Positions 1 to 64,000 of a stretch of DNA of 64,000 bases are shown here, piece by piece; positions within the stretch are counted from its first letter, which is position 1; every line of letters starts with the position of its first letter. The position numbers were made by a program, and so were the translations under genes. The notes under the pieces are model-generated. The model did not search any database. It saw nothing but the letters and a program-made list of their open reading frames with translations, and was not told where the DNA came from. The stretch is from Terrimicrobium sacchariphilum (GTDB lineage Bacteria > Verrucomicrobiota > Verrucomicrobiia > Chthoniobacterales > Terrimicrobiaceae). The stretch lies in NCBI RefSeq assembly GCF_001613545.1, contig NZ_BDCO01000002.1, positions 2,046,001 through 2,110,000 of the forward strand, in the 5' to 3' direction.

Positions 1-296
1 AGGCGACTGTCTTCATTCCCGCCAGTCTCGTCGCCTTTCTCGAGTGGATCGCAGCGGCGGAAATTGTGTTCACGGTCGACACGGCTGCGGCTCATTTCGC
101 CACAGCTTTGAACCAGCGCTGCATCGTCGCCTTCTCCGGGCTGCATTCTGGTATGTTTGCACCGTGGCAATCCGGCGACCGGCAGGCGTGGCTGCTTGCC
201 GAGCCGCGTCCAAAGAAGAAATCCCACTGGTACAAGGCGATTCCACCAGGGCGAATCGCCTCGGAAGCGCGCCGGGTGTTAGCTCTTTCAAAATAA
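1..296 (+). CDS. Glycosyltransferase family 9 (heptosyltransferase-like), C-terminal part
   Basis: The reading frame is open from the left edge (first full codon at base 3) to the TAA at 294-296, so only the last ~97 residues are seen. The segment VFTVDTAAAHFATAL followed by a phenylalanine-rich strand and APWQ matches the nucleotide-sugar binding end of GT9 enzymes, where the usual form is a DTGPAHLA-type motif before a loop ending in P-W. GT9 enzymes add heptose or other sugars to lipopolysaccharide core on the cytoplasmic face of the inner membrane. The substrate cannot be told from this piece. The next gene, a glycogen debrancher, starts 73 bp later and is unlikely to be functionally linked. 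Confidence 0.75.
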   Translation, partial: ATVFIPASLVAFLEWIAAAEIVFTVDTAAAHFATALNQRCIVAFSGLHSGMFAPWQSGDRQAWLLAEPRPKKKSHWYKAIPPGRIASEARRVLALSK

Positions 297-369
297 TCTC
301 GCGAAATTGATCCTAATTTCCCGGATTGCGCATGCTTTCTGCTTATAACAGTCTCTTGCTGTCGCCGTC

Positions 370-2502
370 ATGATTCCTAACCACACTCACACGCACGCCG
401 ATTTCCGGCTACGGTACGGACACCCGCTGCCTTTCGGAGCGAGCCACGTCCCCGGAGGCGTGAATTTCTCGATCTTCTCGACCTACGCGAAATCCTGCAC
501 GCTGGTGCTTTTTGAAAAGGGATCGGCGCAACCCTACGCGGAGATCCCATTCCCGCCGGAGTATCGCCTTGGCAACGTCTGGGCGATGATCGTTTTTGAT
601 CTGAGCTACGAGGATCTCGAGTACGGCTATCGGTTCGACGGTATCTTCGATGTGCGGGAGGGGCTGCATTTCGATCCGAAGAACGTTCTCCTCGACCCCT
701 ATGCGCGCGAGATCAGTGGCCGTGAGGTCTGGAAGCAGGAATCGCGGCATGGCGACGCCCACCCCTTCCGCGCACGCATTCCCTTCGAGGCTTTTGACTG
801 GGAGCATGATCGCCCGATCAAGCGCCCCGAGAGTGAGCTCGTCATCTACGAGATGCACGTGCGGGGATTCACTGCGCACCCCTCGGCAGAGGTACAACAT
901 CCCGGCACCTATGCCGCGATGAAGGACAAGATTCCCTACCTCAAGGATCTGGGAGTCAATACCGTCGAACTCATGCCGATCTTCGAGTTCGACGAACTCG
1001 AGAATACCCGTACCAATCCGCTCACGGGCGAGCAGCTTTGCAACTACTGGGGCTACAGCACGCTGGCCTTTTTTGCTCCCAAAGCCGGATTCGCCGCCAC
1101 CGGAAAGCACGGCACCCAGGTCGAGGAGCTGAAGGATCTCATCCGCGCCCTGCACTCCGCCGGCATCAAAGTCATCCTCGATGTGGTCTTTAACCACACC
1201 GCCGAGGGCGGGGAAAACGGCCCGACCTATTCCTTCCGGGGCATTGATAACAAGACGTACTACATGCTCGACTCGAGCGGGAAGTATGCCAATTACACGG
1301 GATGCGGTAATACTGTGAACTGCAATCACCCCGTCGTCCGTGGGTTCGTCATCGCCAGCCTCCGTCACTGGGCGGCGGAGTACCATATCGACGGATTCCG
1401 CTTCGACCTTGCCTCGGTGCTCGGTCGCGACTCCACCGGCGCCCCGCTGTCGAATCCCCCTTTGCTGGAATCCCTCGCCTACGACCCGGTGCTCGCCCAG
1501 TGCGACCTCATCGCCGAGGCCTGGGATGCTGGCGGCCTCTATCAAGTGGGCAATTTCCCATCCTACGGGCGCTGGCTGGAGTGGAACGGCAAGTTCCGCG
1601 ACGCCGCCCGCCGCTTCATCAAGGGCGATCCCGGCGTGGTCGGAGAAATGGTTCAGCGCATCATGGGATCGCCTGACATGTACGCCGCGGCGGGGCGCAA
1701 GCCGACGGCTTCGATCAACTTCATCACCTGCCACGACGGCTTCACTCTGCGCGACCTGTTTTCCTACAACGAGAAGCACAATCTCGATAACGGCGAAAAC
1801 AACAACGACGGCGCCAATGATAACTGGAGCTGGAATTGCGGCGTGGAAGGCGAGACCACCGATCAGGAGATCAACGCCCTGCGCCTCCGGCTCCAGAAAA
1901 ATGCCATCATGCTTCTCTTTGTCAGTCAGGGCGTGCCCATGCTGTGGATGGGGGATGAAAGCGGACGCACCCAGCGAGGCAATAACAACGCCTATTGCCA
2001 GGACGAGGATTGGAACTGGCTCGATTGGGCTCTCACGGAGGAAAACAAGGGGCTGTATCGTTTCACTCGCAATATGATTGCCTTTCGCAAGGCCAATCCC
2101 GCCCTGCGTCAGCCGGAGTTTCTGACCAGCAAGGATGTCATCGGGAGTGGGTATCCGGACATTTCCTGGCACGGTGTCCTGCCGTGGAAGCCGGATTGGG
2201 GGCTTCCCAGTCGATCGATCGCTTTCATGCTCTGCGGTCGCCATGGAGCCGCCGCCGGCGGGCCATCGCATTTCATTTATTGCGCCTTCAACATGTACTA
2301 CAAGCCACTGGAGTTCACTCTTCCGGTGCTGCCCAAGGGTTACGTATGGTTCCGCGTGGCGGATACGAGCCTGCCGTCGCCCGATGACATCGTCGAGCCG
2401 GGGCAGGAAGTGTTGCTGCCTGGAGTGAAGACGCTCACGATTGCCGAGCGCAGTTCGGTAATCCTTTTGGGCAAGCCCGATCCGTCGGTCGCCGTTACCT
2501 AG
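370..2502 (+). CDS. glgX: Glycogen debranching enzyme, isoamylase type (GlgX/TreX-like)
   Basis: A 710-residue GH13 protein that should hydrolyse alpha-1,6 branches of glycogen or limit dextrins in the cytoplasm. An N-terminal CBM48-like beta domain (about residues 12-110, with GASHVPGGVNFSIFS) precedes the TIM barrel. The four GH13 regions are visible: DVVFNHT, DGFRFDLASVLGRD with the nucleophile Asp346, LIAEAWD with the acid/base Glu383, and FITCHDGFTL with Asp456. The FSYNEKHN segment and the length (about 650-750 is usual for this family) favour isoamylase/GlgX over pullulanase. The ATG at 370 lies 20 bp after a TATAAC element. No other glycogen gene is nearby. Confidence 0.93.
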   Translation: MIPNHTHTHADFRLRYGHPLPFGASHVPGGVNFSIFSTYAKSCTLVLFEKGSAQPYAEIPFPPEYRLGNVWAMIVFDLSYEDLEYGYRFDGIFDVREGLHFDPKNVLLDPYAREISGREVWKQESRHGDAHPFRARIPFEAFDWEHDRPIKRPESELVIYEMHVRGFTAHPSAEVQHPGTYAAMKDKIPYLKDLGVNTVELMPIFEFDELENTRTNPLTGEQLCNYWGYSTLAFFAPKAGFAATGKHGTQVEELKDLIRALHSAGIKVILDVVFNHTAEGGENGPTYSFRGIDNKTYYMLDSSGKYANYTGCGNTVNCNHPVVRGFVIASLRHWAAEYHIDGFRFDLASVLGRDSTGAPLSNPPLLESLAYDPVLAQCDLIAEAWDAGGLYQVGNFPSYGRWLEWNGKFRDAARRFIKGDPGVVGEMVQRIMGSPDMYAAAGRKPTASINFITCHDGFTLRDLFSYNEKHNLDNGENNNDGANDNWSWNCGVEGETTDQEINALRLRLQKNAIMLLFVSQGVPMLWMGDESGRTQRGNNNAYCQDEDWNWLDWALTEENKGLYRFTRNMIAFRKANPALRQPEFLTSKDVIGSGYPDISWHGVLPWKPDWGLPSRSIAFMLCGRHGAAAGGPSHFIYCAFNMYYKPLEFTLPVLPKGYVWFRVADTSLPSPDDIVEPGQEVLLPGVKTLTIAERSSVILLGKPDPSVAVT

Positions 2503-2528
2503 TTTCGGTCCGCTCCACGACTCTATAG

Positions 2529-2553
2529 ATCCCGACCGCTATAGCGGCGGGAT
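2529..2553. terminator. Palindromic hairpin between convergent genes
   Basis: The arms ATCCCG-CCGC and GCGG-CGGGAT flank a TATA loop, with one bulged A in the left arm. The element sits between the 3' end of the debranching enzyme and the 3' end of the convergent membrane-protein gene. It has no adjacent T tract on the plus strand (a run of T lies 27 bp further on, at 2580-2586), so it is a candidate bidirectional terminator rather than a classic one. Confidence 0.4.
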
Positions 2554-2599
2554 TATCCTAGACGCTCTCAGGCGGCTCGATTTTTTAATATGTTGCTGT

Positions 2600-2944
2600 C
2601 TAGGTGTTTGCGAGGATGCAGATTCCGAAAAGGAGGCCGATGATCGCGGCGAGGACGATACCCGAGCCGCGAATAGCGTAGCGCCAGCCCCTGGGGGCGA
2701 TGCGATAGGCGTGTTCCGACAATGCGGTCCAGATCAGGGGAATCATCAGCAACAAGACCCCGTGGTGCACCAAAAAGGCTGCCATTGGCGTGACATCATC
2801 CGGGTTGCTGACTTTCAGCGCCACTCCCAGCAGCAGGATGCCGATCGTCAGGAAGACAAACTGTGTGATGCCGATGACGACAATGTCCGGCTGGGGTGGA
2901 ATGAAGGGGAGTTGGAAGAGGTTTTTGGGGGATTTCTGATCCAT
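2600..2944 (-). CDS. Small integral membrane protein, unknown function
   Basis: A 114-residue protein with three likely membrane segments: about residues 22-42 (VVIGITQFVFLTIGILLLGV), 56-76 and 90-110. I do not recognise a family. The ATG at 2944 is chosen because a clear GGAGG lies 8 nt upstream; a TTG five codons earlier is in frame but lies inside that ribosome-binding site. It is transcribed alone, towards the debranching enzyme gene. Nothing in the neighbourhood points to a function. Confidence 0.7.
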   Translation of the reverse strand: MDQKSPKNLFQLPFIPPQPDIVVIGITQFVFLTIGILLLGVALKVSNPDDVTPMAAFLVHHGVLLLMIPLIWTALSEHAYRIAPRGWRYAIRGSGIVLAAIIGLLFGICILANT

Positions 2945-3027
2945 GATGGGTGCCTCCAAAGAGAAGATACCATCATTTGGGAGGGGGACTCATCCAATAT
3001 TGTTGATTTCTTGCCACTTATTGAAAG

Positions 3028-3042
3028 TTTGCCGTCCGCAAA
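3028..3042. promoter_or_regulatory. Short inverted repeat upstream of the dksA-like promoter
   Basis: TTTGC and GCAAA are separated by CGTCC, centred 35 bp upstream of the predicted -35 box. It could be an operator, but the arms are only 5 bp and such repeats occur by chance. Confidence 0.25.
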
Positions 3043-3069
3043 ATAGGGCTGAAAACCCAAAGAATCCCC

Positions 3070-3098
3070 TTGCACAGTGCCAAGGGAGAGGCTAAATA
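3070..3098 (+). promoter_or_regulatory. Sigma70-type promoter for the dksA-like/rpmG/rpsR cluster
   Basis: A TTGCAC -35 box (3070-3075) and a TAAATA -10 box (3093-3098) are separated by exactly 17 nt. Transcription would start near 3105, giving a ~20-nt leader before the ATG at 3124. This is one of the best promoter-like sequences in the window. Confidence 0.6.
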
Positions 3099-3123
3099 TT
3101 CGCCCCTTTTCAACGAACCCAAA

Positions 3124-3705
3124 ATGGCGAGCAAGCAGAATAAATCCCCCAAAGCTGAAGGCACTCCTGATGAAGGAGCTGACGCTGCGAAGAAGCAGAC
3201 TGCCAAGAAAGAATCCGCACCCGCCGCTGGGTCCAAGGAAGCGGTGTTCCTCGAGAAGCAGCGCGAGCGTCTTCTCGCTCTCAAGGACACGCTCCTCGAT
3301 TCCATGCAGGGCGTGGCCCGCGACAGCCTCCGCTCCCGCGCGGAAGGCAGCGAGGCGAGCGCCTTCGGCATGCACCAGGCCGACGCTGGCAGCGACGCCT
3401 ACGACCGCGACTTTGCCCTGAGCCTCCTTTCCCAGGAGCAGGACTCCCTTTACGAGATCGATGAAGCTCTCAAGCGCATCGAAGCCGGCAGCTACGGCGT
3501 CTGCGAGATGTCGGGCAAGCCGATCCCTCACGCCCGCCTTGAAGCTCTTCCCTTCACCCGTTATACGGTGGAGTGCCAGGCGGAACTCGAAAAGCGCAAC
3601 CGCTTCCAGCGCGTGCGCCAGCCCGTCACCTCGCTATTCGGTCTGGGCGAGGATGATGGAGGAGACGGCGAAGACGAAGACAACTCGACCGACACCAAGG
3701 ACTAA
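3124..3705 (+). CDS. DksA/TraR-family transcription factor with reduced Cys set
   Basis: A 193-residue protein. A Lys/Ala-rich, low-complexity N-terminus (about residues 1-40) precedes a coiled-coil region (about 45-115) and the C-terminal zinc-finger-like fold with [15 protein letters not shown]. DksA proteins bind RNA polymerase through the secondary channel and modulate initiation, often with ppGpp. The usual C-x2-C-x17-C-x2-C is here C127-x2-S130-x17-T148-x2-C151, so two of four zinc ligands are missing. This is the arrangement described for zinc-independent DksA2 of Pseudomonas. The ATG at 3124 lies just after a good promoter; an upstream in-frame ATG at 3070 overlaps the -35 box and is unlikely. 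rpmG and rpsR follow closely, suggesting co-transcription. Confidence 0.88.
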
Positions 3706-3710
3706 TCACC

Positions 3711-3884
3711 ATGCCACAGGAAATCATCACCCTCGAGTGCACCGAGGCCAAGGCGGAGGGCAAGCCCGTTTCCCGCTACGTCACCACTCGTAACAAGAAG
3801 AGCCCCCGCACCCCGGGTCGTCTCGAGAAGAAGAAGTACAACCCGAATCTCCGCAGGCACACCCTGCATCGGGAAATCAAGTAA
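3711..3884 (+). CDS. rpmG: Ribosomal protein L33
   Basis: A 57-residue protein, [14 protein letters not shown]... ending [16 protein letters not shown], which is the conserved L33 C-terminus. L33 is a small basic protein of the large subunit near the E site. The first CxxC is reduced to CTEA and the second to NPNL, so this is a zinc-free (C-minus) form. It begins 5 nt after the dksA-like stop codon and ends 6 nt before rpsR, so the three genes look co-transcribed. Confidence 0.93.
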
Positions 3885-3890
3885 CACATC

Positions 3891-4130
3891 ATGCAGCCGA
3901 AAACGCCCAAACGCCGCTCCAATTTCCGCCGCGCGAATCGCACGATGCCGCGCCGTCGCACGGATCTTGCCGAGGAGGCGATCGATTACAAGAACCCTGA
4001 GCTCCTGAAGCGCTTCGTTACCGAAAGCGGCAAGATCATTCCTCGCCGTGTCACCGGTATGTCCGCCCGTCTTCACCGCAAGATCACCCGTGAGATCAAG
4101 CGTGCTCGTGCGGTTCTGCTGATGAAGTAG
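3891..4130 (+). CDS. rpsR: Ribosomal protein S18
   Basis: A 79-residue protein with the S18 core [19 protein letters not shown] and [20 protein letters not shown] followed by a basic helix. S18 binds the small-subunit platform with S6. It contains no cysteine, so it is of the non-zinc type. It follows rpmG by 6 nt and ends 1 nt before the stop codon of the convergent AsmA-like gene, leaving no room for a terminator between them. Confidence 0.95.
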
Positions 4131-4131
4131 T

Positions 4132-6579
4132 TCAGCGCTGGCGACCGTTGCTATGGTCGCCGCCGTTGGTTTTTTGAGGAGCCGGATGCGTCCCTGACGT
4201 CTCCGGCTCTTTCGTTGCGTCCCCGGCATTTCCGCTGTCGAAGCGCGGGATGATCTTGGGACGCCATTGCGGATCAGCAAATGATCCCGTCGAGACATAC
4301 TCAAAGAGCTTGCTCACCGGGAACAACACGATGCCAGGCACTCCTTTGGCATTGATGCGCACCGAGAGGTTCATCTTGTCGACGAGGAAGCCGATATCGC
4401 CGCTACCGATGAGATTGAAGCCAAATCCCTGGATCACCAGGTTGTCGGTGATGATCTTGCCGTCGTTGATTCGGAAATCGGCCGTCGCGAGATGCGCGCT
4501 TTCATAGCCGCTGCCAGGGATGATCTTGTCCAGGATGTCCGAAAACGGTCCCAGGAACGGGATGGCAAAGACCTTTCCATCCTCCACCCGGATCGAGCCT
4601 TCCCCTTTCATCGTCTCGGCCAGCCCTCCTCGCATGGTGAATTTGTACGTACCCGATGCTACGCCCTGGGAGGTGTCGTAGTTAAAGTAAAGTTTCGTCA
4701 GCTTGGCAAAATCGACCCGCTTTACGGTGACACTGGCGGTTACCGTGGGATCGTTGGGTGCAGTTGAGACGTTGGCGTCCAGGGCGGCCTCTCCGTCCAT
4801 CAGCTTGGCACTGCCGATCTTTACCAGCACCTTGCTGCCCACCACATTGACTGTCCCTGTCGTGCGGCCAAAGCGCAGCGTGCGGGCCAGTAGATCGTAG
4901 TCGAAGCCATCCGCCTGCAGCTTGAGCGCGAGATTGTTGCCGCTTGGATCCTTGAGGGAAATGACTCCGCCGCCCTGGACCTTCGGAGCCTTGGTGAAAC
5001 GGTATGGCTTCAGCGCCTCGGCGATCTTCGGATCGGCCCACATCAGCACATCGACCGGGAAGAGCGACGAGTTGATATTCTGGAGACGCACCTGCTGTCC
5101 GCCGAAATCATAGACGAAATTGCCTGTTCCCGTCCCCCCGCGTCCCTTGATCGTGAAATCCTTGTAGGACACCGCCCGGTTTGCGATCTCCAGCTTGGCC
5201 TCTGCGGAGTCAAACCACGCGCCGCGCATGGCTGTGCGACCGAGTTTCATCGTGCCGGTTCCGGTAACACTCGCAAAGTCGGGTTTTGTCCCTTGCACCT
5301 CGATCTGGACATACGGATTGTCCTTGAACTCCATCTGCTTGAGAAACTCCTGCTCTTTCGGCCCGAGAAGAGGCGCAAACAGGGTGGGGGGGATGGAGTT
5401 CGTCATGCGCAGGCGAAAATCGCCGGGGCTGTACAGCACGTCGGCGACCAGTTCCGCCCCATTCATCCAAAGCTGCACATCCCGTGCAAAGACCTGCCCG
5501 TTACGCCATGCAAAATCCGCCGCCAGCGTATCAACCTTCGCTCCCTTGAGCGTGAACTTCCCGGCGCGGACCGAACCTGTGAAAAAGGACGCTGCCGGGG
5601 TAGTTATGTCCACCGTCCCGGAAACGGTGAGCTGTGGAGCTTCCTGAAAGATGAAATTCCGTGCGAAGGATGTCTTTGGAAACAAGCCCATGAGGGGCTT
5701 GGGAGACATCGAACTCGCTAGCTCAAACTCGAATTGCCCGTTTTCCAGGCGTCCGCTCAGGTTGAGCGAGCCATCGGTCCCTTGAATCTGCAATTGAGGA
5801 ATGGTCAGGATCTTGTTTGCGACAGTGGCCTGCGCCTGTATGCCCTCGATGCGCCAGGTAGGACCGATGATGGGACCACTCTGGATCGAGATAGGCGCAA
5901 CTCGAATGGTCGATGGATCGGCGAGATCCCCGGAGATCTCGAGCCGGATCTCGGGACGGCTTCCGCTGAAGCGCAGTTTAGAGAGAGAGTCGATGATGTC
6001 TGCGGCGAGTTCTCGATGCGCCTGCCCGGCGGTTGGCGAGTTGTTGTTCCCGAAATGAAACGCTCCCGGGTTACGTACCAGTCCGTTCAGCGAGAGCCGG
6101 ATGCCAAAAAACTCACAGTCAAAATAGCTCAGCCGCATCTGGTCCGCGATGAGGACAAACTGCCCGTTCACGTTGCGCAGTTCCACCCGCACCGGGTTCG
6201 GTCCCGGCTCAAGCGGGACCGAGACATCCGTTCCGTCGAGTTCCAGGTGGTCGATGGTGACCTGGCGATTCATCAAATCGCTCATGGAGATCGAGACTGT
6301 CAGGCGATCGATATGGGCAAAATCGGGACCTTCCGGAGTAGTGCCCGAGACTACGACATCCTCCGCCACCAGGCCGCGGAATGGATTGAACCGCAGCTTG
6401 CCGATCACCGTTTTGAAATTGTCTCCTCGCAGGGCCTTTTCGACCTGTTCCTTCAGCCCGAAGCCGATGCCGACGCGATCGGCATAAATCAATGTGGCCG
6501 GGAGACCGACAAAGATCACGAGCATCGCAAGCCGCAGCAGCCAGCGAACGAGGAACCTGGGGACCGGAGGAAGGAGCAT
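4132..6579 (-). CDS. AsmA-like / intermembrane lipid-transport-type envelope protein
   Basis: An 815-residue protein with one N-terminal membrane segment (about residues 11-33, LRLAMLVIFVGLPATLIYA) and a long periplasmic beta-rich body. The C-terminal third (GEGSIRVEDGKVFAIPFLG, then repeated short strands) reads like the AsmA C-terminal region. AsmA/TamB/YhdP relatives form hydrophobic grooves that carry phospholipid across the periplasm in other Gram-negatives; that role is inferred here. The tail (about 785-815) is Thr/Gly/Asn-rich and probably disordered. The LolD-like ATPase gene lies upstream on the same strand with a 23-bp gap, so both may form an envelope-biogenesis operon. Confidence 0.7.
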   Translation of the reverse strand: MLLPPVPRFLVRWLLRLAMLVIFVGLPATLIYADRVGIGFGLKEQVEKALRGDNFKTVIGKLRFNPFRGLVAEDVVVSGTTPEGPDFAHIDRLTVSISMSDLMNRQVTIDHLELDGTDVSVPLEPGPNPVRVELRNVNGQFVLIADQMRLSYFDCEFFGIRLSLNGLVRNPGAFHFGNNNSPTAGQAHRELAADIIDSLSKLRFSGSRPEIRLEISGDLADPSTIRVAPISIQSGPIIGPTWRIEGIQAQATVANKILTIPQLQIQGTDGSLNLSGRLENGQFEFELASSMSPKPLMGLFPKTSFARNFIFQEAPQLTVSGTVDITTPAASFFTGSVRAGKFTLKGAKVDTLAADFAWRNGQVFARDVQLWMNGAELVADVLYSPGDFRLRMTNSIPPTLFAPLLGPKEQEFLKQMEFKDNPYVQIEVQGTKPDFASVTGTGTMKLGRTAMRGAWFDSAEAKLEIANRAVSYKDFTIKGRGGTGTGNFVYDFGGQQVRLQNINSSLFPVDVLMWADPKIAEALKPYRFTKAPKVQGGGVISLKDPSGNNLALKLQADGFDYDLLARTLRFGRTTGTVNVVGSKVLVKIGSAKLMDGEAALDANVSTAPNDPTVTASVTVKRVDFAKLTKLYFNYDTSQGVASGTYKFTMRGGLAETMKGEGSIRVEDGKVFAIPFLGPFSDILDKIIPGSGYESAHLATADFRINDGKIITDNLVIQGFGFNLIGSGDIGFLVDKMNLSVRINAKGVPGIVLFPVSKLFEYVSTGSFADPQWRPKIIPRFDSGNAGDATKEPETSGTHPAPQKTNGGDHSNGRQR

Positions 6580-6602
6580 TGAAACTGTCGAGGGGGATCG
6601 CG

Positions 6603-7277
6603 TCAGTTGGCCAGGAGGCCATCCTCGATGCGAAGGAGTCGGTCACCTCGCTTGGCGAGGTTTTCATCGTGGGTCACGACGACCAGTGTGCGCTTGTCGT
6701 CCCGCGCCACGCCTAGGAGGAGCTCGATGATCGATTCACCCGTGTTCTTGTCGAGATTGCCCGTAGGTTCATCCGCAAAAAGGATCGTCGGATCATTGAC
6801 GAGGGACCTCGCGATGGCAACGCGCTGCTGCTCGCCGCCGCTCAGTTCGGAGGGGAGGTGATTCATGCGTTCCTTCAGTCCCACACGCTCGAGCAACGCC
6901 TCGGCCAGTTCGGAGTTTACCTTGCCAGCGAGCATTCCGGGGATTTTTACATTCTCCAGCGCCGTCAGCTCAGGCAGCAGGTAGTAGGATTGGAAAATGA
7001 AACCCATGCTCTTGTTGCGGACCCGCGCCAGTCGGTCCGATCCGAGGGAATAAAGATCCTGTCCTTCAAAGGTCACCGTGCCGCCCTCTGGGCGTTCCAG
7101 CCCGGCCAGGGTATAGAGGAGGGTGGTTTTTCCAGCGCCCGAGGCGCCGCAGAGGAAAACGGTTTCCCCCTTCTGCACTCCGATCGAGATGCCTCGCAGG
7201 ACATTCAGGTTGGTCCGGCCCATCCGAAACGAACGGGACAGATCCTTGGAAACGAGTTGATATTCCGAAACAGCCAC
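6603..7277 (-). CDS. ABC transporter ATP-binding protein, LolD/FtsE/MacB type
   Basis: A 224-residue single nucleotide-binding domain. Walker A is GASGAGKTT, the Q-loop FIFQSYYLLPELTALEN, the signature LSGGEQQR, Walker B ILFADEPTGNLD, and the H-loop VVVTHD. The PTGNLD and the PELTALEN segments are typical of the LolD/MacB/FtsE group, which power lipoprotein release or mechanotransmission rather than solute import. No cognate permease is inside the window. The 23-bp gap to the AsmA-like gene suggests joint expression. LolD is my first choice for its role, but FtsE-like or MacB-like functions are possible. Confidence 0.85.
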   Translation of the reverse strand: MAVSEYQLVSKDLSRSFRMGRTNLNVLRGISIGVQKGETVFLCGASGAGKTTLLYTLAGLERPEGGTVTFEGQDLYSLGSDRLARVRNKSMGFIFQSYYLLPELTALENVKIPGMLAGKVNSELAEALLERVGLKERMNHLPSELSGGEQQRVAIARSLVNDPTILFADEPTGNLDKNTGESIIELLLGVARDDKRTLVVVTHDENLAKRGDRLLRIEDGLLAN

Positions 7278-7373
7278 GTCCTTTCCCTACGCGAAAAACT
7301 TGCGCTTTGCACCGCCAACTTGACGAAATCTCCCTCCGGGAGCAAAACGGATTGCGCGAATCACGGGAACGGA

Positions 7374-8282
7374 ATGCACTTCGGTACTCCAGGCCTTCGC
7401 TTTCTGTTGCTTCCTCTTGGATGCACTCTGGTTTCGCTGTTTCCCGGCTGGTCCGAGGAGCCGGTGCTCGCCCTCGCCACTCTGCCGGTTCCGGTGGTTA
7501 CGACGATGGGCCCGATTGTTCCGGGGACGGATACCATCCTTAGCCAGATCGAGGACCTGCGGCGTGCAGAGGAAGCCCGACAACACGCGCTTGCCATGGA
7601 GTTCTTCTCCGCCATCGCCCGGGACGACAAGGCCACGTTTTGCCGTCTCCTGAATGAGGGACTCGATCCCAATACGACGTTGCCTGCCCCGGTCCCGAGG
7701 GAGTTCGTTCGCCAGTTTTCCGATGAACTCACGGCCTACTATGCAGGCAGCGAGCAGGGCGTGACCGCTCTCATGCTGGCTACCCTCACTCGGAATGAGG
7801 TGTTTGTCAGGATACTCCTTCAGGCTGGAGCAGACCCCTGGAGGATGACGAAACGGCACAAGACCTTTGCTCTCTGGCTCGCGGGCAAGACTCAGCAGGT
7901 GACCATCATGCAGATGCTCATGGGAATCGCTCCGGATAGTGAGGCGGCGCGTACTCGCATTTCCGTCGATCTTTCCGCGCAGCGGGCTTCTGTCTGGCGG
8001 GGTGACGACGTCGTGCTCGTGACAGATATCTCCTCCGGTCGCCCCTCGCGTCCTACTCCCACCGGGCGTTTTGTGGTCACCGATAAGTACCGGACCTGGA
8101 AATCCACGCTCTACCACGCGAAAATGCCGTATTTTTTGCGGCTTTCCTGCGGTGATTTTGGGCTGCATGCGGGCTACTTGCCAGGTTATCCCGCCTCTCA
8201 CGGTTGCATTCGGTTGCCTGAGGAGGTCGCCCGCAAACTCTTCGCCGATATACCGGTTGGGACGCTGGTCGAGATCAGGTAA
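7374..8282 (+). CDS. Secreted L,D-transpeptidase with ankyrin-like repeats
   Basis: A 302-residue protein. A signal peptide (about residues 1-28) is followed by ankyrin-like helices (about 75-185; GVTALMLATLTRNEVFVRILLQ then AGADP) and a C-terminal YkuD domain (about 195-302). The YkuD catalytic motif is intact: GLHAGYLPGYPASHG followed by C278-IRL. Enzymes of this family make 3-3 cross-links in peptidoglycan or attach proteins to it. Ankyrin repeats usually mediate protein contacts, and their presence on a periplasmic LDT is uncommon. The ATG at 7374 is chosen because it begins the signal peptide; the frame stays open upstream only as an overlap with the divergent ABC gene. Confidence 0.88.
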   Translation: MHFGTPGLRFLLLPLGCTLVSLFPGWSEEPVLALATLPVPVVTTMGPIVPGTDTILSQIEDLRRAEEARQHALAMEFFSAIARDDKATFCRLLNEGLDPNTTLPAPVPREFVRQFSDELTAYYAGSEQGVTALMLATLTRNEVFVRILLQAGADPWRMTKRHKTFALWLAGKTQQVTIMQMLMGIAPDSEAARTRISVDLSAQRASVWRGDDVVLVTDISSGRPSRPTPTGRFVVTDKYRTWKSTLYHAKMPYFLRLSCGDFGLHAGYLPGYPASHGCIRLPEEVARKLFADIPVGTLVEIR

Positions 8283-8333
8283 ACACCGTAAGGCTTTGCC
8301 CTGACCGAGGGAACAGGGTGCGAATTCCGCGAT

Positions 8334-8361
8334 TGCCCGCCGTCGGGCGAACGCTATTGTA
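8334..8361 (+). promoter_or_regulatory. Candidate sigma70-type promoter
   Basis: TTGCCC (8334-8339) and TATTGT (8356-8361) are separated by 16 nt, 11 bp before the ATG at 8373. The same -35 hexamer and spacing precede the tRNA at 22642. Confidence 0.4.
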
Positions 8362-8372
8362 ACTCGCTTTCG

Positions 8373-9752
8373 ATGCTAACCTCCCCGACCTCATCTTTGG
8401 CGCGCATTGCGTTCCTTTTCTGTTGTCTAGCCTTCTTCGTTCCGAATAGTCCGGCACAGACGACTGATTCCCGCCCCGGGATTGCTCTCGTCAAACCCCA
8501 GCCCTGGTCCAAGCCGACAGAGGCTACCGTATCGGAGTTTGTCGGCTACGTAGACCGCACGCCCGAGGGCGCTTCTGGAGCCGGGTATTATGAGCTCAAG
8601 ACCAAGCAGGGTGATAAGCGGCAGGTACCGGCCTCGCGGATCGTCAAGCTGATCGTCTATCCCGATGTCACCGTGTATTCGCGCATCATCTCAGCGAGTG
8701 ATCGTGAGACCCTCGCCAGTGCCGCGGCAGATTTGAAGTCCACCATTGCAGATTATCCCTCGACCCGAACGTACCTCGACCCCTCGGTCAAAGCCTTGAA
8801 CAAGGAACTCGCCCAGTACGATGCGGGAAATGTGAAAATCGATGGAAGCTGGGTGTCCCGTGAGAGCTACATTGCAGGGCAGGTTCGTGGCCTCGGCGGC
8901 CAGCTCCGCTCCGATATCGCACGCGCGCAGCCTACCAGCAGTTTCGACCTTCATACCGATCCGCGTTTCGTCGGCCTTCAGGACATGGCGGCGACGAGCG
9001 CCAGCGCCAAGACGCTGGTCACTGAGCTTTCCGAAACATACGACAAGCTCCTCCGAGCCGAATCCCGGCAGGCCCTCCTGGCGTCCTTTGATTCCAATGC
9101 TCTTGCGTTTTCCGAGGCTCAGGGTGCGGTGGAGCGTCTCAAGAGCTTGAAGCCCGAGGAGGACCCTCGCAGCCAGGCTTTTATCAAGAAATGGGATGCC
9201 TCCATGGATATGGTCAAACAGCTGCGCTCTCGCGCCGAGCCGCTGGCCAGGGAATTCGACGACCAGATGAAAAATGTCACCGATGTCGCGATACCGCCGC
9301 TCGCTTCGCCGGAGTTGCTGCCCAAGATCAACAGCCTCGATGGTGATGTGAAGGTCTTCCTGGCCACCAAGCCCGCCCCGGTGCTGATCAATGAGAGTGA
9401 TCTGGCGATCAGCCTGACCTCGATCTCATCGGCTTTCAGCAAACTCCAGACCCTTTTCCCTGCCCGGGAGTTCCTCCAGGCCAAGGAACTGCTCGATCCG
9501 CTGGTGGCGCGTTCTTCCGTGGTTGGCCCGGAAACCAAGCGGGTAGCCGGGCTGCTCCAGACCTACGTGAGCGAGCGTATCCGGGATTTCTCGCGTCAGC
9601 GTGAGGAAGCCAAGATTCTCCTCGATTCCGGTAAGCAGAAGGAGGCTTTGGAAAAATTCGAGGCCGCCTTTGCCGTCATCCCCGATCCTACTGTGGGAGA
9701 GCAGGTGAGCCAGCTCAAGGAAGCTCTGGGACTCACGGCAGATAAGAAATGA
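8373..9752 (+). CDS. Secreted protein of unknown function
   Basis: A 459-residue protein with a clear signal peptide (about residues 8-29, ending SPAQ). The mature part begins with a small beta region containing TKQGDKRQVPASRIVKLIVYP, then becomes mostly helical with many Ala, Lys, Glu and Leu (about 100-455). The C-terminal end, LLDSGKQKEALEKFEAAFAVIP, looks like a single TPR-type helix pair. I do not recognise a family. It is probably periplasmic or surface-exposed. The thioesterase gene follows on the same strand after a GC-rich palindrome, so the two may not share a transcript. Confidence 0.75.
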   Translation: MLTSPTSSLARIAFLFCCLAFFVPNSPAQTTDSRPGIALVKPQPWSKPTEATVSEFVGYVDRTPEGASGAGYYELKTKQGDKRQVPASRIVKLIVYPDVTVYSRIISASDRETLASAAADLKSTIADYPSTRTYLDPSVKALNKELAQYDAGNVKIDGSWVSRESYIAGQVRGLGGQLRSDIARAQPTSSFDLHTDPRFVGLQDMAATSASAKTLVTELSETYDKLLRAESRQALLASFDSNALAFSEAQGAVERLKSLKPEEDPRSQAFIKKWDASMDMVKQLRSRAEPLAREFDDQMKNVTDVAIPPLASPELLPKINSLDGDVKVFLATKPAPVLINESDLAISLTSISSAFSKLQTLFPAREFLQAKELLDPLVARSSVVGPETKRVAGLLQTYVSERIRDFSRQREEAKILLDSGKQKEALEKFEAAFAVIPDPTVGEQVSQLKEALGLTADKK

Positions 9753-9760
9753 TCTTGTGA

Positions 9761-9778
9761 GCGCCGCCTCGGCGGCGC
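9761..9778 (+). terminator. GC-only palindrome after the secreted-protein gene
   Basis: GCGCCGCC, TC, GGCGGCGC form a perfect inverted repeat that folds as a stem with a 4-nt loop. It begins 8 nt after the upstream stop codon. There is no T tract. It lies inside the frame of the thioesterase if the GTG at 9757 were used, which argues for the ATG at 9790. Confidence 0.35.
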
Positions 9779-9789
9779 ATATCCGGCGG

Positions 9790-10215
9790 ATGGAAGTTTC
9801 GGACCGCTGCCGCATCTCCACGGATATCCGGGTGATGTATTTCGACACCGACGCCGGGGGCGTCGTGCACAATATCGTTTACCTGCGGTTCATTGAGACC
9901 GCGCGCACGCTGCTCGCCATGAACATGGGGATGAGCTTTGAGGAGATCAAGCGCACCCAGATTCACCCGGTCGTCGTGCGCACCGAGATCGACTACAAGC
10001 GCCCGGCCGTGCTCGGCGATATCGTGGTCGTCAATGGCTGGCTGGCGGAGACGACGCCCGCCCGGTTTTGGGTGGAGTTTGAGATTGTCCGTCCCTCGGA
10101 CTCGACCCTGCTCGTGAAGTGCCGGCAGTCGCTTGCCCTCGTCCAGATGCCGGCGGGCAAGCTCATCCGCCTGCCGGAGGGCTTCCCGGAGAATTTTGTC
10201 ATGCCTGCCGCGTGA
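9790..10215 (+). CDS. Acyl-CoA thioesterase, YbgC/4-hydroxybenzoyl-CoA thioesterase family
   Basis: A 141-residue single hot-dog domain. The family signature VMYFDTDAGGVVHNIVYLRFIETAR is present with the catalytic Asp in DTDAGGVVH. These enzymes hydrolyse acyl-CoA thioesters; in proteobacteria YbgC sits with Tol-Pal, but no tol gene is here. The ATG at 9790 is preferred; a GTG at 9757 would add 11 residues but covers a stable palindrome. The stop codon overlaps the GTG start of the next gene (GTGA, 10212-10215), so the two are probably translationally coupled, hinting at a lipid or cell-envelope task. Confidence 0.85.
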   Translation: MEVSDRCRISTDIRVMYFDTDAGGVVHNIVYLRFIETARTLLAMNMGMSFEEIKRTQIHPVVVRTEIDYKRPAVLGDIVVVNGWLAETTPARFWVEFEIVRPSDSTLLVKCRQSLALVQMPAGKLIRLPEGFPENFVMPAA

Positions 10216-11888
10216 ACGCGTCGCGGACTCTGCTTCTCAGCGCCCTCGTCGGCCTCGCTCTCGGCCTCACGGTTTTGACCGGAGGGTGGGGGAATCTTTA
10301 CAACGAGACCGACGGGCAGTACGGCGGCGCCGCCAAGGTCATGGCCGAGGGCGGTTCCTGGCTCGTCCCGCTGAACAACGACATCCCGCGTCTCGTGAAG
10401 CCGCCTCTGCTCTACTGGGCAATGGCCGGCTCGATGCAGGTCTTTGGCGTCAACGAATTCGCCGCCCGCCTGCCCGGGGCGCTTTCCTGGTGCGCGGTCG
10501 CTGTATTGACATTTCTCCTGGGAGAACGGCTAGGCGGTTCCTGGCGGGGCTTTGTCGCGGGGGCGGTGATGTTGACGGGCTTGGGAACGTTCACGCTCGG
10601 GCGCATTGTCATGCCGGAGCCAACGTTCGTGGCCTTCATTGTCGGAGCCCTTTATTGCGCGGTGACCGGGGCCGATACGGGGCGGCGCGGCTGGTTCCTT
10701 GGTTTCTGGGTCTGTGCCGCGCTGGCGAGCTTCGTCAAAGGCTGGCACGGCCTGCTCTATCCCCTGGCCATCGTCCTTGTCCTGATGGCGCTCGATCGAG
10801 AGGCGCGCCGCAGGTATCTGCCCATCCTTTCCTGGCAGGGCTTGCTTATCTTCCTTGTCATCAACGTGCCGTGGTATGCCTACATCGAGTGGCGCTTCCC
10901 CGGGTACCTGGGAAATCTCATCTACGGTGAACAGATCGGCCACATCGTCGGCTCGCATGCTCCCGCGACGGATTACACCAACGTTCCTCGCTGGCAGTTT
11001 CTCCTGCTTCATGTCGCGTGGTTTTTCCCCTGGCTCCTGCTTGCTCTCACGGCCCGGCGAGATTCCCCGGCGACCTCCTCTTCGCTCTCCCGGCTGGTCT
11101 GGATCTGGGCCGTCCTGGTGCTGGCGTCAGTCCTCCTGACCGGGCAGCGACAGGATTACTATGCCATGGCCATGTGGCCCGCGGCGGCGTTGATTTTCTC
11201 CAGCCGCTTGCAAGGGCGGATTCCCCGCTGGGCGGTGGGAGTCCTCGCTGCCGTGCTCGTGGCTGGAGCCGTCTTTTGTATCTGGGGAGTTCCGAAACTG
11301 ACCGGCGCGTCGTCCACCGCCAGTGTGAGCGAACGCTCCACGGCCTGGAATACCGTGGTCAATTTCGACGCCGGGGTCTGGAAAAGCCTTTGGCTTACGG
11401 CCGTTCTCGCCGTGGGCGGAGCGGCCATTGCGGCCGTGGCAGCGGTCATTGTGCAGGGGAAGGCGCGTTTTCTTGCCGTGCTCGCGGTGGCCATATCCCT
11501 GGATCTCGGGGCCCTGAGTGGTACGGCCATCGTCGCTCCCTATTTCTCCCTCGGAACTTTAGAGGATGAACTTGCGCAATTTCCCAAGGCCCGCGTCGTC
11601 TTCGATGGCGACATCGATACCGCGAGCAGCCTCCTCTTTTACTGTGATCTCCCGGTGGTTTTGCTGAACCGCAACCCCAATCAGGATTTCATCGTTCGCA
11701 AGTTCGGAATTGGGCGCGATCGCTTCGTGGATCAAAACCAGCTCAAGGCTCTGTGGGACGGCAATCAACCGCTTCTCTTCGTCGCGGAGAAACGCGATCA
11801 TGACAAGTGGGCTAATCTCCTCGGAGTGAGTGGGTTGAGGTCCGTTGGTGACAGTGGCACGCAGGTGCTGTTCTGGAACGGTCGCTAG
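10212..11888 (+). CDS. ArnT/PMT-family integral membrane glycosyltransferase (GT83/GT39-like)
   Basis: A 558-residue protein with about 10-12 membrane segments. The N-terminal periplasmic loop carries NETDGQYGGAAKVMAEG and LVPLNNDIPRLVKPPLLYW, the acidic and KPPLxYW motifs of the ArnT/PMT superfamily, which transfers sugars from polyprenyl-phosphate carriers to lipid A or proteins on the periplasmic side. A further conserved stretch, FAARLPGALSW, follows. A soluble ~80-residue C-terminal part is present. The GTG at 10212 overlaps the stop of the thioesterase. The actual acceptor cannot be told; lipid A modification is plausible. Confidence 0.85.
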   Translation: MNASRTLLLSALVGLALGLTVLTGGWGNLYNETDGQYGGAAKVMAEGGSWLVPLNNDIPRLVKPPLLYWAMAGSMQVFGVNEFAARLPGALSWCAVAVLTFLLGERLGGSWRGFVAGAVMLTGLGTFTLGRIVMPEPTFVAFIVGALYCAVTGADTGRRGWFLGFWVCAALASFVKGWHGLLYPLAIVLVLMALDREARRRYLPILSWQGLLIFLVINVPWYAYIEWRFPGYLGNLIYGEQIGHIVGSHAPATDYTNVPRWQFLLLHVAWFFPWLLLALTARRDSPATSSSLSRLVWIWAVLVLASVLLTGQRQDYYAMAMWPAAALIFSSRLQGRIPRWAVGVLAAVLVAGAVFCIWGVPKLTGASSTASVSERSTAWNTVVNFDAGVWKSLWLTAVLAVGGAAIAAVAAVIVQGKARFLAVLAVAISLDLGALSGTAIVAPYFSLGTLEDELAQFPKARVVFDGDIDTASSLLFYCDLPVVLLNRNPNQDFIVRKFGIGRDRFVDQNQLKALWDGNQPLLFVAEKRDHDKWANLLGVSGLRSVGDSGTQVLFWNGR

Positions 11889-11933
11889 ATTCTTTCATTG
11901 GCACCTCCGGGCGTTTCCGTGTAGTTCCTCTTT

Positions 11934-12854
11934 ATGGAGAATCTGATTATCGTGGGCACTGGCTGTGCGGGACTGACCGCCGCCATCTACGCCTCACGCG
12001 CCAACCTTTCGCCCTTGGTTTTGCAGGGCAAGCTGCCTGGCGGGCAGTTGACCACCACCACGCTGGTGGAGAATTTTCCGGGCTTCCCCGAGGGAGTCGA
12101 CGGCCCCGATCTCATCATGCGCATGCAGCAGCAGGCGGAGAAATTCGGCGCCCGCTTCCAGTATGGCTTCGTTGAGGAGTACGAGCATCTCGGCACACAC
12201 TCCCGCCTGAAGATCGATGGCGAGTGGGTGGAAACCCGCGCGCTCATCGTGGCGAGCGGGGCTTCCCCTCGTTATCTCGGCATCGACCGCGAGCACGAGC
12301 TCATCGGCCATGGCGTGACCTCCTGCGCGACTTGCGACGGAGCGTTCTACCGCAATGTCCCTGTTTGCGTCGTCGGCGGCGGCGACTCGGCCTGCGAGGA
12401 AGCGACCTTCCTCACGCGCTTTGCCTCGACCGTTTACCTCATCCATCGTCGTGACACTCTGCGTGCCTCGAAGATCATGGCCGACCGCGCGCTGGCCAAT
12501 CCCAAGGTGAAGCCGGTTTGGAACTCCGCCATCACCGAGTACATCACGGATGAGAGCGGCGAGGTCACCTCGGTGAAGCTCAAGGATCTCGTCACCGGCG
12601 AAATCTCCGACTTGGAGGTGAAGTGCGTTTTTGTCGCCATCGGCCACGAGCCGAATACGGCGGCCTTCCGCGGCAAACTCGATACCGATGAGAATGGTTA
12701 TCTCATCCAGGTTGAAGGAACCCGCACAAACCTTCCCGGCGTGTTTGCCGCAGGCGACGTGGCCGACCACGTCTACCGGCAGGCCATCACGGCGGCGGGG
12801 CAGGGATGCGCGGCGGCGATCGATGCAGAACGCTGGCTCGCCACGCTCGAATAG
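11934..12854 (+). CDS. trxB: Thioredoxin reductase
   Basis: A 306-residue flavoprotein that passes NADPH electrons to thioredoxin in the cytoplasm. The N-terminal FAD site is VGTGCAGLTAAIYASRA, the redox-active pair is C131-A-T-C134 in SCATCDGAFYRN, the NADPH site is VVGGGDSACEEA, and the C-terminal FAD contact GVFAAGDV...RQAITAAGQG is intact. Length and CATC spacing match bacterial low-molecular-weight TrxB. One difference is GTGCAG where many have GSGPAG; the added Cys is unusual but outside the active site. Confidence 0.96.
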   Translation: MENLIIVGTGCAGLTAAIYASRANLSPLVLQGKLPGGQLTTTTLVENFPGFPEGVDGPDLIMRMQQQAEKFGARFQYGFVEEYEHLGTHSRLKIDGEWVETRALIVASGASPRYLGIDREHELIGHGVTSCATCDGAFYRNVPVCVVGGGDSACEEATFLTRFASTVYLIHRRDTLRASKIMADRALANPKVKPVWNSAITEYITDESGEVTSVKLKDLVTGEISDLEVKCVFVAIGHEPNTAAFRGKLDTDENGYLIQVEGTRTNLPGVFAAGDVADHVYRQAITAAGQGCAAAIDAERWLATLE

Positions 12855-12884
12855 GGCGTCTTCCCTCTTCCCGGCATCGTACGA

Positions 12885-14057
12885 ATGAAGGTCTGCGACC
12901 TCACGCAGTTTTACTCTCCCGTCAGTGGAGGGGTCCGCAGATATATCGAGCAGAAGGTGGCGTACATCCGCCGCCATCGGCCCGATTGTCAGCACGTGCT
13001 TGTCGTTCCGGGCAAGCGCACGGAATGCGTCGGAGATGATGTTGCCAAGGTGTACACCATCGAGTCCCCGATGGTGTCGCGCACCTCGCGCTATCGCATC
13101 CTGCTCAAGCTCCACCTCGTCGAGGAGGTGCTGGAAAAGGAGCGGCCCGACATCATCGAGTCCGGAGACCCCTACCAGCTCGCGTGGAAGGCCATTGCCT
13201 CCGGGGACGGCCTCGATATCCCCGTCATTGGGTTTTATCACTCGCACTTTCCCGAAGCCTACATTCGCTCGGTGGCAAAGTTCTTCGGCAAGACCGCCGT
13301 GTCTGTCGCGGAGGACTGGGCAAAGCGATACGTGAAGACGTTGTATAACCAGTTCCACCGTACGCTGGTGCCAAGCCCCAATCTCGTCTCGCTCTTGCAG
13401 GACTGGGGCGTAGAGCGGGTTGAAGGCATCGATCTCGGGGTGGACGATGAAGTGTTTGTCCCTTCTGACATACCTGTGGAGGGTTTTCGCCGCGAGCATG
13501 AGATTCCCGAGGATGCGCGGCTGCTTCTCTACGTCGGTCGTCTGGCTTCTGAGAAAAACGTGGTTACGCTTTTTGACGCCTTCGATATTCTGCACCGCCA
13601 GTCACCCGGCAAATATCATCTGCTCGTGGTTGGGGATGGCTCTCTGCGCTCATCCATGCTTCGCCTGAAAGAGTCGACCAACGCCGTAAGCTGGATGGAG
13701 TTTTGCAGCGACCCATATAAACTGGCCGAGGTCTATCGCAGCGCAGACCTGTTCGTGCATCCCGGCGTGCAGGAGACCTTTGGCCTCGTCACTCTTGAAA
13801 GCCAGGCCTGCGGCACGCCGGTCATCGGCATCCGCGGCAGCTACATGGACCGCATCATTTTCTCCAATCAGGTCCACTGGGCGGCGGAAAATACCCCGCA
13901 GTCCCTGGCGGCAGCCATCGAGAACAAGTTTGGCGAGGATCTCCACCTCACCGGCCTGCAGGCCAGCCATGAAGCCCGGACCCGCTATTCCTGGAAGTCC
14001 GTCTTCGGTCGGATGTTTGGCATCTACGACGACGTGATCGCCAACTACCACCCCTGA
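12885..14057 (+). CDS. Glycosyltransferase family 4
   Basis: A 390-residue GT-B enzyme. The N-terminal half has DLTQFYSPVSGGVRRYIEQK, a typical acceptor-side start for GT4. The C-terminal half has LLYVGRLASEKNVVTLFDA and the E-x7-E motif in HPGVQETFGLVTLESQACGTPVIG. Enzymes of this family use UDP- or GDP-sugars; relatives make mannosylated lipids or sulfolipid. It starts 30 bp after trxB on the same strand and may share its transcript. The donor and acceptor are unknown. Confidence 0.9.
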   Translation: MKVCDLTQFYSPVSGGVRRYIEQKVAYIRRHRPDCQHVLVVPGKRTECVGDDVAKVYTIESPMVSRTSRYRILLKLHLVEEVLEKERPDIIESGDPYQLAWKAIASGDGLDIPVIGFYHSHFPEAYIRSVAKFFGKTAVSVAEDWAKRYVKTLYNQFHRTLVPSPNLVSLLQDWGVERVEGIDLGVDDEVFVPSDIPVEGFRREHEIPEDARLLLYVGRLASEKNVVTLFDAFDILHRQSPGKYHLLVVGDGSLRSSMLRLKESTNAVSWMEFCSDPYKLAEVYRSADLFVHPGVQETFGLVTLESQACGTPVIGIRGSYMDRIIFSNQVHWAAENTPQSLAAAIENKFGEDLHLTGLQASHEARTRYSWKSVFGRMFGIYDDVIANYHP

Positions 14058-14058
14058 G

Positions 14059-14466
14059 TCAACGCGCCATGCCCGGGATGCGTCCCGGCGGCATCGAGCC
14101 AATCTCGGCCATCTTGGCGGCGTTCTTCGCCCGTTCCTTGGCGACGATTTCCTTGTACTTCAGGAAGTTCTCCTCGTTCCCGACAAAAATGCGCCCGTTC
14201 GCGGGATCGGCGTATTTATAGATCACCGTTTGATTGCTCTGCTCGATGGAAACGACCTTGTTGGGCGGCAACTGTCGCAAGACCTCGGTGTCGGCAAAGG
14301 ATGTGACTTTCTCCTCTTGAAACCCGGCCTTGAGCAGGCGGCGTTCATCGGCTTCCGCCGCGCCTTGTTTGAGCAGGGCGCAGCCTGTCAGCAAAAGAGG
14401 AACCGCGCAGAGAAGGGATATCAGGGCGAGAAGGCGAGGGGGATTCATGGCGGTGGTTTTTTCCAT
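14059..14466 (-). CDS. Small lipoprotein, unknown function
   Basis: A 135-residue protein with a lipoprotein signal: basic N-terminus, hydrophobic core LLALISLLCAVPLL and lipobox LLTG-C at about residue 29. The mature part has a YKYADPANGRIFVGNEENF segment that reads like a small SH3-like or domain-of-unknown-function fold, followed by a charged helix and a Pro/Gly/Met tail. The ATG at 14466 has a GGGGG 3 nt upstream; the ATG at 14448 is an alternative that keeps the signal. It is divergent from the GNAT gene, with 17 bp between the start codons. Confidence 0.7.
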   Translation of the reverse strand: MEKTTAMNPPRLLALISLLCAVPLLLTGCALLKQGAAEADERRLLKAGFQEEKVTSFADTEVLRQLPPNKVVSIEQSNQTVIYKYADPANGRIFVGNEENFLKYKEIVAKERAKNAAKMAEIGSMPPGRIPGMAR

Positions 14467-14483
14467 TTACCCCCGGATGCCGG

Positions 14484-15164
14484 TTGCCTACAAACCTTCT
14501 TGTGGCTTTGCCGTCTGATGTAAAAATTCGTAGATACGAGGCGCGCGACCGCGACGCCGTTCGCTGGTTGTGTTGTCAGACGGGGTTTCTGGGCAAGCCG
14601 ATCGATCCGGTCTTTGAAGATCGCGAGCTTTTTGCCGATTACCTGACGAGCTACTACACCGACATCGAGCCGGAGTCGTCCTTCGTCCTCGAGCATGAGG
14701 GACAGGTGAAGGGCTACCTCCTCGGCTCGCGCATGCCGATCAAGCAGCAGTTGCACAACATCTTCCAAAACGCCCGGCTCTTCGTGATCGGCATGTTCCG
14801 ATACCATCGTTACAACCCGGCGACGAAGGAATTCATCGCCTGGATCCTGCGGAATTCCTGGCGCGAGGTGCCGGCCGCCCCGCGCAAGATGGCGCATTTC
14901 CACTTCAACGTCCTCCCCGAGGCTCAGAGCCTGCATGGGACCAAGACCATGATGGACCTGTACTTCGACTACCTGCGCCAGCATGGCGAAAAGGCGGTCT
15001 TTGGACAGATGGTTACTTTTGAAAGTCGCCGCGGAGCCCGCGTGCTGGAGCGTTTTGGATTCCAGGTGCTCGAGCGCAAGGAGATCACCAAGTGGCGCAA
15101 CAAGCACCCCGAGCCGGTTTATCTCACCACCGCGGTGAAGCTGCTTGAGGTTGCTGAAAAATAG
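14484..15164 (+). CDS. GNAT-like N-acetyltransferase
   Basis: A 226-residue protein beginning with VKIRRYEARDRDAVRWLC, the usual first strand and helix of GNAT domains, followed by SSFVLEHEGQVKGYLLGS (central beta-hairpin). The second half (GTKTMMDLYFDYLRQHGEKAVFGQM, ARVLERFGFQVL) fits the acetyl-CoA-binding helix region and the last strand, although the canonical Q/R-x-x-G-x-G/A loop is not clear. Substrate unknown. No in-frame ATG exists near the start; TTG at 14484 or GTG at 14502 must be used. It precedes rmuC by 57 bp. Confidence 0.7.
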   Translation: MPTNLLVALPSDVKIRRYEARDRDAVRWLCCQTGFLGKPIDPVFEDRELFADYLTSYYTDIEPESSFVLEHEGQVKGYLLGSRMPIKQQLHNIFQNARLFVIGMFRYHRYNPATKEFIAWILRNSWREVPAAPRKMAHFHFNVLPEAQSLHGTKTMMDLYFDYLRQHGEKAVFGQMVTFESRRGARVLERFGFQVLERKEITKWRNKHPEPVYLTTAVKLLEVAEK

Positions 15165-15221
15165 ACGGGAAACTCCGGGGTGAGACATGGGATGTCCGAC
15201 CCCATCTGACAGGTTCGCAAA

Positions 15222-16604
15222 ATGACGCTTTTTCTGGTTGGTTTGGGTGCCCTCATCCTGGGTTTTGTGATGGGCAGCCTTGTTTATCTGCTCAAGTCGA
15301 GCCGCGAAACCACGGGGCTCCGCGCTCAGTTGGCGGCGGAACAAACAAAAACAACGGTTCTTTCCACTCAGATTTCGAATGCACGCGAGGCGGATGCTGC
15401 CCAGCGCACCCAAATCGAGGAACTCACCCGCCTGCTCGCCTCGGCCGAGGCGGAGGGGGCAAATCTGCGCCAGCGACTGGATGAGGATTCCGCCCGGCTG
15501 GCCAATCTCCAGAAGCAGTTCACCGCCGAGTTTGAAAATCTCGCCAACCGCGTGCTGGAGGAAAAAAGCACCCGGTTCCTCGCGCAGAACAAGGAAAGCC
15601 TCGCCGTCCTGCTCGATCCGCTCCGCCAGCGCATCGGGGAATTCCGCGAGCGCATTGAGTCGATCCACACCGAGGAGACCAAGGCGACAGCCGCCCTGCG
15701 CGAGCAACTCGTCCAGCTTAAGGATCTCAACCGCCAGATCACCGAGGAGGCGGGCGCGCTGACCCGTGCGCTCAAGGGCGAGTCGAAGACGCAGGGTTCC
15801 TGGGGTGAGCTCATCCTGGAGCGCATCCTGGAGAAGTCCGGTTTGCAGAAGGGTTCGGAATACGAGACGCAGGCCAGTTTCCGCGATGAAGCGGGCGGAC
15901 GGCGCATGCCCGACGTGATCATTCACCTGCCTGAGGGCAAACATATCATCATCGACGCCAAGGTGTCGCTCACCGCTTATGAGCGCCTGGTCAACGCGAC
16001 CACCGATGCCGCCCGGCAGGCCGCCATGAAGGAGCACGCTCTCTCCGTGCGACGTCACGTCGAGGAGCTGGCCCGCAAGGATTACCCGGGTCTCGCCGAT
16101 CTCCAGTCGCCGGATTTTGTCCTCATGTTTGTCCCGGTCGAGACGGCGCTCAATCTCGCGCTCCAGGACGATCCGGAGCTGTACGGCAGCGCGTTTGAGA
16201 AAAACGTCGTGCTGGTTTCCTCCTCCACGCTGCTTATCACCCTGCGCGCCATCGAGAGCGTGTGGCGGCGGCACAAGCAGACGCTCAATGCGCTGGAGAT
16301 CGCCCGCCGCGCCGGGGGCTTGCACGACCAGTTTGTCGCCTTTACCGAGTCCCTGCAGGAAATCGGCCAGCGTCTCGACCAGGCTCGGGGAGCTTATGAT
16401 CAGGCCATGGGGCGGCTGAGCTCGGGACGAGGCAATCTCGTCCGCCGCGTGACCGAACTCCAGAAACTCGGAGCCCGTGCGGAAAAGCAGCTGACCGATT
16501 CTCTCGTGAAACAGTCAGAGGATGAGGAAGCCGAAACGCCGCCCCAAGCTCCGAAAAAGCCCGAAATTCCCGCCCCTGCGCAGGAACGTCTGCTCGGGAT
16601 GTAG
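15222..16604 (+). CDS. rmuC: DNA recombination protein RmuC
   Basis: A 460-residue protein. An N-terminal membrane segment (about residues 2-23) is followed by a long coiled coil (about 25-180), then the RmuC domain with SWGELILERILEKSGLQKG and the restriction-endonuclease-like core MPDVIIHLPEGKHIIIDAK. RmuC limits inversions and processes DNA structures; the nuclease fold is predicted in the family. The C-terminus is Pro/Glu-rich and likely disordered. Length is normal for the family. Confidence 0.93.
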   Translation: MTLFLVGLGALILGFVMGSLVYLLKSSRETTGLRAQLAAEQTKTTVLSTQISNAREADAAQRTQIEELTRLLASAEAEGANLRQRLDEDSARLANLQKQFTAEFENLANRVLEEKSTRFLAQNKESLAVLLDPLRQRIGEFRERIESIHTEETKATAALREQLVQLKDLNRQITEEAGALTRALKGESKTQGSWGELILERILEKSGLQKGSEYETQASFRDEAGGRRMPDVIIHLPEGKHIIIDAKVSLTAYERLVNATTDAARQAAMKEHALSVRRHVEELARKDYPGLADLQSPDFVLMFVPVETALNLALQDDPELYGSAFEKNVVLVSSSTLLITLRAIESVWRRHKQTLNALEIARRAGGLHDQFVAFTESLQEIGQRLDQARGAYDQAMGRLSSGRGNLVRRVTELQKLGARAEKQLTDSLVKQSEDEEAETPPQAPKKPEIPAPAQERLLGM

Positions 16605-16662
16605 GAAATCCCCCGAAAAAATACCCCCTTGCGCTCCGGGGGAAGTGTGTCAGCGTGTTGAT

Positions 16663-16785
16663 GTGAAAACAGCAAAACAACATAGTGCGGTCTTCACGGA
16701 GGTTACCAGGGGAATGATGGTGGCTGCGGTTGCAGTCACCGGCGTACTGGCCATTGCTTTGGCCGGCACGGCGTTTCTCAGGTAA
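16663..16785 (+). CDS. Possible 40-residue single-span membrane peptide
   Basis: A GTG-started frame encodes a short basic N-terminus (VKTAKQH) and one hydrophobic segment (VAAVAVTGVLAIALAG) ending FLR. The pattern is that of a small single-span membrane protein, but the start is GTG, the ribosome-binding site is weak, and short hydrophobic frames arise easily in this base composition. It is the only coding possibility I see between rmuC and the dismutase gene. Confidence 0.3.
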   Translation: MKTAKQHSAVFTEVTRGMMVAAVAVTGVLAIALAGTAFLR

Positions 16786-16983
16786 TATCCTGAGACCTGC
16801 CAGGGAATATTGAGGGAATCTGTCACCGCGTTTTAGCTTCAGCGCGAACCATCCGGGAGCGTCTCAAGCGAACAGGTAAGGGCAGGAACGGGTGCTTTGT
16901 CGCCTGACGATCCTGTCGGCTGATTCGCGCTGCTCGCCGAGAACCGGCGGCAGGTCCCTCGATAGACCTCTGTTTCACACATA
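16786..16983. other. Intergenic stretch without recognised content
   Basis: I find no gene, tRNA or known riboswitch in these ~200 bp. There are several GC-rich short inverted repeats (for example around 16936-16960), but nothing that matches a structured RNA family I can name. Confidence 0.4.
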
Positions 16984-17038
16984 AAGAAGGCGGCCGATCC
17001 GGTGAAAATTCCGGGAAATCGGCCGCCTCTTCTTTTTG
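16984..17038. terminator. Strong bidirectional rho-independent terminator
   Basis: GCGGCCGAT and ATCGGCCGC form the main stem, capped by an inner CCGG/CCGG stem with a TGAAAATT loop. The outer flanks AGAAG and CTTCT extend it. A T-rich tract (CTTCTTTTT) follows on the plus strand, and AAAGAAG on the other side gives TTCTTTA on the minus strand. It lies just past the stop codon of the dismutase gene. Confidence 0.8.
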
Positions 17039-17046
17039 CGCCGAGA

Positions 17047-17820
17047 CTAGTCTTTCTTCAACGCCTTCTGGTAGAGGGAGTTGGCGAAATCCCAGTTAAC
17101 CACATTCCACCACGCGGTGACATATTCCGGGCGGCGGTTCTGGTATTTCAGGTAATAGGCGTGTTCCCACACATCGAGTCCGAGAATGGGTTCCTCGTCC
17201 TCCATGATCGGGGAGTCCTGGTTCGCGGTGGATGTGATCTCGAGCTTCCCGTCATCGAGCACGAGCCAGGCCCAGCCGCTGCCGAAGCGCTTCATGGCCG
17301 CCTCGTCGAATTTCTTCTGAAACTCCGCGAAGGAGCCAAACTGCTTGTTGATCGCCTCGGCCAGTTCGCCCTTCGGTTCGCCGCCGCCCTTGGGGCTCAT
17401 CATCTGCCAGAAAAGCGAGTGATTCACATGCCCGCCCACATTGTTGCGCAGGCCGGTGCGGATGCTTTCCGGGGCCTTGTCGAGATCCTTGAGGAGTTCC
17501 TCCGGGGTCAGCTTGGCGAGCTCCGGCTGATCGGCGAGGAGCTTGTTGGCGTTGTCCACGTACGCCTTGTGGTGCTTGTCGTGGTGAATTTTCATCGTCT
17601 CCGTGTCGATGGAGGGATTCAGCGCGTCGTAGGCGTAGGGCAGGGGAGGGAGGGTGTAGGGACCCGTCGGAGCCGGAGCGGAGGTTGGGGCGGCGGAAGT
17701 CTGAGCGAAAATGTTGCCGAGCGGAGCAGCCAGCCAGGTGGCAAGGAGGCTTCCAGCGGAGAGTTTGAAGAGAGAGCGCCGGTTTAGCGGAGTGGGGGTG
17801 GAGTCGATCGTCGGTTTCAT
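17047..17820 (-). CDS. Tat-exported superoxide dismutase (Mn/Fe type)
   Basis: A 257-residue protein. Residues 13-20 (NRRSLFKL) are a twin-arginine motif followed by a hydrophobic stretch ending GNIFAQ, so it should be folded with its metal and exported by Tat to the periplasm. The mature part starts with [18 protein letters not shown]. The four metal ligands are present: H79 (MKIHHDKHH), H134 ([10 protein letters not shown]), D216 and H220 (DVWEHAYY). [10 protein letters not shown] plus ANQDSP favour manganese. A Thr/Ala/Pro linker joins signal and domain. It is divergent from pstS, with 228 bp between the start codons. Confidence 0.93.
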
Positions 17821-17968
17821 GATGTTGATGATCAGGTGATTGTGGAGGTTCCTTTGGCTCCGGGGCGGAAGTTCTGGCTAAAGCCACGGAGTTTTGGTGA
17901 CAATCTTGTTTCAATTTACGACGCGCAAAGGCTTTTTGGCCGTGCGATACAAAAAAATGCCGATCCAA

Positions 17969-17986
17969 ATGTTACGGAATTGTAAC
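17969..17986 (+). promoter_or_regulatory. Pho-box-like direct repeat upstream of pstS
   Basis: ATGTTAC, GGAA, TTGTAAC: two 7-mers with a 4-bp spacer, an 11-bp period. This is the layout of the PhoB box (CTGTCAT repeats with 4-bp spacing) and keeps TGTnA in both halves. The same bases also form an inverted repeat TGTTAC/GTAACA. It lies 62 bp before the pstS start. PhoB itself is not encoded in the window. Confidence 0.55.
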
Positions 17987-18048
17987 AATCAACCCTTTGG
18001 CGCTACCCCATATTCCTCGGCACTGTCGGCTCGTAACCTGAATTACCT

Positions 18049-19056
18049 ATGAAACTTCTCTCTCTTCTCAGCGTGGGTGCCGTCTCGACGAGCATTCTCG
18101 CCGGATCGGCGATGGCCCAGCAGCTCTCCGGCGCAGGCGCTAGCTTTCCTGCCCCCCTCTACCAGCGTTGGGCTGCCGAATACAACAAGGTCAACCCCTC
18201 CGTGCAGGTGAACTACCAGTCCGTCGGATCGGGCGCGGGAGTGAAGCAATTCACCCAGGGAACGGTCGATTTCGCCGCCAGTGACGCGGCCATGTCCGAC
18301 GAGGAGATCGCCAAGGTGAAGAACGGCGTCGTGATGATCCCGGCCACCGCCGGCTCGATCGTGATCGCCTACAACCTCCCGGGCGTGACCGACCTCAAGC
18401 TCTCCCGCGACGCCTATGCCGGTATCTTCCTCGGCAAGGTGACGAACTGGAGCGATCCGATCATCGCCAAGGACAACCCGGGTGTCACTCTCCCGAACCT
18501 GCCGATCAACGTGGCTTACCGCTCGGACGGAAGCGGCACGACCTTCGTCTTCACCAAGCATCTCTCGGCCATCAGCAAGGATTTCGCTGATAGCGTGGGC
18601 AGCGACAAATCGGTCCAGTGGCCGGTGGGCGTGGGTGGCAAGGGCAATGACGGCGTGACCGCCCTCATCAAGCAGAGCCCCGGCGCAGTGGGTTACGTCG
18701 AGTACGGTTATGCCGTGAACAACGGCCTCGCGACTGCCCAGCTCCAGAACAAGGCTGGCAACTTCATCAAGGCCACCGACGAGAGCGGCGCGGCGACCCT
18801 CGCCAGCGTGCAGCTCCCGGAGAACCTCCGTATCTGGCCGGAAGACCCGGCTGGCGCTCAGGATTACCCGATTGCCACCTTTACCTGGCTGCTCCTTTAC
18901 AAGCAGAACGCGGATGCCGCCAAGCTGAAGGCGCTCAAGGAATTCGTGACCTACGGTCTCACCGACGGCCAGAAGTTTGCTGGCGAACTCGGCTACATCC
19001 CGCTCCCCGCTCCGGTGGTGGCGAAGGCCAAGGCGGCTCTCGAATCCGTCAAATAA
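18049..19056 (+). CDS. pstS: Phosphate ABC transporter, periplasmic phosphate-binding protein
   Basis: A 335-residue protein with a signal peptide (about residues 1-23, ending SAMAQ). The mature N-terminus LSGAGASFPAPLYQRWAAEY is diagnostic of PstS, as are SVGSGAGVKQFTQGTVDFAASDA and the YRSDGSGTTFVFTKHLS loop that contacts phosphate. It captures inorganic phosphate in the periplasm and delivers it to PstCA. It is the first gene of the pst operon; pstC starts 29 bp later. Confidence 0.96.
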   Translation: MKLLSLLSVGAVSTSILAGSAMAQQLSGAGASFPAPLYQRWAAEYNKVNPSVQVNYQSVGSGAGVKQFTQGTVDFAASDAAMSDEEIAKVKNGVVMIPATAGSIVIAYNLPGVTDLKLSRDAYAGIFLGKVTNWSDPIIAKDNPGVTLPNLPINVAYRSDGSGTTFVFTKHLSAISKDFADSVGSDKSVQWPVGVGGKGNDGVTALIKQSPGAVGYVEYGYAVNNGLATAQLQNKAGNFIKATDESGAATLASVQLPENLRIWPEDPAGAQDYPIATFTWLLLYKQNADAAKLKALKEFVTYGLTDGQKFAGELGYIPLPAPVVAKAKAALESVK

Positions 19057-19085
19057 CCAACCCTTAAACTCGATCGGGCATTCCC

Positions 19086-20054
19086 ATGGCGGACCAGTCC
19101 ACTGGTATTGAACAAGGCGGAATCAAGGCCTTCCGCAAGGGGCCCGATCTATTCCGAGTCCTGTGCTGGGTGGCGTCGGCAGCGACCGTCGCCACCCTCG
19201 CATGGATCATCGGGGAAATCACCCATCAGTCCTGGCCCGCGATCCGGGAGTTTGGGTTTGGCTTTCTTGTCGGGGAAAAATGGATCCCCAATCGCGATCT
19301 GTTTGGCGTGCTTCCGTTCCTCATCGGGACGGCTGTGAGCTCGCTCATCGCGCTACTTTTCGCCCTTCCGCTGGGGCTCGCGATCGCGATTTTTCTGAGC
19401 GAGGATTTTCTCCCTTTGCCCATCCGGCAGGCCATCCGTTTCACGGTGGAGATGCTGGCGGCGATTCCCAGCGTGGTCTACGGCCTCTGGGGTATCGCAG
19501 TGGTCATTCCCCTGGTGCAGAGTTTTGGAGGCTGGGCCGTCGTAGCTTTCAAGAACGTGCCGGTGTTGAATTCGCTCTTCGCTCCGCCAGCCTACGGAAA
19601 CAGCATGCTGACGGCCAGTCTCGTGCTGTCGCTGATGATCCTTCCGACCATTACCGCCATTTCCCGTACTGCGCTTGTGGCCGTGCCGGGAACCTTGCGT
19701 GAAGGCGCTTATGCGTTGGGCGCCACCCGCTGGGAGGCAATCCTGGGGGTGATCGTTCCGACTGCGGCGCCCGGTATCGTCGCGGCGACGATCCTCGCCC
19801 TTGGTCGAGCCATGGGCGAAACCATGGCCATCGCAATGTTGATCGGCAACAGTTCCCGCCTCACGGGTTCGCTCCTCTCTCCGGCTGGAACTCTGGCCGG
19901 GCTGCTGGCCAACCAGTTTGGCGAAGCAGAAGGCATGCAGGTCAGCTCGCTGATGTACGCGGCGCTGCTCCTTGTGGCCATGACACTGCTCGTCAATATG
20001 GCGGGTGAGTTTGTCCTCCGTTATACCCAGAAACGTACCGCTGGAGTTCGATAA
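19086..20054 (+). CDS. pstC: Phosphate ABC transporter permease PstC
   Basis: A 322-residue inner-membrane protein with about six membrane segments. The signature loop that docks to PstB, ALGATRWEAILGVIVPTAAPGI, is intact, as is the MGETMAIAMLIGN stretch typical of PstC. It pairs with PstA to form the phosphate channel. pstA starts 2 nt after its stop codon, so the genes are tightly coupled. Confidence 0.95.
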   Translation: MADQSTGIEQGGIKAFRKGPDLFRVLCWVASAATVATLAWIIGEITHQSWPAIREFGFGFLVGEKWIPNRDLFGVLPFLIGTAVSSLIALLFALPLGLAIAIFLSEDFLPLPIRQAIRFTVEMLAAIPSVVYGLWGIAVVIPLVQSFGGWAVVAFKNVPVLNSLFAPPAYGNSMLTASLVLSLMILPTITAISRTALVAVPGTLREGAYALGATRWEAILGVIVPTAAPGIVAATILALGRAMGETMAIAMLIGNSSRLTGSLLSPAGTLAGLLANQFGEAEGMQVSSLMYAALLLVAMTLLVNMAGEFVLRYTQKRTAGVR

Positions 20055-20056
20055 TC

Positions 20057-20953
20057 ATGACTTCCGCCACTGCTGCTCCCGAGCGACCTGCTCATAAGGA
20101 TTTCTTTCACAAGGCACGCGAAGCCCGCTCGGGCTTCCGGTCGCTGGTGAACCGCGTGCTGAGCGTTGTCTGCGTCACGCTCGCCTTTCTCGCGCTGATC
20201 CCGCTGCTCTCGATCATCTTTCTCGTGTTGAAAAAGGGCCTGCCTCTCCTCAGCTGGAGTGTTTTCACCGAGCTTCCTCCCGCGGCTGGTCAGGTCGGCG
20301 GAGGTATCGGCAACGCCGTGGTCGGCACCCTGCTCATGGTGGGGGTGGCCCTGGTGATTGCCACGCCCTTTGGGATTCTTTCGGCAATTTATGTGAATGA
20401 GTATGCGCCATATTCGCGACTGGCCAATGCCGTGCGATTCGTGGCCAAGCTCCTGACGGGCATTCCGTCGATCATTTGCGGTGTGTTTGCCTATGCCGTG
20501 ATCGTGCTGACGACGGGCGGGTTTTCCGCCTGGGCGGGCGGCTTCGCGCTGGCGATTCTCATCCTGCCGACCATCCTGCTCACAGCCGAGCAGGCTCTTA
20601 TCGGTGTCTCCAAGGCGTATCGTGAGGCCTCCTACGGACTGGGCGCGACGAATTTCCAGACCATCTGGCGCATCGTGCTTCCCGACGCGCTGCCGGCCAT
20701 GATGACCGGCATCATGCTCGCCGTGGCTCGCGCCGCGGGCGAAACCGCGCCTCTGCTTTTCACCGCTTTGTTTAGCCAGTACTGGATCCAAAGCCTCAAG
20801 GAACCCACGGCCTCACTATCGGTGCTCATTTATAACTTCTCGACAGCGCCCGTTCCGCATCAGATTCAGATGGCATGGACTGCGTCCCTGGTTCTGGTGA
20901 TTCTGGTCACGATCGCGAATGTCAGCGCACAGATTGTGTTCCGCAAAAAATAA
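20057..20953 (+). CDS. pstA: Phosphate ABC transporter permease PstA
   Basis: A 298-residue inner-membrane protein with about six membrane segments. The EAA-type loop EASYGLGATNFQTIWRIVLPDALPAMMTGI and the AGETAPLLFTAL segment identify PstA. The first ~25 residues are polar and variable. It starts 2 nt after pstC and ends 6 nt before pstB. Confidence 0.95.
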   Translation: MTSATAAPERPAHKDFFHKAREARSGFRSLVNRVLSVVCVTLAFLALIPLLSIIFLVLKKGLPLLSWSVFTELPPAAGQVGGGIGNAVVGTLLMVGVALVIATPFGILSAIYVNEYAPYSRLANAVRFVAKLLTGIPSIICGVFAYAVIVLTTGGFSAWAGGFALAILILPTILLTAEQALIGVSKAYREASYGLGATNFQTIWRIVLPDALPAMMTGIMLAVARAAGETAPLLFTALFSQYWIQSLKEPTASLSVLIYNFSTAPVPHQIQMAWTASLVLVILVTIANVSAQIVFRKK

Positions 20954-20959
20954 CCCGAT

Positions 20960-21799
20960 ATGCCGCACACCATGGACCAACAACGCCCGGAAACCAGTGT
21001 CGTCTCTAGTGCAAACTTTGCTCCCGTGAATACACCCGCACCTCGCAGCGACTTCCTGAAGGTCGAGAACTTCAACTTCTACTACGGCAAGAAGCAGGCC
21101 CTTTACGGGATCAACATGGAGATCCCGGAGCGCCAGGTGACGGCCTTCATCGGACCCTCCGGCTGCGGCAAGTCGACGCTCCTGCGCAACTTCAATCGCA
21201 TGAACGAACTGATCGACGGCGTTCATCACGAGGGCGAGATCTACCTCAATGGCCGCAGCATCTACGACAAGGCGATCGAGGTCATCGCCCTGCGCCGCAG
21301 TATCGGCATGGTCTTCCAGAAGTCGAATCCCTTCCCGAAGTCGATCTACGAAAATATCGTTTACTCACTGCGTATCGCTGGCGTGAAGGCTCGCAGCATA
21401 CTCGATGAAACCGTGGAGCGCAGCCTGCGCGGCGCGGCTCTGTGGGAAGAGGTGAAAGATCGCCTGCATGACAGCGCTCTCGGCCTCTCCGGCGGCCAGA
21501 TGCAGCGTCTCTGCATCGCCCGGGCTATCGCGAACCGTCCCGAGGTGCTCCTCATGGACGAGCCGTGCTCCGCGCTCGATCCGATCGCGACGGCCAAGGT
21601 GGAGGACCTGATTCACGAGCTGAAGAAGGAATTCACCATCGTTATCGTCACCCACAACATGCAGCAGGCCACCCGCTGCTCCGACAAGACGGCGTTCTTC
21701 TACCTCGGCAAGCTCATCGAGTTCGACGAGACGCAGAAAATCTTTACCAACCCCTCGGAGAAGCAGACCGAGGACTACATCACGGGCCGGTTCGGTTGA
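20960..21799 (+). CDS. pstB: Phosphate ABC transporter ATP-binding protein
   Basis: A 279-residue ATPase that powers phosphate import. Walker A is GPSGCGKST, followed by the PstB-specific [12 protein letters not shown]; the Q-loop is [17 protein letters not shown], the signature LSGGQMQR, Walker [14 protein letters not shown]. The C-terminal [10 protein letters not shown] is the usual PstB end. The first ~30 residues are a non-conserved extension; ATG at 20972 is an alternative start. Confidence 0.97.
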
Positions 21800-21852
21800 T
21801 CGACACGCTGGACGCGCCAGAACTTCAGTAAACTCCATAGAAAGCTCCGACC

Positions 21853-22533
21853 ATGGGCAGTGCACATATCCTTAGTACCTTTGAGTCCGCCTTGAGCGAA
21901 TTTCGCGACAACGCGCTCATGATGGCCAGTCTCACGCAACGCAACTTCGAACATGCCCGCCAGGGGCTCTTTGAACGCGATGAAGACTGGAGCAACACCG
22001 TGATCGCGGACGACGAAGAGGTCGACACTCTTGAGATGCAGCTCGACCGTCAGGGTATCGATCTCATGGTGCGCTTCCATCCCGTGGCCTCCGATCTGCG
22101 CACGGTTGTCTCGACCATGAAATTCAGCGTGAATCTCGAGCGCATCGCCGATCAAAGCGTGAACATCGCCCGGCGCTCGCGCAAGCTCACCGGCCGGACG
22201 CCTGTGCCGGAGCTGGCCGATCTCGCAGAGCAGTATCGCTTTACCGGACTCATGCTCGACGATGCGATCCGAGCCTTTGCCGACAGCAATGTCGAACTCG
22301 CCCGCACCCTGCGCGAACGTGATCGTACGCTCGACATCATGAACCGGGATTTCGCGGAAAAGCTCACCTCCCTCATGCCGGAAAAGCCGGACAACATTCC
22401 GAGCTACATGGACCTGATTTTCACCGCCCGCTTCCTCGAGCGCATTGGTGATCAGGCCAAGAACATCGGCGACGACGTGATCTACGCAGTCTCGGCCGAG
22501 GAGAGTCGCCATCCCCGCCGCGGTGGGGAATAA
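21853..22533 (+). CDS. phoU: Phosphate-signalling regulator PhoU
   Basis: A 226-residue helical protein built of two PhoU repeats (about residues 15-105 and 115-210). Each has the metal-binding E/D-x3-D pattern, for example DDEEVDTLEMQLDRQGIDLMVR and RFLERIGDQAKNIGDDVIY. PhoU links PstSCAB activity to the PhoR sensor kinase and dampens phosphate uptake. It is the last gene of the pst operon; phoB and phoR are not in the window. Confidence 0.94.
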   Translation: MGSAHILSTFESALSEFRDNALMMASLTQRNFEHARQGLFERDEDWSNTVIADDEEVDTLEMQLDRQGIDLMVRFHPVASDLRTVVSTMKFSVNLERIADQSVNIARRSRKLTGRTPVPELADLAEQYRFTGLMLDDAIRAFADSNVELARTLRERDRTLDIMNRDFAEKLTSLMPEKPDNIPSYMDLIFTARFLERIGDQAKNIGDDVIYAVSAEESRHPRRGGE

Positions 22534-22571
22534 GGCGGTCTTTTACGCACCCTTTGCCATCGGCCTGTCAG

Positions 22572-22595
22572 AAATTACGCCATTTCGTGTAATTT
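22572..22595. repeat. Inverted repeat after phoU
   Basis: AAATTAC and GTAATTT are perfect complements with a 10-nt spacer. It sits between the end of the pst operon and the tRNA promoter, and could be a weak terminator or a binding site. There is no T tract. Confidence 0.35.
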
Positions 22596-22600
22596 GAGGC

Positions 22601-22628
22601 TTGCCCTTCAGGGGCGTCTGGGTACTGT
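22601..22628 (+). promoter_or_regulatory. Candidate promoter of the tRNA(CAT)-rpsT unit
   Basis: TTGCCC (22601-22606) and TACTGT (22623-22628) with a 16-nt spacer, placing the start of transcription about 7 nt before the mature tRNA. Confidence 0.45.
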
Positions 22629-22641
22629 TATCGACCCCTTC

Positions 22642-22716
22642 GCCAGAGTAGCTCAGGGGTAGAGCAGGGGACTCATAAGCCCTTGGTCGGGGGTTCAAAT
22701 CCCTCCTCTGGCACCA
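22642..22716 (+). tRNA. tRNA with CAT anticodon (elongator Met, or Ile if lysidine-modified)
   Basis: A complete cloverleaf including encoded CCA. Acceptor stem GCCAGAG/CTCTGGC is fully paired; D-arm GCTC-AGGGGTA-GAGC; anticodon loop CTCATAA (anticodon CAT at 22675-22677); T-arm GGGGG-TTCAAAT-CCCTC with one G-T pair. The G1-C72 pair rules out the initiator. The anticodon stem has an A31-G39 mismatch and a G27-T43 wobble. Whether the C34 is converted to lysidine (Ile2) cannot be told without comparing identity elements. Confidence 0.92.
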
Positions 22717-22731
22717 ATTTTAAGAATAACC

Positions 22732-22998
22732 ATGGCCAATACGAAATCCGCAGCAAAACGCTCCCGTCAAAGCACGATCCGTCACGGGCGCAACTCGAGC
22801 ATTCTCAGCGCTCTCAAGAACGGACAGAAGAAGTTCCGCGCTGCCATCGCCGCCGGCAAGCTCGACGAAGCCAAGGCCGAGTACGTCAATGTGACCTCCG
22901 CTCTGGACAAAGCCGCCAAGCGTGGAGTGATCCATCAGAACAGCGCCGACCGCAAGAAGAGCGTCTTCAATCGCGCCCTTCAGCCGACCAAGGCCTAA
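22732..22998 (+). CDS. rpsT: Ribosomal protein S20
   Basis: An 88-residue basic helical protein starting MANTKSAAKRSRQS, with the conserved GVIHQNSADRKKSVFNRAL C-terminal part. S20 binds the 5' domain of 16S rRNA in the small subunit. It begins 15 nt after the tRNA CCA end, so the tRNA and rpsT are probably co-transcribed and separated by tRNA processing. Confidence 0.96.
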   Translation: MANTKSAAKRSRQSTIRHGRNSSILSALKNGQKKFRAAIAAGKLDEAKAEYVNVTSALDKAAKRGVIHQNSADRKKSVFNRALQPTKA

Positions 22999-23024
22999 CG
23001 CAGTCGCTGCCGCGGGACGGCACA

Positions 23025-24260
23025 ATGATTTCTCAGCCGCAGCAGACGCAAGACGCTGCTGCGGCGATTTCCCGCCGCCTTCCGGAGGCGCTCGCCTTTC
23101 TGCGCGATCTGGTATCGTCCAATAGCTGGACACTAAACCCTTCCGGAGTTCGAGCAAACGCCCGGCTGATTGCCGGGCATTTTGCTGCCCTGGGATTCTC
23201 CGCCGAGCATGTGCCCTCCGAGAATCCCGCTTTCGGCGACCATCTTTTCCTCCGCCGCACGGGTGCAGGCGAGCGCAGCCTGCTCCTAGTCTCCCATCTC
23301 GACACGGTCTTCCCTCCCGAGGAGGAAATGCGCAATGACTTCCACTGGCTGGAGGAGGGCGACCGCATCTACGGCCCGGGAGTGATCGATATCAAGGGGG
23401 GTACGGCCATGATCTGGCTGGTGCTGGTCTCTCTGCGAGATACCAATCCCGAGCTATTCGAAACGACCGACTGGCTTGTCGCGTTGAATGCCGCAGAGGA
23501 GGAGCTTTCCCCGGATTTCCCCCAAGCCTGTTATGAACGCCTGCCCGCGAACACGCGGGCGGCTTTGATTTTTGAAGCCTGCGCCGGACAGGGGGCAGGA
23601 TACTCCCTGGTGAGGGCCCGCAAGGGATCGGCCAACCTGCGAATAACTGTCGAAGGGCGCGGTGCCCATGCCGGAAGCCGTCATCAGGAAGGAGCGAATG
23701 CCGTGGTGCAAGCGGCGGTTTTAATCCAACAGACGGCTGCGCTCACGGACTATGCCCGGAAATTGACGGTGAATGTCGGTTCTGTACGAGGCGGGGGGCC
23801 GATCAATCGGGTTCCGCACGAGTGTGAATTTGAGGTGAATATCCGCGCCTTCGATAACGAAACGCTGCAAAATGCTGTTGATCGCATATATGCGTACGAG
23901 CAGGAGAGTCCGGTTGTGCGAGCGGTGAGCGATGGCTATCCCTGCCGTGTAAGGGTGGCGACCTTGAGCCGGAATCCGGCATGGCCGGCTTCGGCTGGCA
24001 CGGACGAATTGATCAGTATCTGGCAATCTGCTGCTGAAGCGGAAGGCGTTCGCCTCGATGCCGAGGAACGCGGTGGCTTGAGTGATGGGAACTATATCAG
24101 CCAGTTCCTTCCCACCCTGGATGGGCTGGGTCTTTTCGGTCGAAATGGCCATGCCTCGGAACGCAATGCCGATGGCACGAAGGTGCCCGAGTATGCGGAG
24201 AAATCCTCAATTGCCGAGATGGCGAGGGTGAACCTCCGGGCTATTCGATCACTGCTATGA
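23025..24260 (+). CDS. M20-family metallopeptidase (glutamate carboxypeptidase-like)
   Basis: A 411-residue zinc amidohydrolase, probably cytoplasmic since no signal is seen. The M20 motifs are LLVSHLDTVFP, GVIDIKGGTAMIW, the catalytic pair in LNAAEEELSP, the dimerisation-domain GRGAHAGS, and a late His in LFGRNGHASERNADGT. It resembles carboxypeptidase G2-type enzymes that release C-terminal Glu or split dipeptides. The stop overlaps the ATG of the dipeptide epimerase (ATGA, 24257-24260). That coupling suggests the substrate is a murein-derived peptide such as L-Ala-L-Glu, which is an inference. Confidence 0.85.
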   Translation: MISQPQQTQDAAAAISRRLPEALAFLRDLVSSNSWTLNPSGVRANARLIAGHFAALGFSAEHVPSENPAFGDHLFLRRTGAGERSLLLVSHLDTVFPPEEEMRNDFHWLEEGDRIYGPGVIDIKGGTAMIWLVLVSLRDTNPELFETTDWLVALNAAEEELSPDFPQACYERLPANTRAALIFEACAGQGAGYSLVRARKGSANLRITVEGRGAHAGSRHQEGANAVVQAAVLIQQTAALTDYARKLTVNVGSVRGGGPINRVPHECEFEVNIRAFDNETLQNAVDRIYAYEQESPVVRAVSDGYPCRVRVATLSRNPAWPASAGTDELISIWQSAAEAEGVRLDAEERGGLSDGNYISQFLPTLDGLGLFGRNGHASERNADGTKVPEYAEKSSIAEMARVNLRAIRSLL

Positions 24261-25285
24261 ACGTCCATGGTGAGATCTTCACCATTCGTCTGCCGCGCCC
24301 GTTTCGCATCGCCCATGGGGTGAGCCATACCCGGGAGACGGTACTGGTTCAGGTTTCTGATGGCGGATTCACCGGCTGGGGCGAGGGGGCGCTGCCTCCT
24401 TACTATCCTTCCCGCGCCGGGGCGTGCCTGGAATGGTTGCGCCATATTGAGGCAGAGGCTGATCCTTTGGCGGTTCTCCCGCCGGTTCCTGCGGATGCGG
24501 CAGCGGCGCGGGTGGCCTTGGAAATGGCGCGTTTTGATCTGGCGGCTCGGCGGGCCGGTTTGCCGCTTGGGCGGTTCCTCGGCTTGGAAGCTCGTGAGAC
24601 CGTATCCGTCGCCCGTACGCTCTCGATCCCGCAAAATATCGCCGAGTTGGCGGAGATGCTGGCCGACGGACGCGCCCAAGGGAGCCGTCTCTTCAAGCTC
24701 AAGATGGGCGGAGCTGTCGGCTGGGATATCGACTGCGCGCGGCAGGCGGTGCGACTCGCTCCAGATTGCCGATTCATGGCCGATGTGAACGCCGGATGGC
24801 GCATCGGCGAGGCGATCGAGGCGCTTCCCCTTCTGGCAAAGCTCGGGTTTGTCCTCGTGGAGCAGCCGGTCGGTGTGGACTGGGAAAACTGGAGGGAGCT
24901 TCGCGAGTTTACTCGCAGCGCACCGTTGCTGATCGCGGACGAGTCGTTTCAGGACGCGGGAGATCTTCCGGCTGCCATGGAACTCGCCGATGGCGTGAAT
25001 GTGAAAATCATCAAGGCTGGTGGCGTTGCGGCAGCGAAGGACCTGTTGACGGAAGCGCGGAGGCGAGGCTTGCAGACGATGATCGGCGTGATGGTCGAAA
25101 CGGGCATTGCCCGCTCCGCTGCCGCGCAACTCGCCTCCCTGGCCGATTGGGTGGATATCGATCCGCCCGATACAATTCCCACCGAGCCTCTCTGCGGCTT
25201 TGCCATCGAGGGAGATCAGTTACGCTTGCATGAGGGAGCCGGACTGGCCCTCTCAGCGGTTACTGCGGGAGATCGCGCAGGTTGA
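24257..25285 (+). CDS. Dipeptide epimerase (L-Ala-D/L-Glu epimerase-like, enolase superfamily)
   Basis: A 342-residue muconate-lactonising-enzyme-subgroup protein. Lys147 and Lys149 (KLKMGG) and Lys250 (GVNVKIIKAGG) form the two-base catalytic set; metal ligands are Asp176 (DVNAGW), Glu202 (VEQPV) and Asp228 (ADES). The IDPPDTIPTEP segment near the C-terminus is like the DxD dipeptide-binding motif of these epimerases. It would turn L-Ala-D-Glu from peptidoglycan into L-Ala-L-Glu for hydrolysis by the upstream peptidase. Its 3' end overlaps the convergent amidase gene by 26 bp. Confidence 0.88.
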   Translation: MNVHGEIFTIRLPRPFRIAHGVSHTRETVLVQVSDGGFTGWGEGALPPYYPSRAGACLEWLRHIEAEADPLAVLPPVPADAAAARVALEMARFDLAARRAGLPLGRFLGLEARETVSVARTLSIPQNIAELAEMLADGRAQGSRLFKLKMGGAVGWDIDCARQAVRLAPDCRFMADVNAGWRIGEAIEALPLLAKLGFVLVEQPVGVDWENWRELREFTRSAPLLIADESFQDAGDLPAAMELADGVNVKIIKAGGVAAAKDLLTEARRRGLQTMIGVMVETGIARSAAAQLASLADWVDIDPPDTIPTEPLCGFAIEGDQLRLHEGAGLALSAVTAGDRAG

Positions 25286-26378
25286 TCGAGTTCACCGGCG
25301 CCGGTGCGGGTGTGGCGACCGGGCGCGGAGGGGGAGTCGCTGCGCTGTTCACGCTGGCCGTGCCGTTGCGATACTCGGCCATGGTCGGGGGCGCCTGATC
25401 CGTTTCGACGAGTTTTCGGTAGGCCAGGATGCCTCGGGCGATGGCTTTGGCGTATTGATTACGCCAGGCCGTCGAGGCCACTCGCTTGGCATCCCCAGAG
25501 TTTGTGAGGAATCCTCCCTCGATCAGCACGGCTGGCATCTTGGTGAGGCGAAGGACGGCAAACCGGGCGCGTTTTACGCCACGATCGGCCATGTCGAGAT
25601 TGGCTCCGCGGAGCGAGTGAAAGATCGTATGCGCGAGTGCAAAGCTCTGGACCTCGTTGGCATTGCCGTACTCCTGCACCATATCGCGCACGAGCAGAGT
25701 GTCGTATTCGGTCGACGGCGAACCGCGCGGGGTGATGGAATAAATCTCGAGCCCGCTGGCGTCGGGATTGGTGTCGGTCGCGTTGAAGTGGATGCTGACG
25801 AAGATGCAATTCTGCTTCGCATTGGCCATTGCGGCGCGGTCCTGAAGCTCCACGAAGCTGTCATTATTGCGGGTCATGAAGACGCGGAGTCCGGCCTGCT
25901 GAAGCTCGTTGCGGACGCGACGCGCCACGTCGAGGGCAAAGTTCTTCTCGAACTCGTACGGACTGGCGGCTCCCTTGTCCTGACCACCGTGGCCGGGATC
26001 GAGAACGACGAGCGAGAAGGGTTTTAACCCCTGGACGTTCTCGGGACGAAACGCGGGCTCGATCGTCTTGCCCAAGTCCATGCGCGAAACCCAGAACTTC
26101 CCGTTGCGGTCGAGCACCGGGAAGGAAAGCACGTAGCGTACACCGTTGATGTCGAGATCGCGGCTGTCGGCCCTGGCGGTGAGGCTGCGGCCGCCCCGCG
26201 AGAGATACATCTGGCGGTCGCTGGGAGCCACATCGAGGGGAAGATTGTAGAATTCGGCGATCTTGGCCACGGACACGTAGTCGCGTCCGTCAATACGCTG
26301 GATGTCCCAGTCGAAGGCGCGGGCCTCCGTGGCGAACATCCAGACGAGAAATACTGCGAGGAATCCAGAGAACCGCAT
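25260..26378 (-). CDS. N-acetylmuramoyl-L-alanine amidase (Amidase_3 family)
   Basis: A 372-residue protein. A signal peptide (about residues 1-22, ending EARA) leads into a ~100-residue N-terminal beta domain (FDWDIQRIDGRDYVSVAKIAEFY), then the zinc amidase with LVVLDPGHGGQDKGA, SIHFNA and the catalytic Glu in AVLIEGGFLTN. It cleaves the amide between MurNAc and the stem peptide in the periplasm. The C-terminal ~50 residues are Pro/Ala/Thr-rich. The ATG at 26378 is chosen over a GTG at 26402 because it begins the signal peptide. Neighbours supply the enzymes for re-using the released peptide. Confidence 0.93.
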   Translation of the reverse strand: MRFSGFLAVFLVWMFATEARAFDWDIQRIDGRDYVSVAKIAEFYNLPLDVAPSDRQMYLSRGGRSLTARADSRDLDINGVRYVLSFPVLDRNGKFWVSRMDLGKTIEPAFRPENVQGLKPFSLVVLDPGHGGQDKGAASPYEFEKNFALDVARRVRNELQQAGLRVFMTRNNDSFVELQDRAAMANAKQNCIFVSIHFNATDTNPDASGLEIYSITPRGSPSTEYDTLLVRDMVQEYGNANEVQSFALAHTIFHSLRGANLDMADRGVKRARFAVLRLTKMPAVLIEGGFLTNSGDAKRVASTAWRNQYAKAIARGILAYRKLVETDQAPPTMAEYRNGTASVNSAATPPPRPVATPAPAPVNSINLRDLPQ

Positions 26379-26425
26379 CCGCGGTAAACTTCCACAGTTC
26401 ACCGCGGGCGGGCAAGTCCGGGAAA

Positions 26426-27847
26426 TCAGAACGTGACACCCATCTGGGCGCCGAGGACGAGGGCGTTGCCGATGTTCGGATTTCCGCCCGGGTTGATCAC
26501 GTACTGCACGTCGGGCTGGATGAAGGCAAACTTGGTGAGCTGGATCTTGTAGCCGCCTTCCAGCACGAGCTCGTAGTTGGGCTTCGGATCACCCGGGTTG
26601 GCCCCCGGTTGCTGATCGCTGAAGTTGCCGTAGACGAAGCCGAAGGTCGTCCAGTCGGTGTCGCGGGTGGGGATGAGGCCCTGGTAGGCCAGGCCAAAGT
26701 TCGCCTCAAACGGGAGCTTGGCGATATTTTGCTGCGGGGAGAGGACGAAGGCGCTCCACAGGTAGAGGCCCTGGTCGCTGCCCGGGGCCTCCTGGAAGAC
26801 CATCTGATCGGCGTGCCAGTAGAAACCATAGGCGTTTTGCGCCTTCTGGTCGGGCGTGCCGCCGATGACAGGGTAGGACCATGGCGACCAGTAGACGCCG
26901 AACCAGTAATGGCCCTTCAGGCCCTTCATCTCGACGGGTTCCTTGAAGGACTTGGTGGATTTGCCGTCGACGACGGACTTGCTGTCCACGACCTGCTTGC
27001 CGTCGCGCGTGGTGTTGGTGGGTACCTCACGCTTGAAGAACTCGGGCGACCAGCCGAACTGGCTGATGAGGAGGAATCCATCGTCGGGACGAATGCTGAA
27101 GTCCACGCCGTGGTAGTTCCGGTTGAAGACGCGGCTGGAGACCTGGTAGATGCCGAGCTGGCCAGTCCATTCCGGAGTCGGCTGCACCTTCAGGCGGGCG
27201 GCCCACACAGCCCAGGGATAGGCGGAGAACTGGCTGTTGACGGGCAGCGCCTGAGGGTTGCCGTCGATGCCGTTGTTCATGTAGAGCCAGTAGAGCGGGG
27301 AGGAGGCAAAGTCATCACCAGTGGCGAAGCGTCCAACCTTGATGGAGACCTTGTCTTCCATGAGCTTCTGCTCGAGGGCGAGTTCGTAAAGCATGACGGC
27401 GGAACCACCGTAGACCTGCTGGACGGTGAACTGGTTGCCGATGTAGTCCTGCGAGAGGTTGGAACCGTCACGATTCAGTCCGCTCACAGTGATGGATGCG
27501 CCCTTCCAGCCGGCGATCTTTTCCAGGTCAAGAGCCACACCCACGAGGATGTTGTCGCAATAGGTGAATCCCTGATCCCGGCCGCCGGTCACATTACCTG
27601 CGATGTTGTTCGTATAGGATCCGGAGAACTCGATCCCGTTATCATCCAGCCAGTTTCTGACACCCCACCAGTCGCCAAGAAGTGTCGGGCCGGCAAGCCA
27701 CTCCGGCGAGCCGATGTAGTTGGAGGGGTAGGGATTGTAGTAATCCCAGAACCGCGAGCGGCTTCCGGATTCCGTTCCTGCGAAGGACGAGGTGGCGGTA
27801 AGGGCGAAAGCGGCAGCACCGATGCCAGCGAGCGAGAGAGTTCTCAT
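26426..27847 (-). CDS. Carbohydrate-selective porin, OprB family
   Basis: A 473-residue outer-membrane protein with a signal peptide (about residues 1-23, ending SSFAG). The mature N-terminus, GPTLLGDWWGVRNWLDDNGI followed by GSYTNNIAGNVTGG, is the OprB signature; many amphipathic strands follow and the last residues end in GVTF, a typical C-terminal Phe for outer-membrane insertion. OprB forms a 16-stranded barrel that admits glucose and other sugars. The aldose dehydrogenase gene lies upstream on the same strand with a 69-bp gap, fitting periplasmic sugar use. Confidence 0.93.
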   Translation of the reverse strand: MRTLSLAGIGAAAFALTATSSFAGTESGSRSRFWDYYNPYPSNYIGSPEWLAGPTLLGDWWGVRNWLDDNGIEFSGSYTNNIAGNVTGGRDQGFTYCDNILVGVALDLEKIAGWKGASITVSGLNRDGSNLSQDYIGNQFTVQQVYGGSAVMLYELALEQKLMEDKVSIKVGRFATGDDFASSPLYWLYMNNGIDGNPQALPVNSQFSAYPWAVWAARLKVQPTPEWTGQLGIYQVSSRVFNRNYHGVDFSIRPDDGFLLISQFGWSPEFFKREVPTNTTRDGKQVVDSKSVVDGKSTKSFKEPVEMKGLKGHYWFGVYWSPWSYPVIGGTPDQKAQNAYGFYWHADQMVFQEAPGSDQGLYLWSAFVLSPQQNIAKLPFEANFGLAYQGLIPTRDTDWTTFGFVYGNFSDQQPGANPGDPKPNYELVLEGGYKIQLTKFAFIQPDVQYVINPGGNPNIGNALVLGAQMGVTF

Positions 27848-27916
27848 AAACAGAGGGGGTGGAGAGTTGTTTAGTGAATCGCGGGAAAATTTGCAATCCC
27901 GGACACTGGGCTAAGC

Positions 27917-29062
27917 TTAGTTTGCCGGGAGGAGGCGGACGACCTTTCCGGGATTGTCGTAAACGACGTAGAGATAACCGTCGTCAAAAACGCGCAGATC
28001 GCGGATGCGGCCCGTGCCCTTGAGGATGTCCTCCTGCTCGATGACTTTCTGGCCGTCGAGTTTCACCCGCACGATTTTGGTGAGGGCGAGGGCTCCAGCG
28101 AAGATGTTGCCCTCCCATTGGGGAAACTTGTCGCCGTGGTAAACCGTGAGGCCGCACGCGCCGAGGGACGGAGTCCAGTACGTAATGGGCTGCTCCATTC
28201 CGTCCTGGCTGGTATGGTCGGTGATCGGGGTGCCGCTGTAATTGATGCCGTAGGTGATGGTCGGCCAGCCGTAGTTCAGGCCTTTGCGGATGATGTTGAG
28301 CTCATCACCGCCCTTGGGGCCGTGCTCGGTCTCCCAGAGAATGCCGGAGGGCAGGTCGTAGATGAGGCCCTGCGGGTTGCGGTTGCCATTGCACCAAATC
28401 GTCGGGCGAGCGCCCGGGGTGTTGGCGTACGGGTTGTCGGCCGGGATGCTGCCGTCATCCATCACCCGGTGGATCTTGCCCTTCACGTTGTCGACGCGCT
28501 GGGCGTTGTTCGTCGGATTGGTGACATCGCCGCGGTCGCCAATGGAGAAAAAGAGATGGCCTTCCTTGTCAAACGTGAGCTTGCAGCCGAAATGGACGCC
28601 TGCCCCAGTGGCTTCGTCGGCGGGCGGATCGAAGATCGTCTCCTGGTCGACGAGCCTGTTGTCTTTCAGCCTGGCGCGAATGACCGAGGTGAGCGCGCCT
28701 TTGGGCAGAGGCTTGGAGAAGGAGAGATAGATCCAGCCGTTCTTTGCGTAGTCGGGATGCAGGACGACATCGAGCAGGCCGCCCTGGCCCTTGGCCCAGA
28801 CCTCGGGCACGCCCTCGACAGGATCGGGCAGGAGCTTGCCATTTTCCACGATGCGCAGGCGGCCGGGGCGCTCGGTGATGAGGAAGCGGCCATCGGGGAG
28901 CTTGGCGATGGCCCAGGGGTTGGTCATGCCATCGGCGATGGTCTCGACCCGGAACTTTGCCGCGGCGGTTTCCACCACGTCTCCCTGCTGGGCTGAGGCG
29001 AGGCCGCACCCAAGAAGGAGGAAAATCGCCGCGTGACGCAAGGGGAGTTGCCAAGGCTGCAT
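27917..29062 (-). CDS. PQQ-dependent soluble aldose (sugar) dehydrogenase
   Basis: A 381-residue periplasmic protein with a signal peptide (about residues 1-25, ending GLASAQ). The six-bladed beta-propeller motifs of the GDH-B/Asd family are visible: PWAIAKLPDGRFLITERPGRLRI in blade 1, LLDVVLHPDY, RNPQGLIYDLPSGILWETEHG with the PQQ/Ca site, and GLNYGWPTITYG. It would oxidise aldoses with PQQ and pass electrons to a cytochrome or quinone. ATG at 29062 has GAGAAAG about 10 nt upstream; a longer GTG-like start at 29101 is less likely. The cytochrome c gene is divergent, with only 20 bp between the start codons. Confidence 0.92.
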   Translation of the reverse strand: MQPWQLPLRHAAIFLLLGCGLASAQQGDVVETAAAKFRVETIADGMTNPWAIAKLPDGRFLITERPGRLRIVENGKLLPDPVEGVPEVWAKGQGGLLDVVLHPDYAKNGWIYLSFSKPLPKGALTSVIRARLKDNRLVDQETIFDPPADEATGAGVHFGCKLTFDKEGHLFFSIGDRGDVTNPTNNAQRVDNVKGKIHRVMDDGSIPADNPYANTPGARPTIWCNGNRNPQGLIYDLPSGILWETEHGPKGGDELNIIRKGLNYGWPTITYGINYSGTPITDHTSQDGMEQPITYWTPSLGACGLTVYHGDKFPQWEGNIFAGALALTKIVRVKLDGQKVIEQEDILKGTGRIRDLRVFDDGYLYVVYDNPGKVVRLLPAN

Positions 29063-29082
29063 GGTGCTGGCTTCTTTCTCAC

Positions 29083-29469
29083 ATGCGGCTCCACATTGCA
29101 CTGCTTTCCTGCATTTTCCCCATGGTCGTCGTCGCGGATGAGCTGGAAACCCAATTGGTTGCCGGGGCGGGAGTCTATGAGATGAATTGTGCGCAGTGCC
29201 ACGTCGCCGGCAAGGGCGGTCCGACCGCCCCGGCCCTCATCGGGACGGCTATCGTCAAGGGGCCGGCGAAGGCGATCATCGAGGTGGTCCTGAAAGGCCA
29301 GACCGGCAAGGTGGTGGTGGACGGCAAGCCTTTCAACGGGCAGATGCCAGCCTTTGATTACCTGACGGATGAGGAAATAGCCTCCGTCGTGGCCTATATC
29401 CGCAAGCAGTTTGGCGAGGTGGGAGAGGTCGTGCCGGTGCAGACCGTGACCGACGCGCGGCCCAAATAG
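29083..29469 (+). CDS. Secreted c-type cytochrome (single haem)
   Basis: A 128-residue protein with a signal peptide (about residues 1-18) and a class I cytochrome c fold: the haem site CAQCH at about residues 37-41, and the distal Met in NGQMPAFDYLTDEEIASVVAYIRKQFG, where QMPAF is the usual axial ligand segment. It likely carries electrons in the periplasm. Since it is back to back with the PQQ dehydrogenase, it is a good candidate electron acceptor for that enzyme; this is inferred from position only. Confidence 0.9.
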   Translation: MRLHIALLSCIFPMVVVADELETQLVAGAGVYEMNCAQCHVAGKGGPTAPALIGTAIVKGPAKAIIEVVLKGQTGKVVVDGKPFNGQMPAFDYLTDEEIASVVAYIRKQFGEVGEVVPVQTVTDARPK

Positions 29470-29472
29470 AGG

Positions 29473-30120
29473 CTATTCCGCCTTTTCCCAGTTTACGCTG
29501 CCGTCGAATCGCGCGGCCGCCCGCATCGAGCCATGGACAGGAGCCGACGGGGTATTGGCCCGCCAGGCGGCTCCGGCTACTTCGGGGACGTGCTGATCGG
29601 CTTCCTTCATAATCCAGCGTTCGTCCTCGGGAAGCGAGGCGACGGTGACGAGTTTCAGCGAGGGCTGGGCGGGATCGGTGGGGAGATTGCCGAAGGGGTT
29701 GACCGTCGTTCCGTTGACCTCCACGGCGGTGTTCATCACGTAGATGCGGGCGTCGCCGAGGTTTGTGCCTTTCATTGCGCGGCGGTAGGACTTGGGAATG
29801 AGCGACTCGACTACGTAGGCGGTCGGGCGCTTTTCAAAGGAAAGATACTCGCCGACCTCCCGCACGAGACGACCCTCGCGGGCGGGATCGTAGAGCATGA
29901 CCTGGCCGGGCCAGAGAGGGCCGGGCAGGGTGCCATCGTGCTCGCCCGCATAGGAAATAACGGCCTGCGCCATGGTGCGAAGCTGCGCGGTGGAGTCGGC
30001 CTGCTCGGCGGAGCGCTGGCTGCGGAACAGCGCCGCCAGCCCGAGAACGGCCAATACCGCGATGATGCTGATCGTGACCAGCAGCTCGATAAGTGTGAAT
30101 CCCCGCCGCGTGGTTTTCAT
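29473..30120 (-). CDS. Type II pseudopilin (prepilin-type N-terminal cleavage)
   Basis: A 215-residue protein. The leader MKTTRRG is followed by FTLIELLVTISIIAVLAVLG, a classic type II pseudopilin signal with Glu at +5, cut by a prepilin peptidase after Gly7. The rest is a soluble domain with SAEQADSTAQLRTMAQAV (helix extension) and a WXXXG-free beta region. Verrucomicrobiota encode many such orphan pseudopilins, and this one is not part of a pilus operon. ATG at 30120 is preferred over the ATG at 30135, which would lengthen the leader. It ends 3 nt after the cytochrome gene's stop on the opposite strand. Confidence 0.88.
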   Translation of the reverse strand: MKTTRRGFTLIELLVTISIIAVLAVLGLAALFRSQRSAEQADSTAQLRTMAQAVISYAGEHDGTLPGPLWPGQVMLYDPAREGRLVREVGEYLSFEKRPTAYVVESLIPKSYRRAMKGTNLGDARIYVMNTAVEVNGTTVNPFGNLPTDPAQPSLKLVTVASLPEDERWIMKEADQHVPEVAGAAWRANTPSAPVHGSMRAAARFDGSVNWEKAE

Positions 30121-30161
30121 TTGGACTGAAAACATACGGCGGCGGGTTGCGAAAGGGCTGC

Positions 30162-32720
30162 CTATTTGGCGACGATGTTGATCAGCTTGTTCGGGACGAT
30201 GATGATTTTCACCACGGTCTTCCCGGTAAGGCTTTCCTTAACCTTCTCCAGGGCGAGCGCCGCAGCTTCGATCTCGGCCTGCGGGGCGTCCTTGGGCACG
30301 ACGAGGCGGTCGCGGAGCTTGCCATTCACCTGCACAACGTACTCGGCTTCGCTGACAGCGAGGTATTCCTCGTTCCACACCGGCCAGGCCTGCGAGGAGG
30401 CACGGCCATGGAATCCGGAGAATTTTGCCGCGAGGAGCGCCCAGAGTTCGTCGGCGATGTGCGGGGCGAAGGGCGAGAGCAGCACGAGGAGCGTACGCAG
30501 CACCGCAACGGGGCGCGGCGAGGCGTTTACGAATTCATTCGTGCAGACCATCATCTGCGAGATCGCGGTGTTGAAGGCAAAGCCGTCGATGTCCTCGGTG
30601 ACCTTCTTGATTGTGGCATGCACGACGCGAAGCTGGGCCGGGGTGAGGTCGGCCTCCACGAGGGCGGGCGAGATCGCCCAGTCGCCCTCCTGGGTTTCCT
30701 CCATGGCGAGACGCCAGACGCGGCCGAGGAAGCGGTAGACGCCTTCGACGCCCTTCATGCTCCACGGTTTGGACTGCTCCAGCGGTCCCATGAACATCTC
30801 GTAGAGGCGGAGCGAATCCGCGCCGTACTCGGAGATGACGCTGTCGGGGTTGACCACGTTGCCGCGGCTCTTGGACATCTTCTGCTCGTCCGGGCCGAGG
30901 ATCATGCCCTGGTTGACCAGCCGCTGGAAGGGTTCGCGGGTCGATATGTAGCCGAGGTCGAAGAGCACCTTGTGCCAGAAGCGGGCGTAAAGCAGGTGCA
31001 GCACGGCGTGCTCGGTGCCGCCGACATAGAGGTCGACGCCGCCGGGCTTCCCCGCATCCATCCAGTAGTTCTCCGCATCGGTACCGACGAAGCGCTCGGG
31101 GTTGAGCGGATCGCAGAAGCGCAGGTAATACCAGCAAGAGCCAGCCCATTGCGGCATGGTGTTGGTTTCGCGGCGGGCCTTCTCGGAATACTGCACCCAA
31201 TCGGTGGCCTTGGAGAGCGGTGGCTCGGGCGAGCCGGTCGGCTTGAAGTCCTCCATCTCGGGCTGCGCGAGCGGGAGCTCGGCCTCGGGCAGGGCTCGGT
31301 GACGCCCATCCTCCCACAGGATCGGGAAGGGCTCGCCCCAGTAGCGCTGGCGTGAGAAGAGCCAGTCGCGAAGCTTGTAGTTGATTGTGCCGTGGCCGAT
31401 GCCTTTCTCCTCCAGCCACGCGGTGATGCGGGCCTTTGCTTCCTTCGTGGGCAGGCCCTCGATGGGGGCGGAGTTGATGGCGATGCCTTCGCCGACAAAG
31501 ACGGCGCTGGTGTCGGGCTGCGAGCCGTCCGCCGGGGCGACGACTGGAATGATGGGGAGCTGGAACTTGGTGGCAAACTCCCAGTCGCGCTCGTCGTGCG
31601 CGGGGACAGCCATAATCGCGCCGGTGCCATAACCAGTCAGTACGTAGTCGGCGGTCCAGATCGGAATGCGGGCGCCGTTGACCGGATTGATCGCATAGGC
31701 CCCGGTGAACACACCGGTCTTTTCCTTGGCCAGCTCGGTGCGCTCGAGGTCGGACTTTGAGGCGACCTGGCGCTTGTAGGCTTCCACGGCGTCGCGCTGC
31801 TCGGCGGTCGTGATCTGGTCGACCAGCGTGTGCTCGGGAGCGAGCACGAGGTAGCTCGCGCCGAAGAGCGTATCCGGGCGGGTGGTGAAAACTTCGATGG
31901 TCTCGCTGGCTCCCTCAAGGCCGAACGTGACCGACGCTCCCTCGGAGCGGCCAATCCAGTTTTTCTGGAGCAGCTTGATGCCTTCGGGCCAGTCGAGGCC
32001 GTCGAGTTCATTGATCAGGCGTTCTGCGAAAGCCGTGATGCGCAGCACCCACTGGCGGAGCGGACGACGCTCTACGGGATGGCCGCCGACCTCGCTCTTG
32101 CCGTCGATGACCTCTTCATTGGCCAGCACGGTGCCGAGAGCGGGGCACCAGTTCACCGGCTGTTCGCTCACGTAGGCGAGACGCACGGAATCTGCGTCCT
32201 CACCCTTGTAGGTCTCGATCGGTTCGGCTTTCTGCGTCTCGGGGTTGAACCACGAGTTGTAGAGCTTGAGGAAGATCCACTGCGTCCAGCGGAAGTACTT
32301 CGGATCAGTCGTGCTGATCTCGCGCTCCCAGTCGTAGCTGAAGCCGATGGACTGGAGCTGGGCGCGGAAGCGGTCGACGTTGCGCTCGGTCGTTACGCGC
32401 GGGTGCTGGCCCGTCTTGATGGCAAACTGCTCGGCGGGGAGGCCGAAGGCGTCCCAGCCCATGGGGTGGAGGACGTTGAAGCCGCGGAGGCGCTTGAACC
32501 GCGCGATGATGTCGGTGGCGGTGTAGCCCTCGACGTGGCCGACGTGCAGGCCCTCGCCGCTCGGGTACGGGAACATATCGAGCACGTAGTACTTGGGCTT
32601 GTTGGCGTCGAAGCCGGGCTCGCCGGGATTGGCCGCGCGGAACGCGCCCTCGTCCAGCCAGCGCTGCTGCCACTTCGGTTCGAATTCGGAAAAGGGAAAT
32701 TGCTTGCGTTGAACAGCCAT
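30162..32720 (-). CDS. leuS: Leucyl-tRNA synthetase
   Basis: An 852-residue class I synthetase. The HIGH motif is in [16 protein letters not shown] (about residues 52-67), the KMSKS motif in [13 protein letters not shown], with the editing CP1 insertion between them (about 230-420, including the Thr-rich [11 protein letters not shown]) and a C-terminal anticodon-binding domain. It charges tRNA(Leu). Length matches the bacterial family. Its gene is divergent from the XTP pyrophosphatase gene, with 18 bp between the starts. Confidence 0.97.
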
Positions 32721-32738
32721 CGTGAAAGGGGTGGGACT

Positions 32739-33362
32739 ATGGCAGAGACTTCCCTTTCTGAAAACCTCGCAAATTCAGGCCCCTACCGCCTGCTCGTTTC
32801 CACCCGCAACGCTCACAAGGTCGGCGAGATCCGGCAGATCCTCGGTAGTTCGTTCGAGGTCATGGACTTGTCCGCGGCTCCGCAGGTGCCGGAGGTGGAG
32901 GAAACCGAGACCACCTTTGAGGGAAATGCCATGTTGAAAGCCGTGGCCGCCTCGCTCGTCTTCGACGGCTGGGTGATCGCCGACGACTCCGGCCTGGAGG
33001 TCGACGCCCTCAATGGCGCGCCGGGTGTCTACTCCGCCCGCTACGCCGGGGAAAACGCCGGAGACAAGGACAACAACCGGCTCCTTTTGGAGAACCTCGA
33101 CGGCGTCCTCGACCGGCGGGCGCGGTTCCATTGCGTGATCGTTCTGGCCCGAGGCGGGCGCAAACTGGCGGCTTTCGACGGAACGGTCGAGGGGCGAATC
33201 ATCGATGCCGAGGACGGCGCGGGCGGCTTCGGGTACGATCCGCTCTTCATTCCGGAAGGTTACAACCAGACCTTCGGCGTCCTTCCCGCCGAGGTGAAAA
33301 ACGCCCTGAGCCATCGTGCCAAGGCTCTCGAAAAACTGTGCCAGTGGCGCGGGTGGTATTGA
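32739..33362 (+). CDS. rdgB: XTP/dITP diphosphatase (RdgB/HAM1 family)
   Basis: A 207-residue pyrophosphatase that removes non-canonical purine triphosphates (XTP, ITP, dITP) from the nucleotide pool. Family motifs are [18 protein letters not shown], the metal-binding [38 protein letters not shown] and a late SHRAKAL. ATG at 32739 has an AAAGGGGTGGG stretch just upstream. The first ~12 residues are not conserved. Confidence 0.95.
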
Positions 33363-33451
33363 TTTGCGTAGGGTTGGCGTCCCACCGACCTGTTCGCTAG
33401 GCACACTAGAAGCAGTGAGGGAGCAAGGTGGTCATGGCTCGTCGTACTCGC

Positions 33452-33472
33452 GGGCCGGCAAGATGCCGGCCC
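33452..33472. repeat. REP-like palindrome (GGGCCGGCA-AGA-TGCCGGCCC)
   Basis: A perfect 9-bp stem with a 3-nt loop in the 131-bp gap between two convergent genes. Sequences of this type, which read as RAGILPA/AGKMPAL in the wrong frames, occur many times in Verrucomicrobiota genomes as dispersed intergenic repeats (recalled, not checked). It may end transcription from both sides. Confidence 0.55.
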
Positions 33473-33493
33473 TACGATCCTTGCGATGGCTGG

Positions 33494-33943
33494 TCAACGG
33501 GTGGTGCTGGCTTCCGTCTTCGTCCCGATCAGGAGCAGCTTTCCGTATTCCTCGCAGAGGAAAAAGCCGGTGATGACGGTTCCGCTGGATCGAATTTCCA
33601 GATACGTCGCAGGCGTTGACGTGGTCGTAAAGCGGACGCCGTCGACCTCTTTGCTTACCGGTGTGCCACCTTGCGGAACATCGAGCCATTGGTAATGCAG
33701 GTCGTTCTTGAACGGCTGCAACTTTTCCAGCAATCGGCGGAAAGTGCCATTTTGCGTGTTGCGGATATTCTCCTGCGACATGCCCTGTGAATACAGGAGC
33801 GAGGTCAGCACGGCCGGGTTGTTCGCTGCAATGGCCATGCGGAAGCCAGACAGAAACGCTTCCTTCTCCCGGTCGCTCGGTGCGGCGTGAAGGCAGAACG
33901 TTCCGAGGAAGACTGCAGCCAGTAACGCGAGGTTCAGACGCAT
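33494..33943 (-). CDS. Secreted protein of unknown function
   Basis: A 149-residue protein with a signal peptide (about residues 1-20, ending CLHAA). The mature part starts with helices (DREKEAFLSGFRMAIAANNPAVLTSLLYSQGMSQENI) and ends with beta strands (TGFFLCEEYGKLLLIGTKTE). I do not recognise a family. The region between its start codon and the upstream dehydrogenase gene holds a strong hairpin that touches the ribosome-binding region. Confidence 0.65.
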   Translation of the reverse strand: MRLNLALLAAVFLGTFCLHAAPSDREKEAFLSGFRMAIAANNPAVLTSLLYSQGMSQENIRNTQNGTFRRLLEKLQPFKNDLHYQWLDVPQGGTPVSKEVDGVRFTTTSTPATYLEIRSSGTVITGFFLCEEYGKLLLIGTKTEASTTR

Positions 33944-33945
33944 GG

Positions 33946-33972
33946 GGTGTTTGGCTTACAAAGCTAAACACC
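33946..33972 (-). terminator. 12-bp hairpin directly before a start codon
   Basis: GGTGTTTGGCTT, ACA, AAGCTAAACACC on the plus strand pairs over 12 bp (one G-T pair). On the minus strand it ends 2 nt before the ATG at 33943. It could terminate the upstream dehydrogenase-containing operon or hide the ribosome-binding site of the secreted-protein gene. There is no T run after it. Confidence 0.45.
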
Positions 33973-34025
33973 GCTTTGTTCGGTGTCGAAGCTGAAGCTT
34001 TCCAGAAGGGCGAGGCTGCGCCTGC

Positions 34026-34913
34026 TCAGGTGCTCCGCCCGCGGAAGGTAAGTTCGGCGACGCCGGATTTGTCGAGTTCGCCGAGATCAAGGGCGACCAT
34101 GCGGTCGTATTGGGCCTTGGTGGCTTCGGCGAGCGGGAGGGTGAGGCCGAGATCACCGGCCAGTTCGAGGGCGATGCCCGAGTCCTTGGCAGCGTGGGCG
34201 GCGGAGAAGTAACAGGAGTGCTCGCGGTTTTGCATGTCCTCGCCGTCTGTTTCCAGCACCCGGGAGTTTGCGCCGGTTTGCGAGAAGACTTCGCGGAGCA
34301 TGGTGAGATCGAGACCGAGCGCCTCGCCCAGGCCGAGGCCTTCGGCGAGGCCGGCGGTGTTGATGTTCATCACCATGTTGACGAGGGCTTTTACCTTGGC
34401 GGCTTCCCCGGCTTTGCCGACATAGCGGAGTGAGGAACTGAGCTTTTGCAGGATCGGCTCGACGGCTAGGAAGACATCCTTTTGGCCGCCAACCATGAGG
34501 TAGAGTGTTCCCTGTCGAGCTTGAGTGATGCTGGAGGCCATGCAGGCTTCCAGGGCATAAGCTCCGGCGGCGGAGGCGGCCTTTTCGACGTCCTGATGCA
34601 CTGCCGGGGTCACGGTGGCGCAATTAATAAAGGTTTTGCCTCCAGCATGCCGGAGAAGATGGTCGCTTTCGCCGCTCAAGCCGAAGATCGAGCGCATGGC
34701 GCCGTCATCGGTGACGACGGTGATGATGATGTCGCCTAGTCGGGTGGCTTCCGCTAGTGAGCCGGTTGCGGTCGCGCCGATTTCACTGGCCAGCTCTCGG
34801 GCCGCCTCTGGGCGGACGTCGTAGATGCCGCCGATGGGATAGCCGAGTTCATTGAGACGATGAGCCATGTTGCGGCCCATGCGGCCGACGCCGACAAAGG
34901 AAATGGTCTGCAT
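34026..34913 (-). CDS. NAD(P)-dependent oxidoreductase, 3-hydroxyisobutyrate dehydrogenase family
   Basis: A 295-residue beta-hydroxyacid dehydrogenase. The Rossmann fold opens with ISFVGVGRMGRNMAHRLNELGY; the substrate-binding signature region reads CMASSITQARQGTLYLMVGG; the catalytic Lys is in GEAAKVKALVNMVMNINTAGLAEGLGL. Members act on 3-hydroxyisobutyrate, tartronate semialdehyde, glyoxylate or succinic semialdehyde. Substrate unknown. It starts 4 nt after the stop codon of the MBL hydrolase gene and is the last gene of a three-gene unit with that and the ABC fusion protein. Confidence 0.88.
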   Translation of the reverse strand: MQTISFVGVGRMGRNMAHRLNELGYPIGGIYDVRPEAARELASEIGATATGSLAEATRLGDIIITVVTDDGAMRSIFGLSGESDHLLRHAGGKTFINCATVTPAVHQDVEKAASAAGAYALEACMASSITQARQGTLYLMVGGQKDVFLAVEPILQKLSSSLRYVGKAGEAAKVKALVNMVMNINTAGLAEGLGLGEALGLDLTMLREVFSQTGANSRVLETDGEDMQNREHSCYFSAAHAAKDSGIALELAGDLGLTLPLAEATKAQYDRMVALDLGELDKSGVAELTFRGRST

Positions 34914-34917
34914 TCGC

Positions 34918-35730
34918 TTAGGGAAAGAATGGGTTGTTTTGCTTTTGCTCGCCCACGGTGGTGAGCGGACCGTGCCCGGGACAGATGATGGTTTCGTCAG
35001 GGAGAGACAGAATCTCTTCCTGGTTCGTACGGAGGGCGTCAGAGTACGAAACTCCACCTCCGCCCATGGACCCGGCAAAGATGGCGTCGCCGACGACGGC
35101 GAGGGAACGTTCGAGGCCCGTGACCACGTAGGTGATGCCTCCGGGCGAATGTCCCCAGGTGAGTCGGGATTCCACCCGAAGGTTGCCGACCTCGAAGACT
35201 CGGCCAGGCGCGAAGGTGGAGGCACCCTTCACGGGTTCCTTTTCGCCGATCCAGGCGGGGGCTCCGGTTTTTTCCACGAGACGGTCGAGTTCGTAAATAT
35301 GATCACCGTGCGAGTGGGTAAGCAGGATGAGTTCGAGCGTGAGGTTCTCCTCCGTGAGGGTGGCGAGCATGTCGTCGATGTCGGTACCGGTGTCGAAGGC
35401 GACCGCTTTGCCCGACGCCTTATCCCACACCAGGTAGGAGTTCACCATCATATCGTGAAACGGCGTATTGTATCCGGCAAGGCCGGGCAGCGAGATCGGC
35501 GCGGGTACATAATCCCCCCGGCCGAGAGCGGCGGTGCGATTGGCGCAGAGGCCCAGTTCCGGCGAGAGCGCACGGACGATCTCCTCGTCAAAATGACCAT
35601 CGAATACGGCGGCGGCGCGATCTTCGGGAATCCCGGCGCGCTGAGCGACAGAGAACAGGTCGAATCCAAGACCGCGACGAGCCTTGGAGAGGACATCGGC
35701 AAAATTGTCTTCGAGCGGGATGGTTTTCAT
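34918..35730 (-). CDS. MBL-fold metallo-hydrolase
   Basis: A 270-residue protein. The metallo-beta-lactamase core is in the middle and C-terminal part: LVWDKASGKAVAFDTG, LILLTHSHGDHIYELDRL (HxHxDH), LTWGHSPGGITYVV, VVGDAIFAGSMGG and IICPGHGPLTTVGEQ. The first ~80 residues form a separate helical part with QRAGIPEDRAAAVFDG, which looks like a small helix-turn-helix or cap and is unusual for glyoxalase II-like enzymes. It is positioned 4 nt from each neighbour. Confidence 0.87.
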   Translation of the reverse strand: MKTIPLEDNFADVLSKARRGLGFDLFSVAQRAGIPEDRAAAVFDGHFDEEIVRALSPELGLCANRTAALGRGDYVPAPISLPGLAGYNTPFHDMMVNSYLVWDKASGKAVAFDTGTDIDDMLATLTEENLTLELILLTHSHGDHIYELDRLVEKTGAPAWIGEKEPVKGASTFAPGRVFEVGNLRVESRLTWGHSPGGITYVVTGLERSLAVVGDAIFAGSMGGGGVSYSDALRTNQEEILSLPDETIICPGHGPLTTVGEQKQNNPFFP

Positions 35731-35734
35731 GGAT

Positions 35735-38700
35735 CTAGACCGTACGGGTGCGGATTTGGTGGTTGAGGATGAGGAAAAGCGCGAAGAACAGAACCAGCGT
35801 GGACAGGGTGAGCACCCCGATGTTGAACCAGATCATGTTGACCTTGATGCCGAGATACTCTTTCACCGGCCCGAAGAAGACGTTGAGGTGGCGGCGGCCC
35901 GGCATATCGTTGCGATAGTCGGTCTGCTCCATCTCGGCTTTGGAAATGAGATCGGTCACCTTCTGGTTGATATAGATCTGTTCGGCTGTGACGCCCTTTT
36001 CGCGCCCGCGGAATTTTGCCCGGTCGAGCGGGCCGCCGCGAATGACATTGTCGACTTCGCGGAGTTTGCGATCGATATCCTTCGCATTCTTTCCCTGGAG
36101 GCCGGAGACGATGGCGAGCAGGTCCTTCAAGTCCTCGAGTCGATCCTCCTGAGGTTCTGTCAGGTTCTTGTTGGCGGCGAGTTCGGTGATCTGTTTCTGA
36201 ATGATCTCCTGGCGGCTGGTGAGAGGATTGAGCTTGGCCTGAGCGAAGACAAGGGCCTCGTAGGACCAGCGCATCGGCATGAATTCGCAGATAAGCGGCA
36301 CCTGGAGATCGCTACGGGTGGAGCTCATCGCGTCCGGGTGACGGTTGGCCCACTGTTCGATCGTATAGACGAAGTCGAGGTTGCGGTTCATCTCCTCGTA
36401 CTTGATGAGTGCGCCCGCAAGGATGATCTGCGGGATGAGCACGGCGGGGATCACGAGCACGGCGGTCTTGCTTTCATTCACCAGCGAGGAGATGACGAGG
36501 CCGATGGCCACGCCGCTCACGGTGGTGAGAAACATCGCAACGAAGACGATCCAGTACACGCCTCGCACAGAGAGCAGCGCGTCGCCGATCCACGTGTAGA
36601 GGGCGCACTGGACGAGGGCAAACACGGACAGCGTGAGCGCCTTGCCCGCCACGTAATAGCCGATCCGCACGTTCAGGTTTCGTTCTCGCAGAAGCACGGG
36701 CCGGTCTCTGAGGATGTCGTCGACGCTATTGGTCAGGCCCAGGAACATTGCCACCACCAGCGAGAGAAAGAGGTAGGTCGGGATGTGGTAGGCCGAGGAA
36801 AAATCGTACGGTCCGCTCTCGTTGTAGCGAAGCACGAAGCCGATGAGCAGCGCCAGCGCCGGGGCGACGAGGATCGTCATGAGCAGGTTGGCGGGCATGC
36901 GCATCTTGCTCAGGAAGGCGCGTTTCAGAAGGACGACGAACTGCCGCCATTCCTCGCGCCAGCGAATTGGCTCGCGACGGCGGGCGCTGGTCGATGGGAG
37001 TTGCGGTGAAGCGTCCTTGGGCGGAGTCGTCTGCTGGACGTCCTTCATGAGGCGATATGCCTCGTACTTGTCGCGCCAGTAGTCCGGGGAATAACGGCGG
37101 GCCGGCACAAGCTGGCCGCGGTTGTTTTCCTCGAAAATAATGTCGCCCGAGAGATCTCGCAGCGGAGTCTCCAGAACGTCGAAGATGAACTCCGGCCGCG
37201 TCGTGCCGCAGGCCTCGCAGGTACCCATCTCGGTGCCGAAGTGCTGCTGGTGCTCCGCCTCGGCGAAGTACTTCAGCATTTCCTGTGGCGTTCCAAAAAA
37301 GACCAGCTTGCCGCCGCGGTCGAGGAGCACGGCCTTGTTGAACATCTGGAAGATTTTCGATGTCGGCTGGTGGATCGTCACGAGGACGATCTTGTTGTGC
37401 GACATGCCGCGAATGATCTCGATGACGTGTTCGGAGTCCTTCGACGACAGGCCGCTGGTGGGCTCGTCGAAGAGGTACACGTCGGCCGAGCCGATCATGT
37501 CGAGGCCGATATTGAGGCGCTTGCGCTCGCCGCCGGAGAGGGTCTTCTTGTGGGCGGCGCCGACGACGTAGTTGCGACGTTCGTTGAGGCCGAGCTCCGC
37601 CAGCTTGCTGTCGATGCGGCGGAGGCGCTCACGGCGGGAGAGGTGGGGCGCGCGAAGGGCGGCGGCGAAATTCAGGTTTTCCTCGATGGTGAGGTGCTCG
37701 TCAAAGGCGTCGTGCTGCGGGATGTAGGTGACGTACTTGCGGAGCTGGTCGTTGTTGGAGTACAGCGAACGTCCGTTGAAAAGCACGTCTCCCTGGGCTG
37801 GGGCAAAGGTGCCGGAAAGCGAGCGCATGAGCGTGCTCTTGCCCGCGCCGCTCGCGCCCATCACGCAGACCATCTCGCCGCGCTGGACGGAGAAGGAAAT
37901 ACCATCGAGCGCGACCTGGCTGTTGCGGAAGCGGCAGACGAGGTCGCGCACCTCGAGATTGCGAACGATGTTGCGCTCCTCCTCGATGAGGCGCTCGGTG
38001 AAGTTGCAGCGCAGCACCTGGCCCGCGTCGATGCGGATGGTGTCGCCATCGGCCAGCGTGGCGTAGTTGCGCACCGGCACGCCGCGCACGACGATGGGAC
38101 GGTCGGCCTGGAGCACCTCCACGCGGCCTTCCTTGCGGTCGTAGTCACAGTAGATTTTCAGCAGCACGTCGCCGCCTGTGCCGGCAGAGAGGAGGATGTC
38201 GTCCTCGTGAAGCAGCCCGGGGTTGTTTGAGACGAGGTACTCGCTCTTGGAGGCCTTGAGCTGGAAGCGTCCGCCGTATTGACGCGCCCTGCGGCGAAGG
38301 TCGCCGAGGTCGAGTTCGCTGTCATTGTGGAAGATGATGTTGTCCTCCAGGGTGGCGTCGACGGTGCGGCCCTGGGTGAGGCGGACGTCGCGGAGCACGG
38401 CATCAACGTCCTTGAGCGCGGTGACCTTCACGCCGAGGCCGAATGTGACCTGGAGACAGGAGTCGCGGGATTGGTTTTTCTCCAGTCGCACCTCGTCGTC
38501 CTCGTTCACTGCGACGAAGATCTGTGGCGTGGCGACGTTTTTCTTGGCGTTGAAATAAAAGACGAGGTCCTGGTGGGTAATGACCTGGTCGTCGATGAGG
38601 ATGCGCTGCCCGGTGAAGATACGGCAAAGGTCGCCGTTCTTGAGCACGCGGCCCTGCACGATGAGGTTACGGCCGCTGAGGTTCTTCAGGATGACGAGCT

Positions 38701-39346
38701 CCTTGTAGCGGTAGGCGAGGATGCGTTCGTGGTCCTGGAATCCGCGCAAGGCCACATCACAACTGCCCTGCGGACCAAAGCTCACCGCCTCGAGAGGCGA
38801 GGCGCCCTGGTGGTAAATCCCGGCGTCGCCCTGCTCGTTGGCATTGAGCTGGTAAACGATGTCGATGGCCTGGGCCGCCATGCCGAGCTGCGACATGAAG
38901 GAGTAGTAGGCGATGACCTGCTCCTGTTTGAGGCCCGCCTTGGAGATCAGGTCGTAAAGCTGGACGCCGAGGAGGATCTTGCGCTCGTCGTCGAGCTCCG
39001 CGCTCAGTTTCTGCGCGATGGCATTGAGATCCTGCTGCTCGTGCAGCGCATCGCGGAAGAGCTTGCGCAGTTCCGAGTAGACGGCATCCGGGTAATCGTA
39101 GCGCAGGAAGCCGAGGCTGGAGTCGATTTCCTCTTCCAGGATCTCGCCATCGACGCGGGCAAAGGCGGCAAAGACCTTGATGAGGGTCGGCAGAAGGTTG
39201 GGGCTTTCCGCAACGGTGCGCGGTTTTCCGGAGAGGCGACGAAACATGCGGCGACTGGCGGCATGTGCCTGGGACGCAAGGAGAAAGATGCCCTCCAACT
39301 TGCTGCGGGAGCGGTTGGATTGGGGTTCTTGGGCCGATGCGTCCAT
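35735..39346 (-). CDS. Large fusion: TerB-like + FHA-like domains + ABCG-type ABC transporter
   Basis: A 1203-residue protein. Residues ~48-160 read as a TerB-like helical domain (LLPTLIKVFAAFARVDGEIL). Residues ~200-450 are beta-rich; the last part, VRGVPVRNYATLADGDTIRID, looks like the end of an FHA domain. An ABC module follows: Walker A GASGAGKST (~497-505), signature LSGGERKR (~603), Walker B DVYLFDEPTSGL and the H-loop TIHQPTS typical of the ABCG/White group. A Cys pair (TCEACG, ~708) sits in a linker, and six or so membrane segments span ~815-1195. A long soluble insert (~1040-1150) splits the last spans. The layout is reminiscent of mycobacterial Rv1747 (FHA-ABC-TMD) with TerB added. 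Substrate unknown. Confidence 0.85.
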   Translation of the reverse strand: MDASAQEPQSNRSRSKLEGIFLLASQAHAASRRMFRRLSGKPRTVAESPNLLPTLIKVFAAFARVDGEILEEEIDSSLGFLRYDYPDAVYSELRKLFRDALHEQQDLNAIAQKLSAELDDERKILLGVQLYDLISKAGLKQEQVIAYYSFMSQLGMAAQAIDIVYQLNANEQGDAGIYHQGASPLEAVSFGPQGSCDVALRGFQDHERILAYRYKELVILKNLSGRNLIVQGRVLKNGDLCRIFTGQRILIDDQVITHQDLVFYFNAKKNVATPQIFVAVNEDDEVRLEKNQSRDSCLQVTFGLGVKVTALKDVDAVLRDVRLTQGRTVDATLEDNIIFHNDSELDLGDLRRRARQYGGRFQLKASKSEYLVSNNPGLLHEDDILLSAGTGGDVLLKIYCDYDRKEGRVEVLQADRPIVVRGVPVRNYATLADGDTIRIDAGQVLRCNFTERLIEEERNIVRNLEVRDLVCRFRNSQVALDGISFSVQRGEMVCVMGASGAGKSTLMRSLSGTFAPAQGDVLFNGRSLYSNNDQLRKYVTYIPQHDAFDEHLTIEENLNFAAALRAPHLSRRERLRRIDSKLAELGLNERRNYVVGAAHKKTLSGGERKRLNIGLDMIGSADVYLFDEPTSGLSSKDSEHVIEIIRGMSHNKIVLVTIHQPTSKIFQMFNKAVLLDRGGKLVFFGTPQEMLKYFAEAEHQQHFGTEMGTCEACGTTRPEFIFDVLETPLRDLSGDIIFEENNRGQLVPARRYSPDYWRDKYEAYRLMKDVQQTTPPKDASPQLPSTSARRREPIRWREEWRQFVVLLKRAFLSKMRMPANLLMTILVAPALALLIGFVLRYNESGPYDFSSAYHIPTYLFLSLVVAMFLGLTNSVDDILRDRPVLLRERNLNVRIGYYVAGKALTLSVFALVQCALYTWIGDALLSVRGVYWIVFVAMFLTTVSGVAIGLVISSLVNESKTAVLVIPAVLIPQIILAGALIKYEEMNRNLDFVYTIEQWANRHPDAMSSTRSDLQVPLICEFMPMRWSYEALVFAQAKLNPLTSRQEIIQKQITELAANKNLTEPQEDRLEDLKDLLAIVSGLQGKNAKDIDRKLREVDNVIRGGPLDRAKFRGREKGVTAEQIYINQKVTDLISKAEMEQTDYRNDMPGRRHLNVFFGPVKEYLGIKVNMIWFNIGVLTLSTLVLFFALFLILNHQIRTRTV

Positions 39347-39432
39347 CGCAAGAGATTAGGGTCCGATTCCAGTGAATGCAAGGTAGCGGGTTGCAAGCTT
39401 CACCATTTCTGAGATAATGAGCAGTCCGCCGT

Positions 39433-40496
<1,064 letters not shown>

Positions 40497-40500
<4 letters not shown>

Positions 40501-41120
40501 GGGTCGGCGAGACGGAATTCGCCGCCATCGACTTTGAGAGCGCCGGTGCTCGCAAAGGCAGCACCGACGTTCCCGTGCAAATCGGGATAGCCACGTGTAC
40601 CGGGGCGGCAACGAATTGCCGCACCGCCCTGGCCAGCTATCTCGCGACCGACCAGCCGATCGTCTGGAGCGCGCAGAAGGTCCACGGCATTCGCCAGGAG
40701 GACCTCGCAGGCGCGCCGACACTGCTGGAACTCTGGCCGCAAATCTCGTCCCAAATGCAGGGGCGGTGGGTCGTTGCCCACGGCGCGGCCACGGAAAAGC
40801 GCTTCCTGCGGGCCTTTCCGTTCCATGGATTCCGCCCCTGGGTCGATACGCTCAAGCTTGCCCGCGCCGTCTGGCCGGATCTGCCGTCACATTCCCTCGG
40901 CGACCTGATCGGGCAACTCGGGCTTGATGGGGAAATGGCGCGTCTTTACCCGGCCTATCGCTGGCACGACGCGGTTTCCGATGCGCTGGCGTCGCTCGTT
41001 TTGCTCGGACACGTCATTGCCGTCTCTGGCATCGCGGAGGAACCGGCTGAGATCCTACTGCGCGCTGATGACTCGCATTATCACCGGGCTGCGTCCCTCA
41101 AGGGCCGCGCTGCTCGGTAA
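40497..41120 (+). CDS. DnaQ-like 3'-5' exonuclease
   Basis: A 207-residue DEDDh-type protein. Motif I is FAAIDFES (D-x-E); motif II reads VVAHGAATEKRFL, where the usual N and D of VAHNAxFD are G and E; motif III is the intact HDAVSDA. Such proteins trim DNA or RNA 3' ends; the Asp-to-Glu change in motif II could lower activity. The only start that fits is TTG at 40497, overlapping the TGA of the DAHP synthase gene, with GGAGGA about 12 nt upstream. Its 3' end overlaps the convergent cyclo-ligase gene by 23 bp. Confidence 0.75.
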
Positions 41121-41622
41121 CCACCGAGTCGACCTTCAGATCGTGATCCTCAAGCGGGATCGCGTCGACAATCTGGCACTCGAAGCACAGACCGAGGCGG
41201 GGAACCTTGGGATGCCCCATGAGCCAGCGGTCGTAATGACCTTTCCCGCGCCCGAGGCGTCCACCGGATTGATCAAAAGCCATGCCGGGGACCAGAATCA
41301 GGTCGGGTGGCGGGGCGATTTCGCCTTCGCTCGGCTCTTGGATTCCCAGGCCACCGAGAGTGAATTCGCTCGGAATGAGAAATTCCATCCGGTTGCCCTC
41401 GATTCGGGGAAAAGCGATGATGTGCTCTCCTGCGACCGCCGCAGGTTGCCAGTCGGGTTCGCTGGGAAGGGGGTGGTAGGCGTAAATGACGCGCGAATTT
41501 TTCCAGATCGCCGATTCTGCGAGACGACGGGAAATTTCCCCGGAAGCCCATTTTTTCCCGGGGAAAGCGGCGAGCGCACGTCGGGCAGCGGTGCGGAGAA
41601 TTTGCTTTTCGTTCGGAATCAT
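41098..41622 (-). CDS. 5-formyltetrahydrofolate cyclo-ligase
   Basis: A 174-residue enzyme that turns 5-formyl-THF into 5,10-methenyl-THF using ATP. The basic N-terminus RTAARRALAAFP, the LILVPGMAFDQSGGRLGRGKGHYDR ATP/substrate motif and the closing DSVVTEQ identify the family. ATG at 41622 is 20 bp from the divergent MBL gene start at 41643. In many bacteria this gene neighbours 6S RNA; I see no such RNA here. Confidence 0.92.
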   Translation of the reverse strand: MIPNEKQILRTAARRALAAFPGKKWASGEISRRLAESAIWKNSRVIYAYHPLPSEPDWQPAAVAGEHIIAFPRIEGNRMEFLIPSEFTLGGLGIQEPSEGEIAPPPDLILVPGMAFDQSGGRLGRGKGHYDRWLMGHPKVPRLGLCFECQIVDAIPLEDHDLKVDSVVTEQRGP

Positions 41623-41642
41623 CAGAAACTCTGACCCACGAT

Positions 41643-42560
41643 ATGGTGGTTCGTCTTTTGAAGCGCAAGAAGCATAAACCCCAGAATCATGTGGATATGC
41701 GCTTGGGCGACGGGTGGCATAAACGCAATTTTCTCGCCGAGGTGATCCTGCCCTCGATGTTTGCCCGGAGGCGGGGGGAGAAGATCAAACCCAAGTTTCC
41801 CAAGCTTCAGGCAGGGCAGATCTGCATCACCTGGATCGGACACGCGTCCTTCCTCGTCCAGACCCCCGAGCACAGCATCCTGATCGATCCCAACTGGGCC
41901 AAGTGGCTCAAGATCATCAAGCGCATCAAGCACCCCGGCCTCGAGATTCACGACCTGCCCGCCATCGACCTCGTGCTCGTAACGCACGCCCACTTTGATC
42001 ACCTCGACAAGCGCACTCTGCGCGCGGTCGCCCGAGACCAGCCTATCGTCGTCCCGCAGAATGTCGGCAATCTCGTTCACGGGCTCGGTTTCGATCGGGT
42101 TCAGGAGATGAAGAGCTGGGACACGTTTGAGCATGGATCGCTCAAAATCACCATGACCCCGGCGAAACACTGGGGTGCGCGGGTTCTCCACGACAGCCAC
42201 CGGGGATTTGGCGGGTTCATTATCGAGTACGGTGGCCGGTCGGTATTTCATTGCGGAGATACTGCGTACTTCGACGGATTTCGGGAAATCGGGGAGCGTG
42301 TACCCGTGGAAATCGCACTGCTGCCCATCGGAGCCTACGATGCGCCGACGAAGCGAGACGTGCATATGAACCCCGAGCAGGCCATCCAGGCGTTCCTCGA
42401 GTTGGACGCCAAGACGATGATACCCATGCACTTCGGGACATTCCGCCTGAGCTATGAACCTCTGGACGAGCCACCTGTGCGACTGATGGAAAAGGCACTG
42501 CAGCTGGATCTGCTGGATCGGGTGCGAATGCTGAACGAAGGGGAACCGACCGTCTTTTGA
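41643..42560 (+). CDS. MBL-fold hydrolase, UlaG / NAPE-PLD-like
   Basis: A 305-residue metallo-beta-lactamase-fold protein. Key stretches are ITWIGHASFLVQ, LVLVTHAHFDHLDKRTL (HxHxDH), TPAKHWGARVL, VFHCGDTAYF and MIPMHFGTF. The WIGHAS plus AKHWGAR pattern is that of the NAPE-hydrolysing phospholipase D and UlaG lactonase relatives. No signal peptide; the N-terminus is Lys/Arg-rich. It may act on phospholipid head groups or small lactones. It precedes yajC by 64 bp. Confidence 0.85.
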   Translation: MVVRLLKRKKHKPQNHVDMRLGDGWHKRNFLAEVILPSMFARRRGEKIKPKFPKLQAGQICITWIGHASFLVQTPEHSILIDPNWAKWLKIIKRIKHPGLEIHDLPAIDLVLVTHAHFDHLDKRTLRAVARDQPIVVPQNVGNLVHGLGFDRVQEMKSWDTFEHGSLKITMTPAKHWGARVLHDSHRGFGGFIIEYGGRSVFHCGDTAYFDGFREIGERVPVEIALLPIGAYDAPTKRDVHMNPEQAIQAFLELDAKTMIPMHFGTFRLSYEPLDEPPVRLMEKALQLDLLDRVRMLNEGEPTVF

Positions 42561-42624
42561 CGGCTATTTCCCCCGTAATTCCCATTTGCCTTGCGAGGGC
42601 TGGCTCCCTATCCTCCCACGTTCC

Positions 42625-42978
42625 ATGAATCTCCATACGCTCCTCATCCTGGCTCAGTCCACCCCCGCTGGCGGCGGCGCCCCCCAGCAGAACGTGCTGG
42701 TGCAGATGATCCCTTTGGTTCTCATTTTTGTGATCTTTTACTTCCTGCTGATTCGTCCGCAGCAGAAGCGTCAGAAGGACCATGAGAAGCTGGTTAGTGC
42801 GCTTAAGACCGGTGATCGCGTGATTACCAATGCCGGCATTCACGGTATCATCGTTAACGTCAAGGACCGCTCCGTCCTCATCAAGGTGGCCGACAACGTG
42901 AAGATCGAGTTTGATCGCGCCGCGATCGCGACCGTCGACAAGTCCTCCGACACGGCTGTCGAGGAAACCAAAGCCTAG
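42625..42978 (+). CDS. yajC: Sec translocase accessory protein YajC
   Basis: A 117-residue inner-membrane protein. One membrane segment (about residues 27-46, LVQMIPLVLIFVIFYFLLIRPQQK) is followed by the small soluble domain with GDRVITNAGIHGIIVNVKD. YajC associates with SecDF in the holotranslocon. ATG at 42625 removes an unconserved 13-residue upstream extension. secDF begins 39 bp later, the usual yajC-secD order. Confidence 0.95.
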   Translation: MNLHTLLILAQSTPAGGGAPQQNVLVQMIPLVLIFVIFYFLLIRPQQKRQKDHEKLVSALKTGDRVITNAGIHGIIVNVKDRSVLIKVADNVKIEFDRAAIATVDKSSDTAVEETKA

Positions 42979-43017
42979 TCCCCCTAACAGGCAGCCTTTG
43001 CCTGATCTCTGCTTCGT

Positions 43018-45345
43018 ATGTCTCCGATCTTTACCTTCTTCTCGGGCCTCGGCCTGTTGATCCTCTTCGGCTGGTATTTTGCGACGGATATTCCGTCCCG
43101 CAAACGCTGGCTGGGCTTGACCCTGACCATCCTCGTGACGGCCTTCTGCTTGCAGCAGGCCATTCCGCCGGAGAAGAACATCCGCCTGGGCCTGGACCTC
43201 AAGGGTGGTACGTCCTTCCTGCTCAAGCTGGGAGACAGCGGCAACGATGACATCTCCGCCAACACACTCGACCAGGCGGTGGAGGTCATCCGCAAGCGTG
43301 TGGATGCCTTCGGCGTGGGCGAGCCGGTCATCACTCCCCAGGGCAAGGACCGTATCCTTGTTCAGATTCCGGGCCTCGATGCCAAGCAGGTGGAGGAGAC
43401 GAAGAAGTCGCTGCAGCAGGTGGCTCGTCTGGAGTTTGCCACGGTGGCTCCGGGGGGGCAGGCGCTGATCCAGCAGATCGAGTCCGGCCAGATCGTGCGC
43501 GACCCCAGCTACGTCATCAAGGACTACAAGACGACCAGCCCCGATGGCACAGAGGTCACCTACAAGCTGCTGGTGAAGAAGCGTCCGGAAATCTCCGGCG
43601 ACCACGTGAAGCGTGCTTTCGCGTATTTCGACCAGCGCGGCTGGGGTGTTTCGCTCGAGCTCGACAGTCAGGGCGCCAAGGATTTTGACGCCATCGCGGC
43701 CCGTCACCAAGGTGAACAGCTCGCAATCATGCTCGATGGCGAGGTGATTTCGGCCCCGACTTTGCAGGCGAGCGCCTACTTTGGCCACGCTTCCATCACG
43801 GGAAACTTCAGTGAAAAGGAAGCCCGTGATCTTTCCAGCTCGCTGGAAAATCCGCTCCGCGTGCCTGTCACCATCGAGGAGACCCATACCGTCTCTGCCT
43901 CGCTGGGCAGTGATTCCATCCGCAGTGGTATTCTTTCCGGTGTCTTCGGCCTGATCCTTGTCACCATCTTCATGGTGATCTACTACCGCCTGGTCGGATT
44001 CATCGCCATTATCGCCCTTATCATCAACTGCATCATGGTGATCGGGTCGCTGAGCATGTTCCACAGCGTGCTGACGCTGCCGGGTATCGCGGGCTTGATC
44101 CTGAGCCTTGGTATCGCGGTCGATGCCAACGTGCTCATTTACGAGCGACTGCGCGAGGAACTCGACGCGGGCAAGGGGCTGCGCGCCGCCATCAACTCGT
44201 CGTACCAGAAGGCGTTCAGCGCCATCTTCGACGCGCACGTGACCCAGTTCCTCACGGCGGCCATTCTCTACTGGCTGGCCTCTGGCCCGGTGAAGGGCTT
44301 TGCCCTCACTCTGACGATAGGTATCGTGGCCTCGATGTTCTCATCTCTGCTGGTGACCTACACCTGCTTTGACTGGGCATTCCACTTCAATGCCATCAAG
44401 AAGGTGACGATGCTGCACCTGATCCGTGCAAAGCGTTTCAACTTCCTCGGGCATGCCCGCCCGTTTGTCTTTGCCTCGATCGCGCTCGTGATTCTCAGCA
44501 TCGGGTACTTCACCTGGCGCGGCCCGGCGAATTTCGACGCCGACTTCAAGGGTGGTGATCTGATAGTCTTCTCCTTCAAGGAAAAGGTGACGCCAGATCA
44601 GGTGCGTAGCGCCCTGGCAAGCACGCATCTCGACAACAGTGTGATCCAATCCGAGCAGGTGGCGGGGCGCGAATTCATCAGCGTTCGCACCGGCGGTGGA
44701 CACGCGGCAGAGTTGCAGCAGATCCTCAATGAGAAGTTTCCTTCGTCTGGCCTTGTCTTTGAGCAGGTCGATCATATCGGGCCGCTGGTGGGACAGGAAC
44801 TCGCCTACAAGAGCGGTCTCGCACTCGCCCTCGGTCTTCTTGGTATCTTCATCTACGTCTCCTTCCGTTTCGAGACCTCGTTTGCGGTGGGATCGATCAT
44901 CGCTCTCCTGCATGACCTGATCATTACGATCGGTATTTTTGCCCTGAGCGGTCGCGAGCTTTCGCTCATCATGGTGGCGGCGATCCTCACGATCGCGGGC
45001 TACTCGATCAACGACAAGATCGTGGTCTTTGACCGAATCCGCAGTGGCTTCCGCGAGCGCGGGCGTCGCTCCATCGCGCAGGTGATGAACGACTCGATCA
45101 ACGATACGCTGTCGCGCACGATCCTCACGGGTGGCACTGTGCTGCTGACCGTGGTGGCGCTGTACATCTTTGGAGGCCCGGTGCTAAACGACTTTGCCTT
45201 CTCGCTGATTGTCGGCGTGTTGATCGGCACCTACTCGTCGATCTTCATCGCGTCGCCGATCGTGCTCTGGTGGTCGTCGCTGACCACCGGCGGCAAGGGC
45301 CTCGATGCCGAACTGATCGAGACCAACGCCGAGAGCAAGGCTTGA
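43018..45345 (+). CDS. secDF: Protein translocase subunit SecDF (fused SecD-SecF)
   Basis: A 775-residue protein joining SecD (about residues 1-465) and SecF (about 470-775). SecD features are the N-terminal span, LGLDLKGGTSFLL, a periplasmic P1 domain and LSLGIAVDANVLIYERLREEL; SecF features are a second DADFKGGDLIVFSF and AAILTIAGYSINDKIVVFDRIR. There are about 12 membrane spans. SecDF uses the proton gradient to help pull proteins through SecYEG. Fusion is known in Bacillus and several other phyla. Confidence 0.96.
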   Translation: MSPIFTFFSGLGLLILFGWYFATDIPSRKRWLGLTLTILVTAFCLQQAIPPEKNIRLGLDLKGGTSFLLKLGDSGNDDISANTLDQAVEVIRKRVDAFGVGEPVITPQGKDRILVQIPGLDAKQVEETKKSLQQVARLEFATVAPGGQALIQQIESGQIVRDPSYVIKDYKTTSPDGTEVTYKLLVKKRPEISGDHVKRAFAYFDQRGWGVSLELDSQGAKDFDAIAARHQGEQLAIMLDGEVISAPTLQASAYFGHASITGNFSEKEARDLSSSLENPLRVPVTIEETHTVSASLGSDSIRSGILSGVFGLILVTIFMVIYYRLVGFIAIIALIINCIMVIGSLSMFHSVLTLPGIAGLILSLGIAVDANVLIYERLREELDAGKGLRAAINSSYQKAFSAIFDAHVTQFLTAAILYWLASGPVKGFALTLTIGIVASMFSSLLVTYTCFDWAFHFNAIKKVTMLHLIRAKRFNFLGHARPFVFASIALVILSIGYFTWRGPANFDADFKGGDLIVFSFKEKVTPDQVRSALASTHLDNSVIQSEQVAGREFISVRTGGGHAAELQQILNEKFPSSGLVFEQVDHIGPLVGQELAYKSGLALALGLLGIFIYVSFRFETSFAVGSIIALLHDLIITIGIFALSGRELSLIMVAAILTIAGYSINDKIVVFDRIRSGFRERGRRSIAQVMNDSINDTLSRTILTGGTVLLTVVALYIFGGPVLNDFAFSLIVGVLIGTYSSIFIASPIVLWWSSLTTGGKGLDAELIETNAESKA

Positions 45346-45356
45346 TGCCTTGCTCG

Positions 45357-45398
45357 CCGCCCCAGTGGCGGGAATTAGAATAGCTAATGCTTTATTTT
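45357..45398 (+). terminator. Tandem short hairpins with T-rich tail after secDF
   Basis: CCGCC/GGCGG (45357-45371) is followed by ATTAG/CTAAT (45374-45388) and GCTTTATTTTTAG. The second stem is weak, so I regard this as a probable but not certain terminator of the yajC-secDF unit. Confidence 0.4.
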
Positions 45399-45426
45399 TA
45401 GTCTGGCTGTGCCAGTATGGGATAAA

Positions 45427-46089
45427 ATGTCAGTGGCATTCGACCCCAGCCTGGCCGCCAAGATTGAAAAGTGCGGCATCATCGCTGTCTTGATCATCGA
45501 CCGAGTCGATGACGCAGTACCTCTCGCCCGTGCGCTCCTCGCCGGCGGAGTGAACGTCATGGAGCTCACATTGCGGACTCCCGCAGCAATCGACGCGCTC
45601 AAAGCCATCACGGCCGAGGTGCCGGAGATGGTGGCAGGAGTGGGCACGGTGCTTACGCCAGCTCAGGCGAAGCTCGCCAAGGAATCCGGAGCGGCTTTTG
45701 CCGTGGCTCCAGGCTTCAATCCCCGGGTCCTCGACGCCGCTCGTGAGCAGGACATCTCTTTTGCGCCGGGAGTTCTCACCCCGACGGACATCGAGCTCGC
45801 GGTGGAAGGCGGTTGCAAGCTCCTGAAGCTCTTCCCGGCGGAGCCGTCAGGCGGCCTGAAGTACCTCAAGGCTGTCGCTGCGCCATATGCCCACCTGGGG
45901 CTTAAGTACATCCCGCTGGGCGGGCTGAATTCCGCCAACATGGGATCCTATATCGCCGATCCGCTCGTGGCGGCGCTGGGTGGCTCCTGGCTCGCACCTA
46001 AGGATCTGATCAAGGCGGGAAAGTGGGACGAGATCACCCGTCTCGCCAAGGAATCGACGGAGATCATCGCGAGCACGCCTCGGTCGTAG
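45427..46089 (+). CDS. eda: KDPG/KHG aldolase
   Basis: A 220-residue class I aldolase that splits 2-keto-3-deoxy-6-phosphogluconate into pyruvate and glyceraldehyde 3-phosphate. Visible motifs are the active-site Glu in VMELTLRTP, VGTVLTPAQAK, FAVAPGFNP, and the Schiff-base Lys in CKLLKLFPAEPSGG. The C-terminal GGSWLAPKDLI phosphate-binding loop is present. ATG at 45427 is preferred over GTG at 45409. No edd gene is nearby; it may serve uronate or Entner-Doudoroff catabolism. Confidence 0.93.
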   Translation: MSVAFDPSLAAKIEKCGIIAVLIIDRVDDAVPLARALLAGGVNVMELTLRTPAAIDALKAITAEVPEMVAGVGTVLTPAQAKLAKESGAAFAVAPGFNPRVLDAAREQDISFAPGVLTPTDIELAVEGGCKLLKLFPAEPSGGLKYLKAVAAPYAHLGLKYIPLGGLNSANMGSYIADPLVAALGGSWLAPKDLIKAGKWDEITRLAKESTEIIASTPRS

Positions 46090-46124
46090 AACCTTTGTCC
46101 GACTGGCAAAGACCAGTAGATACG

Positions 46125-46157
46125 AAAAGCGCCGATCTGAAGGGATCGGCGCTTTTT
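46125..46157. terminator. Bidirectional rho-independent terminator
   Basis: AAAAGCGCCGATC and GATCGGCGCTTTT form a perfect 13-bp stem with a 6-nt loop and T runs on both strands. It lies between the convergent eda and ppc genes, 36 bp after one stop and 24 bp after the other. Confidence 0.88.
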
Positions 46158-46180
46158 GCTTATTGAACTGTCACGACGTC

Positions 46181-48985
46181 CTAGCCGGTGGTCCGGAGGC
46201 CGCTCGCGATGGCGTTGATGGAGAGGAGGACCTTGGGTTGGAGGCGCTCGGTTTCCTGGGAGCCGTCGGCCTTGGCCGTACGCCATTTCTTGAGAATCTC
46301 GATTTGCTGCTGGTGCAGGACGCGCAGGGCATGAGCACGCAGGCCGAGAGTCTTGAGCATGCGCGGACGGCGGGCCTCCAGGCTGCCGCCAAAGACCTCC
46401 GCCATCATTTGATGGGTAAGGTCAAATTCTGCCAGGATGACCTTCAGGATGGATTCCCTCGCAGTATCGTCGGTGACCAGATTGGCGTAAGCCTCCATGA
46501 TGCTCTTGTCAGCGCTGGCGATGTTGGTTTCGACATTCGTCAGCACGTAGTAAACGAGCGGCGAGGTCTTGAGCATGCCGCGCAACTTCTCGATTGCCGA
46601 AGGGTCGCTTTCCGCAAGGGCTTTGAGGCCGGAACCGACGCCAAACCAGCCCGGGAGGTAGTAACGGCTTTGATTCCAGCTGAAGACCCAGGGAATCGCC
46701 CGTAGGTCGGCCAGCGTGCGCTGCCCGGTGCGGCGAGAAGGCCGTGAGCCGATGCTGCTGATCTCAAGGGCGTCGATCGGGGTCGCCTGTGAGTAGAAGG
46801 TCATGAAACCCTCGGAGCGGATGAGGTCCGAGTAGGCCTGCTGGCTGCTTTTTGCGAGAACCTCCCACATCTCCTGGTCTTCCTGAATGACGGGCGGCTG
46901 GTTTTGCTCCAGCAGGGAGAAACCGGTGACGCCTGCGAGGAGGAGTTCCAGATTGTAGGTACACGTGACGAGGTTTGCGTACTTCTGGGCGATGGTCTCG
47001 CCCTGCTCTGTCAGGCGCAGATCGCCTTGGATCGAGCCAAGCGGCAAGGCACCTAGGAAACGATGGGTCGGGCCCGCGCCGCGGCTGATCGTGCCGCCGC
47101 GACCGTGGAAGAAGCGGATTTTGATCCCGTATTTCCTCCCTGCGGAAGCGATGCCGGCCTGGGCCTTGTGGAGAGCCCACTGGCTGGCAAGGATGCCGCA
47201 ATCCTTGTTGCTATCGCTGTAGCCGATCATGACCTGCTGCACCGGGGTGCTGTGCGGGAGTGAAAGCACCTTGGTACGGTCAACCTGGTGATGGGCGAGG
47301 CTGCGTTGGGTAATCGGGTGGGCCAGGAAGCGGTCGATCAACCCCGCGCTGTGCTCCAGATCGTCGAGGGTTTCAAAGAGCGGTACGACAGGGAGCTCGC
47401 AAAGGAGTCCCTCGGGCGTCCACTTCATCAATCCCGCCTCGCGGGCGAGGACATACACCACGAGCAGATCGGAGAACTGCCGTGTCATGCTGACGATGAG
47501 CGAGCCAAGGCCGTCACGGCCGTAGTTCTTCAGGTAATCCTTGAGAATGGCGTAACAGGAGAGAACGGCGTCGGCTTGTTCTCCGATACCGGTGTGCTCG
47601 TAAAGGAACGGTCGGGGAGACTCGAGTTCCTTGGTGAGAAATGCAACGCGACGCTCCTCGTCCCACTCCCCAAAGTCTGGCGCAGGCTGGCCGATGGCGG
47701 CCAGTATCTGCATGAGCGCCTGATCGTGGAATTTGCTATTCTGACGGATGTCGAGCGATGCCAGATGGAAACCAAAGATGTCGAGCGCTCGGCGCACAGG
47801 CCATACGGCCGTGTTGGCGAGGCGCTTGGCGCCGACCTTGACGAGAGAGTCCGAGAGGAGTGCGAGATCTTCGTCGAGTTCGTCCGGCGTGCGATAGTGG
47901 TGCTTGGCTTCCTCGATGGCAGTCGGTTTGTCACCCACGCCCACCGAAAGCGGGAGTTTGGCTTGCAGGAGCAGGACGTACTGGCGCCATGGCTCGTCGG
48001 AGTATTGACGGGCGAGGGTTTCTGCGAATTCCGGGTTCTCCCCCCAGAGACGGACGATGGCTTTCTCAAGTTCCGGCGGAGCCTGCTGGAAGTTGCTCGA
48101 GAGCGGGAGCTTTGAGGCGAGGGATGTCAGGTGGCGGTGAATGACGACGAGGGCATTCAGGCGCAGTTCAGCCAGGGTGGCCTTGGTGACGCTCGCGGTA
48201 ACAAAGGGGTGACCATCACGATCGCCACCGACCCAGTTGCCAAAGCGCAGCCGAGGCCATACGTGAGGATTGTCGAGCAGGGCGCCGTCGAATCCTGTGT
48301 CCTTCCAAGCCTGACGAAGGCGGGCGTCGAGCTGGTTGACTGCCGCGGGAAATACCTCCCGCAGGTAAAAAATGACGTCGCGCCGTTCCGATGCGACCTC
48401 GGGCTTCTCCAGGAGGATCTCTCCGCTTCGCCAGAGGCGTTCCAGGACGATCTTGATCTCGTCGCGGATCGCGCTGCGCTGCGATGGCGTGAGAGTCTTG
48501 TTTTCCAGCGAGGTAAGGAACTGATAAATCGCATGGTGCTGCTCGAGCACCGCAGCGCGTTTCGCCTCTGTCGGGTGGGCGGTCAGGACCGGCTCGACGC
48601 GGACTTCCCGCAGAGAGCCAACGATGTTCTCTGGCGTGATGCCAGCGTCTCGGACCCGTGCGAGCTGTTCGCCCCAGAGACCGGGTTCGTCGGTGAGACC
48701 GTGCTCGATCTCGCGCAGGCGCCGGGTCTGGCTGGCCGCATTTTCCTCGACCATGTTCAGCAACTGGAAGGCGATGGAGTAAGCCTGCTCAATGCGAAAG
48801 GGAGGCTGTTTTGAGTCATGGACCTCCCCGCTGGCTTGCCAAGGGAGGAACCTGGCCGCCTGTTCTTCCCCGAGTTCGTTAAGAACCTCGCGCAGGCATT
48901 CCATCAAGAAGTTCAGATCCGCGTCGATCTTCGCGAATCCCGATGAGATATAATCAGCCGTTGTATTCACCCCGCGCGGCATCAT
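46181..48985 (-). CDS. ppc: Phosphoenolpyruvate carboxylase
   Basis: A 934-residue enzyme that carboxylates PEP to oxaloacetate, feeding the TCA cycle. Catalytic stretches are VLTAHPTEAKR (active His), NWVGGDRDGHPFVT, GYSDSNKDCGILASQW and the mobile loop FFHGRGGTISRGAG. The C-terminal end is RTTG, with TG in place of the common NTG. Length is slightly longer than the E. coli enzyme (883) and normal overall. It ends at the shared terminator with eda. Confidence 0.96.
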   Translation of the reverse strand: MMPRGVNTTADYISSGFAKIDADLNFLMECLREVLNELGEEQAARFLPWQASGEVHDSKQPPFRIEQAYSIAFQLLNMVEENAASQTRRLREIEHGLTDEPGLWGEQLARVRDAGITPENIVGSLREVRVEPVLTAHPTEAKRAAVLEQHHAIYQFLTSLENKTLTPSQRSAIRDEIKIVLERLWRSGEILLEKPEVASERRDVIFYLREVFPAAVNQLDARLRQAWKDTGFDGALLDNPHVWPRLRFGNWVGGDRDGHPFVTASVTKATLAELRLNALVVIHRHLTSLASKLPLSSNFQQAPPELEKAIVRLWGENPEFAETLARQYSDEPWRQYVLLLQAKLPLSVGVGDKPTAIEEAKHHYRTPDELDEDLALLSDSLVKVGAKRLANTAVWPVRRALDIFGFHLASLDIRQNSKFHDQALMQILAAIGQPAPDFGEWDEERRVAFLTKELESPRPFLYEHTGIGEQADAVLSCYAILKDYLKNYGRDGLGSLIVSMTRQFSDLLVVYVLAREAGLMKWTPEGLLCELPVVPLFETLDDLEHSAGLIDRFLAHPITQRSLAHHQVDRTKVLSLPHSTPVQQVMIGYSDSNKDCGILASQWALHKAQAGIASAGRKYGIKIRFFHGRGGTISRGAGPTHRFLGALPLGSIQGDLRLTEQGETIAQKYANLVTCTYNLELLLAGVTGFSLLEQNQPPVIQEDQEMWEVLAKSSQQAYSDLIRSEGFMTFYSQATPIDALEISSIGSRPSRRTGQRTLADLRAIPWVFSWNQSRYYLPGWFGVGSGLKALAESDPSAIEKLRGMLKTSPLVYYVLTNVETNIASADKSIMEAYANLVTDDTARESILKVILAEFDLTHQMMAEVFGGSLEARRPRMLKTLGLRAHALRVLHQQQIEILKKWRTAKADGSQETERLQPKVLLSINAIASGLRTTG

Positions 48986-49052
48986 TGGAGAAATGTGCCG
49001 AAAATCAACGCAGAAGATTCATTCTCTGCGAGATAGTGCGAAAAAAGTCGGA

Positions 49053-51329
49053 CTAGAAGGACATTAGGTCCTTGCGGGCGGCGCTTTGGACTTTGTTGAG
49101 CTCCTGAATGATGCTCAGGGTGCGCTCTTCCTTTTTCACGAGCTGACTGATGGCAGCGGGATTTTGGTCCTCGAGCAATTGGATCTCCGTGAGAAGCATC
49201 TGGGCGGAGTTGATGACCGATGCGAGTTGGCGCATCGACTCCTTGTCCGTACGGTTTTCCTTGGTCACCTGCCGGTAATATTCGATCTGGCGCTCAAGCC
49301 AGCGAGCAGCTTCGTCGATGGCGGCCTCTCCTCCCACGAGTCGACCCTGAGGCGTAAAGGCGGGCGGGGTGGGTTCATTGGGACGTACCGGGATCACGCT
49401 TTGCGGCACTTCGGCGATGCCGGGAGTGGTCGAGCGATTGGTGATGATCGTCGGGGTGATGAAAATGATGAGGTTCTTCTTGCTGCGGGCCCGACCCTTG
49501 GCTTTGAAGAGCTCCCCGATGCCGGGAATGTCTCTCAGGAACGGGACGCCATTGCGGGCATATTCGTCGAAGGCCTGCTCAAGGCCGCCGACGGCCAGGG
49601 TGTAACCCGAATCCACCTGCAACGCGGCATTGTAGATGCGCGATGAGGCAATGGGGTAGTCATTGCCTTGAATGGTGGTGGTGCCCACGATGGAGGAAAT
49701 GGTGATCGCAACATTCAGGACGACCGAATTGTCGGGCATGGTCTTGGGCAGGATGTTGATGATCGTGCCGATGGGAAGATACTCGACCTCGGCAGTGGTC
49801 GTGCCGCCGACGCCGGGTGTCACAGAAGACGATGAGGCGAGAACGGGCTGATTGACGACGCTACGGATGACCACCTCGCGGTTGTTGATGGTGAGCACGC
49901 GGGGGTACTGCACCGTCGTTGTCTCGTTATCGGTAAGAAAGGCCTGAAGCGCAGCGGAGACATCGTGCACTGAGAGGACTGCCGAGTAGGGCATCGCCGC
50001 CGAGACCGTGTAGTCCTTGTTGTATGTCGAGTAGTCGTAGGGAGAGGAGCCGGGGGGAAGCTGGCCGGATTGGCGCTGGTTCTGATTGTTGGTATCGATG
50101 TTGATCGATCCAGAGGGCGACGCCTGGATATTGGTCAGCGAGACGTCGAAGCCGCCCTTGAGCGTGCCTGCCCAGTTGATGCCGAGCTCTTTCGACGGGT
50201 CCTTGGTCGTCTCGAAGAACTTTACCTCGATACCGATGAGAGCCTGGGGACGATCCACTGCGCTGAGGTAACCCTCAACCCATTGGTGCTGCTGGCGAGT
50301 GGCGATGACATACACCGTGCCGGAATCCGCATTGTAAATGACCTGCGGGCCTCCATCGCCAGTGCTGTTGGCGGCCAACTGGCTGCCGGGGGCCACGGCG
50401 GTTGGAGTCGTTTGAAGGGAGCCGAAATTTTCGACGCTGGCCTCGTCGGCGTGCGCTGCCGAAACCGAACTGGTCGGAATGCCGAGCAGGGACTTGATCT
50501 GTTCAATGATCTTTGGCGTCTCCACCTTGAAGACCGTGGTGGCACCCTGCATGTTGATGTCCCCGATGCCCGTGCCGCTCGATGAACTGGAGTTTGAGTT
50601 GGCGCTGCCACCCGTGGTGCCATTGCCACCCTCGTACTTGACGTTGTCCTGTGGGTTGAACTTGATTTTGTAGATTCGCCCGACGAGTTCCTTTTCGTTG
50701 GTGGGGCGCATGAACCACACACCGTTTTCGTAGAAGATCGTGACGCCATTGGCCTTCGCGACGGTCTCAAGGGTCCGGAACGGACTGGCCTTCAGGGTGA
50801 AAGTGACGAGCGTATTTTCGGCAGCCGAGGACTCCTGCAGGGCAACGAAGGGGATGCCGGCATCATCTGCGAGGAAACGGAGGACGTCGCGAAGGGAGGC
50901 TCGGTCAAACTCATAGAGCTTGGCTGGCGCATTGCGGAGCTTTGCCGCCATGGCGTTGCCCCAGTTGTAGTCCGGGTAAACCTCGAAAGCCGGAGCGGGA
51001 ATCGTCTGGGGCGCCAGCGGGACGGTCATCTGGGCGACCGGGGTGGCATTGGCAAGTGCCGCAGGCGTAGCCGCCACGACGGGCGCGGGAGCCAGTGCTG
51101 CCGGGGTCGGCACGCTAACGCGAATCGAAGGCGGTTGAGAAGGTTGGGGAGGCGGAGTCTGCGTAACTACGGCCGGCGGCTGTTGCGCGATGACTGTCGG
51201 TACGTTCTGCTGTGCGGCGGCACCGCATAGACTGGATGCCATAAGGCTAATGACTAACGCGGACTGCTTGCCGGGGCAGGCAATCGCGTTTCGAGCCTCA
51301 CGGGCAGAACGAAAACACAGGCTCTTCAT
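49053..51329 (-). CDS. Secretin (PilQ/GspD-like outer-membrane channel of the pilus system)
   Basis: A 758-residue protein. A signal peptide (about residues 20-40, ending CGAAAQ) leads to a Pro/Ala/Thr/Val-rich linker (~40-115), an STN-like domain (RASLRDVLRFLADDAGIPFV), N-domains interrupted by a Gly/Ser/Asn stretch (GGNGTTGGSANSNSSSSSG), and the secretin barrel with VEYLPIGTIINILPKTMPDNSVVLN, TLAVGGLEQ, VPFLRDIPGIGELFKAKGR and LIIFITPTII. A ~120-residue helical tail follows, longer than in PilQ. It resembles the Amuc_1098-type secretin of Akkermansia (recalled). It is divergent from the pilus operon, which lacks another secretin. Confidence 0.93.
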   Translation of the reverse strand: MKSLCFRSAREARNAIACPGKQSALVISLMASSLCGAAAQQNVPTVIAQQPPAVVTQTPPPQPSQPPSIRVSVPTPAALAPAPVVAATPAALANATPVAQMTVPLAPQTIPAPAFEVYPDYNWGNAMAAKLRNAPAKLYEFDRASLRDVLRFLADDAGIPFVALQESSAAENTLVTFTLKASPFRTLETVAKANGVTIFYENGVWFMRPTNEKELVGRIYKIKFNPQDNVKYEGGNGTTGGSANSNSSSSSGTGIGDINMQGATTVFKVETPKIIEQIKSLLGIPTSSVSAAHADEASVENFGSLQTTPTAVAPGSQLAANSTGDGGPQVIYNADSGTVYVIATRQQHQWVEGYLSAVDRPQALIGIEVKFFETTKDPSKELGINWAGTLKGGFDVSLTNIQASPSGSINIDTNNQNQRQSGQLPPGSSPYDYSTYNKDYTVSAAMPYSAVLSVHDVSAALQAFLTDNETTTVQYPRVLTINNREVVIRSVVNQPVLASSSSVTPGVGGTTTAEVEYLPIGTIINILPKTMPDNSVVLNVAITISSIVGTTTIQGNDYPIASSRIYNAALQVDSGYTLAVGGLEQAFDEYARNGVPFLRDIPGIGELFKAKGRARSKKNLIIFITPTIITNRSTTPGIAEVPQSVIPVRPNEPTPPAFTPQGRLVGGEAAIDEAARWLERQIEYYRQVTKENRTDKESMRQLASVINSAQMLLTEIQLLEDQNPAAISQLVKKEERTLSIIQELNKVQSAARKDLMSF

Positions 51330-51533
51330 TGGTTAGGGCGGCATCCGCATGTTCAGTCTGCGGGAGGTGAATAAGTAGGGGGTTGGCAGGCTATTTACCA
51401 GCCCAAAGTGCATTGGGATAGCCCAAAAGTTCAGAGAATTTACGCATTCAGTTGCATAAATTGCTTTCTGCCCAAAGTGCTTTCATGGAGTTTTTTGCTG
51501 GCATCTGGCAGAGGGAATGATCATTGTTGTTGC
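51330..51533. promoter_or_regulatory. Divergent regulatory region with repeated GCCCAAAGTGC motif
   Basis: Between the secretin and the pilus operon. GCCCAAAGTGC occurs at 51401-51411 and 51470-51480, and a partial copy GCCCAAAAGTT at 51421-51431. The first copy is part of an inverted repeat CCCAA-AGTGCA-TTGGG. The spacing of copies one and two-partial is 20 bp, about two helical turns. It is AT-richer than its surroundings. No convincing -35/-10 pair stands out. Confidence 0.45.
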
Positions 51534-54035
51534 GTGAAGTCGGTGAAATCTGCGCCGTGCGTCTGGGCGTTCACCCTGGTCGAAATCCTTTTGGCCATAG
51601 CGGTGATCTCTGTTTTGACTTCAGCGGGCTATTATGTCGCGACCACCACGAAAGAGACGGCGCGAGAAAACAAGCTCCGCTCCGACGTTACGAATCTTAA
51701 TACGGCGGTGCAGCTGTATGTTGCCAATGGTGGGACCATCCCGGCAAATGCCACTGCTCAGCAGGTTCTCACCAAGCTGCAGAGCCGGGCGACAGGTGCG
51801 TCTGCGGCTGTGGCCATCGGGCTGTCAGGCAGCTTTGTTGATCCCCGATTGACGCCTTCCGTCCAATCGTCGGATCAGGCTTCAGGCAGCGAACTGCGCG
51901 CGGTCTGGGTGCCTGCGGCGGGTGCTGGGGAGGCGGGAAAGTTTGCCGTAGTCGCGACAGGGCAGGGAATACGGGAGTTTTCCATCGATGAAAGCAAAGC
52001 GGCGGCAGGGGCGTCCACCCCAGCTCCAGAGGTAAGGCAGCAAACAATGGAAGCTGTCTCCCTGGCTGAGTCGAATCCTCACTGGGTCTGGGGTGTCTCC
52101 GATTCCCAGCCAGCAGCGGCAGAATTGGGCGCCACACCGACAACCGGGGCCGCGGCGGGACCTTCTGCAACACCATCCGCGAGCAATCTGTCGCAACTGG
52201 ATCCTCCGAGCTTTAGTCGCGGAGGCGGCTCTTATGATCTGAGTTTGTTTCCCATGGCAGACCTGACGTTGAGCAATCCCAACCTGGTTCCGTCCAAGGT
52301 TTATTATCAGGTCGCAGGAGGGGCACCTCAGGAATATACTGGGGGGACTCTGCCCTCGTTCCATCCAGACACCCAGGTGACGGCATGGGTGAAATCCAAC
52401 TCCGCCGCATATTCGGATAGCTCGATGGTCAATGCGACCTACGACAATCTGGTAAAGACCCTCCAGGTATCCCTGAGCGGTCCGACGAGCCTGACCTATC
52501 AGCAGGCTGGCGGAGCCATGTACGGAAGCGCCTCGGTAGCGGCCCCGGTCGCGACGGCGACGGTCACGACATCCGGGATCTCCTCAGCCTATCAAGGGAC
52601 GTCTTATTATGTGATCTATACGAGTGTGGGTTCCGCGACGCCCTTGACCACTGGAGTCTCAAGCGGGAGTGCGACTACTGCGGCTATTGATCTGTCGCTA
52701 TCCAACTGGGGCACGGCATCGTCTTTGACTGTCAGTGCTGCGGCGAAGGCGGTTCGCACGGACTACTATGCGGATAGCTCAGTGCAGACGATCTCCGTGG
52801 GGAAATCTCCGACCGCGCTGGCGATGCCATCGATCAGCCCGACCTCAGGCGAGCGCTCTGCCTTGGTGGCGGTCACGGTCACTGCCTCGGGCACGCTTCC
52901 GGCAGGGTTTCAGATTTACTACACTCAGGATGGTTCAGATCCCGGGGTAGGATCAAATGGCAGACCTACCAGTGTAGCGGCGACGTTGCTGCCTCTGGGA
53001 GGCGGAACGAGTGGCACTTTTACTCCAGAGTCCGGAGGTACGGGAGCTCTGGCAGTGAAGGCGCGAGTTTATGGTCCCTCGGGTTATGAAAGCTGGTTTA
53101 CGCCGAGCAGCGTGATTTCGGTGGTTTATACGGAGGCCTCGTCCGGCATTCCGGAAGGCGCCCTCGTCGGAAGCGCTGATGTCAACGGTGTCTTTGTGGG
53201 ATCGCTTATTTACTCGGATCAGAATGGGTCGATGCCCAGCAATATCAACTTCAACAGCGGGGCTCAGATCCAGCAGGGGAATATCTATTTCCCGGGTACA
53301 CCGGTAATCGATCTTCAAAATGGCGGTGTAATCGTCGGCAATCAGTACAATGCCGACGGCACCCAGGTGATTCCTGCGACGGACACCCGCAAGATCGTGG
53401 ACCTTAACGGGAGCATCTATCCGACCAATTACACAGTCCGCTTTAACAACAATGCAGTGGTGCAGGGAAAAGTCTATCGACGGAGCACTCCCCCCGAGTT
53501 TCCGACTGTCTCCAAACCCCCGTCGCCCACGAATTCCAATGGTGTCAACATCAACAGCCCGCAAACAACGGCGGTCAATCCCGCAATCACGGCTAATGTC
53601 AATCTGAATAATGGAGCGGGGGATGTGAAACTGGCTCCTGGGAGCTACGGAAGTCTGAATGCCAGCTCTGGAACTTCATTTGTCATCGGGGACCCTAACT
53701 CGACGACGCCGCAGGTCTATAGCTTTCAGAGCCTGAGTCTCAATAGCGGCAGTCAGCTCAAAGTGGTCGGCCCGGTAATTTTGACGATGAGCGGAAATCT
53801 TTTCATCAACGGCGGCTCGATCATGGGAAATTCAGCGCATCCCGAATGGCTGCAACTGAATATGTACTCGGGAGACTTTCAGGTGAATAGCAATGGTCAG
53901 GCGTATGCAAGGGTGGTCGCTCCCAAGAACAACGTCGGGCTCGATGGGACGTTTACGGGTAGCGTGGTGGCCAAATATCTGCGGATTAATGGCAATGGTG
54001 TAGCCTTTACTGTTCCGCCTGTAATCGGTAGTTAA
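51534..54035 (+). CDS. Giant prepilin-like protein with adhesin-type repeats
   Basis: An 833-residue protein. The N-terminus VKSVKSAPCVWA-FTLVEILLAIAVI is a type IV prepilin signal, cut after Ala12 with Glu at +5. The helical spine and LRSDVTNLNTAVQLYV resemble pseudopilins. After ~residue 150 the protein is Ser/Thr/Gly-rich: Pro/Ala linkers, then beta domains, among them a chitobiase-like strand set near 458-530 (FQIYYTQDGSDPG, then VYGPSGYESW), and a C-terminal repetitive beta region (~700-833; GNLFINGGSIMG, NVGLDGTFTGSVVAKYL) like DUF7305/polymer-forming domains. It is likely a tip or minor pilin with adhesive function. Start GTG at 51534 or 51543. Confidence 0.8.
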   Translation: MKSVKSAPCVWAFTLVEILLAIAVISVLTSAGYYVATTTKETARENKLRSDVTNLNTAVQLYVANGGTIPANATAQQVLTKLQSRATGASAAVAIGLSGSFVDPRLTPSVQSSDQASGSELRAVWVPAAGAGEAGKFAVVATGQGIREFSIDESKAAAGASTPAPEVRQQTMEAVSLAESNPHWVWGVSDSQPAAAELGATPTTGAAAGPSATPSASNLSQLDPPSFSRGGGSYDLSLFPMADLTLSNPNLVPSKVYYQVAGGAPQEYTGGTLPSFHPDTQVTAWVKSNSAAYSDSSMVNATYDNLVKTLQVSLSGPTSLTYQQAGGAMYGSASVAAPVATATVTTSGISSAYQGTSYYVIYTSVGSATPLTTGVSSGSATTAAIDLSLSNWGTASSLTVSAAAKAVRTDYYADSSVQTISVGKSPTALAMPSISPTSGERSALVAVTVTASGTLPAGFQIYYTQDGSDPGVGSNGRPTSVAATLLPLGGGTSGTFTPESGGTGALAVKARVYGPSGYESWFTPSSVISVVYTEASSGIPEGALVGSADVNGVFVGSLIYSDQNGSMPSNINFNSGAQIQQGNIYFPGTPVIDLQNGGVIVGNQYNADGTQVIPATDTRKIVDLNGSIYPTNYTVRFNNNAVVQGKVYRRSTPPEFPTVSKPPSPTNSNGVNINSPQTTAVNPAITANVNLNNGAGDVKLAPGSYGSLNASSGTSFVIGDPNSTTPQVYSFQSLSLNSGSQLKVVGPVILTMSGNLFINGGSIMGNSAHPEWLQLNMYSGDFQVNSNGQAYARVVAPKNNVGLDGTFTGSVVAKYLRINGNGVAFTVPPVIGS

Positions 54036-54053
54036 CTGCGATGCTTCTGGCAG

Positions 54054-55142
54054 ATGGCCTGCCTGCAGCCTGAACCTCCAATGCGACTCCTTGATCTTCC
54101 TCCAGATTCTCCTGTTGCCCAGCGCATCAAGGAGTTGGCTACCTCTGCGTCGGTCAGTGACTTTTACCTGACCCCGTTTGAGCGCATGAGCTACAAGTAC
54201 AACGGGCAGTTAATCTACGACGATATCGTCTTCGAGATGGCGGTGCCCGAGCATCTGGAGCCGGGTTGCGACGATAGCGCAATGGATCTCTTTGACTACC
54301 GCTTCCGTGTCAACCAGATGGTGACGCGCGGGCGCTTGCGTTGGGTACTCCGTCTCCTGCCGAGCAAGATCCCCGAGCCGGAAGCCATTCGTGTGCCCAC
54401 GCCAGCCATCAAGGCTTTTCTGGAGGCCAAGAATGGACTGTTCCTGATCTGCGGAGCTACCGGCAGTGGTAAATCGACTACGATTGCCTCCATGGTGTTG
54501 CACCGGGCGAAACGGCGGCGTGAACATGTCATTTCCTTTGAGGATCCGATCGAGTTTGTCTATCCGGATGGTCTTCCGTCGCTGGTTTCCCAACGTGAGA
54601 TGGGATCGGACGAGATTGATTTCTCGTTGGCGTTGAGGGCGGCTCTCCGCCAGGCCCCCGACGTGATTATCGTGGGTGAGATTCGAGACGGCGAGACGGC
54701 GGAGATTGCATTGCAGGCGGCGGAGACTGGTCACGTGGTTGTAGCCACCCTGCACACATCTTCTGCCTCCCAGACGGTACAGCGATTTTTGAAGCTTATT
54801 TCCTCGGATCGGCTGGAAAGCTCTCAAGAGACGCTGGCCGATACGCTGCGGCTCGTGATGTGCCAGCGATTGCTGCTGGACGAGGGACTGGGCAAGCGCT
54901 TCCCGATTCATGAGGTGATGCTGCAATACGATGGCGTCGTCAACATCATCAGGCGGGGCGATTTCAAGAAGATCGACCAGGAGCTCGAAACGGGCTGGAA
55001 GCGCGGAATGTTCAATTTTGAGAAAAGCATCCAGGTCCGCGCGGATGAGGGCTATCGCAGTAGCTCCGGCGTGTCGAAGACCGGAAACTCCTGGGAGGAG
55101 ATTGAAGAGTATCTGGAGAAACAGGTGGAGGTAGCGCCATGA
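54054..55142 (+). CDS. PilT-like secretion/retraction ATPase
   Basis: A 362-residue hexameric-type ATPase. A short PAS-like N-domain (~28-115, SVSDFYLTPFERMSY) precedes Walker A GATGSGKST, the Asp box HVISFEDPIEFVYP, Walker B DVIIVGEIRD and the His box TGHVVVATLHTSSASQT. There is no tetra-Cys zinc site as in PilB/GspE, and the LVSQREMG and ALRQAPDVI phrasing is closest to PilT/PilU. It should drive pilus retraction at the cytoplasmic base. ATG at 54081 is an alternative start. Its last 4 bases overlap the next gene. Confidence 0.9.
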   Translation: MACLQPEPPMRLLDLPPDSPVAQRIKELATSASVSDFYLTPFERMSYKYNGQLIYDDIVFEMAVPEHLEPGCDDSAMDLFDYRFRVNQMVTRGRLRWVLRLLPSKIPEPEAIRVPTPAIKAFLEAKNGLFLICGATGSGKSTTIASMVLHRAKRRREHVISFEDPIEFVYPDGLPSLVSQREMGSDEIDFSLALRAALRQAPDVIIVGEIRDGETAEIALQAAETGHVVVATLHTSSASQTVQRFLKLISSDRLESSQETLADTLRLVMCQRLLLDEGLGKRFPIHEVMLQYDGVVNIIRRGDFKKIDQELETGWKRGMFNFEKSIQVRADEGYRSSSGVSKTGNSWEEIEEYLEKQVEVAP

Positions 55143-56008
55143 CGTTGAAGGATGTTGTTTCGGTATTGAATTTTGCAGCCTTCCGTCCGGAGCCGGATGA
55201 TCCGTCGGCCAGCTGGCGTCGTCGTTTTCCGACCCACCGCACGGTGCTGGTGGGGGTGGGAAAGGCTTCTCTCGGCTGGCGGGGAGTGCTGAAAAATGGT
55301 CGCTTCACCGAGGGCGGGTTGATCCGGGGCGAGCTGAAGGAGTTGATCAATCAGGCCTCGATCCAAATCAAGGATCTGGCTGACGATGGCTGGTGTGCGG
55401 TATCGCTGAACACCCGCTATGTGATCAGCCTGGAGACCAACCTTTCCCGACGACCGGGCAGCGAGGACGTAATCAAGACCACCCCTCGTAATGTGCTCGG
55501 TGCGCGCTATGAGCGAGGGAAACGGTATGCGGTGACGCACAACCCGGAGACAAATGCCAGCATCCTGCTTTCCACCGACGAGGACTATATCAAAAAACTC
55601 GAAGGTATGCTGAAGGAGGCCGGGCTCAGTATTGGGCGGGTCTGTTGCGGCTCTTACGTGCTTCTCCGTCACGCCCTCTCGGCGACCAACTCGACGCGGA
55701 GCGGGGAAAAGACGGCGACCTGTTTCTATGTTGTCTGCTGTATGGGGGCGGTCTGTGCTCTCGTGCAGGACCAGGACCGCTGGCTGGAGCTTCGCTCACG
55801 CACGGATGTCTACGAGGATACTCTCGATCCGGTGATCGATCTGGTGACGCCTTTCAAGCAGCGCGTCGCTCCGGAGAGTGAGATCGTCCTGATCTGTGAT
55901 CAACCCTATGAGGGGCTGGCGGAAGCATTGCAGGAACTGTTCACGGGCCATAAAATCACGGATCTCTCCCAACCCGATCTGCTCTGGAGTCTGATCGCCC
56001 AGTACTAA
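55139..56008 (+). CDS. PilM/GspL-like cytoplasmic assembly protein (divergent)
   Basis: A 289-residue protein without membrane segments. I do not recognise its motifs, but the position between the ATPase and a PilN-like protein is that of PilM. Weak similarity to the actin-like fold is seen in HRTVLVGVGKASLGWRGVL (strand pair near 34-52) and TCFYVVCCMGAVCALVQDQDRW (near 193-214), where PilM has its second nucleotide-binding strand pair. The canonical phosphate loops are not visible, and Cys are unusually frequent near 177-178 and 194-206. It may be a degenerate PilM or a GspL-type protein. Confidence 0.55.
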   Translation: MTLKDVVSVLNFAAFRPEPDDPSASWRRRFPTHRTVLVGVGKASLGWRGVLKNGRFTEGGLIRGELKELINQASIQIKDLADDGWCAVSLNTRYVISLETNLSRRPGSEDVIKTTPRNVLGARYERGKRYAVTHNPETNASILLSTDEDYIKKLEGMLKEAGLSIGRVCCGSYVLLRHALSATNSTRSGEKTATCFYVVCCMGAVCALVQDQDRWLELRSRTDVYEDTLDPVIDLVTPFKQRVAPESEIVLICDQPYEGLAEALQELFTGHKITDLSQPDLLWSLIAQY

Positions 56009-56598
56009 TGCAAATCCTCGCCAAATCGATCGATGACCTGAAGACGGAGCGCAAAGGGGTAAGCCCGCCGCTGCCGCCGATCTTTCGTTTGCTGCCAATG
56101 TTGTTTTATTTGACGATAGCCGCATCGATCGGCCTCAACGGCATCTTCTTTCTCCGGCTCAGCCAGGAGGTGCAGCGCAAGGAGGCAGCGATCAAGCGCA
56201 AGTCGGATTACGACGCAGCGCTCAAAAAGGCGCAGACTGAGCGACGGGATCTCGAAGGCGAGGCGAAAAAAGCCTCCGACATTCTTTCCTGGGTGGATAC
56301 CACGCGGCCCCTTCAGCCGCTTGTCGTCGAGATAGCCCGTAGCGTAGCGGCAGACTCGACCATGGTGGAACTGCGCATGGAGCGTGATGAGGATTCCCCG
56401 AATCAGATCAAACTCTCGATGCGGCTCAATAGCGACTCCACCCGGCAACTCGACAATACGCTCGAGAAAATCTCCTCTCAGCGTTACCGCACCTACTCTC
56501 CTCAACAGACCGTGAACGGGCAGGAAATCGACTACAAAGCCACCTTGCTCTGGCAGGATGCCTCCCGCCCTCAACCTCCGGAACCTGCCGCCAAATGA
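56008..56598 (+). CDS. PilN-like inner-membrane assembly protein
   Basis: A 196-residue bitopic protein: short cytoplasmic N-terminus, one membrane span (about residues 26-50, FRLLPMLFYLTIAASIGLNGIFF), a coiled coil (~52-90) and a ferredoxin-like periplasmic domain (~95-180; TMVELRMERDED, IKLSMRLNSDSTRQLDNTLEKI). This is the PilN/GspL-C layout, although the usual INLLP motif near the start is absent. It likely binds the PilM-like protein and pairs with the PilO-like protein. It starts on the last base of the upstream stop codon and overlaps the next gene by 4 bp. Confidence 0.7.
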   Translation: MQILAKSIDDLKTERKGVSPPLPPIFRLLPMLFYLTIAASIGLNGIFFLRLSQEVQRKEAAIKRKSDYDAALKKAQTERRDLEGEAKKASDILSWVDTTRPLQPLVVEIARSVAADSTMVELRMERDEDSPNQIKLSMRLNSDSTRQLDNTLEKISSQRYRTYSPQQTVNGQEIDYKATLLWQDASRPQPPEPAAK

Positions 56599-57134
56599 AC
56601 AACAAGCAAATTGCCTGCGTGATCGTGCTGATCATGCTCCTGGGATTGCTCCAGGTGACGAGCTGGATGAACAGCCGGATGGTTAAGATGCAGGGAGAAG
56701 CGGCAAGTGCAACCCAGGCGGCGGATTTGGCGTCGATCCAGCTGATGGGTGAGCAGCGCCAGCTTGAGGAGTTGAAGAAAAGCTCCAGAAATCTCATCGA
56801 TTTTCTCAATACGTGGCAGCCCTATTTCGCGCAGACGGACTCGTCTCAGAACGCCGAGTTGCGTATCTCCCTTCGCATCAAGCAGGACAACCTGGTGAGC
56901 CTTTCGCAGCGCTATGAGGTTGCCTCGATCAAAAACAACAAGTCGCTCCCGTATGTGATGCGGGCGCATCTGTCGTTCGAAGACAACTACGCGCGGCTCC
57001 TCAATTGGTTCGGAGCGATTGAAACAGAGTTGCCCACCCTTCGCATTTCGAGTCTTCGTATCGCTCCGGGAACCGGAGAGAGCGACCTCAAGATTGATGC
57101 CATCCTGGAGCAGCCAATATCCAGTACCCGATGA
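56595..57134 (+). CDS. PilO-like inner-membrane assembly protein
   Basis: A 179-residue bitopic protein: membrane span at about residues 5-22 (IACVIVLIMLLGLLQVTSW), coiled coil (~25-70) and a ferredoxin-like end (~75-178; LRISLRIKQDNLVSLSQRYE, VMRAHLSFEDNYARLLNWFGAIE, LRISSLRIAP). The pattern of a single span, coiled coil and late FEDNYARLLNWF matches PilO/GspM. By position it is the counterpart of Akkermansia Amuc_1100 (recalled), a surface protein studied for host effects, but it is much shorter. Confidence 0.7.
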   Translation: MNNKQIACVIVLIMLLGLLQVTSWMNSRMVKMQGEAASATQAADLASIQLMGEQRQLEELKKSSRNLIDFLNTWQPYFAQTDSSQNAELRISLRIKQDNLVSLSQRYEVASIKNNKSLPYVMRAHLSFEDNYARLLNWFGAIETELPTLRISSLRIAPGTGESDLKIDAILEQPISSTR

Positions 57135-57679
57135 AAAAGCGCCTTTTGATTTGTGTTTTTCTGGCAGCCGGAGTCGTGGTGCACGGTCAGGAGATCGGGC
57201 TTTTGCCCCAGCAAAAAGCCTCGCTGACAGTATCGTCCAGTGAGCGCAATCCTTTTGGGAAAAAGCCCCCCAAGAAAACCGTTGAGCAGGCCAAGGTGCC
57301 CGTGGAAAACGAGGAGAGCAGACTGCGAGATGCGATCAGCGAATTGCCGCTGGCGGGTGTGGTGGAAGCTCGTGGCGGAGTAAAGGTGCTCCTTGGCTCG
57401 ATTGCCATCCAGGAGAATGAGTTGCTGCCGGCCTTGATCTCCGGGCAGACTGAGCAGATTCGCGTGATTTCGGTGACTCCCAAGGAGGTGATGCTGGCAT
57501 TTGTCGATTCTGATGGAACGGCGAACAACCGGAAGATTCGCCTCCAGGTGGATATGACGCCCTCTGTGCGCTACAAGCTCGGTGGCAGCTCTGCCACCGC
57601 CGCAAAGGATGAAACCAAGCAGGAGTCCGCTCTCGGAGGCGTGTTTAAGAGGAATGACTCTGCTCCGAACAAGCAATAG
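57131..57679 (+). CDS. PilP-like periplasmic protein
   Basis: A 182-residue protein with a signal peptide (about residues 1-20, ending VVHGQ) and a beta-type core (~75-155): AISELPLAGVVEARGGVKVLLGS, then IRVISVTPKEVMLAFVDSDG. PilP and GspC homology-region proteins connect PilNO to the secretin and have similar short strands. The assignment rests mainly on gene order (after the PilO-like gene) and the size. It overlaps its upstream neighbour by 4 bp. Confidence 0.6.
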   Translation: MKKRLLICVFLAAGVVVHGQEIGLLPQQKASLTVSSSERNPFGKKPPKKTVEQAKVPVENEESRLRDAISELPLAGVVEARGGVKVLLGSIAIQENELLPALISGQTEQIRVISVTPKEVMLAFVDSDGTANNRKIRLQVDMTPSVRYKLGGSSATAAKDETKQESALGGVFKRNDSAPNKQ

Positions 57680-58631
57680 ACGGCAGTTTGCTACGCGAGG
57701 TGACAAGCGCCGGGCGATCCGGGGGTTTAGCTTCTCGGAACTGCTGATGGCTGCCGCCATCGCGGTCTGCGTCTTGACCGTGGCAGTCATCGCGTTTCGC
57801 GCGGTTTCGCAAAACGCGAACCGCTATGGGCAGTACACAAAAATACAGCTGCCAAGTGGTGCACTCTTTGCCCTATACGGCCTGAGCGGAACGGATTTGC
57901 AGACCTGGGTGGCTCCCAACTACGGTCGGGTCGCACAGGCTGAGTTGTTGCGGGAGACCTTCTATCAAGATATTTCCCATGCGACGGCGGTTTACTGCCT
58001 TGCAAGGACGGGAAGAGATTCGATCGTTCGCCCAACGTCGATCAATATCGATCAGACGATTTATCCCAATCTTGACGCGAGGACCTTGGGGACGCCGGAG
58101 GATTTCCGAGTTTTTCTCGAACGCAATGGCGTGGCCGATGCCGGGTTCTTTTTTGGATATCGAGGCGCTGCAGGGCGAACAAACCTCTCGATATTTATCC
58201 TCCAGCCATCGACCTCCGAGACGACGCTGAGCGTTCGCGCCGTGTATGAACTCGACATGATCGCCACGGTGGGGACGCCAGGCGGCACCTACGTGTCTGT
58301 CCGGCGGTATGATAACTACAGCAACCAAAACCGGGCTCCGACCGACTACTACGATATCTTTTACCCGGAGAGCGATCCTGCGGACTTTCCCGTAACGGCA
58401 GTCCATTTTGAGTTAAGTCGTCGCCTGGCTCCGAGCGATACGGCTTACGACCTGTTCAAGGTAGCTCCCGAAAAGCCATTTTACTTTCTCTGGTGGCCTG
58501 ATCCGGCAACGCCGGTATTGGCTAACGACTCCAATCCGTCCTACGGGAGCGGTGATCCGCGCTCTGCATATGGTCAGATGGGCAGCCGGACATCGCTCTT
58601 TATGGTTGTGCCGATGTTTCCCGCCTTATGA
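57654..58631 (+). CDS. Minor pilin with long leader (PilW/GspJ-like)
   Basis: A 325-residue protein. The leader of 24 residues is unusually long and basic, ending RRAIRG, followed by FSFSELLMAAAIAVCVLTV with Glu at +5. The ectodomain is Tyr/Asp/Pro-rich with long loops (TPGGTYVSVRRYDNYSNQN) and a PilW-like C-terminal part. The ATG at 57654 lies inside the 3' end of the PilP-like gene (26-bp overlap), with AGAGGA right before it. The stop overlaps the next start (ATGA). Confidence 0.75.
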   Translation: MTLLRTSNRRQFATRGDKRRAIRGFSFSELLMAAAIAVCVLTVAVIAFRAVSQNANRYGQYTKIQLPSGALFALYGLSGTDLQTWVAPNYGRVAQAELLRETFYQDISHATAVYCLARTGRDSIVRPTSINIDQTIYPNLDARTLGTPEDFRVFLERNGVADAGFFFGYRGAAGRTNLSIFILQPSTSETTLSVRAVYELDMIATVGTPGGTYVSVRRYDNYSNQNRAPTDYYDIFYPESDPADFPVTAVHFELSRRLAPSDTAYDLFKVAPEKPFYFLWWPDPATPVLANDSNPSYGSGDPRSAYGQMGSRTSLFMVVPMFPAL

Positions 58632-59959
58632 GACGTAAGCGGAAATACATAGCCGGCTCGGTGCTGGTATACGCTCTCCTGATTTGCATGGTGGGCGCGG
58701 TGATGCTCGCCTCATGGATTTCTCTCCTCGGCAGCAGGGTCCGGTACGTCGAGGAGGCGGTTAAGCCAGCAATCAAACGGCGCGTCGTCCTCGAAAACAG
58801 CCGCGCTCTCGCGACGGAATACCTGCTGGAGAATGTATTGCCATATTCGTATCAGGCGATGCCTGAGATCGACTTTGATGCTTTGGACGGCTGGGGGGAG
58901 TTTTCCTTGGATGCCTCCGCGCAGATCCTGACGCCGCTAAACTCCACCACCGTTCAGCATGGAGTAAGTGGCGGTACCAGCTACGGCCAGGTGAATCACT
59001 TTTCGCCAGGTCTGGGTATCGGATTTCAGACGGTTCTCTCCGGGCAGCTTTCGGACGGGGAGGGGATGAATGCCTGGGCGTTTTATGCCAAATCGCGGAG
59101 CCCGATATTTGCCGGCGACTTGTTGACGATGCAGAGAAGCGGGGTGGTTTCTCCTGTGGGGAGTAACGTTTTTCTGGGTGGGGTCGTCATGGGAGCGGCG
59201 AATTTTGTTGCCTGGCAGGCCGGTTCCTTTGGGCTGACAGCCAAGACCTTCCAAGCTGCGACGGTGGCGGGATTGGCGACCATCAACGGCCCCGATGGAC
59301 CCTTGGTTCAGCTGGATTTTCCCTTCATACCGGTGACATCGGGGAGCGGGTATTATGATGGCACTCTGAATGTGGTGAGCCCCTCGGGCGGTATCAACTC
59401 ACTAGCAACCCGGCTCGTCGGTTCTTCACCGGTGTTGGTGGACCCCCAGATTGCCCAGACGATGGGAGGAGCCACTACGGATGGCACGGGAGGGGTCACG
59501 ATCGACCTGGGCCAGATTTCGGGAAATTACAGTATCTCGGGCAACATGACTAGGCTGACCCTGATCGGTGTTGAGAATGGGGTGACAGGGGAAAGCTATC
59601 CCATGGCCCGTATCGTTTACGTCCAGACCGTGCCATCGGCTGGAGCCGCGACATCCATTGTCCTTTCAGGAAACAATACTCGCCGGGTGTACCTCGGTTT
59701 GAAAAAACTTGATGGCAGTGCCACCGTTTCGCTTTCCGGCGCCAATGCTTCCTGGCGCCTGGCAGGCTCGATTGAGAGTTGCCCCCTGACATTCAGCCTC
59801 GCCGGACACAGCCTGACCGTGACAGGAGGCTTTCGCACAAACCGGGGCTTTCAGATCTCAGGGGGCGGCTCGGTTACGATTCAGCGGGAAGCCGCCGCCT
59901 GGGGAAACCTTGAGTCGTTTGCGGATCGCAATGCCTGGCTGGAGGTTTATCGCCAATGA
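58628..59959 (+). CDS. PilX/GspK-like minor pilin with repetitive beta domain
   Basis: A 443-residue protein. N-terminus MRRKRKYIAGSVLVYALLICMVGAVMLAS resembles PilX-type signals (basic, then GSVL...), lacking the FTLIE phrase. After a helical region (~30-75) it has a Gly/Ser-rich beta region, ending LAGHSLTVTGGFRTNRGFQISGGG. The composition is like that of the giant prepilin at the start of the operon. Overlaps both neighbours by 4 bp. Likely part of the pilus tip complex. Confidence 0.65.
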   Translation: MRRKRKYIAGSVLVYALLICMVGAVMLASWISLLGSRVRYVEEAVKPAIKRRVVLENSRALATEYLLENVLPYSYQAMPEIDFDALDGWGEFSLDASAQILTPLNSTTVQHGVSGGTSYGQVNHFSPGLGIGFQTVLSGQLSDGEGMNAWAFYAKSRSPIFAGDLLTMQRSGVVSPVGSNVFLGGVVMGAANFVAWQAGSFGLTAKTFQAATVAGLATINGPDGPLVQLDFPFIPVTSGSGYYDGTLNVVSPSGGINSLATRLVGSSPVLVDPQIAQTMGGATTDGTGGVTIDLGQISGNYSISGNMTRLTLIGVENGVTGESYPMARIVYVQTVPSAGAATSIVLSGNNTRRVYLGLKKLDGSATVSLSGANASWRLAGSIESCPLTFSLAGHSLTVTGGFRTNRGFQISGGGSVTIQREAAAWGNLESFADRNAWLEVYRQ

Positions 59960-60345
59960 AAACCAAGGGATATACGCTCGTTGAGACGCTCGTTGCGGCG
60001 GGAATCCTGGTCGTAGCGATCGGCGCGGCTGCTGCCCTGGCGGTCACCATGACGGCCTTTGAGGAAGGAAATGCGACCGTTTCTCGCGCCTTCAACTATC
60101 AAGAGCAGGCGGCCAGGCTTTACCGGTTGGGTTTTACGCCGGACGAGGTAATCGCGCTGCTGCCTCCGGAATCCAGCGTCCAGAGCATGAACTTTACCAC
60201 GAATTCCCTGACAATTTCCAACCTCGGCACCGTGGAGACGGCGACATTGGAGATGGTCTTCACATCCGGATCCGCGATCACCTCAGCGACTGCTGGCGCG
60301 AATCAGATAAATACGATAACAGTCGTGCGGCCCAGCATCCGATAG
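59956..60345 (+). CDS. Short pseudopilin (PilV/GspI-like)
   Basis: A 129-residue protein. Leader MKTKG is followed by YTLVETLVAAGILVVAIGAAAALA, with Glu at +5, a complete prepilin signal. The C-terminal ~60 residues are Thr/Ser/Asn-rich beta strands. Size and position, next to PilW- and PilX-like genes, suggest a PilV/GspI role in priming the fibre. pilC starts 2 nt after its stop. Confidence 0.8.
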   Translation: MKTKGYTLVETLVAAGILVVAIGAAAALAVTMTAFEEGNATVSRAFNYQEQAARLYRLGFTPDEVIALLPPESSVQSMNFTTNSLTISNLGTVETATLEMVFTSGSAITSATAGANQINTITVVRPSIR

Positions 60346-60347
60346 CC

Positions 60348-61610
60348 ATGCTCAAGAAGGTCGTCCTTACCAATATCAACACTGCTCGTTCTTTCCCGGT
60401 CATCGTCGATACCGACGATGATCAAAAGGCGATCCTAGGCGCTGGAAAAGCGCCGAACGAGACCGCGGTGGTCACGGATATTGTGGGTGTTGACGAAGCC
60501 GTGCATCGCGGCACCACCAAGGCTCCCGGCAAGGAGGAGATGGTGACTCTCTTCGGCGGTCTGGCTCGATGCCTGGAACGGAATATCTCGACCGTCAAGA
60601 GTCTGGAGTTGATCTCGGGCCGCCTGTCCACACCCAGGTACCGGGGAGCGGTGGCGGACATCGCTCAGAAAGTGCTTGAGGGAGAGAAGTTGAGTGATTG
60701 CTTCGGCATGCATCCCGACCTTTTTACCGAGGACATCGTCGCGTTGATACGGGCCGGTGAGGAGTCGGGCCAGGTTCACGAAGTTTTCCGGCAAGTCGCA
60801 CGCTCAAATGACAAGACTCAACGTGTTTTGAAGAAACTGAGGGCTGGATTAGTTTATCCGGCCATCGTTCTGGTGCTCGCCATTGCTGTTGTAATTGTCA
60901 TGAGTTTTACCCTCGTGCCAGCAATTTCAAAGCTCTACGGCGCGATGCATGTGACTCTGCCGGTGGCTACCCGCATGATGATGGCGTTTTCTCAAACGTT
61001 GATCAAACAGCCCTACTTTGTATTGATTCCAATCATTGGCTTGGGGGCCTTGTTTAAATATTGGCCGAAGATATATCGAATTCCTCGAGTTCAATTGACT
61101 CTCACCAGAGTGCCCACGGTCGGGAACATAATCCGAAAATCGGCCGCGATGGTGAGTTTTCGGTGCTTGTCCATGCTGCTGCATGCCAATGTCCGAATCA
61201 GCACTGCGCTTGAAATCTCCGCGAGGAGTGCGAACCATGTGGAGTTCGAACAGTTTTTTTTGCGGGTGAGGGATCATATCATCGAAGGAATGTCCCTGCC
61301 TGAAGGATTCCTTATGGAATCACATTTACTCGGCCCCGATGGACGAATGATTGCCGGTGTAGTTCAAATGGCCGGTGAGACAGGCGGAGTGAACGAGTTG
61401 CTGGATGAAATCGCGGCAGATTATGAAGAGGAGCTTGATATCATTGCAGGCCAGCTCGACAAGATCATGGAGCCTTTCATGATCGTATTCCTGGCTGTGG
61501 TTGTGGGTTTTTTAATTTACGCTATTTACGGTCCAATTTTCAACCTGAGTCAGGTTCTCTTGCCGAAAAAGCCGGGTGCGCCTGTTCCTACAGCTGAAGT
61601 CAGTCGCTGA
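60348..61610 (+). CDS. Inner-membrane platform protein PilC/GspF
   Basis: A 420-residue protein. A ~60-residue non-conserved N-terminus precedes two GspF domains. The first has TLFGGLARCLERNISTVKSLELISG and DLFTEDIVALIRAGEESGQVHEVFRQVA; the second has AAMVSFRCLSMLLHANVRISTALEISA and LGPDGRMIAGVVQMAGETGGVNELLDEIA. Membrane spans lie at about 168-192, 216-236 and 375-398. It is the platform on which the ATPases act. The codon and base composition become visibly AT-richer from the middle of this gene onwards. Confidence 0.95.
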   Translation: MLKKVVLTNINTARSFPVIVDTDDDQKAILGAGKAPNETAVVTDIVGVDEAVHRGTTKAPGKEEMVTLFGGLARCLERNISTVKSLELISGRLSTPRYRGAVADIAQKVLEGEKLSDCFGMHPDLFTEDIVALIRAGEESGQVHEVFRQVARSNDKTQRVLKKLRAGLVYPAIVLVLAIAVVIVMSFTLVPAISKLYGAMHVTLPVATRMMMAFSQTLIKQPYFVLIPIIGLGALFKYWPKIYRIPRVQLTLTRVPTVGNIIRKSAAMVSFRCLSMLLHANVRISTALEISARSANHVEFEQFFLRVRDHIIEGMSLPEGFLMESHLLGPDGRMIAGVVQMAGETGGVNELLDEIAADYEEELDIIAGQLDKIMEPFMIVFLAVVVGFLIYAIYGPIFNLSQVLLPKKPGAPVPTAEVSR

Positions 61611-64000
61611 TGAAGCTCAGGCCGGGCACAGTATATTCCCGAGCGCTCGCTATTTTTTTGTTGGCGTCCCTATTGCTGCTGGGAGCAGTAGCCGCGCTGA
61701 CACAGTTAATTATCCTCCGGGAATTTAGTCAGACTGAGAGCCGGGAGCTTAAAGCGACAATGCAGCGTGTCGCTCTATTGCTGGGGAGGGAGGACGCTGC
61801 AATGGAAGGGGTGCTGAGCAATTGGGAACAAATTCCATTTTTTCGAAATATTGCACTAGGCTCATTAGCAAGGAATTTGAAAGAAGAAGAGGTCACGCGA
61901 TCATTGGAAGATTTGCGTGCAGATTTCTTCGCGGTGGTAGGCGAGGACGGCAGGATGCGTCGGGCTTTTTACCGTAATGAAAATATCCGGAAAAAGTTGG
62001 ATGCCCAAATCGGGGGGGTGATGTCCCGTGTAGCGAAGGATGGAAAGCCTGGGTGTTCCTCGGGCTTTGTCGTGATCTCCAATATGCTTTGCAGTGTGAG
62101 CTTCCTCAAGTTGGATGGCGCGCCCAATAAAGTTGTCGTTGGGCGAATTTTCGACAAGGACGCTTGGACGTTTATTGAACAGATGTTCTCTGCCGAGATC
62201 GGCTTTGGATCGTTTGGTGAACCTACAGCTGGTGTGATTTCTCCTGAAAATATCGTCGATCTTTTCAATAAGCAGGATGTCGTTATCAATGTGGAAAACA
62301 GTGACAGAATCACTGGTATCCGTTTGCTGAGAGGTATTGACGGTACGCCTCTTGGCTACATCAAGGTCTCGCAAGGTCGTCCTTTACGGCAGGAGGGGCT
62401 GCACGCCAGCAGTGTATTTTTGATCGGGATCTCTCTGGCGGGAAGCGCGCTGGTGGTTCTTGTGTGGATATTGCTGGATCGCACCATCTTGGCGAGAATC
62501 AGTGACCTGACTCGAAAGCTGGAACTTGAAAAACGCTCCGGGCGCTTGCCTGTGCGACTCGAGTTTAAGGGCGATGATGAATTGGGCACGCTGGCCAGAA
62601 GCATTGAGGATCTCGCCTCCAAGCTGGAACACTCTCAGGATCAGTATCGCGCCATCGTGGAAGATCAGGCGGAGTTGATTTGTCGATTTGACGAGAATTT
62701 CACCCTTACTTTCGGCAATGAGGTTTTCTGTCGGTATCTGCTGAACGGCAGGGCGACCATTGCGGATACAGTTCTGCTTGAGGTCTTGCCCGACGATGTG
62801 GCTGGTGAACTGAGGCGTGCTTTTGGGAGTCTCTCCAAGGACAGGCCGATGGTGATCCAAACGGTGGAGTTTTCCTTTCCTGATGGAAGGAACTCCATGT
62901 GGTTGCGAACTACGCTCAGGCGGGGGTTTGACGATCACGGGCGCTCCCGCGGCGGCCAGTGGGTGGCCTCTGACGTAACCACTCAGGTTCTTGCGCAGAA
63001 ACAGGCTCTGGAAACGGAGCGGAGGTTTCGACGTCTCTTTGAGACTTCCTCCGACGGCATTCTGTTGATCGACGTCGGAACGATGTTTGTAACCGACATC
63101 AATACGAGTCTCTGTCGCATGCTATTCCTGGCGGGTAGTGATGTGCTGGGCAAGAGATTGCAGGAACTTCCGATCTTTGCTCCGTGCATGCCGCTTATCC
63201 GTGACGCGTCGGCTCAGCCGTCAAAGGAGGTCTACGGCGGCAGTAAACGGGAATGTCGCCTGGATCGTGTGGACGGGACATCGCTTCATGCTGAGGTGCG
63301 ATGCTCCAGTTATCTGGTGGGTGATCGCAACTACATCCAGCTGAATTTCCGCAACATCAGTGAACGGGTGGAGGGAGAACACCAGATGCGGCTTCTCTCC
63401 GCCAAGCTCCTGCGATTGCAGGATGAGGAGCGACGACGCATTGCTCGGGAGTTGCATGACTCCACGGCTCAGAATCTCTCGGCGCTCGAAATGAATATCA
63501 GCCTGCTGGAGCCGATTATTCAGCCGAAAAACGGTCGAGCCACCCGGATCATCAAGGAAACCCGGGAGATCGTGCAGGAGTGCTCAAAGGAATTGAGAAA
63601 TATCTCCTATTTGCTCCATCCACCGCTCATCGACGAGGTTGGGTTGGCCTTTGCTGTGAAGTGGTTTGTCGATGGATTCGCCAAGCGCACGGGAATGGCC
63701 GTGCACCTCGAGGTTGATCCGCTGTTTCCTCGTCTCGCGGCTGAGATTGAGATGCCGCTTTTCCGGGTGGTACAGGAGGCGATGACCAATGTGTACCGGC
63801 ACTCCCGGGCGGACGATGTCTGGATCACGCTGCACCATACGGAAAATGAGGTCTCGCTGGAAATCCGAGACAATGGAAGGGGCTTCCCCGATCCTGAAGT
63901 ACTCGAGGCCGGGGGCATGGGCGGCGGGGTCGGCTTGGCGGGAATGAGGGAGAGGTTGTCCAATCTCGGGGGCTCGCTGGATGTGGCCAGTTCATCATTT
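61610..64000 (+). CDS. Membrane sensor histidine kinase (CHASE4-like, HAMP, PAS, HisKA_3), 3'-truncated by window
   Basis: 797 residues are visible and the frame is still open at the right edge. Two membrane spans (about 13-36 and 268-290) enclose a ~230-residue sensor like CHASE4. A HAMP (~290-340) and two PAS domains (~345-455, ~470-590) follow, then the phospho-acceptor box RRRIARELHDSTAQNLSAL with His616, the N box VQEAMTNVYRHSRA and G box DNGRGFP with GVGLAGMRERLSNLGG. This is the NarX/DegS (HPK7) type, which pairs with a LuxR-type regulator, likely encoded past the edge. Its ATG overlaps the pilC stop (TGATG), so it is coupled to the pilus operon. Confidence 0.9.
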   Translation, partial: MKLRPGTVYSRALAIFLLASLLLLGAVAALTQLIILREFSQTESRELKATMQRVALLLGREDAAMEGVLSNWEQIPFFRNIALGSLARNLKEEEVTRSLEDLRADFFAVVGEDGRMRRAFYRNENIRKKLDAQIGGVMSRVAKDGKPGCSSGFVVISNMLCSVSFLKLDGAPNKVVVGRIFDKDAWTFIEQMFSAEIGFGSFGEPTAGVISPENIVDLFNKQDVVINVENSDRITGIRLLRGIDGTPLGYIKVSQGRPLRQEGLHASSVFLIGISLAGSALVVLVWILLDRTILARISDLTRKLELEKRSGRLPVRLEFKGDDELGTLARSIEDLASKLEHSQDQYRAIVEDQAELICRFDENFTLTFGNEVFCRYLLNGRATIADTVLLEVLPDDVAGELRRAFGSLSKDRPMVIQTVEFSFPDGRNSMWLRTTLRRGFDDHGRSRGGQWVASDVTTQVLAQKQALETERRFRRLFETSSDGILLIDVGTMFVTDINTSLCRMLFLAGSDVLGKRLQELPIFAPCMPLIRDASAQPSKEVYGGSKRECRLDRVDGTSLHAEVRCSSYLVGDRNYIQLNFRNISERVEGEHQMRLLSAKLLRLQDEERRRIARELHDSTAQNLSALEMNISLLEPIIQPKNGRATRIIKETREIVQECSKELRNISYLLHPPLIDEVGLAFAVKWFVDGFAKRTGMAVHLEVDPLFPRLAAEIEMPLFRVVQEAMTNVYRHSRADDVWITLHHTENEVSLEIRDNGRGFPDPEVLEAGGMGGGVGLAGMRERLSNLGGSLDVASSSF

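Follow-up and report, generated by a model that had tools for sequence, protein, structure and literature searches.

The 64,000-base stretch of the Terrimicrobium sacchariphilum genome analysed here (contig NZ_BDCO01000002.1, positions 2,046,001 to 2,110,000; hereafter the window) carries at 51534-54035 on the forward strand a frame that is open across 833 codons and encodes an 833-residue prepilin. The genome of strain NM-5T comprises 4,751,807 bases in three contigs (PMC5532833). The gene is the first of a complete type IV pilus locus, which runs rightwards from a divergent gene for a PilQ-type secretin (Table 1). A PilT/PilU-type ATPase gene starts 18 bases downstream of it, followed by four genes whose names PilM, PilN, PilO and PilP are inferred, the third with a weak GspM match, by three minor pilins and by a platform protein. 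The true start of the PilW/GspJ-like gene probably lies at about 57654. The next gene, for a histidine kinase, extends beyond the end of the window; together with a response regulator (window 61610-64000, L044:2611-5704) it separates the platform gene from four tandem short pilins, which precede PilB (L044:5701-7567). This two-gene pair is found near pilus genes in relatives too and perhaps controls pilin expression. The spacer between the divergent pilQ and pilin genes is better conserved among three species than much of the adjoining coding DNA; it matched neither a sigma-70 promoter nor an Rfam family, and scans for promoters, terminators and repeats yielded nothing above chance or noteworthy.

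Table 1. Features of the type IV pilus locus in the window (residue numbers are those of the 833-residue pilin; a slash separates residues -1 and +1).
Feature	Position	Strand	Evidence
PilQ-type secretin, divergent neighbour	49053..51329	-	Pfam Secretin 4e-35; synteny
Spacer between divergent pilQ and 833-residue pilin gene	51330..51533		90-94% DNA identity among three species
Leader peptide MKSVKSAPCVWA of the 833-residue pilin	51534..51569	+	TIGR02532 over cut-off; conserved start; -1 is Gly/Ala in orthologues
Pilin module, residues 13-170	51570..52043	+	AlphaFold2 models; alignment; profile search of PDB
Ala/Pro/Thr-rich linker, residues 171-217	52044..52184	+	pLDDT about 30-50
Three Ig/Fn3-like beta domains, residues 218-305, 306-427 and 428-537	52185..53144	+	AlphaFold2; Foldseek and VIA for 218-537; CHB_HEX_C_1/Fn3_assoc in orthologues
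C-terminal beta-solenoid (DUF7305-like), residues 538-833	53145..54032	+	AlphaFold2; VIA matches; mosaic identity
PilT/PilU-type retraction ATPase	54054..55142	+	TIGR01420 1.4e-80, 271 bits, below cut-off 319
PilM-, PilN-, PilO- and PilP-like genes (four)	55139..57679	+	Position and conserved order; names inferred
PilW/GspJ-like minor pilin	57582..58631	+	Motif G/FSFSELL conserved in orthologues
GspK/PilX-like minor pilin, 443 residues, without Glu5	58628..59959	+	G/SVLVYALL; orthologues also without Glu5
PilV/GspI-like minor pilin	59956..60345	+	N_methyl over cut-off; G/YTLVETL conserved
PilC/GspF-like platform protein	60348..61610	+	Followed by histidine kinase, response regulator, four short pilins and PilB

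The start codon of the large pilin is a GTG at 51534, which in a five-genome alignment coincides with the ATG of relatives in two other genera; the block TTGTTGC(G/A)TGAA that spans it is invariant in all five genomes. An upstream start at 51408, which would lengthen the frame, was rejected on the same alignment, and the start lies ahead of the hydrophobic segment, as the preliminary description had assumed. That description had also called the product a prepilin, and all elements of a class III signal are indeed present: a short leader with Gly or Ala as its last residue, a hydrophobic tract and Glu5, the last invariant among 24 orthologues. The sequence MKSVKSAPCVWA/FTLVEILLAIAVISVLTSAGYY reaches 18.9 bits against TIGR02532, the NCBIfam model of prepilin N-termini (cut-off 16.3), whereas Pfam N_methyl stays below its cut-off (17 versus 21.2) and exceeds it in several orthologues. 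From this sequence, prepilin peptidase is predicted to cut after Ala12; one gene for such a peptidase was found in the genome (PF06750, 113 bits, C3:363330). Alanine at position -1 had been considered unusual, which it is not: among 27 orthologues with a readable motif, nine have Ala and 18 Gly, other prepilins of T. sacchariphilum likewise carry Ala, and the published signal allows 'Gly or Ala' at this position (PMC9934059).

An AlphaFold2 model of the protein, built from 24 sequences (mean pLDDT 82, pTM 0.42), is confident for the single domains and not for their mutual arrangement. The pilin module is modelled as a helix of 50 residues (15-64) followed by a small alpha/beta head, so that the pilin spine by which the preliminary description had proposed to judge its reading is present in the predicted structure. 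In a profile search of the PDB with this module pilins rank first (PilE1 1e-9, GspG 1e-8), and its only structural matches at Z of at least 2 are XcpG, EpsG, PulG, PilE1 and toxin-coregulated pilin, with low Z-scores of 2.4-3.5. Beyond a linker that is predicted to be flexible, the model contains three Ig-like domains and a terminal beta-solenoid, in line with the adhesin-like beta domains that had been described; a Foldseek search of a viral library gave just generic Ig/Fn3 matches. The chitobiase-like label attached to the motif TQDGSDPG holds in part. CHB_HEX_C_1 and Fn3_assoc exceed their cut-offs in several orthologues, but Fn3_assoc is sub-threshold here (14.3 bits versus 23), and the motif belongs to the third Ig-like domain, a spacer. 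The suggestion of a polymer-forming C terminus fared similarly: DUF7305 (PF23981) has no Pfam match in the 833-residue pilin, but it is nearly reached by some orthologues and passed by a paralogue (30.9 versus a cut-off of 27), and the modelled segment is a solenoid. VIA-align superimposed this solenoid on the ice-binding protein 5uyt (Z 13.2, rmsd 2.8, 172 residues) and on the Thermus thermophilus pilin ComZ (6qvi; Z 12.5, rmsd 3.9, 211 residues); in the row that follows, Z falls to 8.8.

Of 58 genomes sampled from the order, 17 contain relatives of the pilin; relatives also occur at 30 loci of named genomes, and span Chthoniobacterales to Verrucomicrobiales (Prosthecobacter and others). Orthologues that head the operon are always large, with about 420-840 mature residues. 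When 188 genomes sampled evenly across the class were searched, the pilin module gave full-length matches in about eleven; the weaker matches reach only the generic N-terminal helix. Twelve related genomes and most of the 30 loci elsewhere share the gene order PilQ, large pilin, PilT, M, N, O, P, W, X, V, C. The paralogue mentioned above shares 38% identity over 309 residues and is a stand-alone large pilin of 734 residues with Ala at -1, encoded away from type IV pilus genes (L030:10254-12458; C2:656 kb); apart from this one other copy, a search of the genome for silent module cassettes found none. Another stand-alone relative (L057:9420-10058) has a terminal sequence with DESGS resembling a vWA metal site; vWA was not accepted as a further module, as Pfam VWA matched it sub-threshold only. 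A mobile or phage origin was rejected, since viral contigs and plasmids contained no relative and PHROG gave no match.

Before PilB, where T. sacchariphilum has its four short pilins, relatives have two to four homologues of the first of these. The short pilins adjoining PilB are likely the shaft subunits, and because they occupy this position both here and in relatives, there is no need for the 833-residue protein to form the shaft. We therefore rejected it as the major pilin, a role against which its large size also argues, and regard it as a minor pilin. The preliminary description had pointed to PilY1 and PilX for comparison, and the protein is neither. PilX and GspK are pilins that lack Glu5, unlike the protein studied here; the K-like member of this operon is the gene at 58628, whose product has a large beta-rich part, with larger frames in relatives. 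This part matched no Pfam family and, by sequence, no PDB chain, and a shared origin with the solenoid was discarded after a negative profile comparison. PilY1 is a non-pilin with a beta-propeller (PF05567), a family that matched neither the 833-residue pilin nor anything else in the T. sacchariphilum genome. It was detected in one of the 188 genomes of the class, which indicates that the search itself works.

While the pilin module is kept across relatives, the terminal module varies and is a solenoid, a DUF4114 domain or a choice-of-anchor K domain. In Chthoniobacterales, Ig/CHB-like domains are combined with the solenoid. DUF4114, with a best score of 39 bits versus a cut-off of 27, exceeds this value in two of the three genomes G005, G006 and G013 and falls below it in the third, and was assigned by eye in G008 and G011. 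Each of the five choice-of-anchor K members that were scanned is over the cut-off (63-91 bits versus 30), and the remaining ones were placed in this group by resemblance. On a tree built from the pilin module, at least four changes of terminal module are needed; the tree is weakly resolved, and its well-supported branches alone allow a single origin for each module.

Within the genus, too, three genomes suggest an exchange. Between T. sacchariphilum and its sister LR76, the pilin module, linker and Ig domains are 80-93% identical in amino acids and the other operon proteins 85-98%, whereas the solenoid drops to 59%. Across the same boundary, identity at four-fold degenerate sites is 32% in the solenoid and 38-71% elsewhere (amino acids 80-98%). 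The solenoids of LR76 and the third species, by contrast, are 97% identical. Four-fold degenerate sites mirror the amino-acid pattern (32% versus 63%). Because the degenerate sites show the same drop, the solenoid of T. sacchariphilum looks, from these sequences, like one replaced by a divergent allele and not like the product of fast protein change alone. Phylogenetically informative sites agree: 284 in the solenoid unite the sister with the third species versus 36 T. sacchariphilum with the sister, as compared with 123 versus 227 before the boundary. Fisher's test puts this shift at p of about 4e-49, a value that is only a guide, since it treats sites as independent and the boundary was picked after the data had been seen.

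Taking together the prepilin signal, operon context, conservation and module exchange as they are read from the sequences, we propose, with a probability of roughly two-thirds, that the 833-residue protein is a modular, tip-located minor pilin that presents an exchangeable ligand-binding module. Prepilin peptidase would cut the leader after Ala12, and the hydrophobic helix would then pack among the neighbouring I-, J- and K-like minor pilins. Polymerisation of the short pilins into a shaft behind this pilin would carry its large extracellular arm of linker, three Ig-like spacers and solenoid outward, where the terminal module may grip a surface ligand, and PilT-driven retraction would draw the cell toward it. 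Candidate ligands are a surface polymer, another cell or DNA. Size and precedent suggest the placement at the tip: a large arm would clash within the shaft, as has been argued for Streptococcus sanguinis PilB and for ComZ (PMC8179133, PMC9934059; PMC6561018), which makes the tip the natural position. PilY1 ordinarily serves as the tip adhesin, and its detection in just one of the 188 genomes of the class is the reason for proposing a tip adhesin here. Since the clade retains the pilin part and swaps the terminal module, such a pilus could be retargeted.

Modular pilins are a known kind of protein, with over 1,200 members in 264 architectures by 2021 and experimental precedent for adhesion (PMC8179133, PMC9934059). 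By its predicted architecture the 833-residue protein would belong among them, combining a pilin module with non-pilin domains that are seen in the AlphaFold2 model and, in orthologues, as CHB_HEX_C_1, DUF4114 and choice-of-anchor K. Like S. sanguinis PilB and PilC (PMC8179133, PMC9934059), it is a large minor pilin with extra domains grafted C-terminally to the pilin module, and in PilC an Ig-like domain likewise separates the pilin from the effector module. The S. sanguinis effectors are a vWA domain and a concanavalin-like lectin, in contrast to the three Ig-like domains and solenoid found here (DUF4114 or choice-of-anchor K in relatives) and to the setting in a diderm operon. With PilY1/PilC of diderm type IVa pili the protein would share its probable role, that of an adhesin presented at the tip with variable outer modules.

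That the ligand is a polysaccharide, as the preliminary description had proposed, is a special case of the preferred reading. The tip adhesin itself is probable, but the narrower version appears rather unlikely. The CHB_HEX_C_1 and Fn3_assoc signatures of the orthologues and the lectin nature of S. sanguinis PilC (PMC9934059) speak for it; yet these signatures mark the Ig-like spacers, no carbohydrate-binding module exceeded its cut-off, and the terminal module is a solenoid whose nearest structures are ice-binding proteins and ComZ.

The resemblance to ComZ raises a different prospect, namely that DNA is caught at the pilus tip by the solenoid arm, and that retraction through PilQ would deliver it for natural transformation. 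Among tip pilins of known structure, the nearest with a comparable solenoid is ComZ, a large pilin whose beta-solenoid belongs to the fold class predicted here, and it binds DNA and not a surface (PMC6561018), a counterpoint to the adhesin reading; moreover, the genome encodes a ComEC homologue, below its curated cut-off. However, because the ice-binding protein fits equally well, the match to ComZ is one at the level of the fold, and the ComZ solenoid has itself been reported to resemble an ice-binding protein (PMC6561018). The profile of the present solenoid found no PDB chain by sequence, ComZ included. The ComZ solenoid interrupts the sheet of a GspK-like head between its last two strands, an arrangement that the 833-residue protein does not have: here the solenoid forms the end of the chain, three Ig domains precede it, and the pilin that carries it has Glu5. 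The present solenoid has a net charge of about 0, those of relatives range from -16 to +3, and the substitution of unrelated modules in relatives would be odd for a DNA receptor. We consider this function unlikely, but a rival to be taken seriously.

Least likely of all is a core assembly pilin of the H type, with an arm that acts as a cap or gate of the pilus and a terminal module that only stabilises or spaces this arm and has no ligand of its own: the strictly conserved gene position and pilin module and weak GspG/GspH profile matches would suit it, but three unrelated terminal modules and one replaced within a genus favour ligand diversity over capping.

Returning to the modular tip pilin, we find it possible, though on balance doubtful, that a whole diderm clade, Chthoniobacterales and Verrucomicrobiales, has replaced PilY1 with one dedicated carrier pilin at the head of the type IV pilus operon, whose outer module is exchanged as a cassette (unrelated folds in the long term, divergent alleles within a genus), so that recombination close to a domain boundary retargets the pilus. 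An operon-bound Verrucomicrobial family that swaps terminal modules on one carrier is a new variant of the modular pilins; a limited literature search found no description of it. Only for few bacteria is it understood how type IV pili select their adhesion target. In the present family, one gene in a fixed operon place, with a constant pilin part and a varying end, provides a natural series of tip modules on a single carrier. The family suggests how the type IV pili of a common soil phylum may do without PilY1, and swapping the binding module probably enables one and the same pilus to hold on to different targets.

Follow-up and report, generated by a model that had tools for sequence, protein, structure and literature searches.

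A probable minor pilin with a predicted ComZ-like solenoid in a conserved pilus gene cluster of Terrimicrobium sacchariphilum

The stretch of DNA analysed here (64,000 nucleotides, in the following the window) contains a pilus gene cluster, in which a prepilin of 443 amino acids occupies the GspK/PilX position. Judged by its predicted structure, this protein, called PilX below, belongs to the ComZ kind as a variant whose sequence shows no detectable similarity to ComZ. We consider it fairly probable that PilX is a minor pilin capping the tip of a type IV pilus-like machine, with its solenoid head as fixed tip receptor or adhesin, and that the giant prepilin encoded in the same cluster is a separate and exchangeable module.

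PilX is encoded by the open reading frame 58628-59959 on the plus strand, which starts with ATG and had been pointed out by an earlier note on this DNA. The observation holds: orthologues with 86% and 74% identity are present in two congeneric genomes, and PilX is thus a real gene. The features of the cluster are listed here in gene order, from the secretin on the minus strand to the kinase-like gene, while several of the gene names rest on position only.

49053..51329, minus strand: secretin in the PilQ position (PF00263, E 4.2e-35)
51408..54035, plus strand: giant prepilin (AFTLVE) with an Ig-like middle and a C-terminal solenoid (53139-54032); TIGR02532 above cut-off
54054..55142, plus strand: PilT-like ATPase (PF00437, E 9e-44; pilT family TIGR01420, E 1.4e-80, below its cut-off)
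55139..57679, plus strand: four genes in the PilM, PilN, PilO and PilP positions, named by position and conserved in relatives; the only family match is a weak GspM
57582..58631, plus strand: prepilin in the PilW position (GFSFSE), ATGA overlap with PilX; N_methyl weak (E 0.062, below cut-off)
58628..59098, plus strand: first part of PilX, residues 1-157, with 10-residue leader, long helix (8-70) and pilin strands 1-4 (from reading frame and model)
59099..59929, plus strand: inserted beta-solenoid of PilX, residues 158-434, predicted ComZ/ice-binding-protein fold (from the model and its matches to 6qvi and ice-binding proteins in Foldseek and VIA)
59930..59959, plus strand: last pilin strand of PilX (residues 435-442, from model) and stop codon
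59956..60345, plus strand: prepilin in the PilV position (GYTLVE), ATGA overlap with PilX; N_methyl above cut-off
60348..61610, plus strand: PilC/GspF-like platform protein (TIGR02120, E 1.3e-54, below its cut-off)
61610..64000, plus strand: sensor-kinase-like protein, named by reading the sequence; extends past the window

Beyond the window, the cluster continues with a reading frame that resembles a response regulator (a name likewise given by reading), then four small prepilins and another ATPase, of the T2SSE family. The PilT-like ATPase in the operon together with the second ATPase behind it suggests a retractable pilus. The kinase-like gene (window 61610-64000) and the response-regulator-like frame (L123:47-2204) sit between PilC and the small prepilins, and matches to the kinase profile come after PilC in several Chthoniobacterales loci. 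Across the entire genome (G000), the prepilin N-terminal motif family is matched at 122 places (E 0.01) and the T2SSE ATPase family at 8. Among relatives, the exact 4-base ATG overlap was found in 16 of 46 cases between PilW and PilX and in 20 of 41 between PilX and PilV. A Glu-bearing prepilin-like pattern, searched in a loose form, occurs in PilW of 47/47 and in PilV of 41/41 relatives.

For PilX we aligned 42 members: the protein encoded in the window, and 41 out of 46 PilX proteins from related loci; three that are cut by contig ends (L066, L098, L108) and two flagged as partial (L080, L082) were left out. In the case of L082 (13657-16170) the frame continues for about 330 residues beyond the match. 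The leader of PilX would be cleaved after Gly10, and the resulting mature position 5 is hydrophobic and devoid of Glu in all 42 members. The AlphaFold2 model, obtained from 42 sequences (pLDDT 83.3, pTM 0.80), comprises one helix (residues 8-70), strands at 81-84, 91-94, 132-142 and 147-157, a beta-solenoid that extends to about residue 422, and a last strand at 435-442. The predicted pilin domain has five strands, with the solenoid inserted between the fourth and the fifth. R434, W437 and E439, at or beside the closing strand, are kept in 41/42, 41/42 and 42/42 members, respectively.

This predicted topology reproduces that of ComZ (PDB 6qvi), the competence-associated pilin of Thermus thermophilus that is described to bind DNA and its partner pilin PilA2. 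According to passages of the ComZ paper (PMC6561018), the solenoid of ComZ is inserted between the penultimate and the last strand of the pilin domain; the same passages name GspK as the nearest pilin domain, FfIBP as the nearest solenoid and Gly as the residue at position 5, and argue for a location at the tip. In the structure search with Foldseek, two ComZ chains were the sole PDB matches of the PilX model at E < 0.001 (E 3.2e-5 and 4.3e-4), though their TM-scores of 0.21 to 0.26 were low. VIA-align gave Z 13.3 to ComZ over 299 residues (span 46-443) and Z 10.5-12.4 to ice-binding proteins (rmsd 3.2-4.3; FfIBP, 4nu2, Z 12.2), followed by the tapirins as next group with Z 6.9; GspK is missing from this match list, which we do not count against it. 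As in ComZ, an ice-binding-type solenoid would thus interrupt the pilin sheet of PilX at the same point, Glu is absent from position 5, and the protein is larger than the neighbouring pilins. However, both proteins differ in several respects as well. Foldseek scored ComZ at a TM of no more than 0.21-0.32 overall, and the VIA rmsd over both domains amounts to 7.9, from which we conclude that the two domains are set differently. In addition, the solenoid of PilX is shorter (277 residues against about 380 in ComZ), and the gene neighbours differ. Since a search of PDB sequences with the 42-member profile at E up to 10 returned nothing useful and did not list ComZ (6qvi), PilX is ComZ-like by predicted architecture and not by demonstrated descent.

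Family searches in Pfam and NCBIfam yielded no name for the PilX protein of the window, so genes of this type would remain unnamed in annotation. Among the 42 members, neither the PilX/GspK models of both collections nor the ice-binding family DUF3494 were matched at E 0.1, and what did match were single members only (E 0.012-0.072), none of them to a pilin model. Consequently, the label 'PilX/GspK-like' rests on gene position, the missing Glu5 and the model. Within the open-licence PMC papers, we found no literature on such a protein in Verrucomicrobiota.

The giant prepilin consists of a prepilin N-terminus followed by a domain that is not specific to pili. Its listed GTG start results in a leader of about 53 residues (51408-51536); another GTG in the same frame, at 51534, lines up with the ATG of relatives. 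It leaves a leader of the usual short length and is the likelier start. The AlphaFold2 model of the last 298 residues (11 sequences) reached pLDDT 92.7 and pTM 0.91. Foldseek matches of this end were weak by themselves (best E 0.12). In VIA-align it matched FfIBP over 185 residues at Z 14.2 (rmsd 3.1) and ComZ over 226 residues at Z 12.4 (rmsd 4.2); Z ranged from 12.1 to 14.2 across ice-binding solenoids and ComZ, and stood at 9.5 for the tapirins as next group. At E up to 1, 8 of the 11 members matched the Pfam family DUF7305 (best 1.7e-6) and 3 matched pAdhesive_15 ('putative ice-binding-like adhesive domain'), while the window protein matched neither; DUF3494 was matched by none of the 11 at E 1, and a profile search of PDB sequences delivered nothing useful. 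Thus both solenoids share the predicted fold of the DUF3494-type ice-binding proteins, yet neither matched their sequence family. Models such as the Verru_Chthon cassette and GspG matched only the N-terminal part of the giant, below cut-off, and were taken as prepilin signal. The same genome encodes a second giant prepilin of 734 amino acids (L124:6254-8458; G000:C2, near 656 kb) with DUF7305 above cut-off, which is solitary, with no pilus genes among the neighbouring reading frames listed. Modular pilins were described before, and in PilB of Streptococcus sanguinis, as portrayed in passages of PMC8179133, a functional module is grafted on a pilin. This suits the giant prepilin well, whereas the module of PilX would interrupt the pilin sheet instead of following it.

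How alike are the two solenoids? The earlier note had described a Gly/Ser-rich beta region, which is borne out by a G+S content of 26% in the PilX solenoid and 23% in that of the giant, compared to 14% in the neighbouring PilW. It had furthermore held that PilX ends much like the giant, and here fold and sequence disagree. Both quoted peptides, SGNNTRRVYLGLKKL (from residue 347) and GGFRTNRGFQISGGG (from residue 400), fall inside the PilX solenoid, and both are absent from the giant prepilin. BLASTP of the PilX region against the giant's end gave a best E of 2.1. The proposed profile-profile alignment of the two C-terminal regions turned out negative as well: hhalign returned a probability of 0.45% with the first profiles and at most 0.2% in all nine runs with deeper ones, while two halves of the PilX family, used as positive control, reached 100%. 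In the first round, from which five short giants and one giant with unknown residues were omitted, five of six profile pairs stayed at or below 1.0% and the two prepilin N-termini gave 4.0%. On these scores, sequence homology between the two C-terminal regions was rejected. In contrast, the structural likeness of the C-terminal parts, without which the earlier note would have given up its claim, is present at the level of predicted folds. The two AlphaFold2 models, compared via common solved structures and not by superposition on each other, have the same best group, the ice-binding beta-solenoids plus ComZ (Z 10.5-13.3 for PilX, 12.1-14.2 for the giant), and hence share a fold class. The placement differs: in PilX the solenoid lies between pilin strands 4 and 5, in the giant it forms a C-terminal module.

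PilX was found in 19 of 97 related genomes by single-sequence search and in 14 of 387 genomes of the phylum by profile search, with at most four candidates scored per genome; the family is far from universal in the phylum. A scan with an alignment of the PilM-position protein revealed 51 loci, all from Verrucomicrobiota. The closest belong to a genome of Spartobacteria and a MAG of Verrucomicrobia, each with 97% identity in that protein, and other close ones to Chthoniobacter, Chthoniobacterales and Terrimicrobiaceae. PilX is present in 46 of the 51 loci, and the other five (L083, L085, L089, L106, L112) lie on contigs that stop at its slot or before it. The slot before PilT is much more variable: typed with models built from members of the same locus set, 18 loci carry choice-of-anchor K, 10 a solenoid giant, 5 DUF4114 and 4 a delta-60 propeller. 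A further 10 slots are empty and 4 could not be read. Among the typed loci, L085, L086, L098 and L108 were assigned from fragments without pilin N-terminus. In the empty slots 54-421 bases separate the open frames. Of these 10 loci without a giant between PilQ and PilT, 9 have PilX and the contig of the tenth ends before its slot; likewise, PilX is retained beside every giant type wherever the contig reaches that far. Even two genomes of one genus differ, G009 with a long giant and G006 with a short one (matching contigs: L067, solenoid; L066, DUF4114). The N-terminal pilin part of the giants is common, as models of the long and the short type match each other's members, and the outer domains of relatives are CHB_HEX_C_1, DUF4114, DUF5122/delta-60 or choice-of-anchor K. 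At this one conserved locus (window 51408-54035; L064-L114) the outer part is swapped between Ig-like plus solenoid, DUF4114, delta-60 and choice-of-anchor K. Since PilX is kept while the giant slot varies or is empty, we take PilX for a likely core component and the giant for a likely exchangeable accessory, a kind of cartridge.

These findings bear on the suggestion of the earlier note that the two large subunits co-assemble at the tip. Part of it stands: both genes share one cluster, and PilX carries marks of a tip pilin, namely the missing Glu5 in 42/42 members and the predicted ComZ-type architecture. A matched pair is not supported. If PilX and the giant formed a joint tip complex, their similar solenoids, which belong to the same predicted fold class, would pack together. 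However, 27 of the 37 typed loci have a giant module that differs in sequence type, the slot is empty in 10 more with PilX staying behind, two genomes of a single genus differ in the module, and the two solenoids have no detectable sequence in common. Thus we regard such a complex as unlikely.

Equally doubtful appears a role of PilX as DNA receptor of a competence pilus, which would bind DNA at the tip and import it by retraction, as proposed for ComZ. The predicted architecture would fit, ComZ itself binds DNA, a PilT-like ATPase lies in the operon, and the genome has one match each to the ComEC and DprA families. The latter says little, though, since ComEC is found in 10 and DprA in 11 of 14 control genomes. 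The head of the window protein has a net charge of 0 with 3 lysines, and among the 42 members 30 heads are negative, 5 neutral and 7 positive. Charge is weak evidence against DNA, because ComZ also lacks a characteristic positive patch, as stated in passages of PMC6561018. Still less probable is, in our view, that PilX meets secreted substrates as a GspK equivalent at the pseudopilus tip of a type II secretion-like system. The PilC-position protein is matched best by the GspF model (E 1.3e-54) and the PilO-position protein by GspM (E 0.0043), both below cut-off. Like PilX, the type II secretion tip pseudopilin GspK stands beside two other minor pilins and has an extra domain inserted in its pilin sheet, and it presumably shares the missing Glu5. 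The ComZ paper also points this way with GspK as nearest relative of the ComZ pilin domain, but according to its passages (PMC6561018) the insert of GspK is helical and located between strands 3 and 4, unlike the beta-solenoid between strands 4 and 5 of the PilX model. In addition, no GspK model matches PilX, and the two ATPases suggest a pilus that retracts.

We therefore return to PilX as a probable tip cap, a location that we infer from its architecture, as we do its partners, assembly order and ligand from the findings above. PilX would initiate and cap the fibre together with the flanking PilW and PilV, which are its likelier constant partners. Its head would be the first part to emerge from the secretin and to reach the target, serving the pilus as a fixed receptor or adhesin at its tip. 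The giant prepilin would be a presentation module of its own, open to exchange, and in this lineage it carries a predicted solenoid of the same kind at its end. As the PilX head is neutral in the window and net negative in most members, a glycan or cell-surface ligand is, weakly, somewhat more likely than DNA. Against a cap speaks that the structures are all predicted, that the domains are set differently from those of ComZ, that no sequence similarity to ComZ was found at E 10, that PilX and GspK models do not match, that the family turned up in only 14 of 387 genomes of the phylum (at most four candidates scored in each), and that the exact ATGA couplings occur in a minority of relatives.

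Three aspects appear to be new: a sequence-distinct, predicted solenoid cap that is kept across orders of Verrucomicrobiota, the constant place of PilX beside exchangeable giant pilins, and the occurrence of the predicted solenoid fold twice within one gene cluster. One might speculate further, though we hold this for rather improbable in its full extent, that tip pilins with an inserted solenoid regularly cap one class of pili throughout these orders, and that in this lineage the fixed solenoid of PilX and the cartridge solenoid of the giant stack into one adhesive fibrillum with a double-headed tip. If true, ComZ would be no curiosity of Thermus. It was described as an unusual pilin, and the same predicted architecture, without sequence similarity, now recurs in a different phylum, where it belongs regularly to a pilus cluster. 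This suggests that pili with solenoid caps are more widespread than has been recognised, and would imply a rule by which an unchanging cap stands next to a giant pilin that swaps its outer module.
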